64,000 bases of DNA, from the NCBI GenBank assembly GCA_019915135.1, contig JAHLMK010000012.1:992001-1056000 (forward strand). The letters are read 5' to 3'. Of the stretch, positions 1 to 64,000 are shown in pieces; the stretch's first letter is position 1, and each line of letters begins with the position of its first letter. The notes beneath the pieces were generated by a model. The model ran no database searches. It was not told where the DNA came from and worked only from the letters and a program-made list of their open reading frames with translations. Source of the DNA: Strobilurus pachycystidiatus (taxonomy: Eukaryota; Basidiomycota; Agaricomycetes; Agaricales; Physalacriaceae). Made by a program: the position numbers and the translations under genes.

Positions 1-502
1 GTCCCTCCACCTCGAGGACACCGGTTGTGGGTCCATAACTTATGGTGCCGAATCTGACCTGGAAGAGCAAGTAGCTCTGGTCAAAGACCTTGCGGCCTTG
101 ATAAAGCTCGACCAGGTCAATCAGTATCTCGTCCAGTTTACCCTCCACATAGAAGATGACCATGGGTCTTTGGAAACTGTACCAGGCTACATACTCGGCA
201 TGTTACGTGGGCAATTCGGGGAATTTCCCAACCTCACGCACCTGCGCTTCGCAGTTCTTTCCCTTCAAAAATCCTTGGTGGTGCAGGTGCTGGAGAATCG
301 AGCTCTGAACTTTGACTCGTGCTGTCTTGCGAAGCTGCAATCACTCACCATTGTTTGGGAAGCGAAATGGCGGGGGCGTGAAAGATTTAGAAGGGAAGTG
401 TCTTTTCTGGACACGTTTAGAAACCATGGGACAGTAATTGAGGTAGTTCCTCATAAGCGCGACGCCGATAAATATTGGACTACGGATTCAGATTCCTCCT
501 AG
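1..502 (+). CDS. C-terminal part of an F-box/LRR-like protein (5' end outside window)
   Basis: The frame is open from base 2 to the stop at 500-502, so the gene begins upstream of the window. About 166 residues are visible. They align by eye with the C-terminus of the F-box-like protein at 2114-3694: both have a short leucine-rich block (here FPNLTHLRFAV, there FPRLRHLGFTI), then a conserved V.L...R.L.F......KL.S stretch, a basic W+GR motif and an F..HG...E.P ending. The F-box itself would lie upstream. In such proteins the N-terminal F-box recruits SKP1 of an SCF ubiquitin ligase and the leucine-rich part binds substrates; that role is inferred from the paralogue. Function of this copy is unknown. 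Confidence 0.7.
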   Translation, partial: SLHLEDTGCGSITYGAESDLEEQVALVKDLAALIKLDQVNQYLVQFTLHIEDDHGSLETVPGYILGMLRGQFGEFPNLTHLRFAVLSLQKSLVVQVLENRALNFDSCCLAKLQSLTIVWEAKWRGRERFRREVSFLDTFRNHGTVIEVVPHKRDADKYWTTDSDSS

Positions 503-659
503 ATTATCGTAACTAGAGTATGTCTATCAATACATATAACAGTAAACGTCTCTGTCAGGTCTTTGTCAAGTCTTAGTTCGTATGATGTATCGCAATACAG
601 CGACCTACTAGAGCCGGGATTCCAGGCTAGTATCGCGATAATTTTTTGACGCGTACGTG

Positions 660-1610
660 ACATTCCACGTGAGCCACTCTTCGTAACTCAGTTTGAAGTA
701 ACGTAAAAGTTGTTCCTTACTGTACCTTTCTACATACGTTCAACTTCAAGTTAGGGAGCACAAGTATCAGACCATAGGCCATACATAGCTGTCTGCTTCT
801 CGCTACATGAAGTCAGGCGCTCTGACATCTCTCGTACGAGGATTTCCTCCTGACTTGCGGCCTGGGTCCAATGGGACAAGCTTTCATGTGCGTTATCATG
901 CTCTTCGCGACTAGCAGACGACGCCGATTCACAAATCTCGTCAGAATGGGCCCCAGAAGGCAGCTGCAGAAGTGGCGCGCTTAGGAACCCTTCCTCGCGG
1001 CCTCAAGGTCCAGTGCGGTGTCCACTACACACCTCCGAAACTCAACTTTGGATGGGCCATGAGGGAGGAAGAGCTCACTGCTTTCCTCGAGTCGCAGCAA
1101 CCCGAATTGCTTGCCCTCTGCTCGCCTTATGACTTTGTGAGACAATGCTACCACGCGCCGAGTATCGACATCCGCGCTACCATGAAGCTCATCCACAAGC
1201 ACTTTGTCGAAGTGCTTGACATCAACCCCCTCTGGAAACCGCGCATGGAACTTAAAATTGAGATGGGCTGCCATCAACTCGACTGCTTGTCTATCACAAA
1301 TACATATGTGAACGGAAATGGCCTGCCGCCTCTGGAGGTCATCGATTTGATCAAGAATTTCTTCCAATTCAGCGAAGGTCCCCGCTGGTTCTTGGATTAT
1401 CTGCATGGGTCCTGGAGGACACGATGTATCTCAAGAACGAAGGCAGGGGAACTCTGTATCACTAACAAGTTTTGAGGTGTCAAGGAAACGTATCAGTCTC
1501 CAAAGTCTTTCACTGACGACATCGATGCAGTAGTCCAAATAACCGCCTCCATGGACGCACACTCAGGTTCTTGCTATCCCACCTTGGTCCGTCCTCCCAT
1601 GAGATCCTGT
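660..1610 (+). repeat. Dispersed repeat copy 1 (inverted partner at about 55895-56780)
   Basis: Roughly 950 bases that match the reverse complement of about 55895-56780. The match starts near the shared CGTGAGCCACTCTT, includes the leader before the start codon, the 57-base intron, the coding part and the downstream CCTCCATGGACGCA. Outside these limits similarity fades. The copies differ by substitutions and small indels, so the duplication is not recent. Limits are approximate because they were judged by eye. Confidence 0.65.
807..1475 (+). CDS. Small two-exon gene of unknown function, paralogue of the broken copy at 55952-56667
   Basis: Proposed exons are 807-887 and 945-1475, joined in phase 0 across a 57-base intron (GTGCGT...GTCAG). 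Exon 1 encodes a short leader beginning MKSGALTSLV; exon 2 continues in the same frame without a stop, giving about 203 residues. The intron and both exons are recognisable in the inverted copy, which supports the model. The best conserved block between copies is EEELTAFLES, MKLIHKHFVEVL, NPLW and NTY.NGNGLPPLEVI. No family was recognised. The last 30 residues differ in frame between copies, so the true C-terminus is uncertain. It could be a fragment of a larger family member. Confidence 0.5.
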
Positions 1611-2113
1611 GTTTACAGCACTGATAATATTTGCAGCTATCCCTGTATCACTATCTTTCTCGTGTCAACGGTCGCATACACATTTGTATCATATGTACAA
1701 CTTGAACCTCGGCTTATACTACGCCTATCGAACAATTGTCTCTTTACAACTTGTCTGAGTCGGCGCCGCTATTTCAGTACGACTGCTCCGCATATCTTTG
1801 GCTATCAAGTACATTCATCTTCATCTACAAATTCTCATTCATTGTCATGAATGAATGATTCCTACCGAATTCATCCATATGCGTGTTCAAAATGCTCACT
1901 TCCAAGGCCTTTCTCACGGTTTTGGCTTCAGTCTGTACACTGATCATCACGTCTAATTGAACCCGTCTTTCCCTTACTCTCATCATGGTTCGCCCTCATC
2001 AGTTATTCTATCAATGAAATTGGAGCAATCATGGCTTATAGGATGCCTCACAGCCGAGACAAACACGTTCCAAAGCTGGAAAAGCGCGCGAAGCATTGCC
2101 CAACCTCGACGTT
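1476..2113. other. Intergenic stretch, no convincing gene
   Basis: The first part is the tail of the dispersed repeat. The rest has only short frames with no domain, no splice-supported structure and no similarity to the neighbours. It must hold the promoter of the F-box gene starting at 2114. Confidence 0.5.
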
Positions 2114-3694
2114 ATGGCTCTCCTGTATACGAATCATGTCACGGCTCCCCATGAGCGGCCCGTTATCAAAGCGTCCATCGAGAACCACCGCCGGGCCCTC
2201 GAGAACGTGGATGCCGAAGTAGACGAGCTCTACGCGTCCATTGGTCGTCTGAAGAGAAAACGCACCGGAATAGAGGAAATAATCGCGTATCACCAAAAAC
2301 TTCTCCGTCCGAGCCCTATGCGGACGCTGCCTCCAGAAGTTTTGGGCGAAATTTTTCTAGCTTCCTGCGAAATGCACGCAATGCCGACGTTGAAGGACTG
2401 GGCGAGTAGCCCGGACAAGCTTTCTGTCAGGGCCTTACGTCGGTCGCGCATGACGTTGCTTGCGATTTGCCGTCGATGGCGTATGGTTGCCTTATCGACC
2501 CCGCAGCTGTGGCGGTCCTTTTACATCTCGAGATTTGGGCTCGATGGGGAGGCATGCCAGACTTGGTTGAAGTCTGCCGCCTCCGTTCCTATGCATTTTG
2601 CTTATGCTGTCGACGATGACAATGCTAGTCTGCAGTTTCTCATTCAGCACGTTCCACGCTGCACAGAGCTGCAATTGTTACTTACGAGGTGGCTGTTATG
2701 GGACGGTACGGGGCCGGATGCCGACCTCCTTTTCAAGTTGTCCGTCTCTGGTCCTAACCTCACGACGTTGACTTTGGTTTCGGACCTCTGGGACGTCGAA
2801 TTCTCTCGGGATCTTCCAAGTGCTTTCTTACGAACTACACCTCTGCTCAATTCCCTCACCACGGATATGCCTGTCGCATTGCTCCATCCTTCATCCGGAC
2901 ACCTCACTCGCTTGCATCTCACTGGTCGAGTGACTTTACCTGAAATTCTTACATGCATGAAGCTAGTCGGGAGCTTGGAGTCGCTCCGGGTCAGCCATGT
3001 CACGCAGATGACAACAGTCCTTGCGTCAGACCCTCTCATCCACCGGCACCTTCAGTCCATTCATATCCGATTGGACAATGATACGGACAGCTCGTATGAG
3101 CATCTCTTTGACGCCATCACCCTTCCACACCTCGAAGTCCTTGATATCGATCCCGACCTATTCCCACTCCTGTCGTTGAAGAATTTCTTCCACAGGTCGT
3201 CGTGCCAGATCCAGTCGTTGTCGATACGATTGAAGTGGCCTGGAGGCGATTCTGCAGTTCTTGTCCGCGAGCTTTTGGAGTGCTTGAACTCTGAGCAGGT
3301 TGAACCGCACGTCCAGCGTCTGGTGGTTCTGCTGTTCTCAACCCACGGATTCGATCCCATCCATGATCTCCCCTCCCCTCTCCTCGAAAACCTATCAGGG
3401 CAGACCGGAGCGTTTCCGCGTCTCCGCCACTTGGGGTTCACGATCTCAAAAAAGGAAGAGGCTTTAGCTGTGCAGCTCTTTAGCAATCGATTTCTGGAGT
3501 TCCATGCAAAGGCCGTTGCCAAGTTGGAATCCTTCGCACTTCATGACCACATCAACCGAAGTGACCCATGGAGAGGAAGGCAAGAAGCTCCTTGTTATCT
3601 GCAGCGATTCAAAGAGCATGGTGCGATTACTGTCTTTGAAATTCCTAGGCACAGCGGTTGGAGAGAACTACGACGATGGTTAGATTCTGATTGA
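2114..3694 (+). CDS. F-box-like/LRR protein
   Basis: A single exon of about 526 residues. The first ATG in frame is at 2114; the frame is open a little upstream but only with a non-ATG codon. An N-terminal coiled-coil region (residues about 15-60, rich in E, L, K, R) is followed by an F-box-like motif LPPEVLGEIF at about residues 72-81 and by W-rich helices (RRWRMVALSTPQLW), the arrangement common in mushroom F-box families. The remainder is leucine-rich repeats without a recognised domain. By family knowledge it would be a substrate adaptor of an SCF ubiquitin ligase; the substrate is unknown. It is a paralogue of the truncated gene at the left window edge, so this end of the window lies in a small F-box cluster. 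Such genes are highly expanded in Agaricomycetes. Confidence 0.85.
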   Translation: MALLYTNHVTAPHERPVIKASIENHRRALENVDAEVDELYASIGRLKRKRTGIEEIIAYHQKLLRPSPMRTLPPEVLGEIFLASCEMHAMPTLKDWASSPDKLSVRALRRSRMTLLAICRRWRMVALSTPQLWRSFYISRFGLDGEACQTWLKSAASVPMHFAYAVDDDNASLQFLIQHVPRCTELQLLLTRWLLWDGTGPDADLLFKLSVSGPNLTTLTLVSDLWDVEFSRDLPSAFLRTTPLLNSLTTDMPVALLHPSSGHLTRLHLTGRVTLPEILTCMKLVGSLESLRVSHVTQMTTVLASDPLIHRHLQSIHIRLDNDTDSSYEHLFDAITLPHLEVLDIDPDLFPLLSLKNFFHRSSCQIQSLSIRLKWPGGDSAVLVRELLECLNSEQVEPHVQRLVVLLFSTHGFDPIHDLPSPLLENLSGQTGAFPRLRHLGFTISKKEEALAVQLFSNRFLEFHAKAVAKLESFALHDHINRSDPWRGRQEAPCYLQRFKEHGAITVFEIPRHSGWRELRRWLDSD

Positions 3695-3743
3695 GATAGC
3701 GATCTTGCCCATATGTGATAATGCAAAGTAACGAGACACAGAA

Positions 3744-4436
3744 CTAATATCTGTACCGCGTGGAATAATCTGCAACGGCGACATGAGTCAGGTCGATGAA
3801 CAAGACACGGGAGATAGGCACGTACCTTTCGGTGACACGACTAAGCCTCTACCTTTAGACGCCCCGCGGTACACTGTTTCGATTATATCAATCATCTACA
3901 GGAGAAGAGTTAGAGGGATGACAGATAAATCCTGATATGATCCGACCTCTTGCTTGTTGTCCATGGCCCAGTTACTAGCGAGGATAGTCAGTGGATGGAA
4001 GCGACTCGTAGTTGCTCTACTCACATTTTGTTGTTATTACCGGTTCCCAAATCAATCATGATATGTTTATTACTGGAGTTGGTGTGTAAGGATGGTTTCA
4101 ATGCGATGATCGGGAACGTACCGGTAGAAGAACATAACTGTGCAAGGATCGTACAGCTCGTACATCTATGTGCGCCACAATCAGCACACTAGAAATGGGA
4201 GGCGAGAAGAAGACAGATCTCACCTTATTGAAGTCGGGAACCTCTGTAATATCGCAGAGGTAGATGACGGCGAAGTTTTGGACTTTCTCTGCCACAGAGT
4301 ACAGCGTTTCGTCCATGGTCATGCATTGACTGTCCCAGTCATGGCCGAAACGAATCAGCACAACACGGTCTTCCTCAGATTTAATGGCTTCATCGACGTG
4401 CCATCCAGACGGAAGATGAGGGAGAAAATAAGACAT
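3744..4436 (-). CDS. dim1: U5 snRNP component Dim1 (TXNL4A-type thioredoxin-fold splicing factor)
   Basis: Six exons on the minus strand: 4224-4436, 4122-4165, 4025-4072, 3947-3974, 3826-3895, 3744-3769, all junctions in frame, giving exactly 142 residues, the length of Dim1/TXNL4A in other eukaryotes. The start MSYFLPHLPSGW, the block VVLIRFGHDWD, the P of EVPDF, MYELYDPCTVMFF, HIMIDLGTGNNNKI and the ending DYSTRYRY are diagnostic. Dim1 sits in the U4/U6.U5 tri-snRNP and is essential for pre-mRNA splicing and mitotic entry in yeasts. The fourth intron begins with an uncommon donor, GTCGGA. The very high exon number for a 142-codon gene is typical of basidiomycete housekeeping genes. Confidence 0.97.
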
Positions 4437-4771
4437 GGATGATGATCAGTTAGAGAGTGTAAAAGCAAGGAAGGAATGCCGGCAGCCGATCAACATCAGT
4501 CAACATCAGCCTTTCGCACGTGAATTCTACTCACTCACTCTCGAAGTTAAACTTACTAGCCAGTCGTTCGCCAAATAAAACTCAATGACATGGTGGTGGC
4601 GAGTCTACCGGAAAACGAACGATACTTGTCACCGCATACATTGACCAACTTGATGCGTCTAAATTAGAGGCAGCCGACAATGTGAGATCGATAGAACACG
4701 TCGATGGCTAGTCACACTTGAGACTCCTTGAAAATGTCCTTTCTTTTGTAGTCACTCCTCATATCTCAACA
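4437..4771. other. Intergenic region upstream of dim1
   Basis: 335 bases between the dim1 start codon and the stop codon of the upstream adenosine deaminase gene on the same strand. It holds the dim1 promoter and the 3' end of TAD1. No other feature seen. Confidence 0.6.
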
Positions 4772-6168
4772 TCATGTCGCATCATTCAATTCTGATCTAA
4801 CCCAGCCAACGAAAGGAGCTCCAGGACCTAGAAGTCGAAGTTTGGCATCCTGATAGTCCGTTTGGGACCGTTTGGCTTCATTGTAGGACGACCTGAGAGG
4901 AAAATCAGAATGCTCATTTTGGATTGACCCAGTGTCATACGCAGTGAATAGCAGCTCGTTGTACAGCTTCAACATCCCGAGTCGACTAAGAAGCGGTCTA
5001 AGAGAATTTTCAGCGACGTAAATTACGAGAAGAGGAGCAGGATTACATTGACTTGTCGCGTAACCTGTGCTTGGGAGATACGCCACGCTTGTAACCATTG
5101 ATGAGGACTTCGGGCACCTTTACAGAATCGGAAACCCAACATAACGCTGTAACCAAGTTCAACCAGACTCTCACAGAAAAGATATTGCGCGTCACTTGCA
5201 TTCATGACAAGATCCTGTCGCAGAACTGAGAGCCTCTCGGGAATGCACGAAGACACGGTCAGTGAATCTTATGTCGGGTCTGTGAAGTGCAAAGCCTGGA
5301 GGCAGTTCTGTTTCAACAGTCAACTCTACAACAGAAACGGACGCAGCTGCTAGATGTACCATTCACACCAACCAATCTGCCATAAAGAGCGCGATAGCAG
5401 TCCTCTCGTACCACCTCTTGAAGCTGATTGGAAACTCCGCCAACAATGACACAGGAGATGTATACAGGCTTCAGAAATCGCGAGAGTAAAGCACCCTGTA
5501 TCCCCAGAACGCTCCAGGATGCGATCTTGTCACTGCAAGACATGGACTGCGTTGGAGGAGAGTCGGCGCGTCCAGGTTTGGTCCTAAGGACACCCACAAG
5601 GGAGTAATTGTCTCGACCCCGGGAGGCTTGATTGGATGACAACTCGGGGAAGAAAGTAGAATTTTTGAGCTGCGCCATCTCCTCGTCCTGGAAGAAAGCG
5701 AGAAAATTGGTAGATGCATCTCCGCCTTGAATAACAACGTAAGTCACGTCAAGGTAGAAGAATCTACAACTTACATGGAACAGTAGAGATGTACATGCGA
5801 AGTTCAACGCCATCCGCGAGGGCGTACTTGTCATTCCACTTGAAGATCCATTCGGACGAGTCGTCAGACTTGAGATCACGTTGGATTTCCTCCAAAAACC
5901 ATCGCACAGCACCCCGGCGGGCCAGAATTTCTGCGTGGCTGTCGTGAAGCGCTTCGCCGGATGCCGGCAATTTGACTGTTGGAAGGCATTTCGTTCCTGT
6001 GCCAAGAGAAATGACTTTAAAGGATCCAGTCGCTGCGTTCAGAAGGCAGAAAGCAGCGAGAATGGTGTATTTTCCCGATGGAGGGTTGAAGTTTAAGGAA
6101 TCATAGCGAGTGAGAATGTCGTGCACTATGTCACTGTCAAAGTCATGGTTGCTGGTCAAGTCGTTCAT
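4772..6168 (-). CDS. TAD1: tRNA-specific adenosine deaminase 1 (TAD1/ADAT1)
   Basis: Deaminates adenosine 37 to inosine in tRNA-Ala. Exon 1 is 5775-6168 and exon 2 starts at 5725; a 49-base intron splits the Cys codon of the VPCGDAS zinc motif. Visible signatures are GTGTKCLP, the active-site [13 protein letters not shown] (zinc His and catalytic Glu), VPCGDAS and the second Cys in [20 protein letters not shown], then [36 protein letters not shown] and [11 protein letters not shown], all in family order. Further introns lie between about 5350 and 5120 and near 5040; their exact ends are less certain. The start codon is only 43 bases from the start of the divergent RRM gene. Confidence 0.92.
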
Positions 6169-6211
6169 GAGGTCGGGTTAGGGTTTGCAACATTTTCTTT
6201 CGACGATCACA

Positions 6212-7372
6212 ATGTTCTCACTACTGAGACAGACAATACCGCGGCGACTGGGAAGCGCGTCAATGCACGGCGACACAGGTATCCTCGTACAGGCAACAAT
6301 CAAGGCGACCAACATTCCACGCGTTGTCGACGCCGCGGCAATGCACGAGGAGTTCTCGAGATTTGGAGAGGTCGTCCAACTTCGAATAGGTACGGATCTA
6401 CCGCCTCTTCCTCTTCATACAAAGTAAATGACTCTACCTTCTAGTCAAAAAGGAAGACACAGATGTTGCCTCGGCCGCGTATATCACCTACCAGCAGAAT
6501 AGGCATGCCAAGCGCGCTCTTGCTTTTCATGCATACGATCCTATATACCTCTCCTCTCCCAAAGGAAAGTGGAAGAAACTGGAACTTTCCATGGCTTTGA
6601 ACACCTACGCCTCTGATCCTCGCTACACGATGGGCATTCGGAAGCATGTTGTTGAAAGCGTACCGAAGGAAGCTCAGCAGCCGTCCGACACCCTATACAT
6701 TGGCAGCCTGGATTACAGTGCACCTGTCGCAGAGCTGAAAGAGTACTTCGAGCATTGGGGCCCCGTGCAGAAAGTCTGGCTTGGTCAGCGGTGCATTCCA
6801 ATAATATACTGCACAATGCTCAATCAATTCTAGTCAAAGACTCCCTCGGGCAACCCAAAGGCTTCGCCTTCGTTCGATTCACCACCGAAGAACACGCTAC
6901 GGCATGTTGGGAAGATGCAGACCGGCCTCCCATCCGCACAAGAAAAATCGTCGTTCAGTACCAAAAACCAAGATACAGAGGTCCACAAACACCCCAGTAT
7001 CGCAAAACCACTCTTTCTCTTTCCAAGCCACTACCACCACCAGCTCCGACCATCCCGAAACTCTTTGTCGGTAATTTGGATTACAAGACCGCCATTGGCG
7101 AGTTCAAGGAGTACTTTGAACGTTGGGGCACAGTCAAGAAAGCTGTTATCTGTAAGTCGATTACTGGAGTAGTTGCTCTCGCTAATTATGTGAACACAGC
7201 CAAAGACGACACGGGACTGTCGCGGGGCTTCGGATATGTCGTATTCGAGACAGCTGCCGAAGCGAAATGGTGTCGTGACGACCCCAACGAGCGACCATCT
7301 CTTCGTGGAAGAGAACTAGCCATCACAGAATTCGAACGCGATACCAAGGGTCAAATTCGGCATGTTGCTTGA
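6212..7372 (+). CDS. RNA-binding protein with three RRM-like domains
   Basis: Exons 6212-6389, 6445-6783, 6834-7151 and 7200-7372 give 335 residues with every junction in phase 1. Three RRM-like units are seen: a weak first one (about residues 15-95; EEFSRFGEVVQLRI), a clear second one (about 135-215; RNP2 LYIGSL, helix ELKEYFEHWGPV, RNP1 KGFAFVRF) and a clear third one (about 240-320; LFVGNL, FKEYFERWGTV, RGFGYVVF). The second and third are strikingly alike. Each RRM is interrupted by a phase 1 intron at the same place, just after strand beta 2 (QLRI, KVWL, KAVI). The start MFSLLRQTIPRRLG looks like a mitochondrial presequence, so a role in mitochondrial RNA is possible but unproven. It may share a tiny promoter with TAD1. 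Confidence 0.85.
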
Positions 7373-7808
7373 CCTCACTTGGGCGAAACGTTTAGGTCTT
7401 CAGTCTACCACGGACACACGACAGTCAGCCTATGCTGTCTTCTAACATCGCCTTCCCAGAATCATACCATGGTAGAGCGGCTCTGCATATAGCGCAGGAA
7501 TCACGGGCACCTCGGACAGTCTGAGCGAAGCTCTCCCCTTCGACGGAATTGGGGACACAGAACGGCCGCGTAACTGTATCTCATGCCATCAACGCCTTGA
7601 GGATGGCTGAAGTCCCTGCCCAGCACAGGTACCTACGTGTGCCGGACCTAAACCCAGAGCCAGCCCAGAGCAGTCCTGGAGAGCAGAAACATATTGTACG
7701 ATACATGAAATGATAATTAATAAACCAAAAGACGCTGATGATAAGTTGAGGGATTTGGGGGTGCATGCAACAGATAAATAGATAAAATCAAGGAGGATCC
7801 CAACATAC
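7373..7808. other. Convergent intergenic region
   Basis: Contains the 3' ends of the convergent RRM and CDC14 genes. Short frames here have no supporting features. Confidence 0.6.
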
Positions 7809-10014
7809 TCAGGCAACCACATCAGCGGCACTAAAACTGCTTCTGCGGCGTCGCACACTCCTCAGCCCTGGGCGCTCCGTTTTGCTGGCGGGAACAACGA
7901 CAGCCGCAGCGTTGTTCGTCATCCATGCATCCGATGCCGGGAGCCCCGTGTTCTTCGCCGCGTCGTTCAACGACGATCCAGGTCGCTTCGATGGTATCAA
8001 AGTGGGTAATCGCGAGGGGATGGGGGAGCCAGTCATCTTGCGATTGACGGCCGCTGGGACAGGAACAGGTTTCTGGCGGACGGCAGCCTTTGCTGCAGTG
8101 GTGGTCTTGGTGGTTGCTAATCTAGGTATCTTGTTTGGCGGTTGTTGCTGTCCTGTCGACTTCACGGGTGAAGCAGGTGCCTTCGACGGCAGGGCGACAC
8201 CTTTGCGAACAGCTGCGCTGGCAGCGGTAGACCGTGTTACGCGCGTAGGTCGCTTCTCCGAGGCCGTCACCTTGGAGGACGATGCAACGGGCTGCTTGGC
8301 GGCTTTGCGAGTCACTGGTGGAGCCATACCAAGGACAGGAAGAACGTCGTCAGCCTCCAACTCTTCCGAGTCGCTCTCCTCCAGAGCTTCGCGAGCCATA
8401 CGTTTCGTTCTGGGGGTCTTGCGAGGTTGACCCGGTGTGGCGATGGCGCGAGCCTGGGCAGCAGCAGTGGCAACGTGTCGACTAGGCGTGACGGGGGGAT
8501 GAGCCAAGCTGGGCGGTGGTGTAGTCTCCATGCGGTTGAACTCTTCGTCGGTATCAGCAGGTGGCGTCGCAGGCGTCACAAGCGGCGCAGGCTCTGTGGT
8601 CGCCATCTGCTGTCGATGGATCTCATCTACTGCCGCCCATTTCGACCATTCCAGCTGCTTTAGATACATATACTGCTGCTGTGGTCCCACGACACTCCCC
8701 GGACGGACTATGCGCATGAAGGCTATGGCCTCATTTGCGGTGAAGCCGTATTTCCATATCAAGTACGCGCCAATGAGAGTGCCAGTCCGCCCTAGGCCAG
8801 CCTTACACTATGTTGCAAGAACATGTCAGCGGTCATACAGCGAAGTAGAGGAGGAGAATGACATACATGTACTGCGACAACTCCTCCCGCTTCAACGATT
8901 TTATCGGCAGTGTCGATGAATAACCGCACAATCTCATCCGTAGGGTTGGTTCCGTCGTCGAAGTAGAGTTCCATGTGATCGACGCCATGGTCTAGAAAGG
9001 TATCGCGGTCGTAGAGCTGCGTATTTAAGCGGACGACAAGCTTAATGTTTCGCTTCTCGAAGTAGTCTAGACAGTTGAGGAAGGGGGTGGGAAGCTTGCG
9101 TTGGAGCGCAAGGTTTTTAGTAGGCGGCGCTGTAGAATAGAGGGTGGTGCTGGATGGCTCTTTCTCTTTCTCCTTTTGAGTCTTGATCCAGGCGGCGTCC
9201 ACAGGCGAAGCAAAGGCGATGAAGTTGGGCGTTATCCAGTTCCAGTCGCCGTTCTCGACCTTCTCGTAATACTCGTAGTCTTCGACATCGAATTCGTTCA
9301 TGTCGCAAAGACCATTCTGCATGGCCTTCCATAGACCCCAAAGACAGTCCTGGATGTTCAGGTTGAAATCCGAGGGACCTCGTCCAGCGTCGCGAAACGG
9401 CATGAATTCAATCTCGGCGATGGGGTGGAATGCTTCCCAAGGGGCACGCCGTTGGACGATCATCTGGAGAAGTAAGATTAATGAAGTGAGGGAATTTGCT
9501 GGTAGATCCGGTACGAACGACGTATAAGGCCATAAGCAAGGCAGCGTTCGCCTTTCTTCGCGGGTCGTTTGAGGAATACAGGACGAGTCTATGCTCGGCC
9601 AGGTCTTTGTCCTAACACCAGGCACGTGAGTGGCAGCGGGTGGGCGTAGAAGAGGCCATACCTCTAAAAGCTCGTGGATGAGGATACAGGCCTTGTAAAC
9701 CATGGCAATGTTCAATGGGCCCCAGTCCTGAAAGAAGGAGAGATACAAGAGTTGGTCGTCGATAGTGAAGTAGTAGTAAGATGCCATGTCGTCTGCTGCC
9801 GACATCGACTGCCCCGCTCTGTTACGCGTTCGAATGCGCGGCTTGTTATCGGAGTCATTGCAGTGCTTGTTTAACAAAGCTGGGTTAGGCGCGGGATGCG
9901 GGAATGTCGTAAAAAACAGCCTGGAAAGCGCTCAGAGTCAAGTCCAACGTCGTTGATCAGTAGAGGCACAGACCTGTCCGAGAACTGGCAAAGTGGCTCG
10001 CATTGAATCCCCAT
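7809..10014 (-). CDS. CDC14: Cdc14-type dual-specificity protein phosphatase
   Basis: Five exons: 9974-10014, 9662-9920, 9522-9611, 8867-9463, 7809-8807, giving 661 residues with consistent phases. The N-terminal exon encodes FSDR, completing DRLFFTTF across the first intron; then [26 protein letters not shown], the FMPFRDAG loop and [14 protein letters not shown], all typical of Cdc14. The signature HCKAGLGR (residues about 329-336, catalytic Cys 330, Arg 336) starts the last exon. The C-terminal 280 residues are disordered, rich in P, S, T, A and basic residues (several TP sites), ending in RRRRSS, suggesting CDK-regulated localisation as in yeasts. Cdc14 reverses CDK phosphorylation at mitotic exit and cytokinesis. 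Start chosen as the only ATG giving the conserved first motif. Confidence 0.96.
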
Positions 10015-10396
10015 TTTGAGCAGCGTAGGTTTCGATATATCGCGGGAGGAGAGGGTCGAGGGCGAAGCGAGTTCAAGGCGTGTTGCCAACCGCACCCAGG
10101 TTGGAATAGGAAACCCCTCTTGCCAAGCACGACCAAGCACTACTTTCAACAAGGGTCGACGCGACGCAAAACACGCGTCCTGCTCGATCGTCAGGGAAAT
10201 GACCCACACCCGTGGAAGCATTCTCATTCATAGATTTGAAGACACGCATGTACGTCTGTGTGTAATCCGGAATGAACTCAAATTCCATGAAACCGCAGGA
10301 GTTTGGTATATATCAATGAAAACATCCGGTTCCTGACCAGCCCAATTGAATGCCTCGCGTCACTCAGTCTTTACGGCAGCCAATCCACGGTCACTA
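10015..10396. other. Intergenic: CDC14 upstream region and TYR1 3' end
   Basis: 382 bases. The open frames that extend over it from the CDC14 side are not conserved and are read as leader or promoter. Nothing else seen. Confidence 0.5.
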
Positions 10397-12105
10397 TCAA
10401 GCTTCATCTTCCTCAAATTTACTCTGCATCACAGCTGTAATCATCTCGCTTCCCAGTTGCCCCACTTCTTCGAACCGACCCTCGAAGAACGCCCTCGTCT
10501 CCTCGAACCGCTTGCGGTAGACCTCAAAGCTCCCGAATTTGACGGACTGGCTCCAGCCTCTCGCCGCAACAACGAACTCCAGATCATCTGATCTGTGCCA
10601 CGTATCATATATTGCGGAGTGAATGGCCGCTGACAGCAAGGACGGCGACAGGAAGAGACGTTCCGAGACACCCAAGAACAGTCTAAATAGCGGTGTCGCT
10701 GCCAGAGCTAGATGATGGAATGGTTTAATGTTCAAATGAGCCCAACAGTCCACCATGGCCAGCAACGACAGATGGGAGTTTGGCCGGTAGCTCTTTTCAG
10801 ATGGGACAGCGCCATGCTCTGAATGCACTTGCCCCAGGCTAAACCGATCCAGAAGAGCCTCAGATAGCAAGATTGGCCGCCGCTGTTCCTTACCACGGTT
10901 CACCTCGTCTCCGAATACTATCTTTCGACCCCATTCGACACGGTCCCGAAGTTTCCTCTCTCGCTCCTCCGCCTCGGTCCACGAGTTGCTGGCTGTGCCA
11001 GCTTCGATCATCATTTTGAACAGTTCCGTTGCACTCTTGGCGTACTGTTCGATCTGTTCTCTCGCCCGAGGGTTGAGTATGGCCAGTCCAGCGTAGACAT
11101 GCCATGCATTGCTGTAGATGCGTAATGTGAGATTGACCTTGACGGTCTCGATCCCTCCAACGTAAAGGCCTTGTTCCCAAGGATAGGCTGCTGCCGAAGC
11201 CCAAGCAGTCCCCATACTACACTCTCAAGTGAGCTCGCAGGTAGGGCATCATGAATGTAACCGACCTCAAGAATGCTGCATGTGTAACAGCCTGCGTGTT
11301 TGCAGTAACAATGTCATGATCTTCGTATGACAGATAGACATATCGCGATCCGAAGCAACGCAGTATGTTCTCAACTGCAGTGAGGGCGGAGTCTGGTGCA
11401 CGATGTTTAATGAGGATCTAGGACCGAGTCATGAAGGGACCTGACGCGTTCTGGGATGACTCGTACCAGTGGCTGACCCACTGGGTTGACAGTAGGACCA
11501 TGTAATGAGTGACAGGAGACTATGGACGCGTCTGGCGGAAGATGGTTCTCGAATGCAGCTTTCTCTGGAGCCTTCACGGATGTCTGTCCGGCGACGATAG
11601 CATTCAGTTTTGTAGCTACGAGGATCGCGACGTTCAGAGTAGTTTCGCTTGCCTCGAACAGAGTTGGCGCTCACATGGACCATATTCCGCGACGACGCGC
11701 TCGATGAACTCGGCCTCGACAGAGTAGATCATGAAGTCAGACGAGCGCGCAACGCCATGCCCATCAGGAAAGACGGTGATACTAGGAACGTCTGAACCGC
11801 CTCTGCGTCAATGATGCCTTCCACACTCGTTCCGATGAGCACGCACCATCATATTTCGCCTTCAAAGCCTCGTATTTTGTTGGTTGATCACAGACATGGA
11901 TCCCGTTGGAGGGTCAGACAGGGCCAGGGTGATGCGAAGGATGCACAAACTTCTTCCATCCGGCTTGTGATAATATTCTTGCGTACATGCATCCCATGAG
12001 CCCCATACCGATCAGCCCAATGGTGGGCTGCTTTTCGATGGGGTCGTTGGGACTGACATTGGGGTCGATCTGCATCCTGGACGTAGAAAGGAGAAAGGCT
12101 CTCAT
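10397..12105 (-). CDS. TYR1: Prephenate dehydrogenase (NADP+), tyrosine biosynthesis
   Basis: Converts prephenate to 4-hydroxyphenylpyruvate. Exons: 11951-12105, 11847-11902, 11675-11791, 11467-11615, 11266-11417, 10397-11216, giving 482 residues, close to fungal Tyr1. Seen in order: Rossmann motif GLIGMGLMG, VCDQPTKYE, SSDFMIYSVEAEFI, VAGQTSVKAPEKAAFE, SCHSLHGP, YLSYEDHD.VTANTQAVTHAAFLS and MGTAWAS. All introns are canonical except the first: conserved sequence continues only if the 48-base intron 11903-11950 ends in GG rather than AG. A second Met (MQIDPN) eleven codons in could also be the start. The gene lies downstream of an MFS gene on the same strand with no obvious functional link. 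Confidence 0.93.
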
Positions 12106-12425
12106 TGGGCCCGATCGAACATCGATGATCTACCTGTCAGTGTGTACGAGTCACGATTTAAATGTCCAGAACTCACACGAGTTGGCGTTCCTTCCGCGTT
12201 AATATTACACTACATTAAAAGGGCTTTCATAGCATCATGGCCTATATGAGTACGTGGTACATGAAACTCAATATCGATACACTCGTAAGATTAAGCAATA
12301 TACATACATACAGTAACTGCTTGACCATACAGAAAAAGTTAGTACATACAGCATCTGATTCTTAGTTAACCAGCTAGTCTGAGGAAGGCACTGTTTCATT
12401 AGCGTGTTCGAAGGGAAGGGGGCAT
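12106..12425. other. Intergenic between TYR1 and the MFS gene
   Basis: 320 AT-richer bases holding the TYR1 promoter and the 3' end of the MFS gene. No further feature recognised. Confidence 0.5.
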
Positions 12426-14353
12426 TTAGTCGATTCTCCTTGGGATGTTGGGGACGAGTGCCCATATACCCAACATTGAGACTAGCATGCCTATCACCCT
12501 GTCGTGGGATGTGAGTACAGATCTGGACCGCAGCCTTCAGCGGAGTACATACATAGGCTGTAAGGTTGATATTCCCGACTTATTAGCCACAGCACCCGTA
12601 ATGAACGGCAGAATGGCGCTTCCCGCCTGCCCAAGACTAGCAATCCATCCGACGCAACCGCCAAGAAGCCAGCGCGGAAGAACACGCCCAGCATAGGACA
12701 TGACCATGGGATACATGGGGCCGAGGGCAAAGCCAACAAATGAAACGGCGACGGCGCCTCCAACGAGGGAAGGGACGAACCATACAATGAGTTCAAGCCT
12801 AGAAGAACGGTGAGATGAAGACTAGTATCGTAGAGTTGCTTACCCAATGGCGACGAGGGTGTAGACGAACATGGCAATGCGAACTCCCATCTGGAAGCGT
12901 CGTGAGTCGTGAATTAGCGGCTTCAAATAAGCTGGTAGGTGTGACTGACTTTCTGTGTGATCCAGAGGAGAGCGAGCCGGCCAATCATCAGACCTTGTAT
13001 CGTCAATGTTATTAGTACGGGCAATATGGCTTCGACAGACCTCCGAAGAATCCAGAGGATATATATCCTGACGATGAACCTCCATCACGCACGGTCTGAA
13101 TAAAGGTGACGATCCATCCTTCATGGATCTCGTGTGAGAAGAACCTTGCAGAATTGATAATGAGAGTATAGGACGAACCACCAATGGTCACCTCGGCGCC
13201 GACGTATACCAGCGTAAAACCAGCTAGCAGATGAACAGTTTTCAATTTGATAATCTGTTTGATCTTGCCGTGTTCGCTGGTTTCATGATCGTGAGGAGGC
13301 AATCCAATCCTTGTCAGGCACGCTGGAACACGTCAGCGAAGCAGCTCAAGATTCGCTGGACATAGTGCACGTACTATCAATATCACGCCCTCTGAATACC
13401 AGCCCAAGGATGGTTGTGTTGATGATTGCCAGCCCGAGAGATACCAAGTAATGGAACGACCAATGTTTCATGGTGGAAAACTGTGTCGAGACAAGCGGTG
13501 CACAGAAAGCACCAGCACCTGTTTAAAGCGTCAGTGTCAACGATACAGCAGCTGTTTCTGGGCGGCCATACCGTAGAACGCCTGGAGAAGCATCATCTTC
13601 ATTTCGGGTCGATCTTTGAGACTAGCAACATATGTGGTGGCCTGGGCGGTCTGTGACAGAGATGAGTCGGACTAACAGACAGGAAGCAAGCGCGCATTTC
13701 CTGTAGCGATATCCCTAAACCATTGAGGGTAAACAGGGCAGCATAAACAGGGAACGGTAATGCAGCCGCCTGTAGAGCATATCCCAGAAGTAGAGCGAGG
13801 GACGCTATTCGAGGTCAAACATAATAGCTCAATATAGTAGGGCACTAACCAAAGAACATGACCTTCCCAAATCCGAATCGGTCTGTCAACGGGACATTGA
13901 TAAATGCGCCAATGAGGAAGCCCTGGTACACTACAGTGAGTATCCATCTTGCGTGTAAGAGAGAAGTGCTCACAACGCAGGCCATAACGAAGATGAGCGA
14001 TACGATGACAAAGTTTATCTACTTCCACAAATGAGACCTGCGAATGCGAGGAGAGTGATTACACGCCGCCTGAGGTCTAGGCGTACATTGTAGACTGTCT
14101 GTAGCCTGGGGATGAGAGGCCCGGAGCTTCCGTCATTCCATCCTTCGAGTATTTTCAACCAACAACAGGCCGAGTATTGAATGATTGAGCGAAGACGGTG
14201 ATTTTCGGCAGGTTCGACAAGGTGGTTGGCGGTAGTAAGGCGCGTGGCTCGAGAGCGGTCTTCAACGTCAGCATCAGGACTATTGGGGGGGTCTCGAGAC
14301 ATCGTTTCCAGTTCGTGGGTCTCACGCTCAGTGAGGTCGATGCTGCCAGTCAT
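12426..14353 (-). CDS. Major facilitator superfamily transporter
   Basis: A multi-exon gene with at least eight exons over the span. An N-terminal polar stretch of about 70 residues (MTGSIDLTERETHE...) precedes the first membrane region with GWNDGSSGPLIPRLQ.VY, a motif found in fungal MFS proteins annotated as bypass-of-stop-codon (BSC6-like) or FHS-type. Further hydrophobic exons follow, including GYISSGFFGGL, a typical MFS loop (L.WITQKMG.R), FVGFALGPMYPMVMSY and the C-terminal WIASLGQAGSAILPFITG. The last exon ends VSMLGIWALVPNIPRRID. Expected to be a twelve-helix proton-coupled or sugar-type transporter; the substrate cannot be read from sequence. Start taken at the first ATG before the conserved region. 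Internal splice sites were not all resolved. Confidence 0.82.
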
Positions 14354-14619
14354 GATGAGCTGAGGCAACCTCTGTGGGGTCCAGGTGGGGTCGTGGGATG
14401 ATGGATCAACGAAGGACCGGTTTCCCTGGGAAGAGGCCTGTTTGAGTGGTACCGTGACACTGGTCCTATTGCTTGTTTCTCATATCTCCATGAATTCGTA
14501 TAAATCACAGCCCTATCAAATAGTACATTGAGGTAGTTTCCACCAATTCAGTTTCGCCGACACTTAGATCATTGACTACCGCGGCTTGTTGCCAATATAT
14601 ATATATTAGGAATTCGTTA

Positions 14620-17600
14620 TCAATAGTTCTTCTCAGCAAGGATGAATTTCTTGAACATGGCGAACACAATTAGCCTAAAGCAAGCTCAGTCAACAGGAGC
14701 GAAACAATATCAGAAGCACTTACATGACCGAAACCCTTTGAACACCGTTCATTCTTTCATTGCGGCGCGGAAGATCTTGCCATCGCCCAACGAACCAGTC
14801 GAAGCGGAGTCCGAGCAAAAGGAGGTCACCCTGTGTCAAGACTCCGATAGTCTTCCCGAATTCGCTCAACATCCTGATCACTGTACTTTCGAGGACAGCG
14901 AGGACTCGCGACAACCCAGTGACCAGCTCCCTATTCTTTCGATCTCCGGGTATGGCTTTGAAATCAAAGTCTTTGAGGTATAGAAGACGATAGAAGTCAT
15001 GGATGAAATTGGCTATCCATGTTGAAACTGCAATCCTGGCCGCGAGGAAGAGAAGATCCAGACGGCGGGCAAGGGCACCGACAGCCGCCAAGATGATGGC
15101 CACAAGAAGCAACTCGGCTGAGTTGGGCGAATAGTCTCGATAAGTCGACTGAGGGAACTTCTTGAGCAACCCACTGTCACCGAATCCCCAACCATAGAAC
15201 CGAACGTAGTCTCGACGGCCATTTCTCCACCAAGGATGGACCACACGAATATCCGGAGCAGCGAAGAACACGAAATCGTCGCGGCGTTTGCGAACGCAGA
15301 AATCAATGTCTTCGCCCCCACCTGTCTTTGGGAATCCAAGATCAAACACAATACCGTCGTTGTTCCTGCGCGCCATCAAGTTGGCAGTTACGCCCCAGGG
15401 GACATCCTGAGCGATCTTCTCAGCAATGTTCCAGAAATACGTGACGCCGGAAAGGTGCACGGCCGACGTGTAGATCGTGTCAGCGGGAGGAAAGTAGACA
15501 TTGCCGACGAAGCCAGCTGCCTCGGGATGAGCACGAGCGCTCTCCTCCGCTTTGAAGAGCACATCCGGCTCCGGCTGGACGTCATCATCAAGGAAGAGGA
15601 CCCACTCTGCCGCAGACTCTTCGATGCCTCGGTTGCGGGATGCTGAAGCACCAATGTTGACGCTGTTGCGTCGAATGCGAACATTGGTGAGATGTCCATA
15701 TTTAAGCTCTAGCTTATCGGCAGCTTTCGACAAAGGATCGTCGACAATAATGATGAACATAGTCGAGACCGCAGGCGAAGACTCGAGTGCAAGGATGCGC
15801 TCTAGAAGGGGGATACTGACGCGGAAGGACGGTACCACGATGTCGATAGTGAGCTTGACCTCGAGATCTAGCTTCTGCGACGACACCCACTCAGTGGTGA
15901 TGGCGGTGGCTTTGTCAAGGACCTCGTAGGTCCAGCCGGCGGTTCGTTCTTTGTTGTATCGTGCCGCAACACTTCCGCCAATTGTGTTACGGAGCTCGAC
16001 GTCCATGAGCATCCGAGAGGAACCCCATCGCCTGTAAAGCTGGAACAAGAAGGGGTCACCGTCCTGGTTGATGAATGTGTCCGGAATGACTTCGCCTCCA
16101 AAGATGTCAAGATGCGTACGATGGACGACCGGGAACGTCGGCATTCCGGGGAACGACAAGTCTCTGAAGGCAACGCAACCGAAGCCAACCGGAGCACCTG
16201 TTTCTTCAGCGATGCTCTCAAAACCACGATGAACCTTCGACATCCATCCATCCGAGAATAGCTCGACATCGTCGCCAAAGAGGACAAAATACGTGTTTTG
16301 CGAATCCTCATACGCCTTTCGAGCACATTGGCGCCAAAGACTGCAGACACGACCGGGCTCTTGATATCCTATAAGCGTAGTGACGGGAATATCTGTGTCA
16401 ATGAAAATGCGCTCGGCCTCATTCATGCCAGCGCTCCGACGCAAGAGATAGGCGTCATCGTGATCGATGAGGAGGTAAATCTTGAGAAAGAAGGTCACCT
16501 TGTTGCCCGAAGTGCCAAGACGGTCACTTTGGGTGGTCTGCATGAGAGATGATCTGAACCGTCGCAAGTTATCGAGACAAGTTTCCTCGGAGGACGCCGA
16601 ACGGGATGTGATCGGGAGGAGTATGGCAAACGTGATAGCTGTGTTGAAGTCAATGAGCTGACTCTGGCCAAAGGCGTCCGACAAAGCGCTGTCGAAGCCA
16701 CTGACACAAAGCTTGTCGAGTTCCCCCGACATCCAAACGCAAGTAGCCTTCATACCATCCTCGAGAGTCATAGTAGGAGCCCATGGATCTAAACATCGCA
16801 ATGCGAAAGCATTATCAGAGTTGCGGGCTGCAACACCCAAAGGTTTATCTTCATTGTAGCTGAACGTAACATCGTCGGCGGAGAGCCCAACGCAGTTGAG
16901 CGCGATCTCCGCCAGTCGGATGATAGGAACGGCGTGGTCTGACCCAATATTGACGGCTGTGTCGCAACCGGATGCGAGCAATGCGAGGATGCCCGCGACA
17001 CAGTCGTCAATATAGAGGAATGACCTCCGCTGGTTCCCGTCGCCCCAGATTTCGTATCTAGGTTTTCGATCGTCACCGTACTGGTCGCGGATGCGCCGCG
17101 CGACAAGCGCCTTTCGAAGCAAGGCGGCGGGGGCCTTCTCGCGGCCGTTGTACCAGGCGCCGCCTGGTCCGAAGATGTTATGGAAGCGTGCAATACGGAT
17201 CGCGAACCTTGTTTTGTACTGAGAAAGAACGAGCTCCGTGTTGAGCTTGTCCAGGCCATATAAACCTTGGGGATGGGGAGTGACGCCGGTGGCCCAAACA
17301 TCTGCCTCGCGAAGGGAAACATCGTCAGAAGTGGCGGATAGCCTAGCAGGCCGCTCGGGGTAGACACATGCAGAAGAAGCATAGAAGAACAGACGGATAT
17401 CGGCCGCCTCAGCCGCCTCGAGAAGTCGGATAGTCATAGTATGGTTGTCGTCGTAAAGAGCGAGGTCATTCGCGGAGTGGATCGTACCCATTCCGCCCAT
17501 GTTGGCAGCGAAATGCAGAACAGTACCACATTCCTTCAGGACCTTGGCACTGAAAGCTGCATCTCGAAGGTTACCGATGCAATACTCGACATCGGGAATG

Positions 17601-17798
17601 AGATCGCCAGATGGAGGGTGGATGTCAGCAACGCGCACTCGGTGACCATCGGTAGAGAGACGTCGGGCGACAGCGGATCCCTATGCATGGACTTAGAAAA
17701 GCGTCCAGTGGGAATGTTCAACTCACAATGAAACCGCAGCCACCAGTAACAAGAACAATTGAAGTCATTGGCTCCTTGGGTTCGAAGTTCGATTGCAT
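14620..17798 (-). CDS. Trimodular sugar enzyme: GDP-mannose 3,5-epimerase-like domain fused to two glycosyltransferase-like domains
   Basis: Exons 17727-17798, 14724-17680 and 14620-14674 give 1027 residues. Residues about 11-345 are an NAD-dependent epimerase with TGGCGFIG, HFAANMGGMG, FFYASSACVYPE (Cys 129), YGLDK (Tyr 165, Lys 169), RFHNIFGPGGAW, GREKAPAA (Lys 206), EIWGDG.QRRSFLYIDD and ARNSDN. This matches GDP-mannose 3,5-epimerase, including the Cys and Lys known to act in catalysis. Residues about 418-615 look like a GT-A-type domain with FGDDVEL (493-498). Residues about 633-850 are GT2-like with LFLDDDVQPE (722-724) and GGGEDIDFC (811-818). Hydrophobic segments at about 881-895 and 899-918 suggest membrane attachment. 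The last intron starts inside ATGTAAGT, so intron retention would stop translation after VSVM. Start could also be the internal Met at 17768. Divergent from the methyltransferase-GT8 gene. Confidence 0.9.
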
Positions 17799-18328
17799 AT
17801 TCGTAGTCCGTTGGAAAAATGGATCCTTGGTATCGAGGTCTTGATATGAGGAATCAGCAAGCGCCCGGAGAAACCAAGGCGGCTTCTCGCTGTAGATGGT
17901 TACTACGATGCATGCACTCTCGCAGCGATACTGGATGAGTATCACTGCAATCTCGCAGCGATACTAGGATGAGTATCACTTGGCCATTGAAAAGTACGAG
18001 AAACCAAGGCGGCTTCTGGCTGTAGATGATTCCTACCAGATGCTTCGACTTATTCCGCAGCACTAGGATGAGCGTCACTGAGATTGAATAGTACCTGACT
18101 CTTAGATGGAAGCCGGATCCAAGCTGTGCTGGGGGCAGAGTTGCGTCAGACATGAAACTGTCGTGAGATCCTATAGGCGTCTAGCCTCTAGGCCGCCAAT
18201 CCGAGGACACACGGGCTCCCAAGCTGTAGTCAGATGTCAGATGTGATCCCATCTTGTAGAGTCATTTCAAGCGCTTAATCTCACCAAAAGCCTGCATACA
18301 AATCCACACCCTCGTCTGTACATCCATA
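17799..18328. promoter_or_regulatory. Shared divergent promoter region of the two chimeric glycan genes
   Basis: 530 bases between the two start codons. The open frame that extends into this region from the minus-strand gene covers repeats and is not conserved domain sequence, so I treat it as leader or promoter. It carries the tandem repeats listed separately. Confidence 0.6.
17868..18079. repeat. Tandem promoter repeats, pattern A-B-B-A-B
   Basis: Element A (34 bases, GAGAAACCAAGGCGGCTTCT... ) occurs at 17868-17901 and 17998-18031 with two mismatches, 130 bases apart. Element B (about 28 bases, CGCAGCGATACTGGATGAGT...) occurs at 17919-17946, 17952-17980 and in a degenerate form at 18055-18079. 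They lie only in this divergent promoter as far as I can see. Confidence 0.75.
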
Positions 18329-19970
18329 ATGTCTCCCGCCGCAGAGTATCGCTTCACACCAACCCAAGACTGGTTTTCCGGCCATATCGAGTCGTGGCGC
18401 CAGCTCTTCCACCACGTTCGGACGCCTAGCCCTCGCATCCTCGAGATTGGGTCCTGGGAAGGACGCTCTGCCGTATTCCTGTTGACCGAGCTATGCAAGG
18501 AAGGCGGTGACCTCACTGCCATTGATCATTTTGATCTTATGCAGACAGCTGATGGGCGTGAGCGTGCCGAGAAATTGCGCCACAACCTCACCGCGACCGG
18601 AAAGCCATTCCGCATCATCGATGAGTTCAGCGTCCCAGGTCTAATGGAGCTTCTGAACGAGGAGATGTCGGCAACGGTTCCAGGCTTTGACTGGATTTAC
18701 ATCGACGGCTCGCATCGGGCTGACGATACCTTCCTCGATGGCGAGTTAGTCTGGCGCTTAGCGAGGAAGGATGCGATTATCATCTTCGATGACTATCACT
18801 GGCCAAAGGAGGAAGAGGGCGGGATGGAGCATCCGAGACGCGGCATCGATGCATTTCTGCAGCTCCATCAGAACGAATTCGAGACGCTCTCGCGGGAGGA
18901 AAACTATCAGCTGGTTATACGCAAGCTGACAGTGATGCGTATTGGGTTCTTGACAAAGAGGGCCATAGAGCAGAAGTCGCCGGACGAAGCCGTCGTCGAC
19001 TGCTTTGGTCAGAATATACTTCCCAGCAAGCCAAGATGACACTGATGTGAAATCCATAGAATACGGTATCAATCTAGCGTTTGCCGTCGATGGCGAATAC
19101 GCCATGGCGGCATCGGTGGCGATTTGCAGTGCGATCAAGCACGTCCAAGGGCGCTGCACCATATACATCTACAATTGCGGGATGTCTGAAGCTATACAGA
19201 CGAAGCTTCAGCTCTCTATTCAAAGCGTCGCAGAAGGAAAAGTTGACATCACTTACGTTTTCCTCGACCAGAATGAGGAAGACCTTTCCTTCAAGTTAGG
19301 TCCAGTGTGGGCGAAACTGGATCTGCTGAAGCGGCTTCCCATTGAAAGGGTGTTGTACCTCGACGCCGATGTTTTGGTTCGCGCAGAGCTTGCGCCGCTG
19401 TGGGCGAAGGACCTGGGTGGAAAATCGATTGGCGCAGTGCGTGATGCTGGTTTCCCGGACGGTCACGACGGCGTCGGGGAAGGAGGGTACTTCAATGCGG
19501 GCGTGCTGTTGGTCGATTTGGCGAAAGCAAGACTGCACCTTGATGACCTTTGGGTTACGGCTCAGGCCATGACGCAAAACACGTTCAAGGACCAGGACTG
19601 TCTTAACGTGCACTTCGCCGAAGACTGGGGCACCTTGGATGTGCGGTACAACGCGCAGGGACAAGGGACATACGCGAAATTGGACCACCGGTGCCAGGAG
19701 CCCTGTATCGTACACTTCACCGGACCTGTGTCGCCATCCATCGGGATTGTGTTGAATCCGTGGGTCCAACCCTACACAGCAAAGCCATGGGGATATGCAG
19801 GCGCTCCTGGAAATCCCTATGCCGAGGAATGGTGGACCGCGCTGGAAGATACAGCGTGGAGAGGCCTGCGAGATACTGAGGAATACAAGCTGAGTCGACG
19901 GCTGGAGAGGGAAAGAATCCTTAGTCAAGGCGGCAAAGAGCTAGACAACATGCTTGCGGACTTACGATGA
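18329..19970 (+). CDS. Bimodular enzyme: SAM-dependent methyltransferase fused to a GT8 glycosyltransferase
   Basis: Exons 18329-19007 and 19060-19970 (52-base intron, phase 1) give 529 residues. Residues about 1-225 form a class I methyltransferase: motif I LEIGSWEGRSAVF (E.G...G), DLTAIDHFD, GFDWIYIDGSHRADD and DAIIIFDDYHWP, resembling the Methyltransf_24 group. From residue 227 the protein is a GT8 domain: YGINLAFAVD.EYAMAA at its start, the metal-binding DxD in YLDADVLV (328 and 330), GYFNAGVLLVDL, DQDCLNVHF and the closing HFTG...P...NPW. Both modules look intact. No signal peptide or membrane segment is evident. The intron sits exactly at the domain junction, compatible with a gene fusion. 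Opposite orientation and shared promoter with the epimerase-GT gene suggest one pathway. Acceptor and methylation target are unknown. Confidence 0.9.
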
Positions 19971-20126
19971 TTTACATTTCCGATCATCGTTCTATATGTA
20001 TGCAAGCTGGTGTTGGGTGTCGTACGTTCGATGTGTAGTGAAGGCTGAGTAGCGAGATTTGAATGAGGGCTTTACAGCGTTTTCGGGAAACCTTGTCGTT
20101 TTCGCACTTCGCTGCACGAGAAAAAC

Positions 20127-20518
20127 AATTCCTGAAACAAAATTAATTATTGAGGGCCTGCAGGGTCCATGTGCCAAAAAAGGTAAACGACGCCGAGAGT
20201 TCGCATGTCCAGCATCCCCAGATCGTCACCTTGTCGCGCCAAACCCTCCCTTCAGCTCCTTCTGATTCACCGTTGCGGTGCATCGTGAGATCGCGCTGTG
20301 GAGGTTGGGCATGGGTCCCTCCAAGTTTTCCATCTCAGAAGATATTGATGACTTGAGGAGCAAAACTGGGATGACCTTGAGTGCCGTACATCAAGACTCG
20401 ACACGTAGAGGAGACAGCCTCAGACTGTAACGCGACGCGACGGATTCTGTGCTGCGTGAGTTTATTTTTGGCGTGCCAAGCCAAGGCACTCAATTATTTA
20501 TTTCGTGTTTCAGGAATT
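20127..20518. mobile_element. Candidate MITE-like element with imperfect terminal inverted repeats
   Basis: The left end reads AATTCCTGAAACA followed by AT-rich sequence and TTATTGAG; the reverse complement of the right end reads AATTCCTGAAACAC, AT-rich sequence and ATAATTGAG. Similarity continues weakly for about 60 bases (GCCT, GCCAAAAA). No coding capacity inside 392 bases and no clear target-site duplication was found, so this is a candidate only. Confidence 0.4.
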
Positions 20519-21037
20519 ATTTATCGGAGCAGTGAGTTCACGAATTGACAAGGTTTTCCGAAAACTCTGTAAGGCGACCATGACTACCATTTGACGCGCA
20601 AAGGGGTCCACTGAGGGAAAGGCCACGGAAGAAATCGCATGTCCGCTAGAAATAGACCGTAGGCGTCTCGAGAGCTCTCGAGTCGAGAGAAAGGTGACTT
20701 CGGCATTAGGCGGCATGCCGACGCGTGACTGGCTGGCATTGCCCGGACCGGGAACAGAGCGACCTAGACCAGACCCCCACCTCGACATGACTCTGTGGCT
20801 GAGTTTCCCTTCCAACCTGAAGCTAGAGCCGTATGGTCCGCCAAGACAAGACTGTGACGCCACAATGACCAGTTTGCGTATGCTCCTCGACCTGCTGCTG
20901 CCGTCACCTGCTGCTGCCCTCATTGTTAGCTCCAGCTGAACTGCGTGTATCACCGACTAGCTTTAGCGTCTCCACACTGCGCCCGGTTGCATCATACTCT
21001 CGTCTACGCTCCTAATGACGCGAAGGCCTTTCTCACC

Positions 21038-21046
21038 AATATATAA
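21038..21046 (+). promoter_or_regulatory. TATA box
   Basis: AATATATAAG about 90 bases upstream of the ATG at 21132, a usual distance for a fungal TATA promoter. Confidence 0.45.
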
Positions 21047-21131
21047 GTCGTTTGCGTGAGGACCAATGGACCACAACAAACAGCATACGCCTCATTCAAC
21101 TTCCCAAACAACCTCTTAACGTTACACAAAC

Positions 21132-21568
21132 ATGTTCGGATCACGTACCCACAACACCCGCTCCCGCAACACCCGCTCCCACCACACCACCCACGCTACG
21201 CATACCACGTCCCCTCGCACCACCCGCCACTTTTGGCAGCGCAAGGACCGCGATCGCGTCGCAGGAGGTTACAGTATGTCTTCTGATACAATCATCCCGC
21301 TTTTCTGCTGACAGACCTGATAGAGGCCGCTCTTGCCAATCCCAATACTACAAGTGCGGGCCGCAAACATGCTAAGCATGAACTACACCACATGGTAAGC
21401 TTGTGCATGTTCTATTCCCGAATTCAATGCTTATGCCATGTATAGGGCCGTAGTGCTCATGTCCCGTTCATGACGAAAGTCAAGCGCACATTGGGTATTC
21501 GTAGCACGCCTCGCTCCCAACGCACCCGCACCGCTCACACCCATAATACCCGCCGCACCCGCTATTAA
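21132..21568 (+). CDS. Small basic conserved fungal protein of unknown function
   Basis: Exons 21132-21273, 21315-21394 and 21446-21568 give 114 residues with in-frame junctions. The N-terminus is a low-complexity stretch of H, T, R and N (TRSRNTRSHHTTH) and the C-terminus mirrors it (TRTAHTHNTRRTRY). The ordered core, ALANPNTTSAGRKHAKHEL followed by HVPFMTKVKRTLGIRSTPR, resembles a small basic protein family I have seen widely in fungi, without a known function. The composition (Arg/His/Thr, about 20 His/Arg in the tails) suggests nucleic acid or phosphate binding, which is inference. A TATA box upstream hints at regulated expression. Confidence 0.75.
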
Positions 21569-21788
21569 ATGCCTGTAAAGCGCCAATGATTCCAGACATC
21601 AGCAGAAGTTGTAGTTCTATACATAATGATTCCCTAATAACCTGTGTATTTCTATGCTTTCCATACATGACGTTGTGATACCCTCTAATATGATCATGTA
21701 CTCGTGAAGACCTATGTTCAGACTTCTTCTCCTCGCCAATTGTTGATCGACCTGACATCGCGACTTTGCTTCGTGCCATCACGCTGTG

Positions 21789-22277
21789 ATGGGGGTATTC
21801 GACCGTAGACCGCTCCAACCCTCACGAATGAATGTGCTGGTCCACAAACATCCTGCTCTATTCGGTGTCCCTTTCATCCTGCTCATGGTGGCTGCCTCGT
21901 TCGCTCTGACGCCGTTCACACAAACCCGGTATGACCTGCAGGATTCGAAAAAGCAAGCGGTCAGTCTTACCGCCTACATATCTCGTCTTCGCAACGGAAG
22001 TGAATATTAGAGTATTAGGTCACGAAAGAGCAGGAGATGGGTCTCGACAAGAAGAACAGGAAAAAGTTCGACATCCGGGAGGAATACTTCGTGCGTGCCA
22101 TTCCAGCCTGAGGCTCTCGCGTATCTAAACTCCATCAAGCGTCTTAGCGCGGCGGAGGACGAGAACTGGGAGTCGAAGCGGATTCAAAGACCCAAGGGCT
22201 TGCCAGAGTGGGGCGTACCACCGACGGAACCACCGCCTGGACCGCCACCTACTGCTGACTCGGACTCGAAGTCTTAG
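21789..22277 (+). CDS. COX16: Cytochrome c oxidase assembly protein Cox16
   Basis: Exons 21789-21959, 22019-22090 and 22140-22277 give 126 residues. A single membrane helix (ALFGVPFILLMVAASFAL) is followed by TRYDLQDSKKQ, then KKFDIREEYF and, in the last exon, LSAAEDENWESKRI and GLPEWGVPP, the typical order of fungal Cox16. Cox16 is an inner mitochondrial membrane protein needed for assembly of complex IV, acting with Cox2 maturation factors. The ATG at 21789 is the first in frame; a second Met (MNVLVHK) could also serve. The C-terminus is proline-rich. Confidence 0.93.
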
Positions 22278-22539
22278 AGTTGCGACTTTGACTCGGGAAT
22301 ATATGGCAACTGTATCATAGGTGTATAGTATAACAACAGGATGCTAGCTTGGATGGCCTTGCAGCCGCGTTAGCATGATATCGGGAAGTGTACATCAGGC
22401 GTCGACTGGGCAAAATCTATCGGTCAGTCAGTTCCGCGATCCTACTCATCTCATTTGCGCCATGACACTGACAGATTGCAAAAACAGAGAGCGATTTACA
22501 TTTCGGCTTCGCACATATATATCTATAATGTAATGGATT

Positions 22540-24262
<1,723 letters not shown>

Positions 24263-24419
24263 TTATCGAGTGAGATGAGATGTATGGTCTATGATAGTCT
24301 CTATGAAGGTGCTCGACGAGACCAAGACTTGGATAATGTATGCAAAAGATATAGTAAGAGACGTCATACGCATCAGGGTGAACGCGTCTCGAGAGATTTA
24401 CACTAAACCCATCTGGTTC

Positions 24420-25898
24420 TCAGCTTCGACCGAGAAGGGTCTTGACATCCTGCCAGCCAATCCTCTCCCGTTCTTTATTCGCCGTGCTTCCCCGTTTAAC
24501 CTCCTCAGCATCAATCTTTTTCCAATCCTCATAGGTGATGATGTCGGCGGTGGCGTCCACGATCTCAGCAGGAGCATTGGTGGGATCAAGACGACTGCGA
24601 CTGGACAGTGATCCACCATCCGAGTTGAGAGCACTCAACTCGTCAGTGATATCTCCCAGAATGGTGTCAGCGACGCCATACGCGTCCATCATCGTAGCAG
24701 CAAGCACGCCCTTCGCGCCCATTGCCGCCCACCCCGATGCGTACACGTTCTTCATAACAGTCCAAGGCTCTGTGGATGATTCTTCAGCCAAGGAAGGTCG
24801 CACGACGCGTCCAGCGACGGTCTTTATATGCCCAATGTCACTGTCATGGAATGGAGATTCCGGGTCTCCTCTGAAGCCCAACGAAGTGATGACGAGGTCG
24901 GTCTCCAGCGTCGAGACCTCCCCTGTTGGTACGATACGCGTAGAAGGAGAGATAGATGCAGTATGCGCCAACGAGAGTTTGACGGGCGAAGAACCAGAGC
25001 CGGGATCCGTGAAACCGATAGGAGAACGGAAAAAGTCGAGGGACCAGGTCTTTGGGGTGGTACCATACGCATTCTTCGATCCCTTTTTGATGAGCTGGAT
25101 GCTGCGCGAGTGTGCCCGTGATATCTCCTTGCCTTCGGCAGGGACAAGGAACTCCTCGGGAACGGGAACCATGGATGCGTTAGGCAGGTTTATCAACTCG
25201 CGAAGCTCCTTGGTGGTGAATGCCGCGTCAAATGGACCCCGACGTGCAAGGATGGAAACATGCTCGACAGCAGAGCGCTCTAGGAGTGCAAGAACGTTTT
25301 CTGGGACGTCATACTGCCGGAGGATGTCTGGGGGACTTAGGAGCATCCGGGCAACATCCAAAGAAACGTTTCCGTTGCCTATGAGGGTTACATGCTTGAT
25401 GGATTCTAGAGGTGGTGGATGGGCATTGGAAGGGTGCTGCGTATACCAGTGTACAACGTTCAAAGCAGGTATACAGCGGGATGACGGTGCCAAAGAAGGG
25501 TGAAGAGCGGGGAGGGGGCATCCGGTGGCAAGCAGTAAATGACTGTAGTTGCTATAAAGCGACGACAACGGCAAATGCACGTTGTGCGAGAATGCTTTTC
25601 GAGGAGTATCGCGGTAGACGTTGACATTCCCGAAGAACCGAAATCGCGGATCTGTTGCGACCTCGTCGAATTTGTGCGTGCAGTTCTGTTTGAAAGTTCA
25701 AGGGGGCTAAAGAGCAGACAAAAAATGACGCGCCTTTACTTCCGCGTGGTCTGGGGCTACCCCGTATCTCACGAGCCCGTGAGGAGCCCATAGACGGTCG
25801 AAGACATGAATTGTACCTCTATCTTTTGGGAGACGCGAAAGCAAACGCGACGCGACATAGAAGGACGACGCTCCTCCTCCGACTATTGCCAGCTTCAT
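24420..25898 (-). CDS. ARH1: Adrenodoxin/ferredoxin-NADP+ reductase, mitochondrial
   Basis: Two exons, 25734-25898 and 24420-25685, 476 residues. The start MKLAIVGGGASSFYVA carries the FAD-binding GxGxxxF pattern; VFDRLWAPHGLVRYGVAPDHAEVKN follows, then THKFDEVA, LLLATGCPLP, the NADPH motif LIGNGNVSLDVARMLL, SILARRGPFDAAFTTKELREL, a TDLVITSLGFRGD block and YASGWAAMGAKGVL. Arh1 passes electrons from NADPH to mitochondrial ferredoxin for Fe-S cluster, haem A and coenzyme Q synthesis. The 48-base intron starts with GC (AAG|GCGCGT) rather than GT; reading frame and homology require that position. The N-terminus is short with little presequence, so an upstream exon cannot be excluded. Confidence 0.93.
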
Positions 25899-26175
25899 GG
25901 TCCCGGAATGAATGAGTCACCTAAGTATGCATTCTTCTTCAGGGCACCCGACAGTAGTGATCGTAAGTTGCTGAGAAAGACCATCACTAGATCACGTCGG
26001 TCTGACGTCGGTCACGCCGAGGGTAGCGCTATCTTGTGGCACTTGTGCGGCGATTTTGAGGCTCGAGTCTACCAGACGCTGAGCGCTCTCCGACCAAAAC
26101 TTCAAGTCGAGGATTTCATGAAAGACTCGGTATTATGGATGAAGTAACATAATCCACGCAAAAACGACAGGCCAT

Positions 26176-28519
26176 CTAATACAAATAACGGAACGAGTTG
26201 ATGATCTCCTTCTCCTTCTGAACAGTCGTGTGCACGATACTATGAAAAATGAGTGAGCGGTGAGAAAGGCCGATAGATGCAACTGACCCTGCGCTCTGCT
26301 CCATGGTCGTTGCGTCGGCCTCGAATGCCTTAGCTTCACCAGCAGCCAGCTTCTTATTCTGCGCGATCAAGTATTGGCGGTAACCTAGTTAGCAAAAGCC
26401 TCAGCAGCTGTTTCTGAAGAAAACTGAAAAAGACTGACCGAAACCAATGGACAGACTGAGAAGGAGAAGACAGATCTCCGTAACGAAAGACTGCCAGTAC
26501 TTTGGTCCCCAATTCGAGGGCCACAGGTAAGAGGTAGGAATCTGAAATGGGGAATGTCATGAGAGGCTGAGATTTGAAGAGAGAGCTGAGCTTACTTGGC
26601 CGATGTTAGCAAAAGCATTGACGAAAGCAATTGAAGCAGCACGCTTCACAGGAGGACGAGGAATGGAAGCACTGATCCAGCCAAGTAAAATGATACCACC
26701 TGATTCTTTATGAGCCAACGTGATGAAATGGAGTAGGGACACCAACCGCTGAAGCCCATACACATGCCGAACAGAGAGATGTACTTCCCTGCCGTGGTCT
26801 TGGCTGCGAATCGTAACAACCGTTAGCGTAGTACGCACACACCGATACCTTGGACACTTACCGGTCAAGGCGACGATGTATCCCAAGACAGCGAAACCAT
26901 AACTGAGCGCGATGTGATAGAACTTCTCCCCAGTCCTATCCGAATGCCACGAGTTGAGCAAGGCAAATATAGTAGCAAACGCCCAGGGAGGGAAGGTGAG
27001 GAGAAGCGTGATCGTCGTTGAGAATCCCAGGCCCTTTGTTATGCTCGGCAAGAATTGTCCAAAGGAGAGACCCATGATGTACGTGAAGTACATGAACCTG
27101 TTCAGAGTGTGTTAGACAACGCCATGCCATGTAGTTAGAACCTTACGCGAGAGCCCAAACTTTGACGTCAGTGAAGGCGAGAACAACACCATGGAAGACA
27201 CCAGCGCCGGACTTCTCGTTTTGATCAGGATTATCGACGATACCGACATCCTTTACAAGCCGTCCTTGCGCAATCATGCGTTCGCGGTCGGAGAGCCATT
27301 TCGTCCTGGCCAGAGTCATTAGCCTGAAGCGTTGCAAGAAAACACTGCAACTCACGTCGACGGGTAATCGGCCAATATGAAAGGAATCAGCAGTCCGAAG
27401 CCGACAGTGATAGAACCTTCAATAATGAAAAGCTGCGATTCAAGATGCGAGTCAGGGCTTCAGTCGGGTGTTCAGAGCATTCTTCGTACCCATCTCCAAC
27501 CACGGATGCCGCGTGCACCTTCCATCCCACTCAGGATACCTGCAGCAAGAAGACCGCCCAGACCCTGAGCCAACATGTTCCCGGCATTGAGACTGCGATG
27601 GCGATGAGCAAAGAAGGTCATCCCAGGTGCCGCGACGTCCTCACCATGCGATTCTCAAGCCAATCTCCTTCCGAGTGTACCATCGAGAGAGATAGTAAAC
27701 AGATGCTGGATAGAACGCCGCCTCTGTAAAGTCTGCATCAGAACACAGGCCAAAAATTGACGGAAACAGACAGACCGATGAAACCCAAGAAGAAGCGGCA
27801 AACGACCAAGTGGCTGAAGTCGTTGCATAACTGAGTAGGATCAGTATTGGACTGTGAATAACAGCCTGAGGCTCATAAGTAAACTCACCGCTGTGAAGGC
27901 TGACACAGCACCCCACAAAGTGACGACGGCGGCCATGAAAAGACGGGGATACGGGATAGAGTTCATGACCAGGTTGGAAGGAACTTGCATCTTTCGAGCT
28001 GTCAGGTGGAAGATGGATAGCGAAGGAGGCGGTGGCGTACGAAAATATATCCCGCAAACAAGACAGACAAACAGGTTGAGTATTGCGTGTCATCAAGGTC
28101 TAAGTCGTCCTGAAGACCCTTCAGCCGAGCATTGGACAGATTTCCTCGCTGTCGGCATGATCAGCGAAGCCCTGGGCGTGAAGGGCAGAGAGAGACGAAC
28201 ATCCTGGAAGGCGTCAGTTTCTAATGAGAAATTGAGGTTTTACGACACGCACAATGAAATTCAGAATGAAGAGCTGTTCGTGGCAAAACGCGGTCAGAGG
28301 CTTCCATAGAGATCAACAGGCGTCCACGTACGATAATCAAGGCCGGCTAAATAAGAAGTCAGATTCATCGACACGTCTTCGAGGGAACGCAATATGACTA
28401 ACCATGCAACGCAAATCCATCTTCCTGACGAGTTTGCGCTCTTCTTGAGCGTCCCATTCGTCTACGGAGTGGACCTGGTGGGCCTGGGTAACCTTCGTGT
28501 CAAGAGAGTGGACAGACAT
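26176..28519 (-). CDS. MFS permease of the allantoate/nicotinate (DAL5/TNA1, anion:cation symporter) type
   Basis: About ten exons. The protein begins MSVHSLDTKVTQ with a hydrophilic tail (DEWDAQEERKLVRKMDLR), then LFILNF, NLSNARLKGLQDDLDLDDTQYSTCL, LFAGYIF, PSNLVMN, CRFFLGFI, EAAFYPASVYYLSRWYTRKE, GGLLAAGI.GM.G..G.RGWRW, LFIIEG, FILADYPSTTKWLS.RER and, near the end, SYLWPSNWGPKYW, which is a mark of the allantoate permease family. These proteins import carboxylated or heterocyclic anions such as allantoate, nicotinate, pantothenate or aromatic acids with protons. The permease lies 275 bases from the divergent HpcH aldolase start, suggesting that it feeds the catabolic genes to its right. Internal splice sites between about 28380 and 28110 are uncertain. 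Confidence 0.85.
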
Positions 28520-28794
28520 GACGATGAAGACGAAGTCCTGATAGAGGCTCCTCAGAATCCTTTTCGCTCCTTTATAAATTATAGCGTGGTGAACGTGACA
28601 GAGATAAGCTGCCAATTTCCAATCAGTTGGCGAAGGGCCAAGGCGGGGCGGAAGGACCGCGGAATATATCCGAGTCATCCGAAAAGGGGACGGCCGGTAC
28701 GGATCCGGTATGACGCCGAAAGTCATATAACACTAATACGAGGTCTTTGGAGTTCTCCAAGCCCTCACTACGAAGATATCCCTGCCCCGACGCA

Positions 28795-29922
28795 ATGTCT
28801 TACGCCTCAATGCCCGCCCCCGCCTCAGGCCCCTCCACCAACGATCGCCTTGGTCTCCACAAAGTGATGGCAGAAGCTAGCAACCCAAGGAAGCCTGTTG
28901 TCGGTAAGTCGCCTGACTTTTGCTGGTCTCATGAACGATCGGTTTATCGACTACCAAGGCTCTTGGTTGATGCTCCCTGGAGCCTCCCTTGCCAGGATGG
29001 TCGCCCAGATGGGTTACGATGTGCGTTTAGGTCTGCTTTGTGGCGCGCAATCCTTTCTGATCTCGCTTCAAGTTCGTTCTCGTCGATTGTGAGCATGGTG
29101 ACATTGCCGATGCCGCTATGCACGCGTCCGTCGGGGCCATCGCGGCGCAAGGTGTCTCTCCGATAGTCCGCATCCCCGCTCCCGAGAACTGGCTGGTCAA
29201 GCGCACTCTGGACACTGGAGGTGAGAGAACCTATCGAGCTCGCATATGCCCCGTGTTCTGATGCACTGTTTCAGCCCATGGAATCCTGTGCCCAATGATG
29301 AACACTGCAGAAGATGCGCGCGCGCTAGTGTCATACGCGAAGTTCCCTGTTCCACTGGATAAGCGAGCGCCCGGGGTCATCTCTGGGGTACGCGGTGCTG
29401 GGTCTCCATTCGCGCCTGCGGCATTTGGCCAGGGAATGGGAGATTACATCGCCACGGCCAACAAAAACACTTTCATCGCCGTCCAGATCGAGACAGTCGA
29501 GGGCCTTAACAATTGTGAGGAGATTGCCAAAGTCGACGGTATCGACATGCTGTTTGTGGGGTAAGTTGTGGCGTCTCAATGAGAGCAAACAGAACTGACG
29601 CGAAATTGTAGCCCTAACGATCTTTGTTCGTCCATGGGGTATCCTGCACTGGAGCACCCAAATATTCCTGAAGTGCAGGAGGCGATCAAACGTGTTCTTG
29701 CCGCGGCGAAAGCGGCCGGAAAGTACGCCGGTATGTTCTGCACGGCAGCTGAGCAGGTCAAGGCAAGGTTCGAACAGGGCTGTAAGTTCTTCGCTTTTCA
29801 CTTTGCTCATACATTGACGCGGCGTCCTGCTAGTTGATTTCATGAACCTTGGCGCCGATGTGGTAGCCCTCGGTGTATGGAATGGTGTAGAGCTGGGGAA
29901 GCTGAAGGACATTCGCTCATGA
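28795..29922 (+). CDS. HpcH/HpaI family aldolase
   Basis: Six exons with 47-66 base introns; protein of about 270 residues. Signatures of the family are WLMLPGASLARMVAQMGYD, FVLVDCEHGDIAD (general base His and metal region), VRIPAPENWLVKRTLDTGAHGILCPMMNTAEDA, the GMGDYIATAN segment, AVQIETVEGL.N.EEIAKVDGIDMLFVGPNDLC and GADVVALGVWNGVELG at the end. Class II pyruvate aldolases of this type cleave 2-keto-4-hydroxy acids (for example 4-hydroxy-2-oxoheptanedioate or 2-dehydro-3-deoxy-glucarate) using a divalent metal; Glu in QIETVE and Asp in FVGPND are the likely ligands. In this locus a role in aromatic or sugar-acid breakdown is plausible. Start MSYASMPAP could be preceded by leader sequence; no targeting signal obvious. 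Confidence 0.9.
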
Positions 29923-30152
29923 AGACTGTGTGATAGAAGTTAGAATCCATACGCGTGTTGTATAATGTGAATACCAAGAGGGAAAGCTAGTCATTTTGAA
30001 TGTGGATGTCCGATGCGTACGTGGATGGTCGGTCGAGCAGTGGTCGAGCTTCCCTGTGACAGCCGTCATCTGATCTGTGACTCTGCGCGAGCCTATTCAG
30101 GGTCAGCATCTCACTTGGCTTCGACCGCCGTCAAACCACCGTGCTGTCCTCC

Positions 30153-31018
30153 ATGGACGAGGACAATGGACCCGTCTTCTCGCGCTGGAGCGACATTCCT
30201 CTCTTTGGCTTCTTCTTTGATGGCGACAAGCGCGGCGGCCGGAACGCTAATCGACAACATGCTCGCGATGACATTCACCTCATTGATCTGCAACAAAGAC
30301 TGGTAGACGAGGAACTGGAATGGCAAGCAGCGGATATCGAGGAGGACACACCGCCGCTGACGCCTGCTATCTCTCATAACTCGCTCGGAAAGCTGCCTGA
30401 ACGGCCAGTAGTGCGTGTATCTAGCCAGGCGTCCAATACTTTACAGATCTTACTCTCCGCATAGACTCCACAGGACGATGACGAGTGGTATGGCTTCGAG
30501 TATGCGTTGGAGCTCTCTACTCGTGAACGGCGCATGAGTGAAACGCACAGCGAGGTCTCTGCTGGCGAGTGTTCCCGTGTATGATATTGGACCGTTCTTC
30601 TCTATGCCCACTCACCGAAACCCAGAGTCGCGACTCCTGGGCAGCAATATCAGACCCGTATGCCGATGAACATTCCTTTCTCGAATGGCGCGACTGGCGC
30701 GAATACATGGACCATCAGAAAGCGTACGATTTCTGCGACAAATCTCAAGATAGCTCGGAGGCTTTTCTCAAGGAAATTTGGGCTTGGGACTCTTTCTACT
30801 GGGAGCTTGTCTGTCGCTTTCTTGGTCCCCTCAATACACCCTGCTGATCTATCCCCCAGCATCATCGCGGAACCGTCAGCAGTGCAACCAAGGAACACCT
30901 GAGGAATGCGCCTCCCGATCCTTACTATCCGCGCCGCAAGAAGAACTTTGCTTGGTATCTGAAGAGGTCGAGGAGTGTCGCGTCTCTGAGAGAGTTGGCC
31001 CTAGCCCCTCCGTTGTGA
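30153..31018 (+). CDS. Uncharacterised acidic/aromatic-rich fungal protein
   Basis: Exons 30153-30410, 30474-30578, 30626-30808 and 30860-31018, all phase 0, give 234 residues. The start MDEDNGPVFSRWSD is followed by an acidic helical region (DLQQRLVDEELEWQAADIEEDTP), a block DDDEWYGFEYALELSTRERR, then SWAAI, WRDWREYMDHQ, FLKEIWAWDSFYWEL and a basic tail PDPYYPRRKKNFAWYLKRS. No catalytic or membrane motif is seen. The DDDEWYG block and the W-rich segment look like a conserved basidiomycete family of unknown function. Short introns and a consistent frame support expression. Any link to the flanking catabolic genes is unknown. Confidence 0.7.
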
Positions 31019-31479
31019 TGATCTGCCACTTGAACTCCCGTCTTGCACCCTTTTTCGCTCTGGAAACTCTACTCGTACTCTACTCAAGTCATCTTGATCT
31101 CCTTTTCGCTTTGGCTTCAAACTGTTTTCTCTACATCGACTGGTAGCACTGGATCGCAGAACTTGTATTGCTGTTGAATTCTCTCCGCCTCTTAGACTAT
31201 GTACCCACTGAATTATCTTCTCTGACTCGATCCTGCGATGTGACTTTGGTGTCGTCAAAAACAAAAAATTTCCCATGCAATACTTAGCACTCGTCGCCGG
31301 TGTGCTTTGAAGTCACTTTCAAACTCCTGTTCTCCTGATATCAGCGAACAGCTGCGCAATCAACCATTTCTCGTCAAGGCATCTGTGGCGTACGCATGGG
31401 AGTTGATCACACGAGATGATCTATAGATAGAGATAATACACGAATCGGTACACTGCTTCATTATTCCTGAACCTAATGA
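31019..31479. other. Convergent intergenic region
   Basis: 461 bases between convergent stops. No gene-like frame with supporting evidence. Confidence 0.55.
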
Positions 31480-33018
31480 TTATGCTTGAAGACCCCACTC
31501 GAACATCTCGTTACTCTTTCCGTCCGTCTCGTCGACGAGGAGCTTGACACACTCCACTCCAGCGACGGGAAGACGAAGTTTCTTCGCTTGATCGCCGCCG
31601 TCCAATGGGAATGGCACATGCGTAGGGATAAGACCAGCTTGCAAGAGAGCGGTTGCTTGATCCCACCAGATGTGTTCTACAGAGACACAACAGATCAGCG
31701 ATTGACACAGACAGGAAGGACGATAATCATCCGTACCGTGGTAAAGGCGATCGCCTCGTACATTCACGACGGCAATCATAGGAATTGCGAGCTTCTTGCC
31801 AGTGGGAGGTACGGCGGGAAGAAGCCAGTCGATGGTTCTATCGTGAGTCGCGTTGTAGACGAATTCATCTGGACAATATTTAGTCAGGTCCAGATCCTAC
31901 CGGAGCAAAACCACTGACCAACAACGCGATCTGCACCGATAGTACGAGACACAGTGTCAAGTCGGACATCAGCAGGGTTTCTGTACATACGGTCAGTACA
32001 TCGAGAGATCAAATGAAGAGAAAGAAACACGAACGCGAAGATGAAGTGATCACGATAGAATACGGACAATGCCTTTCGTCCGATACCGCCAGTCAACTGG
32101 ATATGACTTAGCAACACCAGGGGATTGGTCGCAGGAAGAACTCACCGTAGGAACGTGGTTGACATACGGCTCGGCCTACGACAAGGTTGAGCAATCACAT
32201 CAGGACCGAGCGAAACCAATCGGACTTACAACCATGGTACCCATCGTGTTTGCAACGCTACGAGTCTCAAACTCGAAATAGCAATGCTCCTCCCAGATTG
32301 CCTCAATGTCGAAAACAGGTCCCCCAAGATGTTGTCTCCAGAATGGGATATTGCGAGAGTGGGCAATGGATGCGGACGCTGAGTGGTAGGCCTCGGCTTG
32401 GGGGAGGAGGAAATATGGAGAAGGAGAATCGTAGTAGGAGACCTTGATACCAGGGGAAGACTTGACTTGTTCAACCGAGGAAGGCAGATGGGCAATAACT
32501 GGTACCCTGCAGGAGGTGGGGGCGGGACCATACACTACGAGACATGCGATACGAGGCTCCTTTTCGATGACAGAGAGAACCTCGGCGAGGGACTCGGGGT
32601 GATGCACTATGTGTCTGGATCAGTTGTGAAAGAGGAAGAAAACGCCCAATAAAGACGGACCGGTAACGGTAAACTTGTCCTTGGTGTCGAGCTCCTTCAG
32701 AGCCAACAGGGCATCAAGACCCTTGCTGATGGCTTCGGGAAGTGACCAGCCATCGACTGATGGCGTCACTCCGACGACTGCGAATCCTTCTTCTGCGCAT
32801 TTCAGGACAGGTTCGGGGTCGACGGGTTCGGTTGGCCGGGTGCTTGCTTCGAAGGCGGACGTAGGTGGCAGGATGATGATCATTCCTGGACCAGTTCCCC
32901 GACGAGTACGAGGAGGCTGGAGAACGACATTGGAGCTGAGAGTGACCAGAGGAGCCTCGGGGAGGGCGACGATCTGCTCATCAGGAGAGTTGGGGTCGTA
33001 GAAGGCAGGGGCAGGCAT
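31480..33018 (-). CDS. Dienelactone-hydrolase-like domain fused to a SnoaL/NTF2-like domain (carboxymethylenebutenolidase-like)
   Basis: About seven exons. The N-terminal part (MPAPAFYDPNSP...) has a hydrolase-like core: GMIIILPPTS, CAEEGFAVVGVTPS, KGLDALLALKEL, ACLVVYGP, VPVIAHLPSS. The GxCxGG nucleophile elbow expected in dienelactone hydrolases is not visible: FTVTV runs straight into HHPESLAEVLSVIEKEPR. The C-terminal half (FEFETRSVANTMGTMV, GRKALSVFYRDHFIF, VDEFVYNATHDRTIDWLLP, AIPMIAVVNVRGDRLYHEHIWWDQATALLQAGLIP) is a SnoaL-like domain. Fungal proteins of this architecture are commonly labelled carboxymethylenebutenolidase, but activity here is doubtful. Divergently paired (365 bases) with the FAD monooxygenase, which suggests co-regulation. 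Confidence 0.8.
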
Positions 33019-33383
33019 TGCGCTCGAAGTGTGCGGATGGAGGATGATAAGCGAGAAGAACTCAGTTAAATAACGGCCAGTCAAGCGTCTCGGCCAGTCT
33101 GAACAGTCAGAGATCGGTCAAGAAAACAGCTAACTGTCGGTCACTAACAAAGATTCACTTACGCGCGGCTATCTCTCCTTGAAATACACGCCTATTTTTG
33201 CGCCGAATCGAGATCCTCCCGCGGCCGTGTCCACGTGACGGAATAAACTTGGGCACGGACGCGGATCTTGCGCGGCCGTGACGGTTTCACTGGAACAGGC
33301 TCAGGATTTGCTCAGGATGCTCAAATTCATAAAAGCAATCGCTATCGGTATTATGGCCCCCCTTTCTTTTCACACAATTGGAC

Positions 33384-35089
33384 ATGTCATCCTCGAACTT
33401 CAAGCAATTGCGCGTCGCAGTCGTTGGAGGCGGCCTTGGCGGTCTTGCTGCAGCTGTCGCCCTCCGTCGCGCTGGTCATCTTGGTATGGTCCTCCGTCTA
33501 TCGGTCGAGCCACTAAAGTGCTTATCATACCTTTCAGTTGACATCTATGAGCGTCGCGACTTCAACGTCGAAGTCGGCGCATCCATCTCTTGTGCTGCGA
33601 ACGGAACACAATGGCTTCGCGAGTGGGATGTCGATATCCCCGACATGAAGCCCGTTGTCTTGGTACAACAAATTCCATCACTTCTTCGGACTTCTCTTAT
33701 ATCGTCCTAGATGAAACTCGTCATGCGCGACTGGGAGACTGGAAATATCCTTAACCAGTACAACCTCGATAACTATGAGCAGGAGTGGGGCAACGTCTAC
33801 AACATGTTCCATCGTCAAGACATGCACGCCACTCTTCTCAAGACTGCCACGCAGCCTGAGGGCAAAGGTACTCCGTGTACAGTTTGTATTGACCACATGT
33901 GAGTATCGGTATGGTATATATTCCATCAAGTTCTCATGGCGCCTCCAGCTGTCAATCTGTCGATTATGAGAAGGGCACTGTCACCTTCTCGAACGGCCGG
34001 ACCATAACTGCAGACCTCATCATCGGTGCCGATGGTATACGCGTACGTTCAGTGTCTCAATCTTTCCTTGAACACCAACTTACTATATTATCAGTCCGTT
34101 GTTCGTGCTCAGATTGGTGTTGTTCCCCAGACGGTCTCCGCTCCTCAGACCTGCTATCGGTGTAATGTGAAGGCCGAAGATGTCCGTCGATTAGGTCTGA
34201 AGGAATGGGCTCTTGACCCCGCAATGTTGGTTTATTTCCTCCCAACAGCCGCGGGCCTTGACCTGATCTCCTTTGAAGTCAATACTGGGGTGGAATGGAG
34301 GGCAAAAACGGACGCTCCAAATTCTACAAGATCGTCATGTCTCCTTGTTCCGACTATGAAGTCGTCTCCTTCTACTGTCAGTCATTCCCCAGCAAACCTG
34401 CGCTTTCGCTTAAGTCGCGAATCATACAGGCTTCATGCCGACTGAGTTGACCAAGCATCAGAAGGAGGGCTTCGTCTTCGAGCAGGTCCCCGTATCGGAC
34501 ATTACCGTAGGACTCTACGACCAGCTCGATCCCGATTGTCTCGAACTTATCAAGAACTCCATCGACCGTATGCCATGGAGGCTTTACAAGCACGAGCCCT
34601 ACACTGTACGCGGCTTCTTGTCTTGATTCTACTTTCCAACTCATTGTGTTCAGCACTGGTTCAACGGCAAAGCTTGCATTCTCGGAGATGCCGCCCACCC
34701 CATGATGCCTCACCAGTCGCAGGGTGCTTGCCAGGCCATCGAGGATGCCGCTGCCCTCGGTCTCATCTTCTCTGACAAGTACAACTTTACCGATGATATC
34801 TCTGCCGGTCTCTCCCTCTACCAGACGATCCGCAAGCCTCGTGGTACTCGTGTGCAGGAGACTTCGTGGCGCGCCACCCTCAATATCAACGAGCGCATTG
34901 GCTTCACCAGCCTTTCCGCTCCCGACGCTGCCCTCGCTGCCGCTGAGGACAAACTCACTAGTGAGTATTCTGTCTTCATCATTTTTGCCATTCACCAATC
35001 ACATCTTCCCAGTCAACGAGATGAACAGCTACAAGATGGCCGATCACGTCGCGGCTGAAGTTGCCAAGCTGTCTGCTGCATCTTCATAG
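33384..35089 (+). CDS. FAD-dependent aromatic monooxygenase (salicylate hydroxylase-like)
   Basis: About eight exons with 46-63 base introns. ATG at 33384 opens MSSSNFKQLRVAVVGGGLGGLAAAVALRRAG, a perfect FAD-binding GxGxxG Rossmann start. Later motifs are IYERRDFNVEVGASI, RQDMHATLLKTA, TADLIIGADGIRS (DG motif), HWFNGKACILGDAAHPMMPHQSQGACQAIEDAAALG (GD motif) and a C-terminal coil with SWRATLNINER. Class A flavoprotein hydroxylases of this group add one oxygen to aromatic acids or phenols using NAD(P)H, for example salicylate to catechol. No targeting signal, so cytosolic. Neighbours include a DLH-like protein, a Zn2Cys6 regulator and an anion permease, consistent with aromatic acid breakdown. 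Substrate cannot be assigned. Confidence 0.9.
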
Positions 35090-35172
35090 ATCAACGAATA
35101 GATTCTATACCAAGTACACTGCATTAAGTATCGTCACGCTGAGATACGCTGTACGCAACACATATATCCACT

Positions 35173-38100
35173 CTATTTATTCCCTTGAGAGGTTTCGTGC
35201 CTTGAACTAGAAGTAAATGGCGCATCCGCTTGTCCATGAAAAGCTTCCCAGAGCACCTGGGCGTTGTCTTCAAAGCGTTCTCCAGTTGGCTCCGATCCAA
35301 TGACATTGTCGAGCAAGGCGACGACATCGTCCTCTAGAAAAGCGTAGGCGAATGGTAGCCCCGATATTTCTTCGCCTGAGTAAAGCGCGTTGATATCGAG
35401 AGACAACTGAGGTGTGGTTGGAAATGGTCGCGGGGAATGCGCAGTAGTAGGCCCTGTGGCATCATGTCGGAAGGACTGGGAGGATGATGTGCCATTCCGA
35501 TGGTCTGCGCCGCCCACGGAGGTTCGCATATTCGACAAGCGCATGCCATGCAGCTGGCTAGCTGAGGATGATGGCAGATCGTCGGAAAATGAGGCCACGT
35601 CGTCTGAACGCGTCTCCTCCCACGGCCGACGGCCGTTCAGGCTGGCCCTTACAAATGTATTGTCAGAGATAGTGTTCGCGCGCTTCCTCTTGCTGTTAGA
35701 AGCCGATGGCGGTCTAGAATGGACAGTCAATGACGGCGACCACCTGAGGTTTTGTATACCATACCTCTCTTGCATCTGCTGAGCGGCCTGCAGATTCTCT
35801 ATCGCGAGAGGTCCACCATAAATCCTCACTTTCACCATCACAAGAAGGTCGGCCACGATCTCGCGACATCGTTTGGACGCGGGCCATATGTCCTCAAGGC
35901 CCTCGAGGATGTGTATACATTTCTCAGCATCGTGGATTATAGCGGAAACAAGTTCCTGATCACTGACATAATGTATGCAGCGGAGTAACACGACCCCGCT
36001 CAGCTGTAGCGCGTATTAGTTATCTTATTGATATCTGAGCAGACGAAGACGCATACCGTGATGAACTGTACGGCGAAGGCGAGATAGTGAGAGGATGGCA
36101 GCATCTAGAGAAATTCATCATTCGATATGGAATACTAATCATTATAATAAGTCGAAAATGAAACTCACCTCCTGGGTGATTTCGCCGATTTGTATACCTG
36201 CCATTGTCAGCGTGCGAATCAGACGAGATGGAGAGGTCTTACAAGACCGCGCTGCGCTCATACACTGACCCAGCGATGTCAGATCGGTTGATATTGATGT
36301 ATCATCCGCCGGGATGAATGGTCGGTCTGGAGGGTCACATTAGAGCTAGTAGTAGTAAGGGGGACTCGAGGATCGACGCACGAAGGTTGATTATAGCTGA
36401 ATAATATATGAAGAACGTTATTAGACAGAGAGAGAGCATATCGGGATTGTGGCGATTATTAGCGGCGAAGCGGACGCTAGGAGGTAGCCCGTTGATCCAT
36501 CGTTCTAGTTCGTGGTCCAAGGCAACGACAATATCTTGAGTTTCTTCGTTGAGAGGGTGATCAACCCTCGAAGAGTGCACGAATCGCATGACTTTGCCTG
36601 CAATGACATATATCTTGAGTAGCCTGCAATTCCGTTTAATGCGTATTTGACGCGCGAAGATAGTTTACCCACGCTACAAAGCCAGTCATATAGGAGTTTC
36701 CTGTTGATTGCAGAGGCGCGTCAGTTGACACAAGCAACTGCGCGTCGTCCAGCTCCGCAGCTGATGAAAGGGAATCAGAATATCGGGAAGGCCAAAGAGG
36801 ACCACGACATACGCAGTTCTACGTTGCAGTCATCATCAAGAGCGCCACTTGGTCGTCCGAGGGCCATTGATAGCAGGCGGTCCAGTGAATACACACACCA
36901 CCATACGCGTCGTCGAATCTCTTTGTCGAATGCCGAGAGGCGGGACCGTCTGGATGAGCGCTGATAATGCTTTCAGAAGGGATGATTCGAGATTTAGACT
37001 TGACCTACATGCAACCCGAGGTCTTGGGCTCGGCGTATCGCTTGACCAGCGTTGAGCCAGCCTTGGGCGAGCGCTACAGAGAAACAGCGTAAATCTTCGA
37101 CATGGGCTGAGACATGACTTACTGTTCCACGACGCGTTACACACAGCAAGCAACGCTAAGCATTGCACCCTTTGGCAGGTTAGTACGAGGAGATAAATTG
37201 GTGACACTCTATCAACTCACTGCTCTATTTGCGACTCCCCTGAACACATCCAGCACAAGAGCTGCGCCCGCTGATAGAACCTGAGACACCAAAATATCAG
37301 AATGGCTGCGATTTGAGTCATGTTGCACTTACTCCATGCCTCCGAACTCATTCGGAGCAGCTTCTTTGTCTTTGCGCTGCGCTCGGCCAATCGCACAAGC
37401 CCCGCATGCAAACACTGCGAACATAGAAGAAAGGAAGGCAGTATCTTTGAGCGGCTTCCCTGATTGTTTTGCAGCCATGGCTTTGATATATCGCTCAAGA
37501 AACACATGTTGATGGAGAACAGGAAATGTTCGATGAATTGATGTGAAGTAATTGGAGACGAGCTCATCGGCTACTTCTGCTGAGGGATATGGTATATCTT
37601 GTGGTTGCGGTCTACGACATCGACATAAGTGAGACATAGACGATGCTAACACGGGAACATACAAAGCTTCTTGTGTCTTGAAGTGTTGCCCCGGATTGAA
37701 GAATGGCAGTGTTATGTCAACACTACTTTGGCCGTGCCGATCGTCTGGAGACGCGTCTGAGTTCGAGTCTCGTAGTGTAGTCAACGCATCAACAAGCATA
37801 TACGTTGAAGTCCCCCCAGTGTAGCTGAACACCAATTTAGCGTCAGTGTACTAGAGTTTCGGCGTCTAGACTAACCGAAGGTTTCCATAGCTATCCTTTG
37901 TCAAATGCGAGAACCTATCGGACCACTGTTCTGGACCGTCACGACGATCGTCCTCCGCTTGTTCAGCGACAGACCCCGAGCTTCCCGAGATCCCGTCGCG
38001 CGAGACCCGAGAGAGATGTTGTATCGCAGAGGATGGCCGGTAAGTCTCAGTATGGTCAAGCCTGCGCGGTCGGTCAGAGATTTGGGGTTGTTTCAGTGGC

Positions 38101-38788
38101 CCCGCCTCCGCATTAGGGATGGTATTGGAGAATCTATAGTTGTTGTCAGAGCATGATTCAAGACTCGGAGTAACTGACATGAACTTACGGAAGTTGTGAT
38201 GCATGTGGATTCTGCTGAAACCAAGCCTGGAAGGCTTGAGCCATAGGCAGTATCTTCTGGAGCGTGTCTTCAACATTGGCTAGACGAGAGTCTACCGTGT
38301 TGGCCTGCCTGTGTGATGAGTGGTCGTTGGTGAGATTGGATGAGAGCAATATGGAATCATACTGTCGAGCAACAGCTGCATTGTCGCTGATGTCCTTGAC
38401 TAGTGATCATGAGAGCAATTCAGGAGATAAGTACCAGGCTTACAGCTGCATATCTTGCCGGACGAGACACAGTATGCACAGGGTTCCTAGTTGTGGTTGA
38501 GCGCAATGCCCACAATCATCAGAGCAGAGCGGAACGCGGCGCTTACCTGACCATTGCATTTCACCTGTCGGCCTCGTCAGTGACAACGTTCTTCCCGATG
38601 AGCCCTGAGCCACGTACCTTCCTCTTCCTGCAAACTTCGCACGCTCGCCACACTCGGGCGCGTACGTTCAATTTCCTGATCGCAGCCTAAGCATCGAAGC
38701 GTCCAGTGGCGGCAAGGGCCTACCGTTCATTTGATGCAGTTCCTTGAGAGCTGAGGGTATCGGGGGTAGCGTCTAACGGCTCGCTCAT
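35173..38788 (-). CDS. Zn2Cys6 (GAL4-type) transcription factor with fungal-specific TF domain
   Basis: A long gene of more than fifteen exons. After MSEPLDATPDTLSSQ, a 48-base intron leads to a DNA-binding cluster built from three exons: RACEVCRKRKVKCNGQEPC followed by AYCVSSGKIC, spacing C-x2-C-x6-C-x5-C-x2-C-x6-C. A middle homology region follows (PYPSAEVADELVSNYFTSIHRTFPVLHQHVF; LNAGQAIRRAQDLGLHV; EIRRRVWWCVFTLDRLLSMALGRP; ELERWINGLPPSVRF), then helices and a disordered C-terminal tail rich in S, T and P with an NLS-like SKRKRA. This class binds CGG half-sites and often controls adjacent catabolic genes. Its central position between the monooxygenase (tail to tail, 83 bases) and the dehydrogenase makes it the likely local regulator. 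The far N-terminal exons were derived from splice signals. Confidence 0.88.
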
Positions 38789-39001
38789 GCAGTAAGGAGA
38801 CAGTGGACGGGCAGACGACCTGACTATGCTGAATTGAAGTCTTCGGATGAGGGTCGAAAGGAAAGACACAGGTCCTAATTAGGAGTTACGTTACGGCATG
38901 TTCCGCGGATCTCTTCCACGCTCTCACCACCGCTGCGGCGGCGCTGCTGCTCCGAAAAAGCATCGAATAACGCAGAAGGTTATCGGGCATGGACATTTAC
39001 T

Positions 39002-40410
39002 TTAATCTACTTGCTGATTCATGATCACCACCTTCAAATCCTCTCCCTTGCGAACAGCCTCAAGCGCCTCTTTGCTCCGTGTAAGCGGGAATACAGCAGT
39101 CACCATCGGCTTCAAGTCGATCTTCCCCTGCTCCATGAGGTCTATGGCCGTTTTGAAGCAACCAGAGGTGTATCGGACACTTCCCACAACGTCCAACTCC
39201 TTCGCCACTATCTGGAAAGTCGGGAACGAGTTGACGGCTCGTCCCAAACCGGCTTGCACGTCTAATAAAGTCTTGTTCATTTCGGCGTCTAAAATTTTCA
39301 AGAAGTCACCACTCACAAGTCCCGCCAGAGTGCGTAAAGGTCATCGCCGCATGCATACAAGGTTCAGCCCCCGAAGCTTCCACAGCAGTGTCCACGCCCC
39401 ACGAGTCGACACCGGCGGCTTTGAGGGCGTCTGCCTTAAAGTCGTTGGCCCATGAGGCGTAATCTTGGCCTTCAGCAGGTTTGGGAGAAAGAGCGGCATA
39501 ATCTGCCCAGAGCTTCTTCGCAAAATCCACACGCTGTTGTGATATGTCAAAGGCTAGAATCTTGGAAACGCCGTAGGCGCGTGCAGTCGCCATCACTAGG
39601 CATCCTAGAGGACCACAGCCGCTGTACACATCGCGCATAAGTACACAGGCAAACTACAAGGAAGAGGCTTTGACTCACAAGACTGCAACAGTTTGTCCAG
39701 CAGCGAACTTGGCGCGTTTAGCGAGCTATGGGAACGTTCGTTATCTTTGCAATCATCCATGACAAGAATACATACCTGTACTGCAACGGCCAGAGGCTGG
39801 ATGCATCCAGCTTCCTCCCAGGTTATCGAGTCGGGTAACTTGATGGCAAAATCGGCGTCACAGACATAGTATTGAGCCAGTGCTATCGAAAACAATCATT
39901 CAGCACGCGGAGATCAATCATCCAATAGAAGCACCTACTCCCTTGTGTCGGTGCTAAGGAAGCCTGCCGGAAGCTACGACATACGTTGGTCTTTCCAGTC
40001 TTGCAGTTGTGACACCTAAGAAATTAAATACTCTCCCATCATCAACGAATGAAAAAGCTCACTTGCGGCAGAACATCGTAGGTTCAATCGCCACACGATC
40101 TCCAACGACGAAGCCCGTAACGTCCGAGCCTACCTCGACAATTGTTCCCGCTGATTCGTGCCCCAGAATAAGAGGCTCCGTTATCGGGGTTCCCACTCCT
40201 CCATGGCTATAGTTGTGCAGCTAATCCGATGGTTCAGTGCGTGCCTTTACAGATACTGGGGATACAACGCACATCACTACCGCAGAGACCTGTCGATTCC
40301 ACCTTGATCATCACATCGTCCTTGCCTACCGCCGAAAGAGGCATCTCCCGGATATCGACGGTGTTCGCGCTCAGAAGAACGCATGCCTTGTTAGAGATAT
40401 TCTGAACCAT
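39002..40410 (-). CDS. Zinc-dependent polyol dehydrogenase (sorbitol/xylitol dehydrogenase type, MDR family)
   Basis: About six exons. The protein starts [24 protein letters not shown] and shows [11 protein letters not shown] (catalytic zinc Cys), [21 protein letters not shown] (GHE motif), [26 protein letters not shown] (start of the structural zinc region), [26 protein letters not shown] (NAD-binding GxGxxG), [15 protein letters not shown] and, at the end, [15 protein letters not shown] and KVVIMNQQ. Enzymes of this type oxidise polyols such as sorbitol or xylitol to ketoses with NAD+. The start ATG at 40410 is well placed. The same-strand BBE-like flavoprotein lies upstream. In this locus it may act on another secondary alcohol. 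Confidence 0.92.
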
Positions 40411-41155
40411 GATGCTGGGTCTTCGTAAGTGGGATAAATCGAAGTTTCACTCCCAGATTCTATTATAAGTGAGGTCGGAACGGAACCTCGGAAGGGAGTC
40501 GGATGGGGGACGGATAGCAAATTGCAAATTCGGGATTGCCGCGGCCGACGTCGCGCCCGTGTATCGATCACTAATGCAGCCTTGGTCTTGGAAGTTGAAC
40601 GTCTGTTGGACAAGAGATACGTCCTTGTGTCGAAGGGTTCGCTTGTTCCCAAATCCAGCCAGAGTTATCTACTCGAGTAAGTTGAACCGTCATCATCAAA
40701 AGTCTCTTCGAAATCTTCTTATTGCGTTATGCCTAATTCAGCCGGACGGCTCTGAAGATTGTCGCCTTTGAACAGTTGTTTTCCCTCTGTCCAAGTCACA
40801 CTTTCCAGTGAATTGAATGCTACATTATCTTATACGACCTCCTGAACCTGTGCGAGAAAAACAGCATTCGACAAGGCTTGCGCTGGATGGGATTTCTGGC
40901 GCAAAATGTTGATGATCAGTGTATTGAAGATGGATCGGACTTTCAAAGTTCCACTTGAACTCCAGAATACGACATGGACTTGTGATAGGATTCGGGTGGA
41001 CCACGAATTCGGCAAAAATGCCCAGGAGTGAATTGGGATCGTGTTCGCGTATACAACGGCACCAGACAACGATCTCCGCCTATGACCAGGATCTCTTTCA
41101 AGCAGCCAATGATACTGCGTGACCGTAAGTAATACAATTCGTTCTACACAAAGCA
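40411..41155. other. Intergenic region upstream of the dehydrogenase
   Basis: 745 bases between the dehydrogenase start and the stop of the flavoprotein on the same strand. Frames on the minus strand here (for example 40830-41159) do not continue the flavoprotein domain. It may contain a long promoter or decayed exons; no feature supported. Confidence 0.5.
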
Positions 41156-42697
41156 TCATTGAATTGCTTGCGCAAGGATACCAACCGCTCGACCAACAAC
41201 TTCACGAACATGCCGCAATTGTAGACTCGCATCTCCTCCAGTGACATGCCACATAACCATGATCGTGGTTGTCAGACTAACCGAAGGCCTACTGTCAATT
41301 GGAGTATTGGCATTGGGAGCTGGGAAGAATTCGAGAGATATGCTCGGCTTGAAGCCAGGCGTTTCAAGGGATAGTCGACGCAGAAATTCGGTTGACTCGC
41401 TGATCGCGCGACTACTCATGCTTGACCGAACACAACCTTTACGATAGACGGAGAACCCGGGAGGTGCGAGTTCGTTCTCGTAGAAAGCTTAGCATGCGCT
41501 ACAGGAGCCCAGGGAAAGACTCACCTGCATCTTGTTGGCATCCTCGTAAGGCATCTCTCGGGTTTCGTCGGTGGTCACCCCTTATGAGATATTAGTCGGA
41601 TTCAGTCGATGGAAATACTACTGTCCAGACGTAGGTTGAGGAAAGTGTGAAAGGCGCGACGTCCTTCACTCTCAGACCCATTATAGAAAAGATAGAGATG
41701 AAATTTAGGCTGCATATGTCGTGTCGATCGATATGTGCTGCTGTGGATTGGACCAACCTGCTACTCACCTGTCGGTCCACTATAGTTACAACTTGTATCA
41801 TCGCCTCGACTGCAGAGGGACTTCGTTCCCACCATTCTTCAGTAACGCCAATCAGTTCATCCAGTTCCGTGAACGGCAGTGTTATGGACCCAGCGTATAC
41901 AGTACGACGTTGGGCATGTAGCCTAACTGGGAAAGACGTACAGACCCCAACTTTGGGACCCATAGTGCGGATGTGTGAGAGTAATTCGGGATTTCGGGAT
42001 TCACTTGCGCGGTGTACAGTTCCATCGAGGGTTACAACGGTTGCCTGTTCATGTACTTGAGGCTATGACTTTCAGGAGATGGAAAGGGTCACTTCGACGA
42101 GATTATCAGTCGAAAGGCCGTGAGCCGGCGTTTGCCATCCATAGCCGTTCACTAGCATTAGACTAGGTTGACAGCATCGGTTCACGTATGTCAGCGTTTG
42201 GTTTCACGCACCCTCCAACGCCAATCTGTCCAATAGATTCAATTGGGCATGAATAATGTCTGCTCAAATAGCCTTACCTGACCAAGCGTTCCTCCTACGG
42301 CTGCAAGACCATGTCGCGCACAACGCCGGTCGACGGCACCCCAAAGCGCCCCACCGCCAATTTGCACAATCACAGCTTTGGGATGAACTGTAACATGGTT
42401 GATGTACCTAGACAAGTCAATGACCATGCCGCCGTCACTTGAGGAGGCGCCAGAAACACTGTATCCACCGCCACAGACAACGAAAGAAAGATCCGCTCGG
42501 TGGGCATATTTGATTGCGAGGACGACGTCCTCTTCATCTTTGACGAACGCTACCACGGCGGCCATTCTTTCGGAGGAGACTGACCATCGCGATATGGCTT
42601 CAGAGTATCCCGCATCCTCGGGGGTGATCCAATCGCCCTTGTAGCCCTCGGGAGGTGTAGTGGGAGACGATCGCGATTGGATGTGACTGGAAGACAT
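41156..42697 (-). CDS. BBE-like FAD-linked oxidoreductase with altered FAD-binding residues
   Basis: At least seven exons joined in frame. MSSSHIQSRSSPTTPPE leads to EDVVLAIKYAHRADLSFVVCGGGYSVSGASSSDGGMVIDLSRY, VQIGGGALWGAVD, GLAAVGGTLGQIGVGG, then LMLVNGYGWQTPAHGLSTDNLVE, TVVTLDGTVHRASES, ELLSHIR, PVRLHAQRRTVYAG, EEWWERSP, LYLFYNGSESEGRRAF, REMPYEDANKMQ and SISLEFFP. Family order is fully kept. Compared with the family, the 8-alpha-linked His of GGGHS is Tyr (GGGYS), L.LGGG is LMLVNG, and the AIRGGGGNFG loop is HIRTMGPKVG. The C-terminus stops about 15-20 residues early (AQAIQ). So it either binds FAD non-covalently, has a new role, or is decaying. Divergent from the gene at 43118. Confidence 0.75.
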
Positions 42698-43117
42698 CCA
42701 CGCTTATAACAGAATAGCTGGCTTCGGAGCGTGCAGTGCAGTGGCCTACGAGCTTCCTAGTTTCAGTTCCGTAGTCTTCCTGACACGGAAGACATTCAAC
42801 AACCAATCTTTGGTGGGCCAAAGCTGAAAGCAAGTCAACAAAGTTATAAACGGTCCGGTCAGCCGATTACAGTTGTCATCAGGGCCGGTTGAGGGCCGGC
42901 GTCTTCACTTTCACACTGCTTTCACAGGCTTTCATTGTCCATGCCGCATTCCTGTACATGTTTCATTGTTTCCGTGACGCTACCGCCTCGAGGCAGATCG
43001 CTATTGGGCCTTGCTGTAGCTGCATTGACTTGGTTCCGGACTATATAGACCCCCCATCCTAGCCGCTGTTATTGCTTGCTCTACCCTCACGATCAAAGCT
43101 CCGGCTACATTCTTGCA
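42698..43117. promoter_or_regulatory. Divergent promoter region
   Basis: 420 bases between the BBE-like gene and the conserved unknown at 43118. A TATATAG at 43042-43048 lies about 70 bases before the ATG of the plus-strand gene and is probably its TATA box. GGTCCGGTCAGCC / GGGCCGGTTGAGGGCCGGC near 42855-42900 is a GC-rich repeated motif of unknown meaning. Confidence 0.45.
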
Positions 43118-44084
43118 ATGACGTCCATGTCCTACTCTGCGTATGATGGCGGAATGCCAAGAGCCCTGTCGCGCTCAATGTCCCGTCGACCGTCGATGCA
43201 GTCCATGAACTACGGGTCTCCGTATTACCCAAATCAGCAGCCCACAATGGTGCGTCTTTCTTTGTGCAATGGGTCTTCAATTTGAGCTCAACACTGTACT
43301 CTTAGTACCCTCAACCGACCTACGACATGCAGATGTACAATCCTCCTCCTCATACTGTCCCATTGACGCGTCGGATGTCCAGTCTTTGTAAGAATTTCTA
43401 CCAGCCGCGGGCTACATCCTAATTCTTTTTCTCAGCATACGACGACCATGCTCTCGGATCTCAATACTACCCAAACTACCAGGCCCCGTACCCCCTCGTC
43501 ATGAATCCCATGCACCGGCAGAGGCGTCACTCTACAGTGTCATATACTGCGCCACGTACAAACGGCATGTTAGACCTCTTCCGACGCCCAAGCTCCGTCC
43601 GTATCAAATTCAAACGCAAGGGCGCCATCCTCAGCGGCATAAATCTCGCTGAAGCACAGATACGCGGCATACGCCTGTCCAACAGCGATTCGTACTACCT
43701 CAGTGATATGCATCCAGACAGACACGACAACGTTTACATGAAAGTGCGGGTATGTGTCATTGAAGCGCTCGCGGAAAGTCTTCGGAAGCTGACTATAGCT
43801 AAATCAGTGGCCGGGACATGCAGAACTGTTGTATCATCTCCCGTTGGACTCATATGACAACGGCCGGCTGCAATTGGAGACGTTAGCGCGGCGGGTCGCT
43901 CGTTCGTGTGTCCACTATTTCCAGGTGAGTGTGGCGGACCATACAATTCCGGCGAACTAGCTAACAATACATCGTGTAGACAAACAGAATCCCCGTGTCA
44001 TGGGACAGGCTGGATCTGAAGTGCCTGGAAGAACTTGAGTTCGGCGTCTGGGAACCAACGTTGACACTCAATCGTATTATGTGA
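43118..44084 (+). CDS. Conserved basidiomycete protein of unknown function (SVRIKFKRKG domain)
   Basis: Exons 43118-43249, 43306-43387, 43436-43749, 43808-43924 and 43980-44084 give 249 residues. The N-terminal 110 residues are disordered, rich in Y, P, M, Q and S (SRSMSRRPSMQSMNYG, PYYPNQQP). The C-terminal half is an ordered domain: SVRIKFKRKGAILSGINLAEAQ, the D.YYLSDMH segment, YMKVRWPGHAELLYHLPLD, GRLQLETLARRVARSCVHYFQ and the ending GVWEPTLTLNRIM. It resembles a DUF domain known from Agaricomycetes (my recollection is DUF6741, not checked). No catalytic residues are apparent. The mix of tyrosine-rich tail and a small beta-rich domain suggests a scaffold or regulatory protein. Confidence 0.82.
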
Positions 44085-44286
44085 AAAACGACACCTGTTG
44101 CTGCTTGACCGACTCCTGCGATCTTCTCCGTTTTTGACTTGCTGTAATTGTACCCATGTAGTATTACTCGATGTTCCAAACTGCTATGTTAGCCTTGACC
44201 CAGTAATATTATTGTTGCCTAGTACACTAGATATGTTGCCCATGGGTACGTCTATATCTGAATAAGAAGAGAGAGGGTAACGTACA

Positions 44287-45927
44287 TCACGAAGTGAACG
44301 GGTTACAATCGCACACTGCACCTCTGACCGCAAAGCTCGCAATACTGCCGATGGCCAATCCACACACAAGACAAAAACTCGCCACGGTTGCAGCGACATC
44401 AATGTCCTCGCGTTTCCCCTTCAACCTCAAGTTATGCTCTATGGACGGCGCCGACATCATGCACATGCTCGAAACGTAGCCGTTTGACAGCGCGAAGCAG
44501 AAAAGAATTAGCATGAAGAGAACGTCAGAGTTGATTACGGGGGTATATGGTGTATCCGAGGTCGATGGCCGTTGAACATTGCATAACAGGAAGAGCGGTA
44601 TAAAGAGCGTCCGTGAGAGGGATAATGTCAGGAGGCGGCGGGCTGACCATGTCAGCATCCTTGGGACTGAGCAGAGAGAGCGCCCCATCAGATCTCCAAA
44701 GCCGAACACGAAGAAATGGACAGAGCTAAACAGGAGAGGATGTATGCTTGGGTTTGTGGGAGCAATTGATGTAGTTATGGGAGGGAACACCGCCTGAGGA
44801 AGGATTAGCACAATGTAAGAACATTCGCATTGACTTTCACGTACCAGTGTGACGATAAATACATACGCAACGGCAATGTGATACACCATGTTCGTCTTGA
44901 AGATATGCAGCATGCTACTGCCATGCTCGTGGGGGCCGCGTGACATCAGTCCCACCCTCTCTTCACCGTCGTCCTCGAGTTTCACGGGATTCTCCAATAC
45001 TCCGGCGACAGCCTTGTACGCGGGCATAGAAACCAGCCATGCCGTGCAGCCAGCCGCTGCCAACAGGAACACCGTGGATAGAAGGAAGAACACGAACGCA
45101 GACCGTTCCGCGGCCTCACCGTGACCTCCTGTTGGGACCCCACTTATGTCCACTTCCTCGTTCCATGTCGAGGCGATTGCGCTGAGAACCTGGACGCCAC
45201 TGACTACGACAGCGACAGCTGCCTGACCGGACATCATGGCCTGCATTGCAGTAGGTCCGAACAACGAGGCGACGGCGATGGACGACGTTTGGAGGTAGGA
45301 TCCTAACGCCGCCTGCGCCACGCCGTTGATTAGCACGAATGCGAAAAAGACTGAGGCAGATGTGTGTATGAACGTGCTGATGACGAGAAGGAATGTAAGG
45401 CAGGAGAGGATTATCAGAGACGAGATGATTTGACGCGAAGGGGCATTCTGTACAGTTCACTTTAGTTCCAATTTCTGATGATAACAGAGGAGGGTAACAC
45501 GTACCTGCTTCGAAGTAGCAGTGGCGTGTGCAAGAAATATGACGTTGGCTGCGGTGAAGGATGTCGACAGATAAGAGCTGAACGTCAGCTTGACGTCCGA
45601 GTTCGATAGCCTGGCCAGAAAGTACGGTGTCGCGGTTATCATCACTATTTCGTTCTGTGGTCAACACAAGGATCTCTCGCGGGACGGCGGTGACCACGAA
45701 CCATTCCAAGGAAGGAGCACGGCATTTCCGAGAATAAAATTAATCCACCGAATCCGTGCATCGACAACATGAGGTGGGTGTCCGTGCGTCGACTCGTGAG
45801 CGCCTTCTGGGTCGGCCTCATCGTCGAGCTCGATGTCTGTTTCAGGGAGCACTATGGGAATCGCGGCCACGGGCATCTGCGGAATGGCATGGTAGTGCGC
45901 CTCCGGGCTGCGCGAGCGTATCGACAT
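44287..45927 (-). CDS. Equilibrative nucleoside transporter (ENT/SLC29 family)
   Basis: About six exons. After a polar N-terminus (MSIRSRSPEAHYHAIPQ, acidic DIELDDEADPEG) the first membrane segment RIRWINFILGNAVLLPWN is diagnostic of ENTs. Then come TATPYFLARL, SSYLSTSFTAANVIFL, FAFVLINGVAQAALGSYLQTSSIAVASLFGPTAMQAMMSGQA and a cytoplasmic acidic loop (KLEDDGEERVGLM), FPPITTSI, FFVFGFGDLMGRSL, FALSNGYVSSMCMMSAPS and a C-terminal helix LVCGLAIGSIASFAV. ENTs move nucleosides or nucleobases down gradients; in yeast Fun26 is vacuolar. About eleven helices are expected. Start at 45927 is the first good ATG before the acidic tail. Confidence 0.9.
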
Positions 45928-46133
45928 GGCCGCCAGATGGTCGTGGAGGAAGAGCAAGCTTGATGAGTCTTGATCGGCTCAATGATACTTACACGCGACC
46001 CGGCAAATCAGCGTGATGACACTCTACTTACCTTGAGAGACTGACACTGCCCATTCGAGCTCTCTCACCATTGCTGCCAATGCCAGATAGTTGGGTCGAG
46101 TTGAGTAGACTATATAAATTAAACGAAAGCCTC

Positions 46134-47399
46134 TTATAAAGTAGCCTGTACGGGCGGAATGAACTGGTTCGCCGCGGGTTCCAAAACCATGTTGGACAGA
46201 CGCTCCCGGATCTTTTGCTGCTTCCTGATCTTTCTGCGCACCTTCCTCTCCAGCTTGACGTTCTGGTACGTCTTCCGGAGAGCAACCTTCTCCTGCCGCT
46301 CCTGCTCCAACCTCAGCTTGCATTTGTACGCAGCGTCCGCCCGAGCGGCGGCCTTTGTCCGACCGTTAAGCTCCTTCAGCTCGCGCTCAATGTACTCTGC
46401 AAGCAGAGTCTTTTTGTAAGACTGGTAGGTCACCCAGCGTTCGTGGCGTTTGGCGAATCCGTGAGGGTTGGTGAGCTCTTTCTCGAGGAAGATCTCAGCC
46501 GGGTACTGGACGTCGTACTTTCCGCCGTTCATGATGGTGAGGAGGTATTCGCGCTCCGAAGGAGGCTGAGGAATTATACCACCCTCATCTTTGGGGAATG
46601 GAGGTGGCCGCCAAGTGACGCGTGCTACTTCCTCTGATGGTGTATCCCAAGGTTGAGCTGCCGACTTTGTTAGTATGGTTATGAGGTCGGAGAGTATATG
46701 GCCTACAAGAAAGGCTCGCTTTCTGCACTTGCTTGGGCCAAGGCAGCAGGACTTTCTTCCCTTTCAGGCGAGGAACGTAAGGCTCGGTCGCAGTCGCGTA
46801 GCGTTTCCAGATGAAGGCGCGTTTCTGTCGACTGTACATTGGTTGCGTGGTAGCCGTGCGTAGCGCAAACACTCTGCGCAAACCACATTAGCACATTCAC
46901 GGAAAGCTGGTGCTGAGGCTCACCGTGATAAGATAGACTGGGTTTCGCCTTTGGGCGGAGGAACCCGGTATTCGCCAATATATAGCTGACATTTGGAATA
47001 GTGGACATGGGGACCTCTTGTGTCTTCAGAGTCCTAGAGCAAAGTTCAAGCTATGATAACCACAAGACATAGTTGAATTTGACGCACGGCCGATGCCCCT
47101 GCTGTCGCACTGAAATGAACCCTGTTCGTCCAACGATTTATGGCGACAACGGTGTGCAGCGTGTTCTTCTTGTCTCCGCGCACGCGCACCTGGTCTCCGG
47201 GCACGATGTTCCAGTATTTGATGCGGTCTCGTGGAGGCACGACCTTTGGCACACTGACTTTGCCCATTTTTGCCGTTCGGTGGAGATGAAGGAGGTCGAT
47301 GGGCAGCAGGTGGCGGAACTCCTTGGTCTGCCGCGAGCTCGTCGCGAGGCTGTTGACCGAGGACGCATTCAGCTTCCATCCTCGAGTAAGGCGCGGCAT
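46134..47399 (-). CDS. MRPL40: Mitochondrial large-subunit ribosomal protein uL24m (MRPL40)
   Basis: Five coding exons in frame. MPRLTRGWKLNASS is a likely mitochondrial presequence; MGKVSVPKVVPPRDRIKYWNIVPGDQVRVRGDKK is the KOW domain of L24 proteins, continued by HTVVAINRWTNRVHF. After introns follow DTRGPHVHYSKCQLYIGEY, ATEPYVPRLKGKKVLLPWP, WDTPSEEVARVTWRPPPFP and a long basic C-terminal coiled coil (KLERKVRRKIRKQQKIRERL). The protein is part of the 54S mitochondrial ribosomal subunit near the exit tunnel. Length of about 350 residues fits fungal versions, which carry long C-terminal extensions. Confidence 0.93.
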
Positions 47400-48036
47400 T
47401 CTGGCGGGAACACAAAACTTAAAAAGCGCTGCACCTTGCTTGGTCTTGCTTCTCGGACAAGTCGGCCCGACTTCGGTAGTTTCCGCTTGCGTTCTGAAGG
47501 CGGGTGGCAGGTGCCCTCTCAACATACTTTCAGTCTTTCACCAATGACGAAATTTCTCTACGTGCGAGAGTCGATATCCACTATCGTGTGCTGCTCTTCA
47601 GCTGGGTCCGCCCCGCAAACGGTACGCTCTACATAATATTTATGGTGGGTCACCTCTCCGAACTTCATCAGCGAAGCTTTACGCAAGTCAGACACAGGTT
47701 GAAGTGGGTTGCACAGGCTGTACATGTGCGCGGAACGCGCGAACTTATTGACGCGTCATCGATTTCAGCCAGGCCAGGTCCTGCCATGCAATTGGGTCCG
47801 ACTTGGCGCAAAAGTAGGGGCCACACCGTCATACTTACACCGTCACCTCTCCGCAGTCTGCTGAACGATTTTGCACTCCGAATCACCGGCTCTTTAGATC
47901 TGTATATATAGTGCTCATTTTTTCCGATAAGGTCTTTCCAAATCACTACACCACACCAACAAGAACTTAGGATTCCTGAGTTCGAAATCACAATACACAC
48001 TATTCCCCCAGCATAACACACAACAAATCAACTTTT
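47400..48036. other. Divergent intergenic region
   Basis: 637 bases between the uL24m start and the Gly-rich gene. The only clear element is a TATA box at 47903-47910. Frames in the region are not supported. Confidence 0.55.
47903..47910 (+). promoter_or_regulatory. TATA box
   Basis: TATATATA about 127 bases before the ATG of the glycine-rich gene at 48037; suggests a strong or inducible promoter with a leader of about 90 bases. Confidence 0.5.
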
Positions 48037-48537
48037 ATGGGATCGTGTATGGGTAAACCCGACCGTTACGGAGGAGGTCCCATGGGAGGTGGTCCAATGG
48101 GTGGAGGTCGTTACGGAGGAGGTCCAATGGGAGGAGCAATGGGAGGAGGTCCAGGAATGGGCATGGGAGGTGGTCCAATGGGAGGAGGTCCAGGAATGGG
48201 CATGGGCGGCCTGGGCGGCGGTGGCGGCATGGGCGGCGGCATGATGGGCGGCGGAGGGATGATGGGCGGCGAAGGCATGGGCAGAGGTATGGGCGGCATG
48301 CATCATGGTGGTCTCATCAGCGGCTTAGTTGGCAATTTAGGTCACCATCACGGTGGAGGAGGAGGCGGATTCGGCCGACCAGGAGGTGGAGGCGGGTTTG
48401 CTGGACCGGGCGCAGGGTTTGGTGGCGGCGGCGGTGGACACCACGGCGGCGGACACCACGGCGGCGGCGGCGGACACCACGGCGGAGGAGGCGGAGGATT
48501 TGGAGGCGGAGGCGGTGGACGAGGTGGAGGCTGGTGA
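48037..48537 (+). CDS. Gly/Met/His-rich low-complexity protein with N-terminal lipidation-like motif
   Basis: A single exon of 166 residues. It starts MGSCMGKPDRY: Gly 2 with Cys 4 and a nearby Lys is the layout of N-myristoylated and palmitoylated proteins. The body is repeats of GGGPM/GGGRY/GMGMGG, then a middle segment with GLISGLVGNLG, then GGGHHGGG and GGGFGGGG repeats ending RGGGW. Aromatic residues spaced in Gly-rich sequence (GFG, GGW) recall condensate-forming or silk-like domains; paired His may bind metals. TATA box and a translated-looking start context support a real gene. No homologue function known to me. Several long frames on the other strand are by-products of the repeat and are not genes. 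Confidence 0.7.
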   Translation: MGSCMGKPDRYGGGPMGGGPMGGGRYGGGPMGGAMGGGPGMGMGGGPMGGGPGMGMGGLGGGGGMGGGMMGGGGMMGGEGMGRGMGGMHHGGLISGLVGNLGHHHGGGGGGFGRPGGGGGFAGPGAGFGGGGGGHHGGGHHGGGGGHHGGGGGGFGGGGGGRGGGW

Positions 48538-49058
48538 TCTTGTATGTTCTCCTTCTGCCATCCATATTTTTCTTGCTTATTCTTACTCGCAGCAGGACGC
48601 AGGACTTTTTCTTTCATTCTCCAACGATAGTCACTGTATTTTCATCTCGCCACTGTAGCCATACTTATGTTATTAGCCATCTTCATCGTAATCTCTAATT
48701 GGAAGCATTTCACAACATCGCTTGATTCCGCAGTGTAAAAGTGTGGCGCCGTTTGATTTGAGGCAACTCGCAGTGAGCGCTCCTGACTATGTTTTGTTGT
48801 CTCCGCGACTGACGTATGTAGTACCAGCTCCTCCGCCTGACATGTCTGACAGGCTTGACAGCTACCATTTGGTGCAGCTAGCAGATAAAGGAGTCAAGAT
48901 CGGCTCTAACTGGCGTTGAAAGTGGCGTCGATCGACACGACGTCATCTTTACGCACAGGAATCCATCTCGTTAAAAGCCATTTGGCCCACCCCTTCATCC
49001 ACTTCCTTAACACCTTCCGCACTCTCTACACCAACGCAACTCTCTATCACTTTTGAAC
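48538..49058. other. Intergenic region
   Basis: 521 bases: the 3' end of the Gly-rich gene and promoter of the coiled-coil gene. A short frame at 48722-48919 has no support. Confidence 0.55.
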
Positions 49059-49774
49059 ATGGGTCTTTTCAGCTCCCCCTCTCCTATCGAAAAGGAAGAG
49101 AAGAAGATTCTAAAGGAGGGCAAAAGCGAGGACTCAAATGTCAAGCACTCCTTGAAGGATCTTACACACCTCGAGAAGGACGTGCAGAAAGCGCACAAGG
49201 TCAGCCTTCATCCCACCTACTGCCCGCATCTACCTACAGATCACCCTAGGCGCACGACTCAGCTGAGCACGCGTTACACAAAAACGAGAAGAAGGAGCAT
49301 TCCGCCTTGAATGCCATGAACAAGGCAGCCGCTGCTCACGATGTGGCTTCCGTCAAGCTTTCCGATGCCCAGAAAGATCTGCAGGTAATTAGATGGCTTA
49401 TATCTCCCAGGTAACATTGGCTCACCCCTCATTTACATAGGTCAAAGACCAGCGCGAGAGCAAGCTGCACGCTAACCTGGAGGCAAAGAAGGCGGAAATA
49501 GAAGGCGTGGTTTCAAAACAGAAGGCGCACAATGTACGCTTTCTCATCCAGTTTGTCTTGACCTCATGCTTAGTTCGTTTGTTCGCAGGAAGCAAGGGAG
49601 GCGAGGATTGCCGAGCTTAACCATGACCGAGAGGCCAGCAAGGCCGGCGATACGCAGGCTCCCGTTGGGTCTGCTGTTGGCACTGCTGCATCTCCTACCA
49701 GTGCCACTGAAGCGACACCCTCTACCACTACGAGTAGTGATCCAGCCGCACCCGCACCGGCTTCTGCCACCTGA
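49059..49774 (+). CDS. Small charged coiled-coil protein with N-terminal MGLFSS
   Basis: Four exons (first 49059-49199; last ends 49774) give about 160 residues. MGLFSSPSP again starts with Gly 2 and Ser 6, a good N-myristoylation consensus. The centre is a long K/E/A-rich helix (EEKKILKEGKSE, LKDLTHLEKDVQKAHK, LHKNEKKEHSALNAMNKAAAAHD, KLHANLEAKKAEIEGVVSKQKAHN, EAREARIAELNHDRE), the tail is A/T/S/P-rich and disordered. Fungal relatives are sometimes annotated as DNA-binding Ncp1-like, but there is no recognisable DNA-binding motif here. Membrane-attached structural or eisosome-like role is possible, purely inference. The acceptor of the first intron (near 49260-49265) has two in-frame choices. 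Confidence 0.7.
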
Positions 49775-50117
49775 TTCACCATAAAGCCTTATGAACGACA
49801 TGATTTCACGTTTGCGACACTGTGTACCTACTTTAGTGATGGATCGATACCTCTTTTTGTAAACCTAGTGGCTGAATATGTAGTATATAATGCTATATCT
49901 TGATATATTCAACTGGCAGAACCGGAATACTGAGTGCAAGGAGGCGTAAAGCAGGTCATCCAGCGCGTTCAGCTGGCCAGCTCTTCGTCCCAATAAGGAC
50001 ATTCGCACTTGGATCTGAACATCATAAGCTTGAAGCTTGATCGACTGACCTCGCCTATCTCACGTTAGTATCACATTCTGATCCGTCCACCTAGGTCTCC
50101 ATATCTTCGCTTGAAGT
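49775..50117. other. Intergenic region
   Basis: 343 bases with AT-rich 3' sequence; nothing else seen. Confidence 0.55.
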
Positions 50118-51343
50118 ATGCTACACAACAAACGGCCGAGGAAGCCATCTGCCACCATTTCTGACAACGACGAATCCCAAGCTCGTACCAAAGTGGCCAA
50201 ACTGTCTCCGACCCCCAGTCACGGTGTTCCTGCCAGTCCCACGATACCAACTGGCGCGAAAAGCATGGCACGTCCAGGTCGCCTTTCTCTGCGCTCGCGT
50301 AACAAATATACACACTAAACGCTGACACGTAGATTTATTTGCCATCTGCGCGTCGCCATGCTGGCCCAGTGTAGCCAATATCTCAACCATTGTCGTTTTG
50401 TGAGTCTCACCTTTAGCCATCCTTGACATAAGTACGTGACATTGGCTTGATAGCGGTGATTCCTATAGTGCTGCCCCTCATCGTCAAAAATGGGTTCGTC
50501 TTCTCTATCACAGCTTTCTTGGGGAGCTCACTCAGGCCAGTACAGGTTGGGTACTTGTTCGAGGATCCCATTTTCGGCAGAAATCCTACAGTGCAGAACC
50601 ATGCCAATGCAGGCGACACGGTCGAAGATGATTTAGAGGGCCAGTTGAACGCCTTCTCGTCTGGCAATACAGGTACTACAACAACTACGCCAAGATACGA
50701 CGTGATTTATGGTGCGCGCGTCTCGAAAATATGCACAGGAAATCTGATTCGATGGGGGCACTGACAGTCCTTTGGCTTGGTATCAACGACTGCTAGTACG
50801 TAGCCTGTGTTGTTGACTCGACTGAGCACGCTCGTTGACCATATTTTGAGAAGCCAAAGCGACATCGATGATCTCCAGGAACTCGTAGAACGTGTCATAG
50901 AAGCCCTTGACACGCTGTACGTCGCAAAAGCGCGTAACTTTCTCCTACTCGACGTTCCGCCTCTCGAGCGAACACCAGGAGGCACGTAAATATCTGAGCA
51001 AGTCAATGTCTCCCCCCCATTTATGCCTCTCCTAACAGCCTCCGCATCCGAAAAACTCGCAGAAGCCTGTGCACTTTGGAACTCTACCCTCATACGCCGA
51101 TGTAAGGAATGGGCAGGGGAAAACAGCCGCGCGAATGTCCTGCTGTTCTCGGCACACGATGCTCTGTCGCGTGTTCTTGATGATCCTTCGGAATACGACT
51201 TCCAGAGGGAAGATGTCGAGGAGGCCGGCGGTGCGATATGGGCAGACGAGCTTCACTTGACGCCAGAGATTCATCGCATTCTGGCAGAGCAACTGCGTGA
51301 CGCGTTCGCGAGTCTCCCATCGTCGGAGCCCGGTGGGTTCTGA
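50118..51343 (+). CDS. GDSL esterase, carbohydrate esterase family 16-like
   Basis: Seven or so exons, about 330 residues, reconstructed from splice signals. Block I is STIVVFGDSYSAAP (nucleophile Ser; split by an intron within FGDS), block II-like HANAGDTVEDDLEGQL, block III VLWLGINDC, then EALDTLYVAKARNFLLLDVPPLERTP, and the catalytic Asp/His at WADELHLTPEIHRILAE (D-x2-H). These fit fungal GDSL/CE16 acetylesterases. Unlike secreted CE16 enzymes the N-terminus (M-LHNKRPRKPSATISDNDE) is polar with a KRPRK nuclear-signal-like stretch and no signal peptide. One intron near 50981 seems to be GC-AG (GAG|GCACGT). The wrong start or a missed exon is possible; the catalytic core is clear. Confidence 0.82.
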
Positions 51344-51707
51344 TAGTTTGTGCCTCGGAAATTGTCCAGCCAGTCACTGAGAAAGGTCAGAACGATGTGT
51401 ACTGTACGTGACACATGAATAGTAGGAAGGGTTGTAGACACATCAGCACATGTGAAGATACTTGATTATGCAAATTTAAAGATGTTTGTATTAGTTCGTT
51501 TTGAGTCGGTCAATGCTTAGGTATGGATGGGTGGGGTGGGCTATCTAGACGAACGGAATGCGTCTATCTTGGAAAACAGTATGTAAATGCAATGCAGAGG
51601 GACGTTGTGAAACCACAGCTTCTAAAAATACAGTCTAAATGAGCGAGAAATCAAGAACCGTTATCATCAAGCAAGCACGAAGCCAGAAAAGGGCGGAAGG
51701 GAGGGCA
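51344..51707. other. Convergent intergenic region
   Basis: 364 bases between two convergent stop codons. No gene evidence. Confidence 0.55.
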
Positions 51708-54691
51708 TTAACCGTCCATGCCGCGCATGATGGCTTTGCGACCTTTGCTCTTGCGCTGCCTGAGGCTAACCCCTCTCCGTGCTGCCAAAGGCGGCAAGAA
51801 TCCAAGTGACGGCTTCATGTTCTCCACAGGTGCTTCCGGAAGTGATGCACCAGCATCCACGTCGGCACTGCTGTCATATGGTCCCAATCCTGGCAGTCCA
51901 GGCGAAGGCGGCGGGACGTAGGTCATGGTCTCCGAATCGCCGTACACGATAGGCATGGGAGGCTCGTATCCGATAATCCCGAGCTGTCGGCAGTAAAACT
52001 GTACCGCAGCATGGAAGGCCGTCTTGCGTGCATTTCGCAAACCCCAATCTTGCCAAGTGCTGCAGCAGGTGGATCAACGCGATGGAGAAGGACGACGGCA
52101 ATTGAACGTACCCGTTATGCAGACAACCTATGGTAAGCTCGAGGTATCGCTGATTTGCTATGTTCTGCAAGACGACAGATGTGGCGGGCTCATACCACCG
52201 TTTCTCCTCGGTTGACAGCCATTCATTCATGCAACGCTCGAGTTCGTCGAGCTTTTCCAGCGGTGTTCGCCAATCGATTTGAATAGTACAATTCTCGAAC
52301 ATTTTCTGCAGGATTGTTAAACGATGTTGGCATTGCATCAAGGAGTGAGAGCTTACACCGCTGCGACGGACATTCGTTCTAATTGTTGATCAGCACAGTG
52401 AGTATTGTGACGCCAACAGCAAGAACTCACATGAACTTGGAGAATAGCTGGCTGTTGAAGTAATAGGTTTCCGTTCCATCGACGCGCGTGAAGATTGTAG
52501 CGAACAGACCCATTTTCTTGACCACCAAATTCTCCGCTAAAAGTGCAGATTTCAGACAAAATTTGCAACCTCGCACGACAATACTCACCGTCGATAAAAC
52601 AGCGATCACCAGTGTCGAACGGACTAGGTAACAACATGAGAGAGGAACTCGACATGGTAAGTAGATCGTGCTTACTGTGTAACGAACAAGAACATGATTG
52701 CGTCAAAAGCGCTCGAGGCGGAACTCTTGAAGATGAAACTGGCACCGATACCGATGGTGTAGACACTGGTCAGGCTGTCCCCGACCTCGACGCCGAAGAT
52801 GCTCAGACTGATAAAGAAGAGGATGACAAGGGCGAAGAAAAGTAGGATGTGATCCAGAGTCTGAAGGGCTTGACCGACGTCGCGCATGGATCGCGCCAAG
52901 AATCGTCGCTCCTTGTACACTTTGACCAGCGTGTGCTTGACCTCCCCACGCGATATGTCACCGTTGTTGTCCTTGTCGAAGACCCTAAAAGCTTCCTCCG
53001 CCGCGTCGTGAGTAGGGAAAGCTGGATAGAAGTCGGAAGGAAGGAGGAACGTCCTCCCCGCGTTGTGCGGCCGGAATTTGTTGTAGATGCTCCTCGCTAG
53101 ATGCTTCGCTTCTTCCACAGTCCCAGATCCACCACTCAAAATACCAGCAGTCTTCTCATTGGACTCGTCGCCCTTGATGTTACGAGCGTCGTGCAATACG
53201 GCAGATTTGAGGACTTTAGCAGCCTGGGCAATGGTCTCTCCTGCATTCATGCCCGACTCGTCCGAGCTGCGACGCGACTCTGCGATTGGAGGATAGCGAT
53301 GCAGACCAGATGGTGTCATGGGGCGGGAATCTGGACCGACTGGAGAGTTCTCGTTGAAGATGCCCATCTCAGCGGATTCGACGGTTCCGTCGGTCGGGTG
53401 CCGCGACTTGGCACCAAACCATCCCGAGGAGTTACGTTTCGCCTTGCCCTTCTTCCGCCCACCGACCATCGTGCGATCCGTGTCTTCCGTATCCCCCATG
53501 TTGCCATCGTCGGGTGTTCCCCAATCGAATGGCCCTTTCTCTGCAAATGGGGTCGTGAACAGAGGGGTGCGAAGGCCCGAGCGCAGTCCGGAGCGAGAAG
53601 GTCCTTTCGGTCGATAGTCTCGCAGTTTTTCTATGACAGGCAATGCAGTGGTAATGGCGTCGATACGGTCCTTGAAAGCGACGCGATGGAAGGAGAACGC
53701 GATGGCATGTGAGAGCATCTTCTGGATACAGACGACAAGTGCGAAGAAGAACAGGAACTCTATCACTTGAGAGACGCGTGGGGTGTATGCTGCGCGACTC
53801 GCGGAACCATCGGTGGTGTCGAAGAGGTTGTAGATGTGGCCAAAGATGATGACCCAGCTTGCCCAGCCACTAGCCGCGTATAGAACCGGTTTGAAAGTGT
53901 TCTTGACCGAAGCGTACATTTCTAAGCGCGACTTGACCACCTCAGAGACGTGTCCCCACGCAGCCATGATGATAAAACGAATGACGATGGGTATGAGATC
54001 GACGATGAGGGCGAGATACCAGGATATGAGGAGGTTCGCGGCAGCCCAGAAGAGCCATGCCTGGACGTTTTGTTCGACATAATGGCGATGGTCGGTAGGA
54101 TTCTTCTTGTACCAGTAAAAGTGAACCAGAATACCCGGAGTGACTATAAGCCCCGCGAGAAAAGTGGACCCAATGAGGGAGGAGAACAGCAGGGTGATCA
54201 CACTAACATAACTTGAGCTCTGAACTCATCAGACGCAACGACCAGACTTACCGTTTGAGTGTCCACCTTTTATCTTGTTGCTTGAGGCCCATTCTCTCCT
54301 CAAACTTGGCTTCCTCGTCGCCCAGATCTTCTTCTCCACTCCAGTCGTAGTCGTACTCATCCTCAGTCGCGGCCATGGACGCGGGGCGCGAGTGCGTTTC
54401 CTCAGGAAAGTATGAGGCGGGATGACCCTTGAGTTCCTCCGGATAATGCACAGTCGGCTGCTTGCGCTCGTGCGAAGGCGAGCCGCCACTTTCCATGATC
54501 TCCTCTGCGTCTGCCATATTTGTTCGCGACCGGTACGCAGGGCTGGGCGGGTACTGGTATACCGAGTCTTGTGAGTGTGGCTGCACGAACAGCTCTTGGT
54601 GGAGATTGGAGGAGCTGGCCTCAGGACGATATGGTGGAGAGGCAAGAGGGAGATCCTCCTGGGATGTCGACAAGAAGCCGTCCGACTGCAT
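51708..54691 (-). CDS. Mechanosensitive ion channel of the MscS family with EF-hand (fungal Msy1/Msy2 type)
   Basis: About eight exons, total near 870 residues. Exon 1 (MQSDGFLSTSQED...) is a long disordered cytosolic tail. The big exon 52672-54201 holds four hydrophobic helices (SSLIGSTFLAGLIVTPGILVH, WLFWAAANLLISWYLALIVDLIPIV, ASGWASWVIIFGHIYNLF, VIEFLFFFALVVCIQKML), a disordered loop, then an EF-hand with FDKDNNGDISRGE as the Ca2+ loop and helices LDHILLFFALVILFFISLSIFGV and TIGIGASFIFKSSASSAFDAIMFLFV, which match the pore-lining TM3 of MscS. Next exons encode SPFDTGDRCFIDGENLVVKKMGLFATIF (beta domain) and the C-terminal alpha/beta vestibule. In S. pombe such channels lie in the ER and control Ca2+ after hypo-osmotic shock. 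Confidence 0.93.
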
Positions 54692-55158
54692 GGCCTGTCA
54701 AATGGAGCCGCGAAGCGCGATAATGAAAGTAGCACTGCTCACGCGGGCCAAGTGCGGAATATTTTCGTCCGGGTCACTTGTGGCACTTATGTATTCGATC
54801 TTCCTCGCCCCTGTCTGTTGTCATGCACACACTTGATGTCATTCCGTTCCCAGAAAGGTGCGTTGGCCGCCTGGTCTCAGCTCGAAAACATACCATATGT
54901 ACAGTAAACGTATACATACTAACCGCAACATACCCAATATTGCATGCCCTAGTTGCTTGGACCGCTCATTGGTGCGAAATGCGAGGTAAAGCTTGAGTTG
55001 GAGCTCACGTCCGCTTCTTTTCATTCCCGTTCTGCCTGCCACGCTTAGCGTCAAAATACCCCACAACAGCAGGCAATCACGTCCTTGACTGTCCTTAGAG
55101 GAGTCAACTGGGCCTGAAGTCGGCTTCAAGATCAAAAATAGTTCAAAGGACGACGCGC
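54692..55158. other. Intergenic region
   Basis: Promoter side of the channel gene. Overlapping short frames on both strands have no domain or splice support. Confidence 0.5.
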
Positions 55159-55740
55159 TTATTTCAACGTTGAGGCGCTTTGAAGTACAGCGGTATACAT
55201 GTGGTAGCCAGGCAAGTGTCTTCCGATTCTGAACATCTCACCAGAAGGAGCCAGATAGCCGAGTTGAGTTGACAGATCCTTCTGATCCATCTCCACCTCT
55301 TGCAGGAGCTCCCCACTTGAAGACTGGAGCATGATACATTCAATTGCAACAAAATCACGGATCCGTTCTCGACCAGATGCGGCGCAGTGTCAGCCAAGTA
55401 TAGCCTCGTTCCAGGTATCTAGCAAGCCGTATGGGTCCATGCAAAGCGAAGGCGCACTGAAGGACCGTCGCGCCTTCCCACGTCCAAATTTCAGACTGAA
55501 CTCAAAATTCACATACCAAGCGAGCATATGCATGCAGTTACAAGACTCACAACAGCAACTGCAGTTCAGATTCAGTGTAGCACTAATGACCAGATTTTGG
55601 AGACCGGCAGAGTGTAAAGCCCAAGGTGAGTAAGCGATGGCATTCTCCGATAGTGACATCCGCAAGCGCCACAAGTCACAACTGCGGAGAGTGTGTCGGG
55701 GGCCGATGACTTTCTTTCGCTGAGACGTCATGACAAACAT
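55159..55740 (-). pseudogene. Possible remnant exons of an unrecognised protein
   Basis: On the minus strand a stretch ending at a TAA at 55159-55161 reads as a good protein end: SGRERIRDFVAIECIMLQ, SSSGELLQEVEMDQKDL, APSGEMFRIGRHLPGYHMY, but it has an in-frame TGA shortly upstream and no splice acceptor that restores a frame. A second stretch at about 55430-55700 has leucine-rich segments (LWRLRMSLSE, GLQNLVISATLNLNC). They may be fragments of an F-box/LRR-like gene that has decayed. No function assigned. Confidence 0.3.
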
Positions 55741-55894
55741 ACTTAGCCATAAAGGACAGAGGAGGGATCGGCGTGCGCCGCAGGGACTAGAGGGTCCAAG
55801 CTTGTGTATGAACAATAAAGAGAGTAGAAAGAATGCCTGAGTCGTGTCCAAAGAATATGCATAGTGAAGGGCAAACAAGAAATTTGATACTTAT

Positions 55895-56780
55895 CACGGA
55901 CCGAGGTGACAACAAGAACCTGGTATGCGTCCATGGAGGCGTTTATTTAGACTACTGCATTGATGTCGTCAGTGAAAGACCTCGGAAACTGGTACGTTTC
56001 GTGGGCACCTCAAAACTTGGTAGAGAGACAGAGTTCCCCTGCTTGCGACCTTGAGATATAACGTCTCGTCCAGGACCCATGCAGGAAATCCAAAAACCGC
56101 GTGGATCTTCGCTGAGCTGCTGGAAGTCCTTAACCAACTCGATGACCTCCAGAGGTGGCAGGCCATTTCCGTTCAGATATGTATTCGTGATAGTCAAGCA
56201 GTCGATTTGACGGTCAATTTTGGTTTCCGAGCGCGGCTCCCAGAGAGGATTGATGCCGAGCACCTCGACGAAGTGCTTGTGGATGAGCTTCATGGTAGCG
56301 GGGGTGTCGATACTGGGTACGCGGTAGCCGTCAATTGCAAGGTCATAAGACGAGCAGAGGACAATCATTTCGGGATGTTGTGACTCGAGGAACGCAGTGA
56401 GCTCTTCCTCGCTCATGTCCATCCAAAGTTGAGTTTCGGAGGTGTTTAGTGTATACCACGATGGACCTTGAGGCCGCGAGGAAGGGTTTCTAAGCGCGCC
56501 ACTGCTTCAAGTGCCTTATGGACCCCATTCTGACAAGGATTATGAGTTAGTGTCGTCTGCTAGTCGCGATGAGTATGAGAACGCACAAGAAACCCTGTCC
56601 CATTGGACCCAGGCCGCAAGTCAGAAGGAAATTCTTGGATGAGAGATGTCAGAGCGCCTGACTTCATGTTGCGAGAAAAGCAAACAGATATGGCTGGCCT
56701 ATGGTTTGATAGTTTCACTCCCTCACATGAACTGTAAAGAATAACTTTCAGGAAGCACGAAGAGTGGCTCACGCGAGTAT
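55895..56780 (-). repeat. Dispersed repeat copy 2 (inverted partner of about 660-1610)
   Basis: The reverse strand matches copy 1 from CGTGAGCCACTCTT down to CCTCCATGGACGCA, including a 57-base intron at 56530-56586 in the same position and phase. Ends are approximate. Confidence 0.65.
55952..56667 (-). pseudogene. Broken paralogue of the gene at 807-1475
   Basis: Exon 1 (56587-56667, MKSGALTSLIQEF...) and the intron 56530-56586 are intact. In exon 2 the frame reaches a TAA after VHRGIH, where copy 1 has a Tyr codon, and a single-base deletion follows near GGATGGACATGAG. Beyond that the original frame resumes as a long open stretch (SEEELTAFLESQHPE to SLTTSMQ). Two independent lesions relative to copy 1 argue for a pseudogene, unless an alternative 45-base intron removes both, which I consider less likely. 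Confidence 0.55.
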
Positions 56781-57009
56781 CATATCCTAGTGAGGATTGG
56801 TGGACCAAACGCTTATTCAATGGTAAAAGGACGTTTCAAGACAATAACTGTCGAGGCCAGCGTTACAGGTTTAGATTTGATAGCACGCCTGACGGTGAGT
56901 GAAAGAGACTCGGGGATGCCTCGATCGTGCCGGAAGTGTTTGCCAAACACGACAAACAGGCGCTTCTGGCCCAAAAAAATTCCACGACCTATCCCCGACG
57001 CGTTGGACG

Positions 57010-58382
57010 ATGATTACTTTGCGACTATGTGCATTGCGGACACCTAGATATTTCGCCCGACGGGGCGCACTCATTGCCCGGAATGTCCACCACGCAACGA
57101 GGCTCCCCTACGAAATCGAGGAAGGACTCGGCGAGTTCCTACCGCCTCCGGCGCTCAAGGCCATTGCAGTCGACTACCGCCATGGTATAATTAACAGGCT
57201 GAATGACGAGGTTCGAGGTACGTGCTTTGCTTCACAATTGGCGCGCGTCTGACTGGTGATAGGCACGGAATACGAGAACATGACCGTCGTAGACACCATC
57301 TTAGCCTCGGCCGGAAACCCAGTCGACGTCCTCAAATTCAACTACGGTAGTTTGGCTTTGAACAACAGTTTCTTCCTGGACACCCTCGTACGTGTCCTTC
57401 CGTCACATTTGACACGCTATCCATTGAATTTTGACTATAGAAACCTCCAAGGAAACCTGAGGAGGTCAAGGAGGGTGAGAAGCAGAAGAAGATTGAGAAC
57501 CACCACCAGAGCGAAATAACGCAGCAACTGAAGAGCAATATTGCGGACCAGTACGGCAGCTTGGCGCAGCTCAAGTCCACCTTCTCTGCCGCCTCGCTCG
57601 GAATGTTCTCCGGAGGATACGTCTGGCTGGTCACTGACAGAGCCGGGCGTCTTGCCGTCATACCCACCTTCGGTGCTGGTACCCTGCTCATTCGCGCCCG
57701 TGAATACATCGGCCCATACGATGGCGACGAAGAACCCAGCAACCTTGCCAACCTCGACCTTTTGGTCACGGACCTCCGCACGAACGACCCGTACCGCGCC
57801 GAGTGGGAGAAGGAGATGCAGGCGGAGAGTGCAGCGGTCGATGCGGCGTTGAAAGAAGAGCTAGAAGCGGAAGAGGCAGAGAACGCAGCTGAGGCTGAGG
57901 AAGATGTACAGAACGAGGCGAATGAATTCGAGACGGAGGAAGTGCAGGCTCAAGTCGAGGAACCAACCGCGACACAGGATACGCCTGCATCCGAGTCTGA
58001 CTCTCCTTCCTCCCCCGCTTCCCCCACATCCCTCCCAGGTGGTCGACGGGAGTACCACACCTCTGCACCCAGACTGGCTCTGGCTGATCCCGCAATCGAC
58101 CCCACGCAATTCAACACCTCGCAGGAGCCTGCCAGCATGTTCGACGACACTGAGAACCTTGGTCCCGACGAGCCGGTGCAGCGAAAGCACTACGCCATGG
58201 CCGATGTCTTGTACCCTCTGTTCTGTGTTCCCGTCCATGAACACGCCTGGATGAGCGCAGGCTACGGTGTATGGGGCCAGGAGGAATGGATGAAAAAGTT
58301 CTGGACCGTCTTGGATTGGAAAAAGGTATCTGAGCGCTACAGTGTCGTAGCACCCGAGGATATTGTCCAGGACTCTCAGTAA
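57010..58382 (+). CDS. Mitochondrial small-subunit ribosomal protein with Fe/Mn-SOD-like fold (mS42/mS43 type)
   Basis: Exons 57010-57217, 57263-57387 and 57441-58382 give 424 residues. MITLRLCALRTPRYFARRG is a mitochondrial presequence. Then RLPYEIEEGLGEFLPPPALKAIAVDYRHGIINRLND, PVDVLKFNYGSLALNNSFFLDTL and GSLAQLKSTFSAASLGMFSGGYVWLV match the helical and C-terminal halves of superoxide dismutase, but metal-binding His/Asp positions are not conserved, as in the Rsm26/Mrp1 ribosomal proteins. The end, EHAWMSAGYGVWGQEEWMKKFWTVLDWKKV, retains the SOD C-terminal DxWEH.Y-like helix. A long acidic insert (about residues 255-350, E/A/P/S-rich) separates the halves. Which of mS42 and mS43 it is cannot be fixed by eye. 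Confidence 0.88.
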
Positions 58383-58601
58383 AAGGATGTTAGACGACTG
58401 CTGTTTAGGAGGAGCGCATCTATATATTATATCTCATACGCCACCCTGCTCTCCCTGTCATGTACGCGGCATAATACAAAAAACAGCTCATATTCTCTTC
58501 TTGTTAACTGAACGATAAAAAGTAAACCATAAATCGCTAAAAGGCTGTACAATCCTGTCTGACTTCTTGTTTGCTGGTCTAACGTACATCTATCGATTAT
58601 T

Positions 58602-60552
58602 CTATTGTTTTGTAGCCTGAAGCGCGCAAAGAGCAGCTAGGATTGTTCGTTGGTCAATATCAGGCCAAAGGAGAGATGAACAAGACATACCTCCAACTCC
58701 ACTTCCATCCTTCGCCAACCCGATCTCAATGCGTTTCTCGACGGCCTCGCCGATGAGGTGCCTCAGCGACTCACGAAGGATCGCCTCGAAGTGAGGATAG
58801 AACTGAATCAGGCTAACGACACAGTGAGTAAGGCATCAATCAACCCCAGCAGACGCCTCCTACCTGCCATCAACCCCAACTTTGATCTGTTCTGTCTCCT
58901 TGGCAGAGGAATGCGAAACGCTGAACTCTGCAAACGTTGCACGGCCAGTCTGTATCATAGTCGTGGCGACTGCGACACCGCTCAATAGCGCTGCGCGACG
59001 GGCAACCAAGGAACACGCCCATTTTACAATCTAGGAAACAGCAATGAGATCACATCCGTGATTATCGACAACGGAGATTTACCATTGCATCTCTTAATGA
59101 GACATCAGAGCCGGGAACACCCAATCGCGATATGAGAACATTGCGGATACGTTCCAGCTTGGTGGTCAGGTCTTTATCAAGGTTTCCATCATCGAAAGAA
59201 CGCCATTGTGGAACCGGGTTGGACGAGGAGTGGCCGACATTTTCCCAAGCAGTCTCGACATCGCTCATAACACTAGTATCGAGTCCCCATTGTGTATTCA
59301 ATGCGGGCGTCGATTTCCCATTGAACAAAAGTGGCTTCGGAGCGGCATCGATGAGCGAGAGAAGTACCAGTCGAGTTATCTCGCCAAGATACATTCCCGA
59401 AATGAACTTCTCGAATGCTTGGAAGCCGGGATTAATGGAAACTCTGTCAAGTGCCTTGTCGTAAGGCGTCGAGGGTAGATGGCTCCGAGAGTTGTTGAAA
59501 GCGCCCCATTCTGTGTTAACGACCATCTTGCCTCCCTTGGCAGCGGCGGGAGAGTTGCCAAGCTTGGTTATATTGGCCACTTCCTCAACATACGCGCCAT
59601 TAGTGCCAGTTCCAAATATAGCGCCGAGCATGCAGCCGCCCGATGTATAGGCACGCGACAAGAGAGCACCGACGGTCTAGAAAACGAATGAATAGAAGAA
59701 CAAGGTAGAAGTGTACAGGACTCTGGACATACATCATTGACGAGTGCTACACACTTTACGTGCATGTGTTTTCGGTTGAATGCGTCTTGTAAGAGCTGGA
59801 CGACGTCGTTGCCAATAGCGTGTTTTGCGGAAAAGCCTTTTGTCCACGTCAGGATTTTTCCCGAATCGAGGGCAGTTTGTTCCACAGGGAATGAAAAAGT
59901 GAGGCCAAGGGGCAGTACATCGGGCTCATCGTTGCGACCGTGGGATGAGGGCATCAGGTCGTTGTCAGCCCTACTAGTCAGGAAAGCATCAACGGAGTCA
60001 GCCAAATAGTCTGCCTTGCCATGAGACGCCAGTCAAAGGTGATCGATGGATAGACACACCAAAGAGGACCTTTGCTTCCCCGGTTTTGAGAGTGTCTGAG
60101 ACCTTGTATTTCTGTTGCCTTAACGAGAACGTGCAGTCTCCGTGGAGTACAACCTCGCAGACACGGCTGAGCATAGTTTAGTCTCCGTGGGCCCCGGAAG
60201 AGCAATAGACCTCACAGGTTTGTCCCTCCGAGGTCCAACGCCAGGAAAGTACTGTAATGACGTCGGTCACGGTGTCGGTGTGGACGATGGTGGACCTACC
60301 CTGTCTCCGAGCCGTCGGGGACACCGGTAACAAAAGTAGGGCTGGTGAAGAGGTCAACGGATGGCCAAAGGCGGGACGCTGGACACACATCATCGCCATT
60401 GGGTGCCCATAGTTCGACAATCCTACTCGGTACTCTTCGAGGAAGACTTTGACGATGTCGGTGAGCGTCTCGGGATCGAGCTGAAACTGATATCCTAAGT
60501 CATCGAGAACAGTCTGAGGATCGCGGTAGAAATGGGACGAGGTTGAGGCCAT
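58602..60552 (-). CDS. HXK: Hexokinase
   Basis: Phosphorylates glucose and other hexoses with ATP at the head of glycolysis. About nine exons; start MASTSSHFYRDPQTVL. Visible: [28 protein letters not shown] (ATP phosphate-binding), LPLGLTFSFPVEQTALDSGKILTWTKGF (sugar-binding signature), IGNDVVQLLQDAF, NDTVGALLSRAY (catalytic Asp), LGAIFGTGTNGAYVE, NTEWGAFNN, FEKFISGMYLGEITRLVL and, from the last exons, KDGSGVGAALCALQA near the C-terminus. This is a full-length fungal hexokinase of about 500 residues. Stop at 58602-58604. Whether it is the regulatory HXK2-like or the glucokinase-like form cannot be told. Confidence 0.94.
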
Positions 60553-61192
60553 GGCTGAAGTTGAGGAACAAGAAAGGCTCGGAGGTTCCTAGTTTTAACT
60601 TGGATCGTTACGTCACACCACATTACTGCCAAAAACGGCAATCACCCTGGTTTTTGGCGCGTCTGGATTCAGGCCGTCCTCTTGCGACCACCAAGAGCCT
60701 TCAAAGCATGCTGTTCTCTCGCCCAGACGATTTCTCACAATGCGGGGCATTGCCTGGGGCTGCCTGCTCCTGCCCCTTTGTGCGGACTATTGGTAATCCC
60801 ACTGGCTTCTGCATACGAACGCACAGTTCCCCCCGGACCCCGCATCTCAAACCCAAATGAGTTGCCCTAGTGTTCATCTGTTCTCCCTTGCTGAGGCTGC
60901 ACCCACTTGCTCTTCGCGGCTGGTATCTTTGCCATTCCATATATCCTGAGGACACTGCAGCCCGACGCCCAGGTCGACACTATAAGTAGATCCACTACAA
61001 ACGTGAGCTGGGTCCCCAGGTATCTTTCTGTTCCTGATCTCAATAGCAAAGCGGCAGGCGAAACAAAGCTCGGATGCGCCACATCTGTATGTGAGCAATA
61101 TCATGTGAAGTCTTGATTTCGTAACTCATTCACAGTTGTGTAGCTTATAAGCTGGGTATATTCGAGTAGTGCGGCTCCCATCACTGCCTTCT
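60553..61192. promoter_or_regulatory. Divergent upstream region of hexokinase and hydrolase copy A; duplicated at 62628-63274
   Basis: From about 60604 (ATCGTTACGTCA) to the hydrolase start the sequence matches the region before copy B, so the promoter was duplicated together with the gene. Shared segments include TTGGTAATCCCACTGGCTTC and CAGTTGTGTAGCTTAT. Open frames here are not conserved as protein between the copies. Confidence 0.6.
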
Positions 61193-62412
61193 ATGCTCGC
61201 AGTATTTTCTCTCGTAGGGTTTGCCCTGCTTAGCCTCGGCTCACCTTCTCAGTCTCCGCCAATTGGGACTCTTCATTATCGTTCCTACTTCTTCGTCGGC
61301 CAGGAATACAACTCTACTGGACCAAATGCCGTAGCCCATGGACAGATATACGTCGAGCATCTGTCGCCAGCAAAGATTACTCAACCATATCCCTTGCTGA
61401 TCATTCCCGCTTTCGGAATGACGGGAACCAACTACCTAGCTACTATCGACGGCGAGCCTGGATGGGCAGATTATTTTCTTTCGAAGGGATATGAGGTACG
61501 AAGGCCTGTTCGGAAGCTTGACTGGTTCTCATGACACATATTTCAGCTCTACCTCATCGACCAGCCTGCCCGAGGTCGTTCCGCATATCAAGCTGGTATA
61601 GACGGGCCTCAAGTTCCCTTCTTAGTGTCAAACGTCGAATCGCACTTTACAGCCACGCAGCTCTATGATCTGTGGCCTGGATCCACTCTTCATACGCGCT
61701 GGCCAGGAAATGGAAGTGTCGGGGATCCTATATTCGATAATTTCTATGCTTCCGCCGTGCCCGGTCTCAGCTCAGATGAGGAATCGAGCTTGAAGATGAA
61801 GGCTGCTGGAACTTTCTTGCTCGACAAGATCGGGGTGCGTAAGCGGTAGATCTGTGTATAATTCCGTTGCCGCGCTGATACCGAAACATAAACCAGCCAG
61901 CGGTAGTCGTGACGCACTCTCAATCTGGCCAGTACGGCTGGATTTTGGGCGACGCTCGTCCCCAGCTCGTCAAAGGTATCGTCGCATTGGAACCCATAGG
62001 ACCCCCCTTCATAAACGCAGTCTTTGCACCAATTCATCCCGCTAGGCCGTACGGTCTGACGGAGATACCCGTGCAATATTCGCCTTCAATTGCCTCAGCC
62101 GACGACTTACACACGAAGGTCGTCAGTGTCAACTCGGAAACTAATACGACCTGCATCCACCAGGCGTCCCCGCCGCGCAAATTGACGAACCTCCTTGGTA
62201 TTCCAGTATTGCTCGTGACATCTGAGGCTGGCTATCATGCGCTGTACGATAATTGTTCTGTTGGATTCCTGCGTCAAGCAGGGGTTTCCGTGGAACACGT
62301 TCGGCTGGGAGATGTTGGGATTCATGGGAATGGGCATATGATGATCATGGAGACGAACAGGCTGGAAATTGCGGATCGCGTAGTTAAGACGTGGCTAGCT
62401 GAGAGGTTCTAA
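61193..62412 (+). CDS. Secreted alpha/beta hydrolase (esterase-like), tandem copy A
   Basis: Exons 61193-61495, 61547-61834 and 61897-62412 give 368 residues. MLAVFSLVGFALLSLGSPS is a signal peptide. Then GTLHYRSYFFVGQEYNSTGPNAVAHGQIYVEHLSP, PYPLLIIPAFGMTGTNYLAT (oxyanion region; copy B has HGHGMTG), LYLIDQPARGRSAYQ, FTATQLYDLWPGS and VVVTHSQSGQYGWIL, where HSQSG is the nucleophile elbow. A late Asp and GIHGNGHMMIMETN supplies the catalytic His. Similar secreted hydrolases are common in fungi; substrate unknown. Note that copy A has PAFG where copy B and usual family members have HGHG in the oxyanion loop. NxS/NxT glycosylation sites (NST, NGS, NTT) fit secretion. Confidence 0.88.
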
Positions 62413-63274
62413 AAGTTACCACACATACAGTCTATCTCTCAGTGTTAACCTCGACAGTTATTTGTCGGTGACGTCTGATTGTAAAATTTGACATTGCCAT
62501 TCGATCGTTATACAATGGTGGTAGCAAGTACACTTGAGAGGCGTAATTCGACGGAAAGAAAGGCTTCACCGCATATAATTGAGAAAGAGGAACAAGTTTA
62601 GTACTTCGTTTCCAGTTCGTCGGAGGTATCGTTACGTCAGCACATCATTGCCGATGACGGCAATCGTCTCTTGGTTTTTGACGCTTCAGACTGAACGCCA
62701 TCTGTGACTGGTCGACCTCTTGCGACCGCCAGTAGCCTTCGGAGCATGCTATCTTTTCGCCAAGACGTCTTCTCACAACGCGCGGCATCGCCTGGTGCCG
62801 CCTATTCCGCCCATCTGTTCGGACCGTTGGTAATCCCACTGGCTTCTTCATAATACAAATTGAATACAAACGCCCATGCCTCGCTGGACCGCGCATCTCT
62901 CGCAAAATGACTTTCCCTGTTCATCGTGACCGCTAGATCTCCACAAAATGTTCACTTGCTGAGGCTGCACCGACATGCCTTCAACCGATTGGTATCCTTG
63001 CCGTTCCATAGCTTCGAGCCTCTGAGTCGAAGGACTACGCAGGCCGACGCCCAGGTTGCCAACATAAGCAGTTGAACTACCGTTTTCCAAGGTGTACTTC
63101 TTTCCCTGATTTCATTAATAGCAAAGCATCAGGCGAATCAACACGCGGACTCGGATACGCCACTTCGGTATGTGATCAATAGTCATGTGAAGTCTCAATT
63201 TCGAAGTTTATTCACAGTTGTGTAGCTTATGATCTGGCTGTAGTGCGCCTTCCATCACTGCCTTCTACTCGAGT
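62413..63274. other. Intergenic region between the tandem hydrolases
   Basis: The first 200 bases are the 3' flank of copy A; from about 62628 it is the duplicated promoter unit. No separate gene is supported. Confidence 0.6.
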
Positions 63275-64000
63275 ATGCTCGCAGCTCTTCTCCTCGTCGG
63301 ATTCGCCCTGCTTTCCAGTTGCCTCGGCTTACCTTCTCAGTCTCCGCCAATTGGGACTGTTCACTATCATTCCTACTTCTATATCGGCCAAGAATACAAC
63401 TCTACTGGACCAAATGCTGTAGCTCATGGACAGATATACGTCGAGCATCTGTCACCAGCAAAGATTACTCAACCATATCCCTTGTTGATCATTCACGGCC
63501 ACGGAATGACCGGAACCAACTTCCTTGCTACTGTCGATGGCCAACCTGGATGGGCAGATTACTTTCTTTCGAAGGGATACGAGGTATGAATGTCCGTTCG
63601 GAAGCCTGACTGGTTCTCACCATTATATCCCAGCTCTACCTCATTGACCAGCCTGCCCGAGGTCGCTCTGCCTATCAGGCTGGAATAGACGGGCCTCAGG
63701 ATCCCTTCTCGGTGTCATACATCGAGTCACACTTTACAGCCACGCAGCTCTACGATCTGTGGCCGGCATCCACTCTTCATACGCGCTGGCCAGGAAATGG
63801 AAGCGTTGGGGATTCCATATTCGATAACTTCTACGCTGCCACCGTGCCGAGTCTCATCTCGGATGAGGAGTCGAGCGTAAGGATGAGGGATGCCGGAAGT
63901 TTGTTGCTCGACAAGATCGGGGTGCGTAAGCGGACATAACTTCGTTTCCACGCTTACACCGACTAATAAGCAAATAGCCAACGATAGTCGTGACGCACTC
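63275..64000 (+). CDS. Secreted alpha/beta hydrolase, tandem copy B (3' end outside window)
   Basis: Exons 63275-63583, 63634-63921 and the start of exon 3 at 63978; the window ends in VVTHS, just at the nucleophile elbow. MLAALLLVGFALLSSCLG is the signal peptide. The protein is highly similar to copy A (EYNSTGPNAVAHGQIYVEHLSP identical), with the oxyanion loop HGHGMTG intact. All visible splice sites and frames are intact. Confidence 0.85.

Follow-up and report, generated by a model that had tools for sequence, protein, structure and literature searches.

What does a mushroom make with a single protein that resembles a GDP-mannose 3,5-epimerase (GME) at its N terminus and glycosyltransferases behind it? 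Such a protein is encoded in the window, by which we mean the whole 64,000-nucleotide stretch analysed (C12:992001-1056000 in the Strobilurus pachycystidiatus genome of 51.8 Mb and 61 contigs). The fusion is real, conserved and built of known parts, and it is undescribed as far as we searched.

Structure of the fusion gene

A preliminary description of this DNA had placed a three-exon gene for one fusion protein at 14620-17798. These coordinates and exons held, and the gene lies on the minus strand, which the description had left unstated (Table 1). The motifs quoted there were all found in the spliced translation, in which the GxxGxxG NAD motif reads GGCGFIG. The introns, placed from splice sites and homologs, would be 46 and 49 nt long, with borders GTGAGT..GCATAG and GTAAGT..CTTTAG. 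The third exon encodes a short tail, and its position matches the hydrophobic tail of a Hymenopellis homolog (P0001).

Table 1. Features of the fusion gene and its divergent neighbours, in window coordinates
Feature	Position	Strand	Details
Whole fusion gene	14620..17798	minus	three exons, 17798-17727, 17680-14724 and 14674-14620; 1027 aa + stop
GDP-mannose 3,5-epimerase (GME) module	16703..17798	minus	assigned from sequence; residues about 1-350; S127, C129, Y165, K169, N192, K206, R243, R310
Middle module	15869..16642	minus	residues about 371-628; probable GT-A-like transferase, no Pfam family; conserved D430, D495 (GDDV)
GT2 module	15098..15853	minus	residues about 634-885; D722-D724, G811-D815, H839, W842
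Strongest hydrophobic stretch	15068..15124	minus	residues 877-895; hydropathy 2.05; possible membrane helix
Last hydrophobic stretch	14638..14743	minus	residues 1004-1022; spans the second intron (14723-14675); hydropathy 1.62
Methyltransf_24 gene	18329..19039	plus	divergent neighbour; 1.2e-17; strongest of 7 genome stretches (lower bound)
Glycosyltransferase family 8 (GT8) frame	18969..19970	plus	divergent neighbour; 1.6e-26; strongest of 4 genome stretches (lower bound)

Could two neighbouring genes have been wrongly joined? Adjacent separate proteins are annotated in Cerrena zonata (QCA50_011123/011124) and Agrocybe chaxingu (NLJ89_g3763/g3764). However, the middle exon by itself is an uninterrupted 986-aa open frame that holds all three modules. 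A search with the full-length protein scored 8000 candidates, of which 384 passed E 1e-3; the best 120 were listed, and all 120 are single predicted proteins that cover each segment (epimerase, middle, GT2 and C-terminal) to 70% or more. The modules thus stay together, and we give a joining error next to no probability. Judged from its sequence, this is one gene for a conserved fusion in which epimerase, middle module and GT2 module follow each other in that order, with hydrophobic stretches behind the last.

Those stretches correspond to the C-terminal helices proposed earlier. Above a threshold of 1.6, hydropathy peaks at residues 877-895 (2.05) and 1004-1022 (1.62), and also at 11-29 (1.66), 245-263 (1.67) and 653-671 (1.61), the last three falling within the epimerase and GT2 folds. 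In nine of ten relatives, every peak (one to three per protein) lies behind the GT2 module; the tenth, P0297, has an extra one at 344-362. Because peaks as high as the last C-terminal one occur inside the folds, it is chiefly the 877-895 stretch and the homologs that speak for a membrane anchor. With an NAD-binding fold that opens within the first 20 residues and the highest hydrophobic peak C-terminal to the GT2 module, all modules probably face the cytosol. Similarity to plant GMEs extends to about residue 368, and from about residue 375 the chain belongs to the middle module. The linker is thus short, and the donor is likely to be made close to its likely user.

Identity of the epimerase module

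The Pfam Epimerase profile (PF01370) matches the N-terminal third of the protein at 2.8e-28. Among solved structures, five GME sequences match it at 2e-59 to 4.9e-57, the plant GMEs best; the next protein follows at 1.2e-11. We tested eight diagnostic GME residues (Arabidopsis numbers S143, C145, Y174, K178, N203, K217, R243 and R306). The Ser-Tyr-Lys triad (S143, Y174, K178) is present as S127, Y165 and K169, the Cys145 acid and Lys217 base as C129 and K206, and Asn203, Arg243 and Arg306 (an Arg here, not a Lys) as N192, R243 and R310.

These residues are kept well beyond the window. Among the 120 listed fusion homologs (best 120 of 384), 118 carry the complete set, and not one departs from C145, K217, R243 or R306; P0005 is gapped at three positions and P0097 has T instead of S143. 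An epimerase-only search, again with 120 matches listed, gave the same picture in its last 90, which keep all eight positions except for three gaps at R306. Many of the first 30 are fungal fragments, and this group has gaps and single substitutions here and there, one of them a Y for C145. As a side observation, P0005 is a second, shorter copy in Hymenopellis radicata, with its gaps at the epimerase Tyr, Lys and Asn; either this copy has diverged or its gene model is faulty.

The window epimerase is about 40% identical to standalone GMEs. In a 55-row tree, 49 GME rows were separated from six other short-chain dehydrogenases/reductases (SDRs) at 100/100. Within the GMEs, the fungal rows together with Racocetra, Glomus, Lentinula and P0145 formed a clade at 100/100, and P0207, a standalone GME, was its sister at 99/97. 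The module therefore groups with GMEs and not with another SDR group, and the catalytic Cys and Lys (C129, K206) are in place; the preliminary assignment stands, and we consider it highly likely that the epimerase is a GME. One database entry, Lentinula aciculospora P0130, is already named GDP-mannose-3,5-epimerase; the other entries bear generic names (NAD-dependent epimerase/dehydratase; glycosyltransferase family 2 protein).

The nearest competitor is GDP-L-fucose synthase (GMER/GER), likewise an SDR with a Cys acid and a double epimerisation. The enzymes differ in that the synthase has a His base and a Lys and needs the product of GMD. The best NCBIfam match of the epimerase is in fact a GDP-L-fucose synthase model (NF047922), at 63.7 bits and far below the cut-off of 500. 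In the whole genome, the best match of the bacterial GDP-fucose synthase model is also the fusion (67.1 bits, cut-off 500), ahead of pieces at C15:901903-902676 that we take to be the GDP-fucose synthase from their likeness to the eukaryotic enzyme. This model does not discriminate, because seven of seven other proteins from the GME match list also have it as their best match. The residues do: the available sections of PMC8787198 give the Cys acid for both enzymes alike, but a Lys base with an Arg for GME and a His base with a Lys for the synthase. At the eight positions, the fusion reads SCYKNKRR, with Lys at 217 and Arg at 306, versus SCYKNHRK for the probable synthase of the same genome (a pieced sequence). 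Together with the plant GMEs as best PDB matches, the parting of GME rows from six other SDRs in the tree, and a probable synthase and a GMD encoded elsewhere in the genome, this makes it very improbable that the module is a GDP-fucose synthase or another nucleotide-sugar SDR.

The probable synthase, which has weak NCBIfam matches, lies about 5 kb from GMD-like stretches at C15:907895-909085; the two genes stand within about 7 kb (C15:901903-909085), as a small GDP-fucose cluster. In a tree, the probable synthase fell among the fungi on a branch of length 10, an artefact of its partial, pieced sequence, and this placement was not used.

The glycosyltransferase-like modules and their relatives

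For TRANSFERASES, the GT2 module scored 44 bits on PF00535 (cut-off 23.3; 3e-11), in agreement with the GT2-like unit proposed earlier. Its conserved residues are D722-D724, G811-D815, H839 and W842. GT2 motifs are shared with the mycofactocin transferase MftF (TIGR03965; 53.8 bits, far under the cut-off of 280), from which the fusion differs in having a middle module and an epimerase ahead of its GT2 module. The GT2 part also matches chondroitin synthase (2z86), which has two transferase modules per chain, as the fusion does. Unlike in chondroitin synthase, the middle module of the fusion is not recognisable as a GT2, and a donor-making epimerase is attached.

The middle module is harder to place. 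In the Pfam profile search, the window copy had no match and none of nine middle modules matched a Pfam glycosyltransferase. A PDB profile search of the module returned no relative, the one match being a chance cupin (E 1.7). Five of the nine members of the middle-module alignment match phrog_14945, a glycosyltransferase family, with a best value of 6.8e-7; the window copy is not among them. The GT-A-like unit of the preliminary description thus draws weak glycosyltransferase matches from some relatives, while the window copy matches no glycosyltransferase profile. Conserved residues are D430, W473, D495 (in GDDV), P541, H547 and Y573. D495 is kept in all 120 listed fusions and in 99 of the 105 other rows with a letter there. 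D495, D722-D724 and GGGED are conserved in the fusions and nearly so in unfused relatives. We regard the middle module as a probable GT-A-like transferase.

Two more specific identities were rejected. A duplicated GT2 had a profile-profile probability of 0.4%. A TET-associated glycosyltransferase (PF20691, TAGT) was matched by 1 of 20 relatives, at E 0.0087, by none of the nine middle modules, and by nothing in the genome. Phage records searched for the middle module (P0341) gave no match at E 0.01, and viral contigs gave four loci with weak matches to the GT2 part only. PADLOC found nothing.

A search for the same architecture in other genomes, suggested in the preliminary description, found it to be common to many Agaricomycetes. 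The closest named relatives among the matches listed are from Hymenopellis (68%), Mucidula (65%), Guyanagaster (58%) and Armillaria (57%), and the named genera range from Armillaria and Amanita to Ramaria and Tulasnella; we take every genus named among the best 120 of 384 homologs to be an Agaricomycete. Both halves also occur in one protein of Glomus cerebriforme (P0281). No ascomycete is named among the matches listed in the full-length, epimerase-only and double-GT searches (best 120 each). In a 58-row glycosyltransferase tree (midpoint root, for drawing only), the Agaricomycete rows, those of Glomeromycotina and Endogone and a few further rows form one group at 99/98.

The pair of transferase modules also exists without the epimerase. 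Among the matches listed, such double-GT units come from Klebsormidium nitens (40%), a Verrucomicrobiota metagenome-assembled genome (43%) and metagenome proteins; the unit can therefore work without a fused GME. The 58-row tree does not place one double-GT protein, P0312, as the sister of the fungi. In P0340, an 882-aa metagenome protein, the double-GT unit is followed by sulfotransferase domains (PF13469, PF00685), which suggests that its product, in another organism, is sulfated.

Among prokaryotes, the middle module looks rare. A genome scan found it in one locus alone (L003) among the best 80 of 249 related stretches, and a sample of 387 genomes of the phylum around the L003 genome contained it once, in that same genome. 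This Verrucomicrobia genome (G001) has an unfused double GT (L003), beside a gene that we read as presumably RadC-like, and, on a different contig, a GME with all eight residues (L098). Gene transfer, in either direction, is possible. The scan found no prokaryotic operon of GME and double GT among the best 80 of 249 related stretches.

Proposed route, alternatives and neighbouring genes

In the route we propose, the GME module would oxidise GDP-mannose at C4 with its bound NAD, the Cys129/Lys206 pair would epimerise C5 and C3, and reduction would follow. The main product would be GDP-L-galactose; the side products would be GDP-L-gulose and GDP-D-altrose. C4 oxidation, C5/C3 epimerisation and reduction are the GME chemistry given in the available part of PMC8787198, where characterised GMEs yield mainly GDP-L-galactose and release GDP-L-gulose and GDP-D-altrose as side products; by analogy with these enzymes, we expect the same activity and product ratio here. 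One fused transferase module would take the L-sugar from the locally made pool and the other would add the same or a second sugar; the outcome would be an L-sugar-containing glycan or glycolipid, built at the membrane. On balance, we read the protein as a membrane-anchored glycan synthase, probably cytosol-facing, with its own donor supply, and it seems rather likely that a fused transferase uses the GME product. The catalysis of the middle module, the donors of both modules, the cytosolic side, the local use of the donor, the acceptor and the glycan are what we infer, and not what we observed.

The transferases might instead use a side product of the GME, GDP-L-gulose or GDP-D-altrose, and the glycan would then carry L-gulose or D-altrose. 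GMEs do release both (PMC8787198, as available), and the sequence gives no sign of which product the transferases take; yet GDP-L-galactose is the main product of the characterised enzymes described there, and we regard a side product as an unlikely donor. Alternatively, an active GME might export its product to another use, for example an ascorbate-like compound, while the transferases use common donors and the fusion serves location or co-expression. The double-GT units without epimerase would fit this, as would the plant GME, which feeds ascorbate synthesis (PMC8787198, same part). However, the modules occur together in all 120 listed homologs, and the accessible text of PMC4396506 has the fungal ascorbate analogues made by other routes; we doubt that the GME product leaves the synthase.

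Returning to the self-supplying synthase, its neighbours may extend the route. The genome's best GT8 and Methyltransf_24 matches adjoin the fusion (Table 1), which suggests a small glycan cluster, perhaps of all three. The genome-wide stretches (at least seven for Methyltransf_24, at least four for GT8) were counted exon by exon, so the counts are lower bounds; four stretches match GT2, the fusion among them. A GT8 would fall within about 3 kb on either side by chance in about 5 of 10,000 cases (four stretches in 51.8 Mb, computed after the fact). The two plus-strand frames overlap (18260-19039 and 18969-19970) and may be one methyltransferase-GT8 gene: of 11 trial introns joining them, 19008-19059 (52 nt, GTCAGA..CCATAG) preserves the greater part of both frames, and none is compelling. 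More tentatively, then, Agaricomycetes and, among arbuscular mycorrhizal fungi, at least Glomus could use a self-supplying synthase of three modules to make an undescribed L-galactose- or L-gulose-bearing glycan or glycolipid, the divergent GT8/methyltransferase pair decorating the product in this species.

How does the fusion compare with known systems? Plant GMEs (AtGME, 2c59; 8sg0) and a bacterial GME (Methylacidiphilum GM35E) have the same fold family and the same eight residues as its epimerase, but known GMEs stand alone, whereas the fungal GME domain is fused to two transferase modules. Conversion of sugar nucleotides within multidomain, bifunctional proteins is familiar from plant RHM and bacterial ArnA. 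RHM and ArnA link conversion steps to each other; the fusion links conversion to transfer.

In the portion of PMC8787198 available to us, plants reach GDP-L-galactose through GME, which has a characterised bacterial member, and L-galactosyl- and L-gulosyltransferases are named as interesting search targets. The stem 'fung' is absent from the available text of that paper and of PMC6678494. The nucleotide-sugar enzymes of 491 fungi have been surveyed (PMC8092308, in part): the survey has ten interconversion clades, none of them a GME clade, and the fungal sugars that it predicts accordingly include neither L-galactose nor L-gulose. The earlier statement that no such route had been described in fungi agrees with our search: the literature covered (including PMC8092308, PMC6298397, PMC12295706 and PMC3144213, in their accessible parts, with most subscription journals outside its scope) held no description of a fungal GME or of a GME-transferase fusion. 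If our reading is right, the repertoire of mushrooms would gain a sugar nucleotide and a glycan from a conserved fungal GME with fused transferases. These transferases would be natural candidates for L-galactosyl- or L-gulosyltransferases, and a single chain would both make and use the donor.

Apart from this locus, two open frames, one close to either end of the window (915-1475, plus strand; 55952-56506, minus strand), code for proteins that resemble each other (69% identity over 111 aa, 5e-55), which points to a repeated gene or element.
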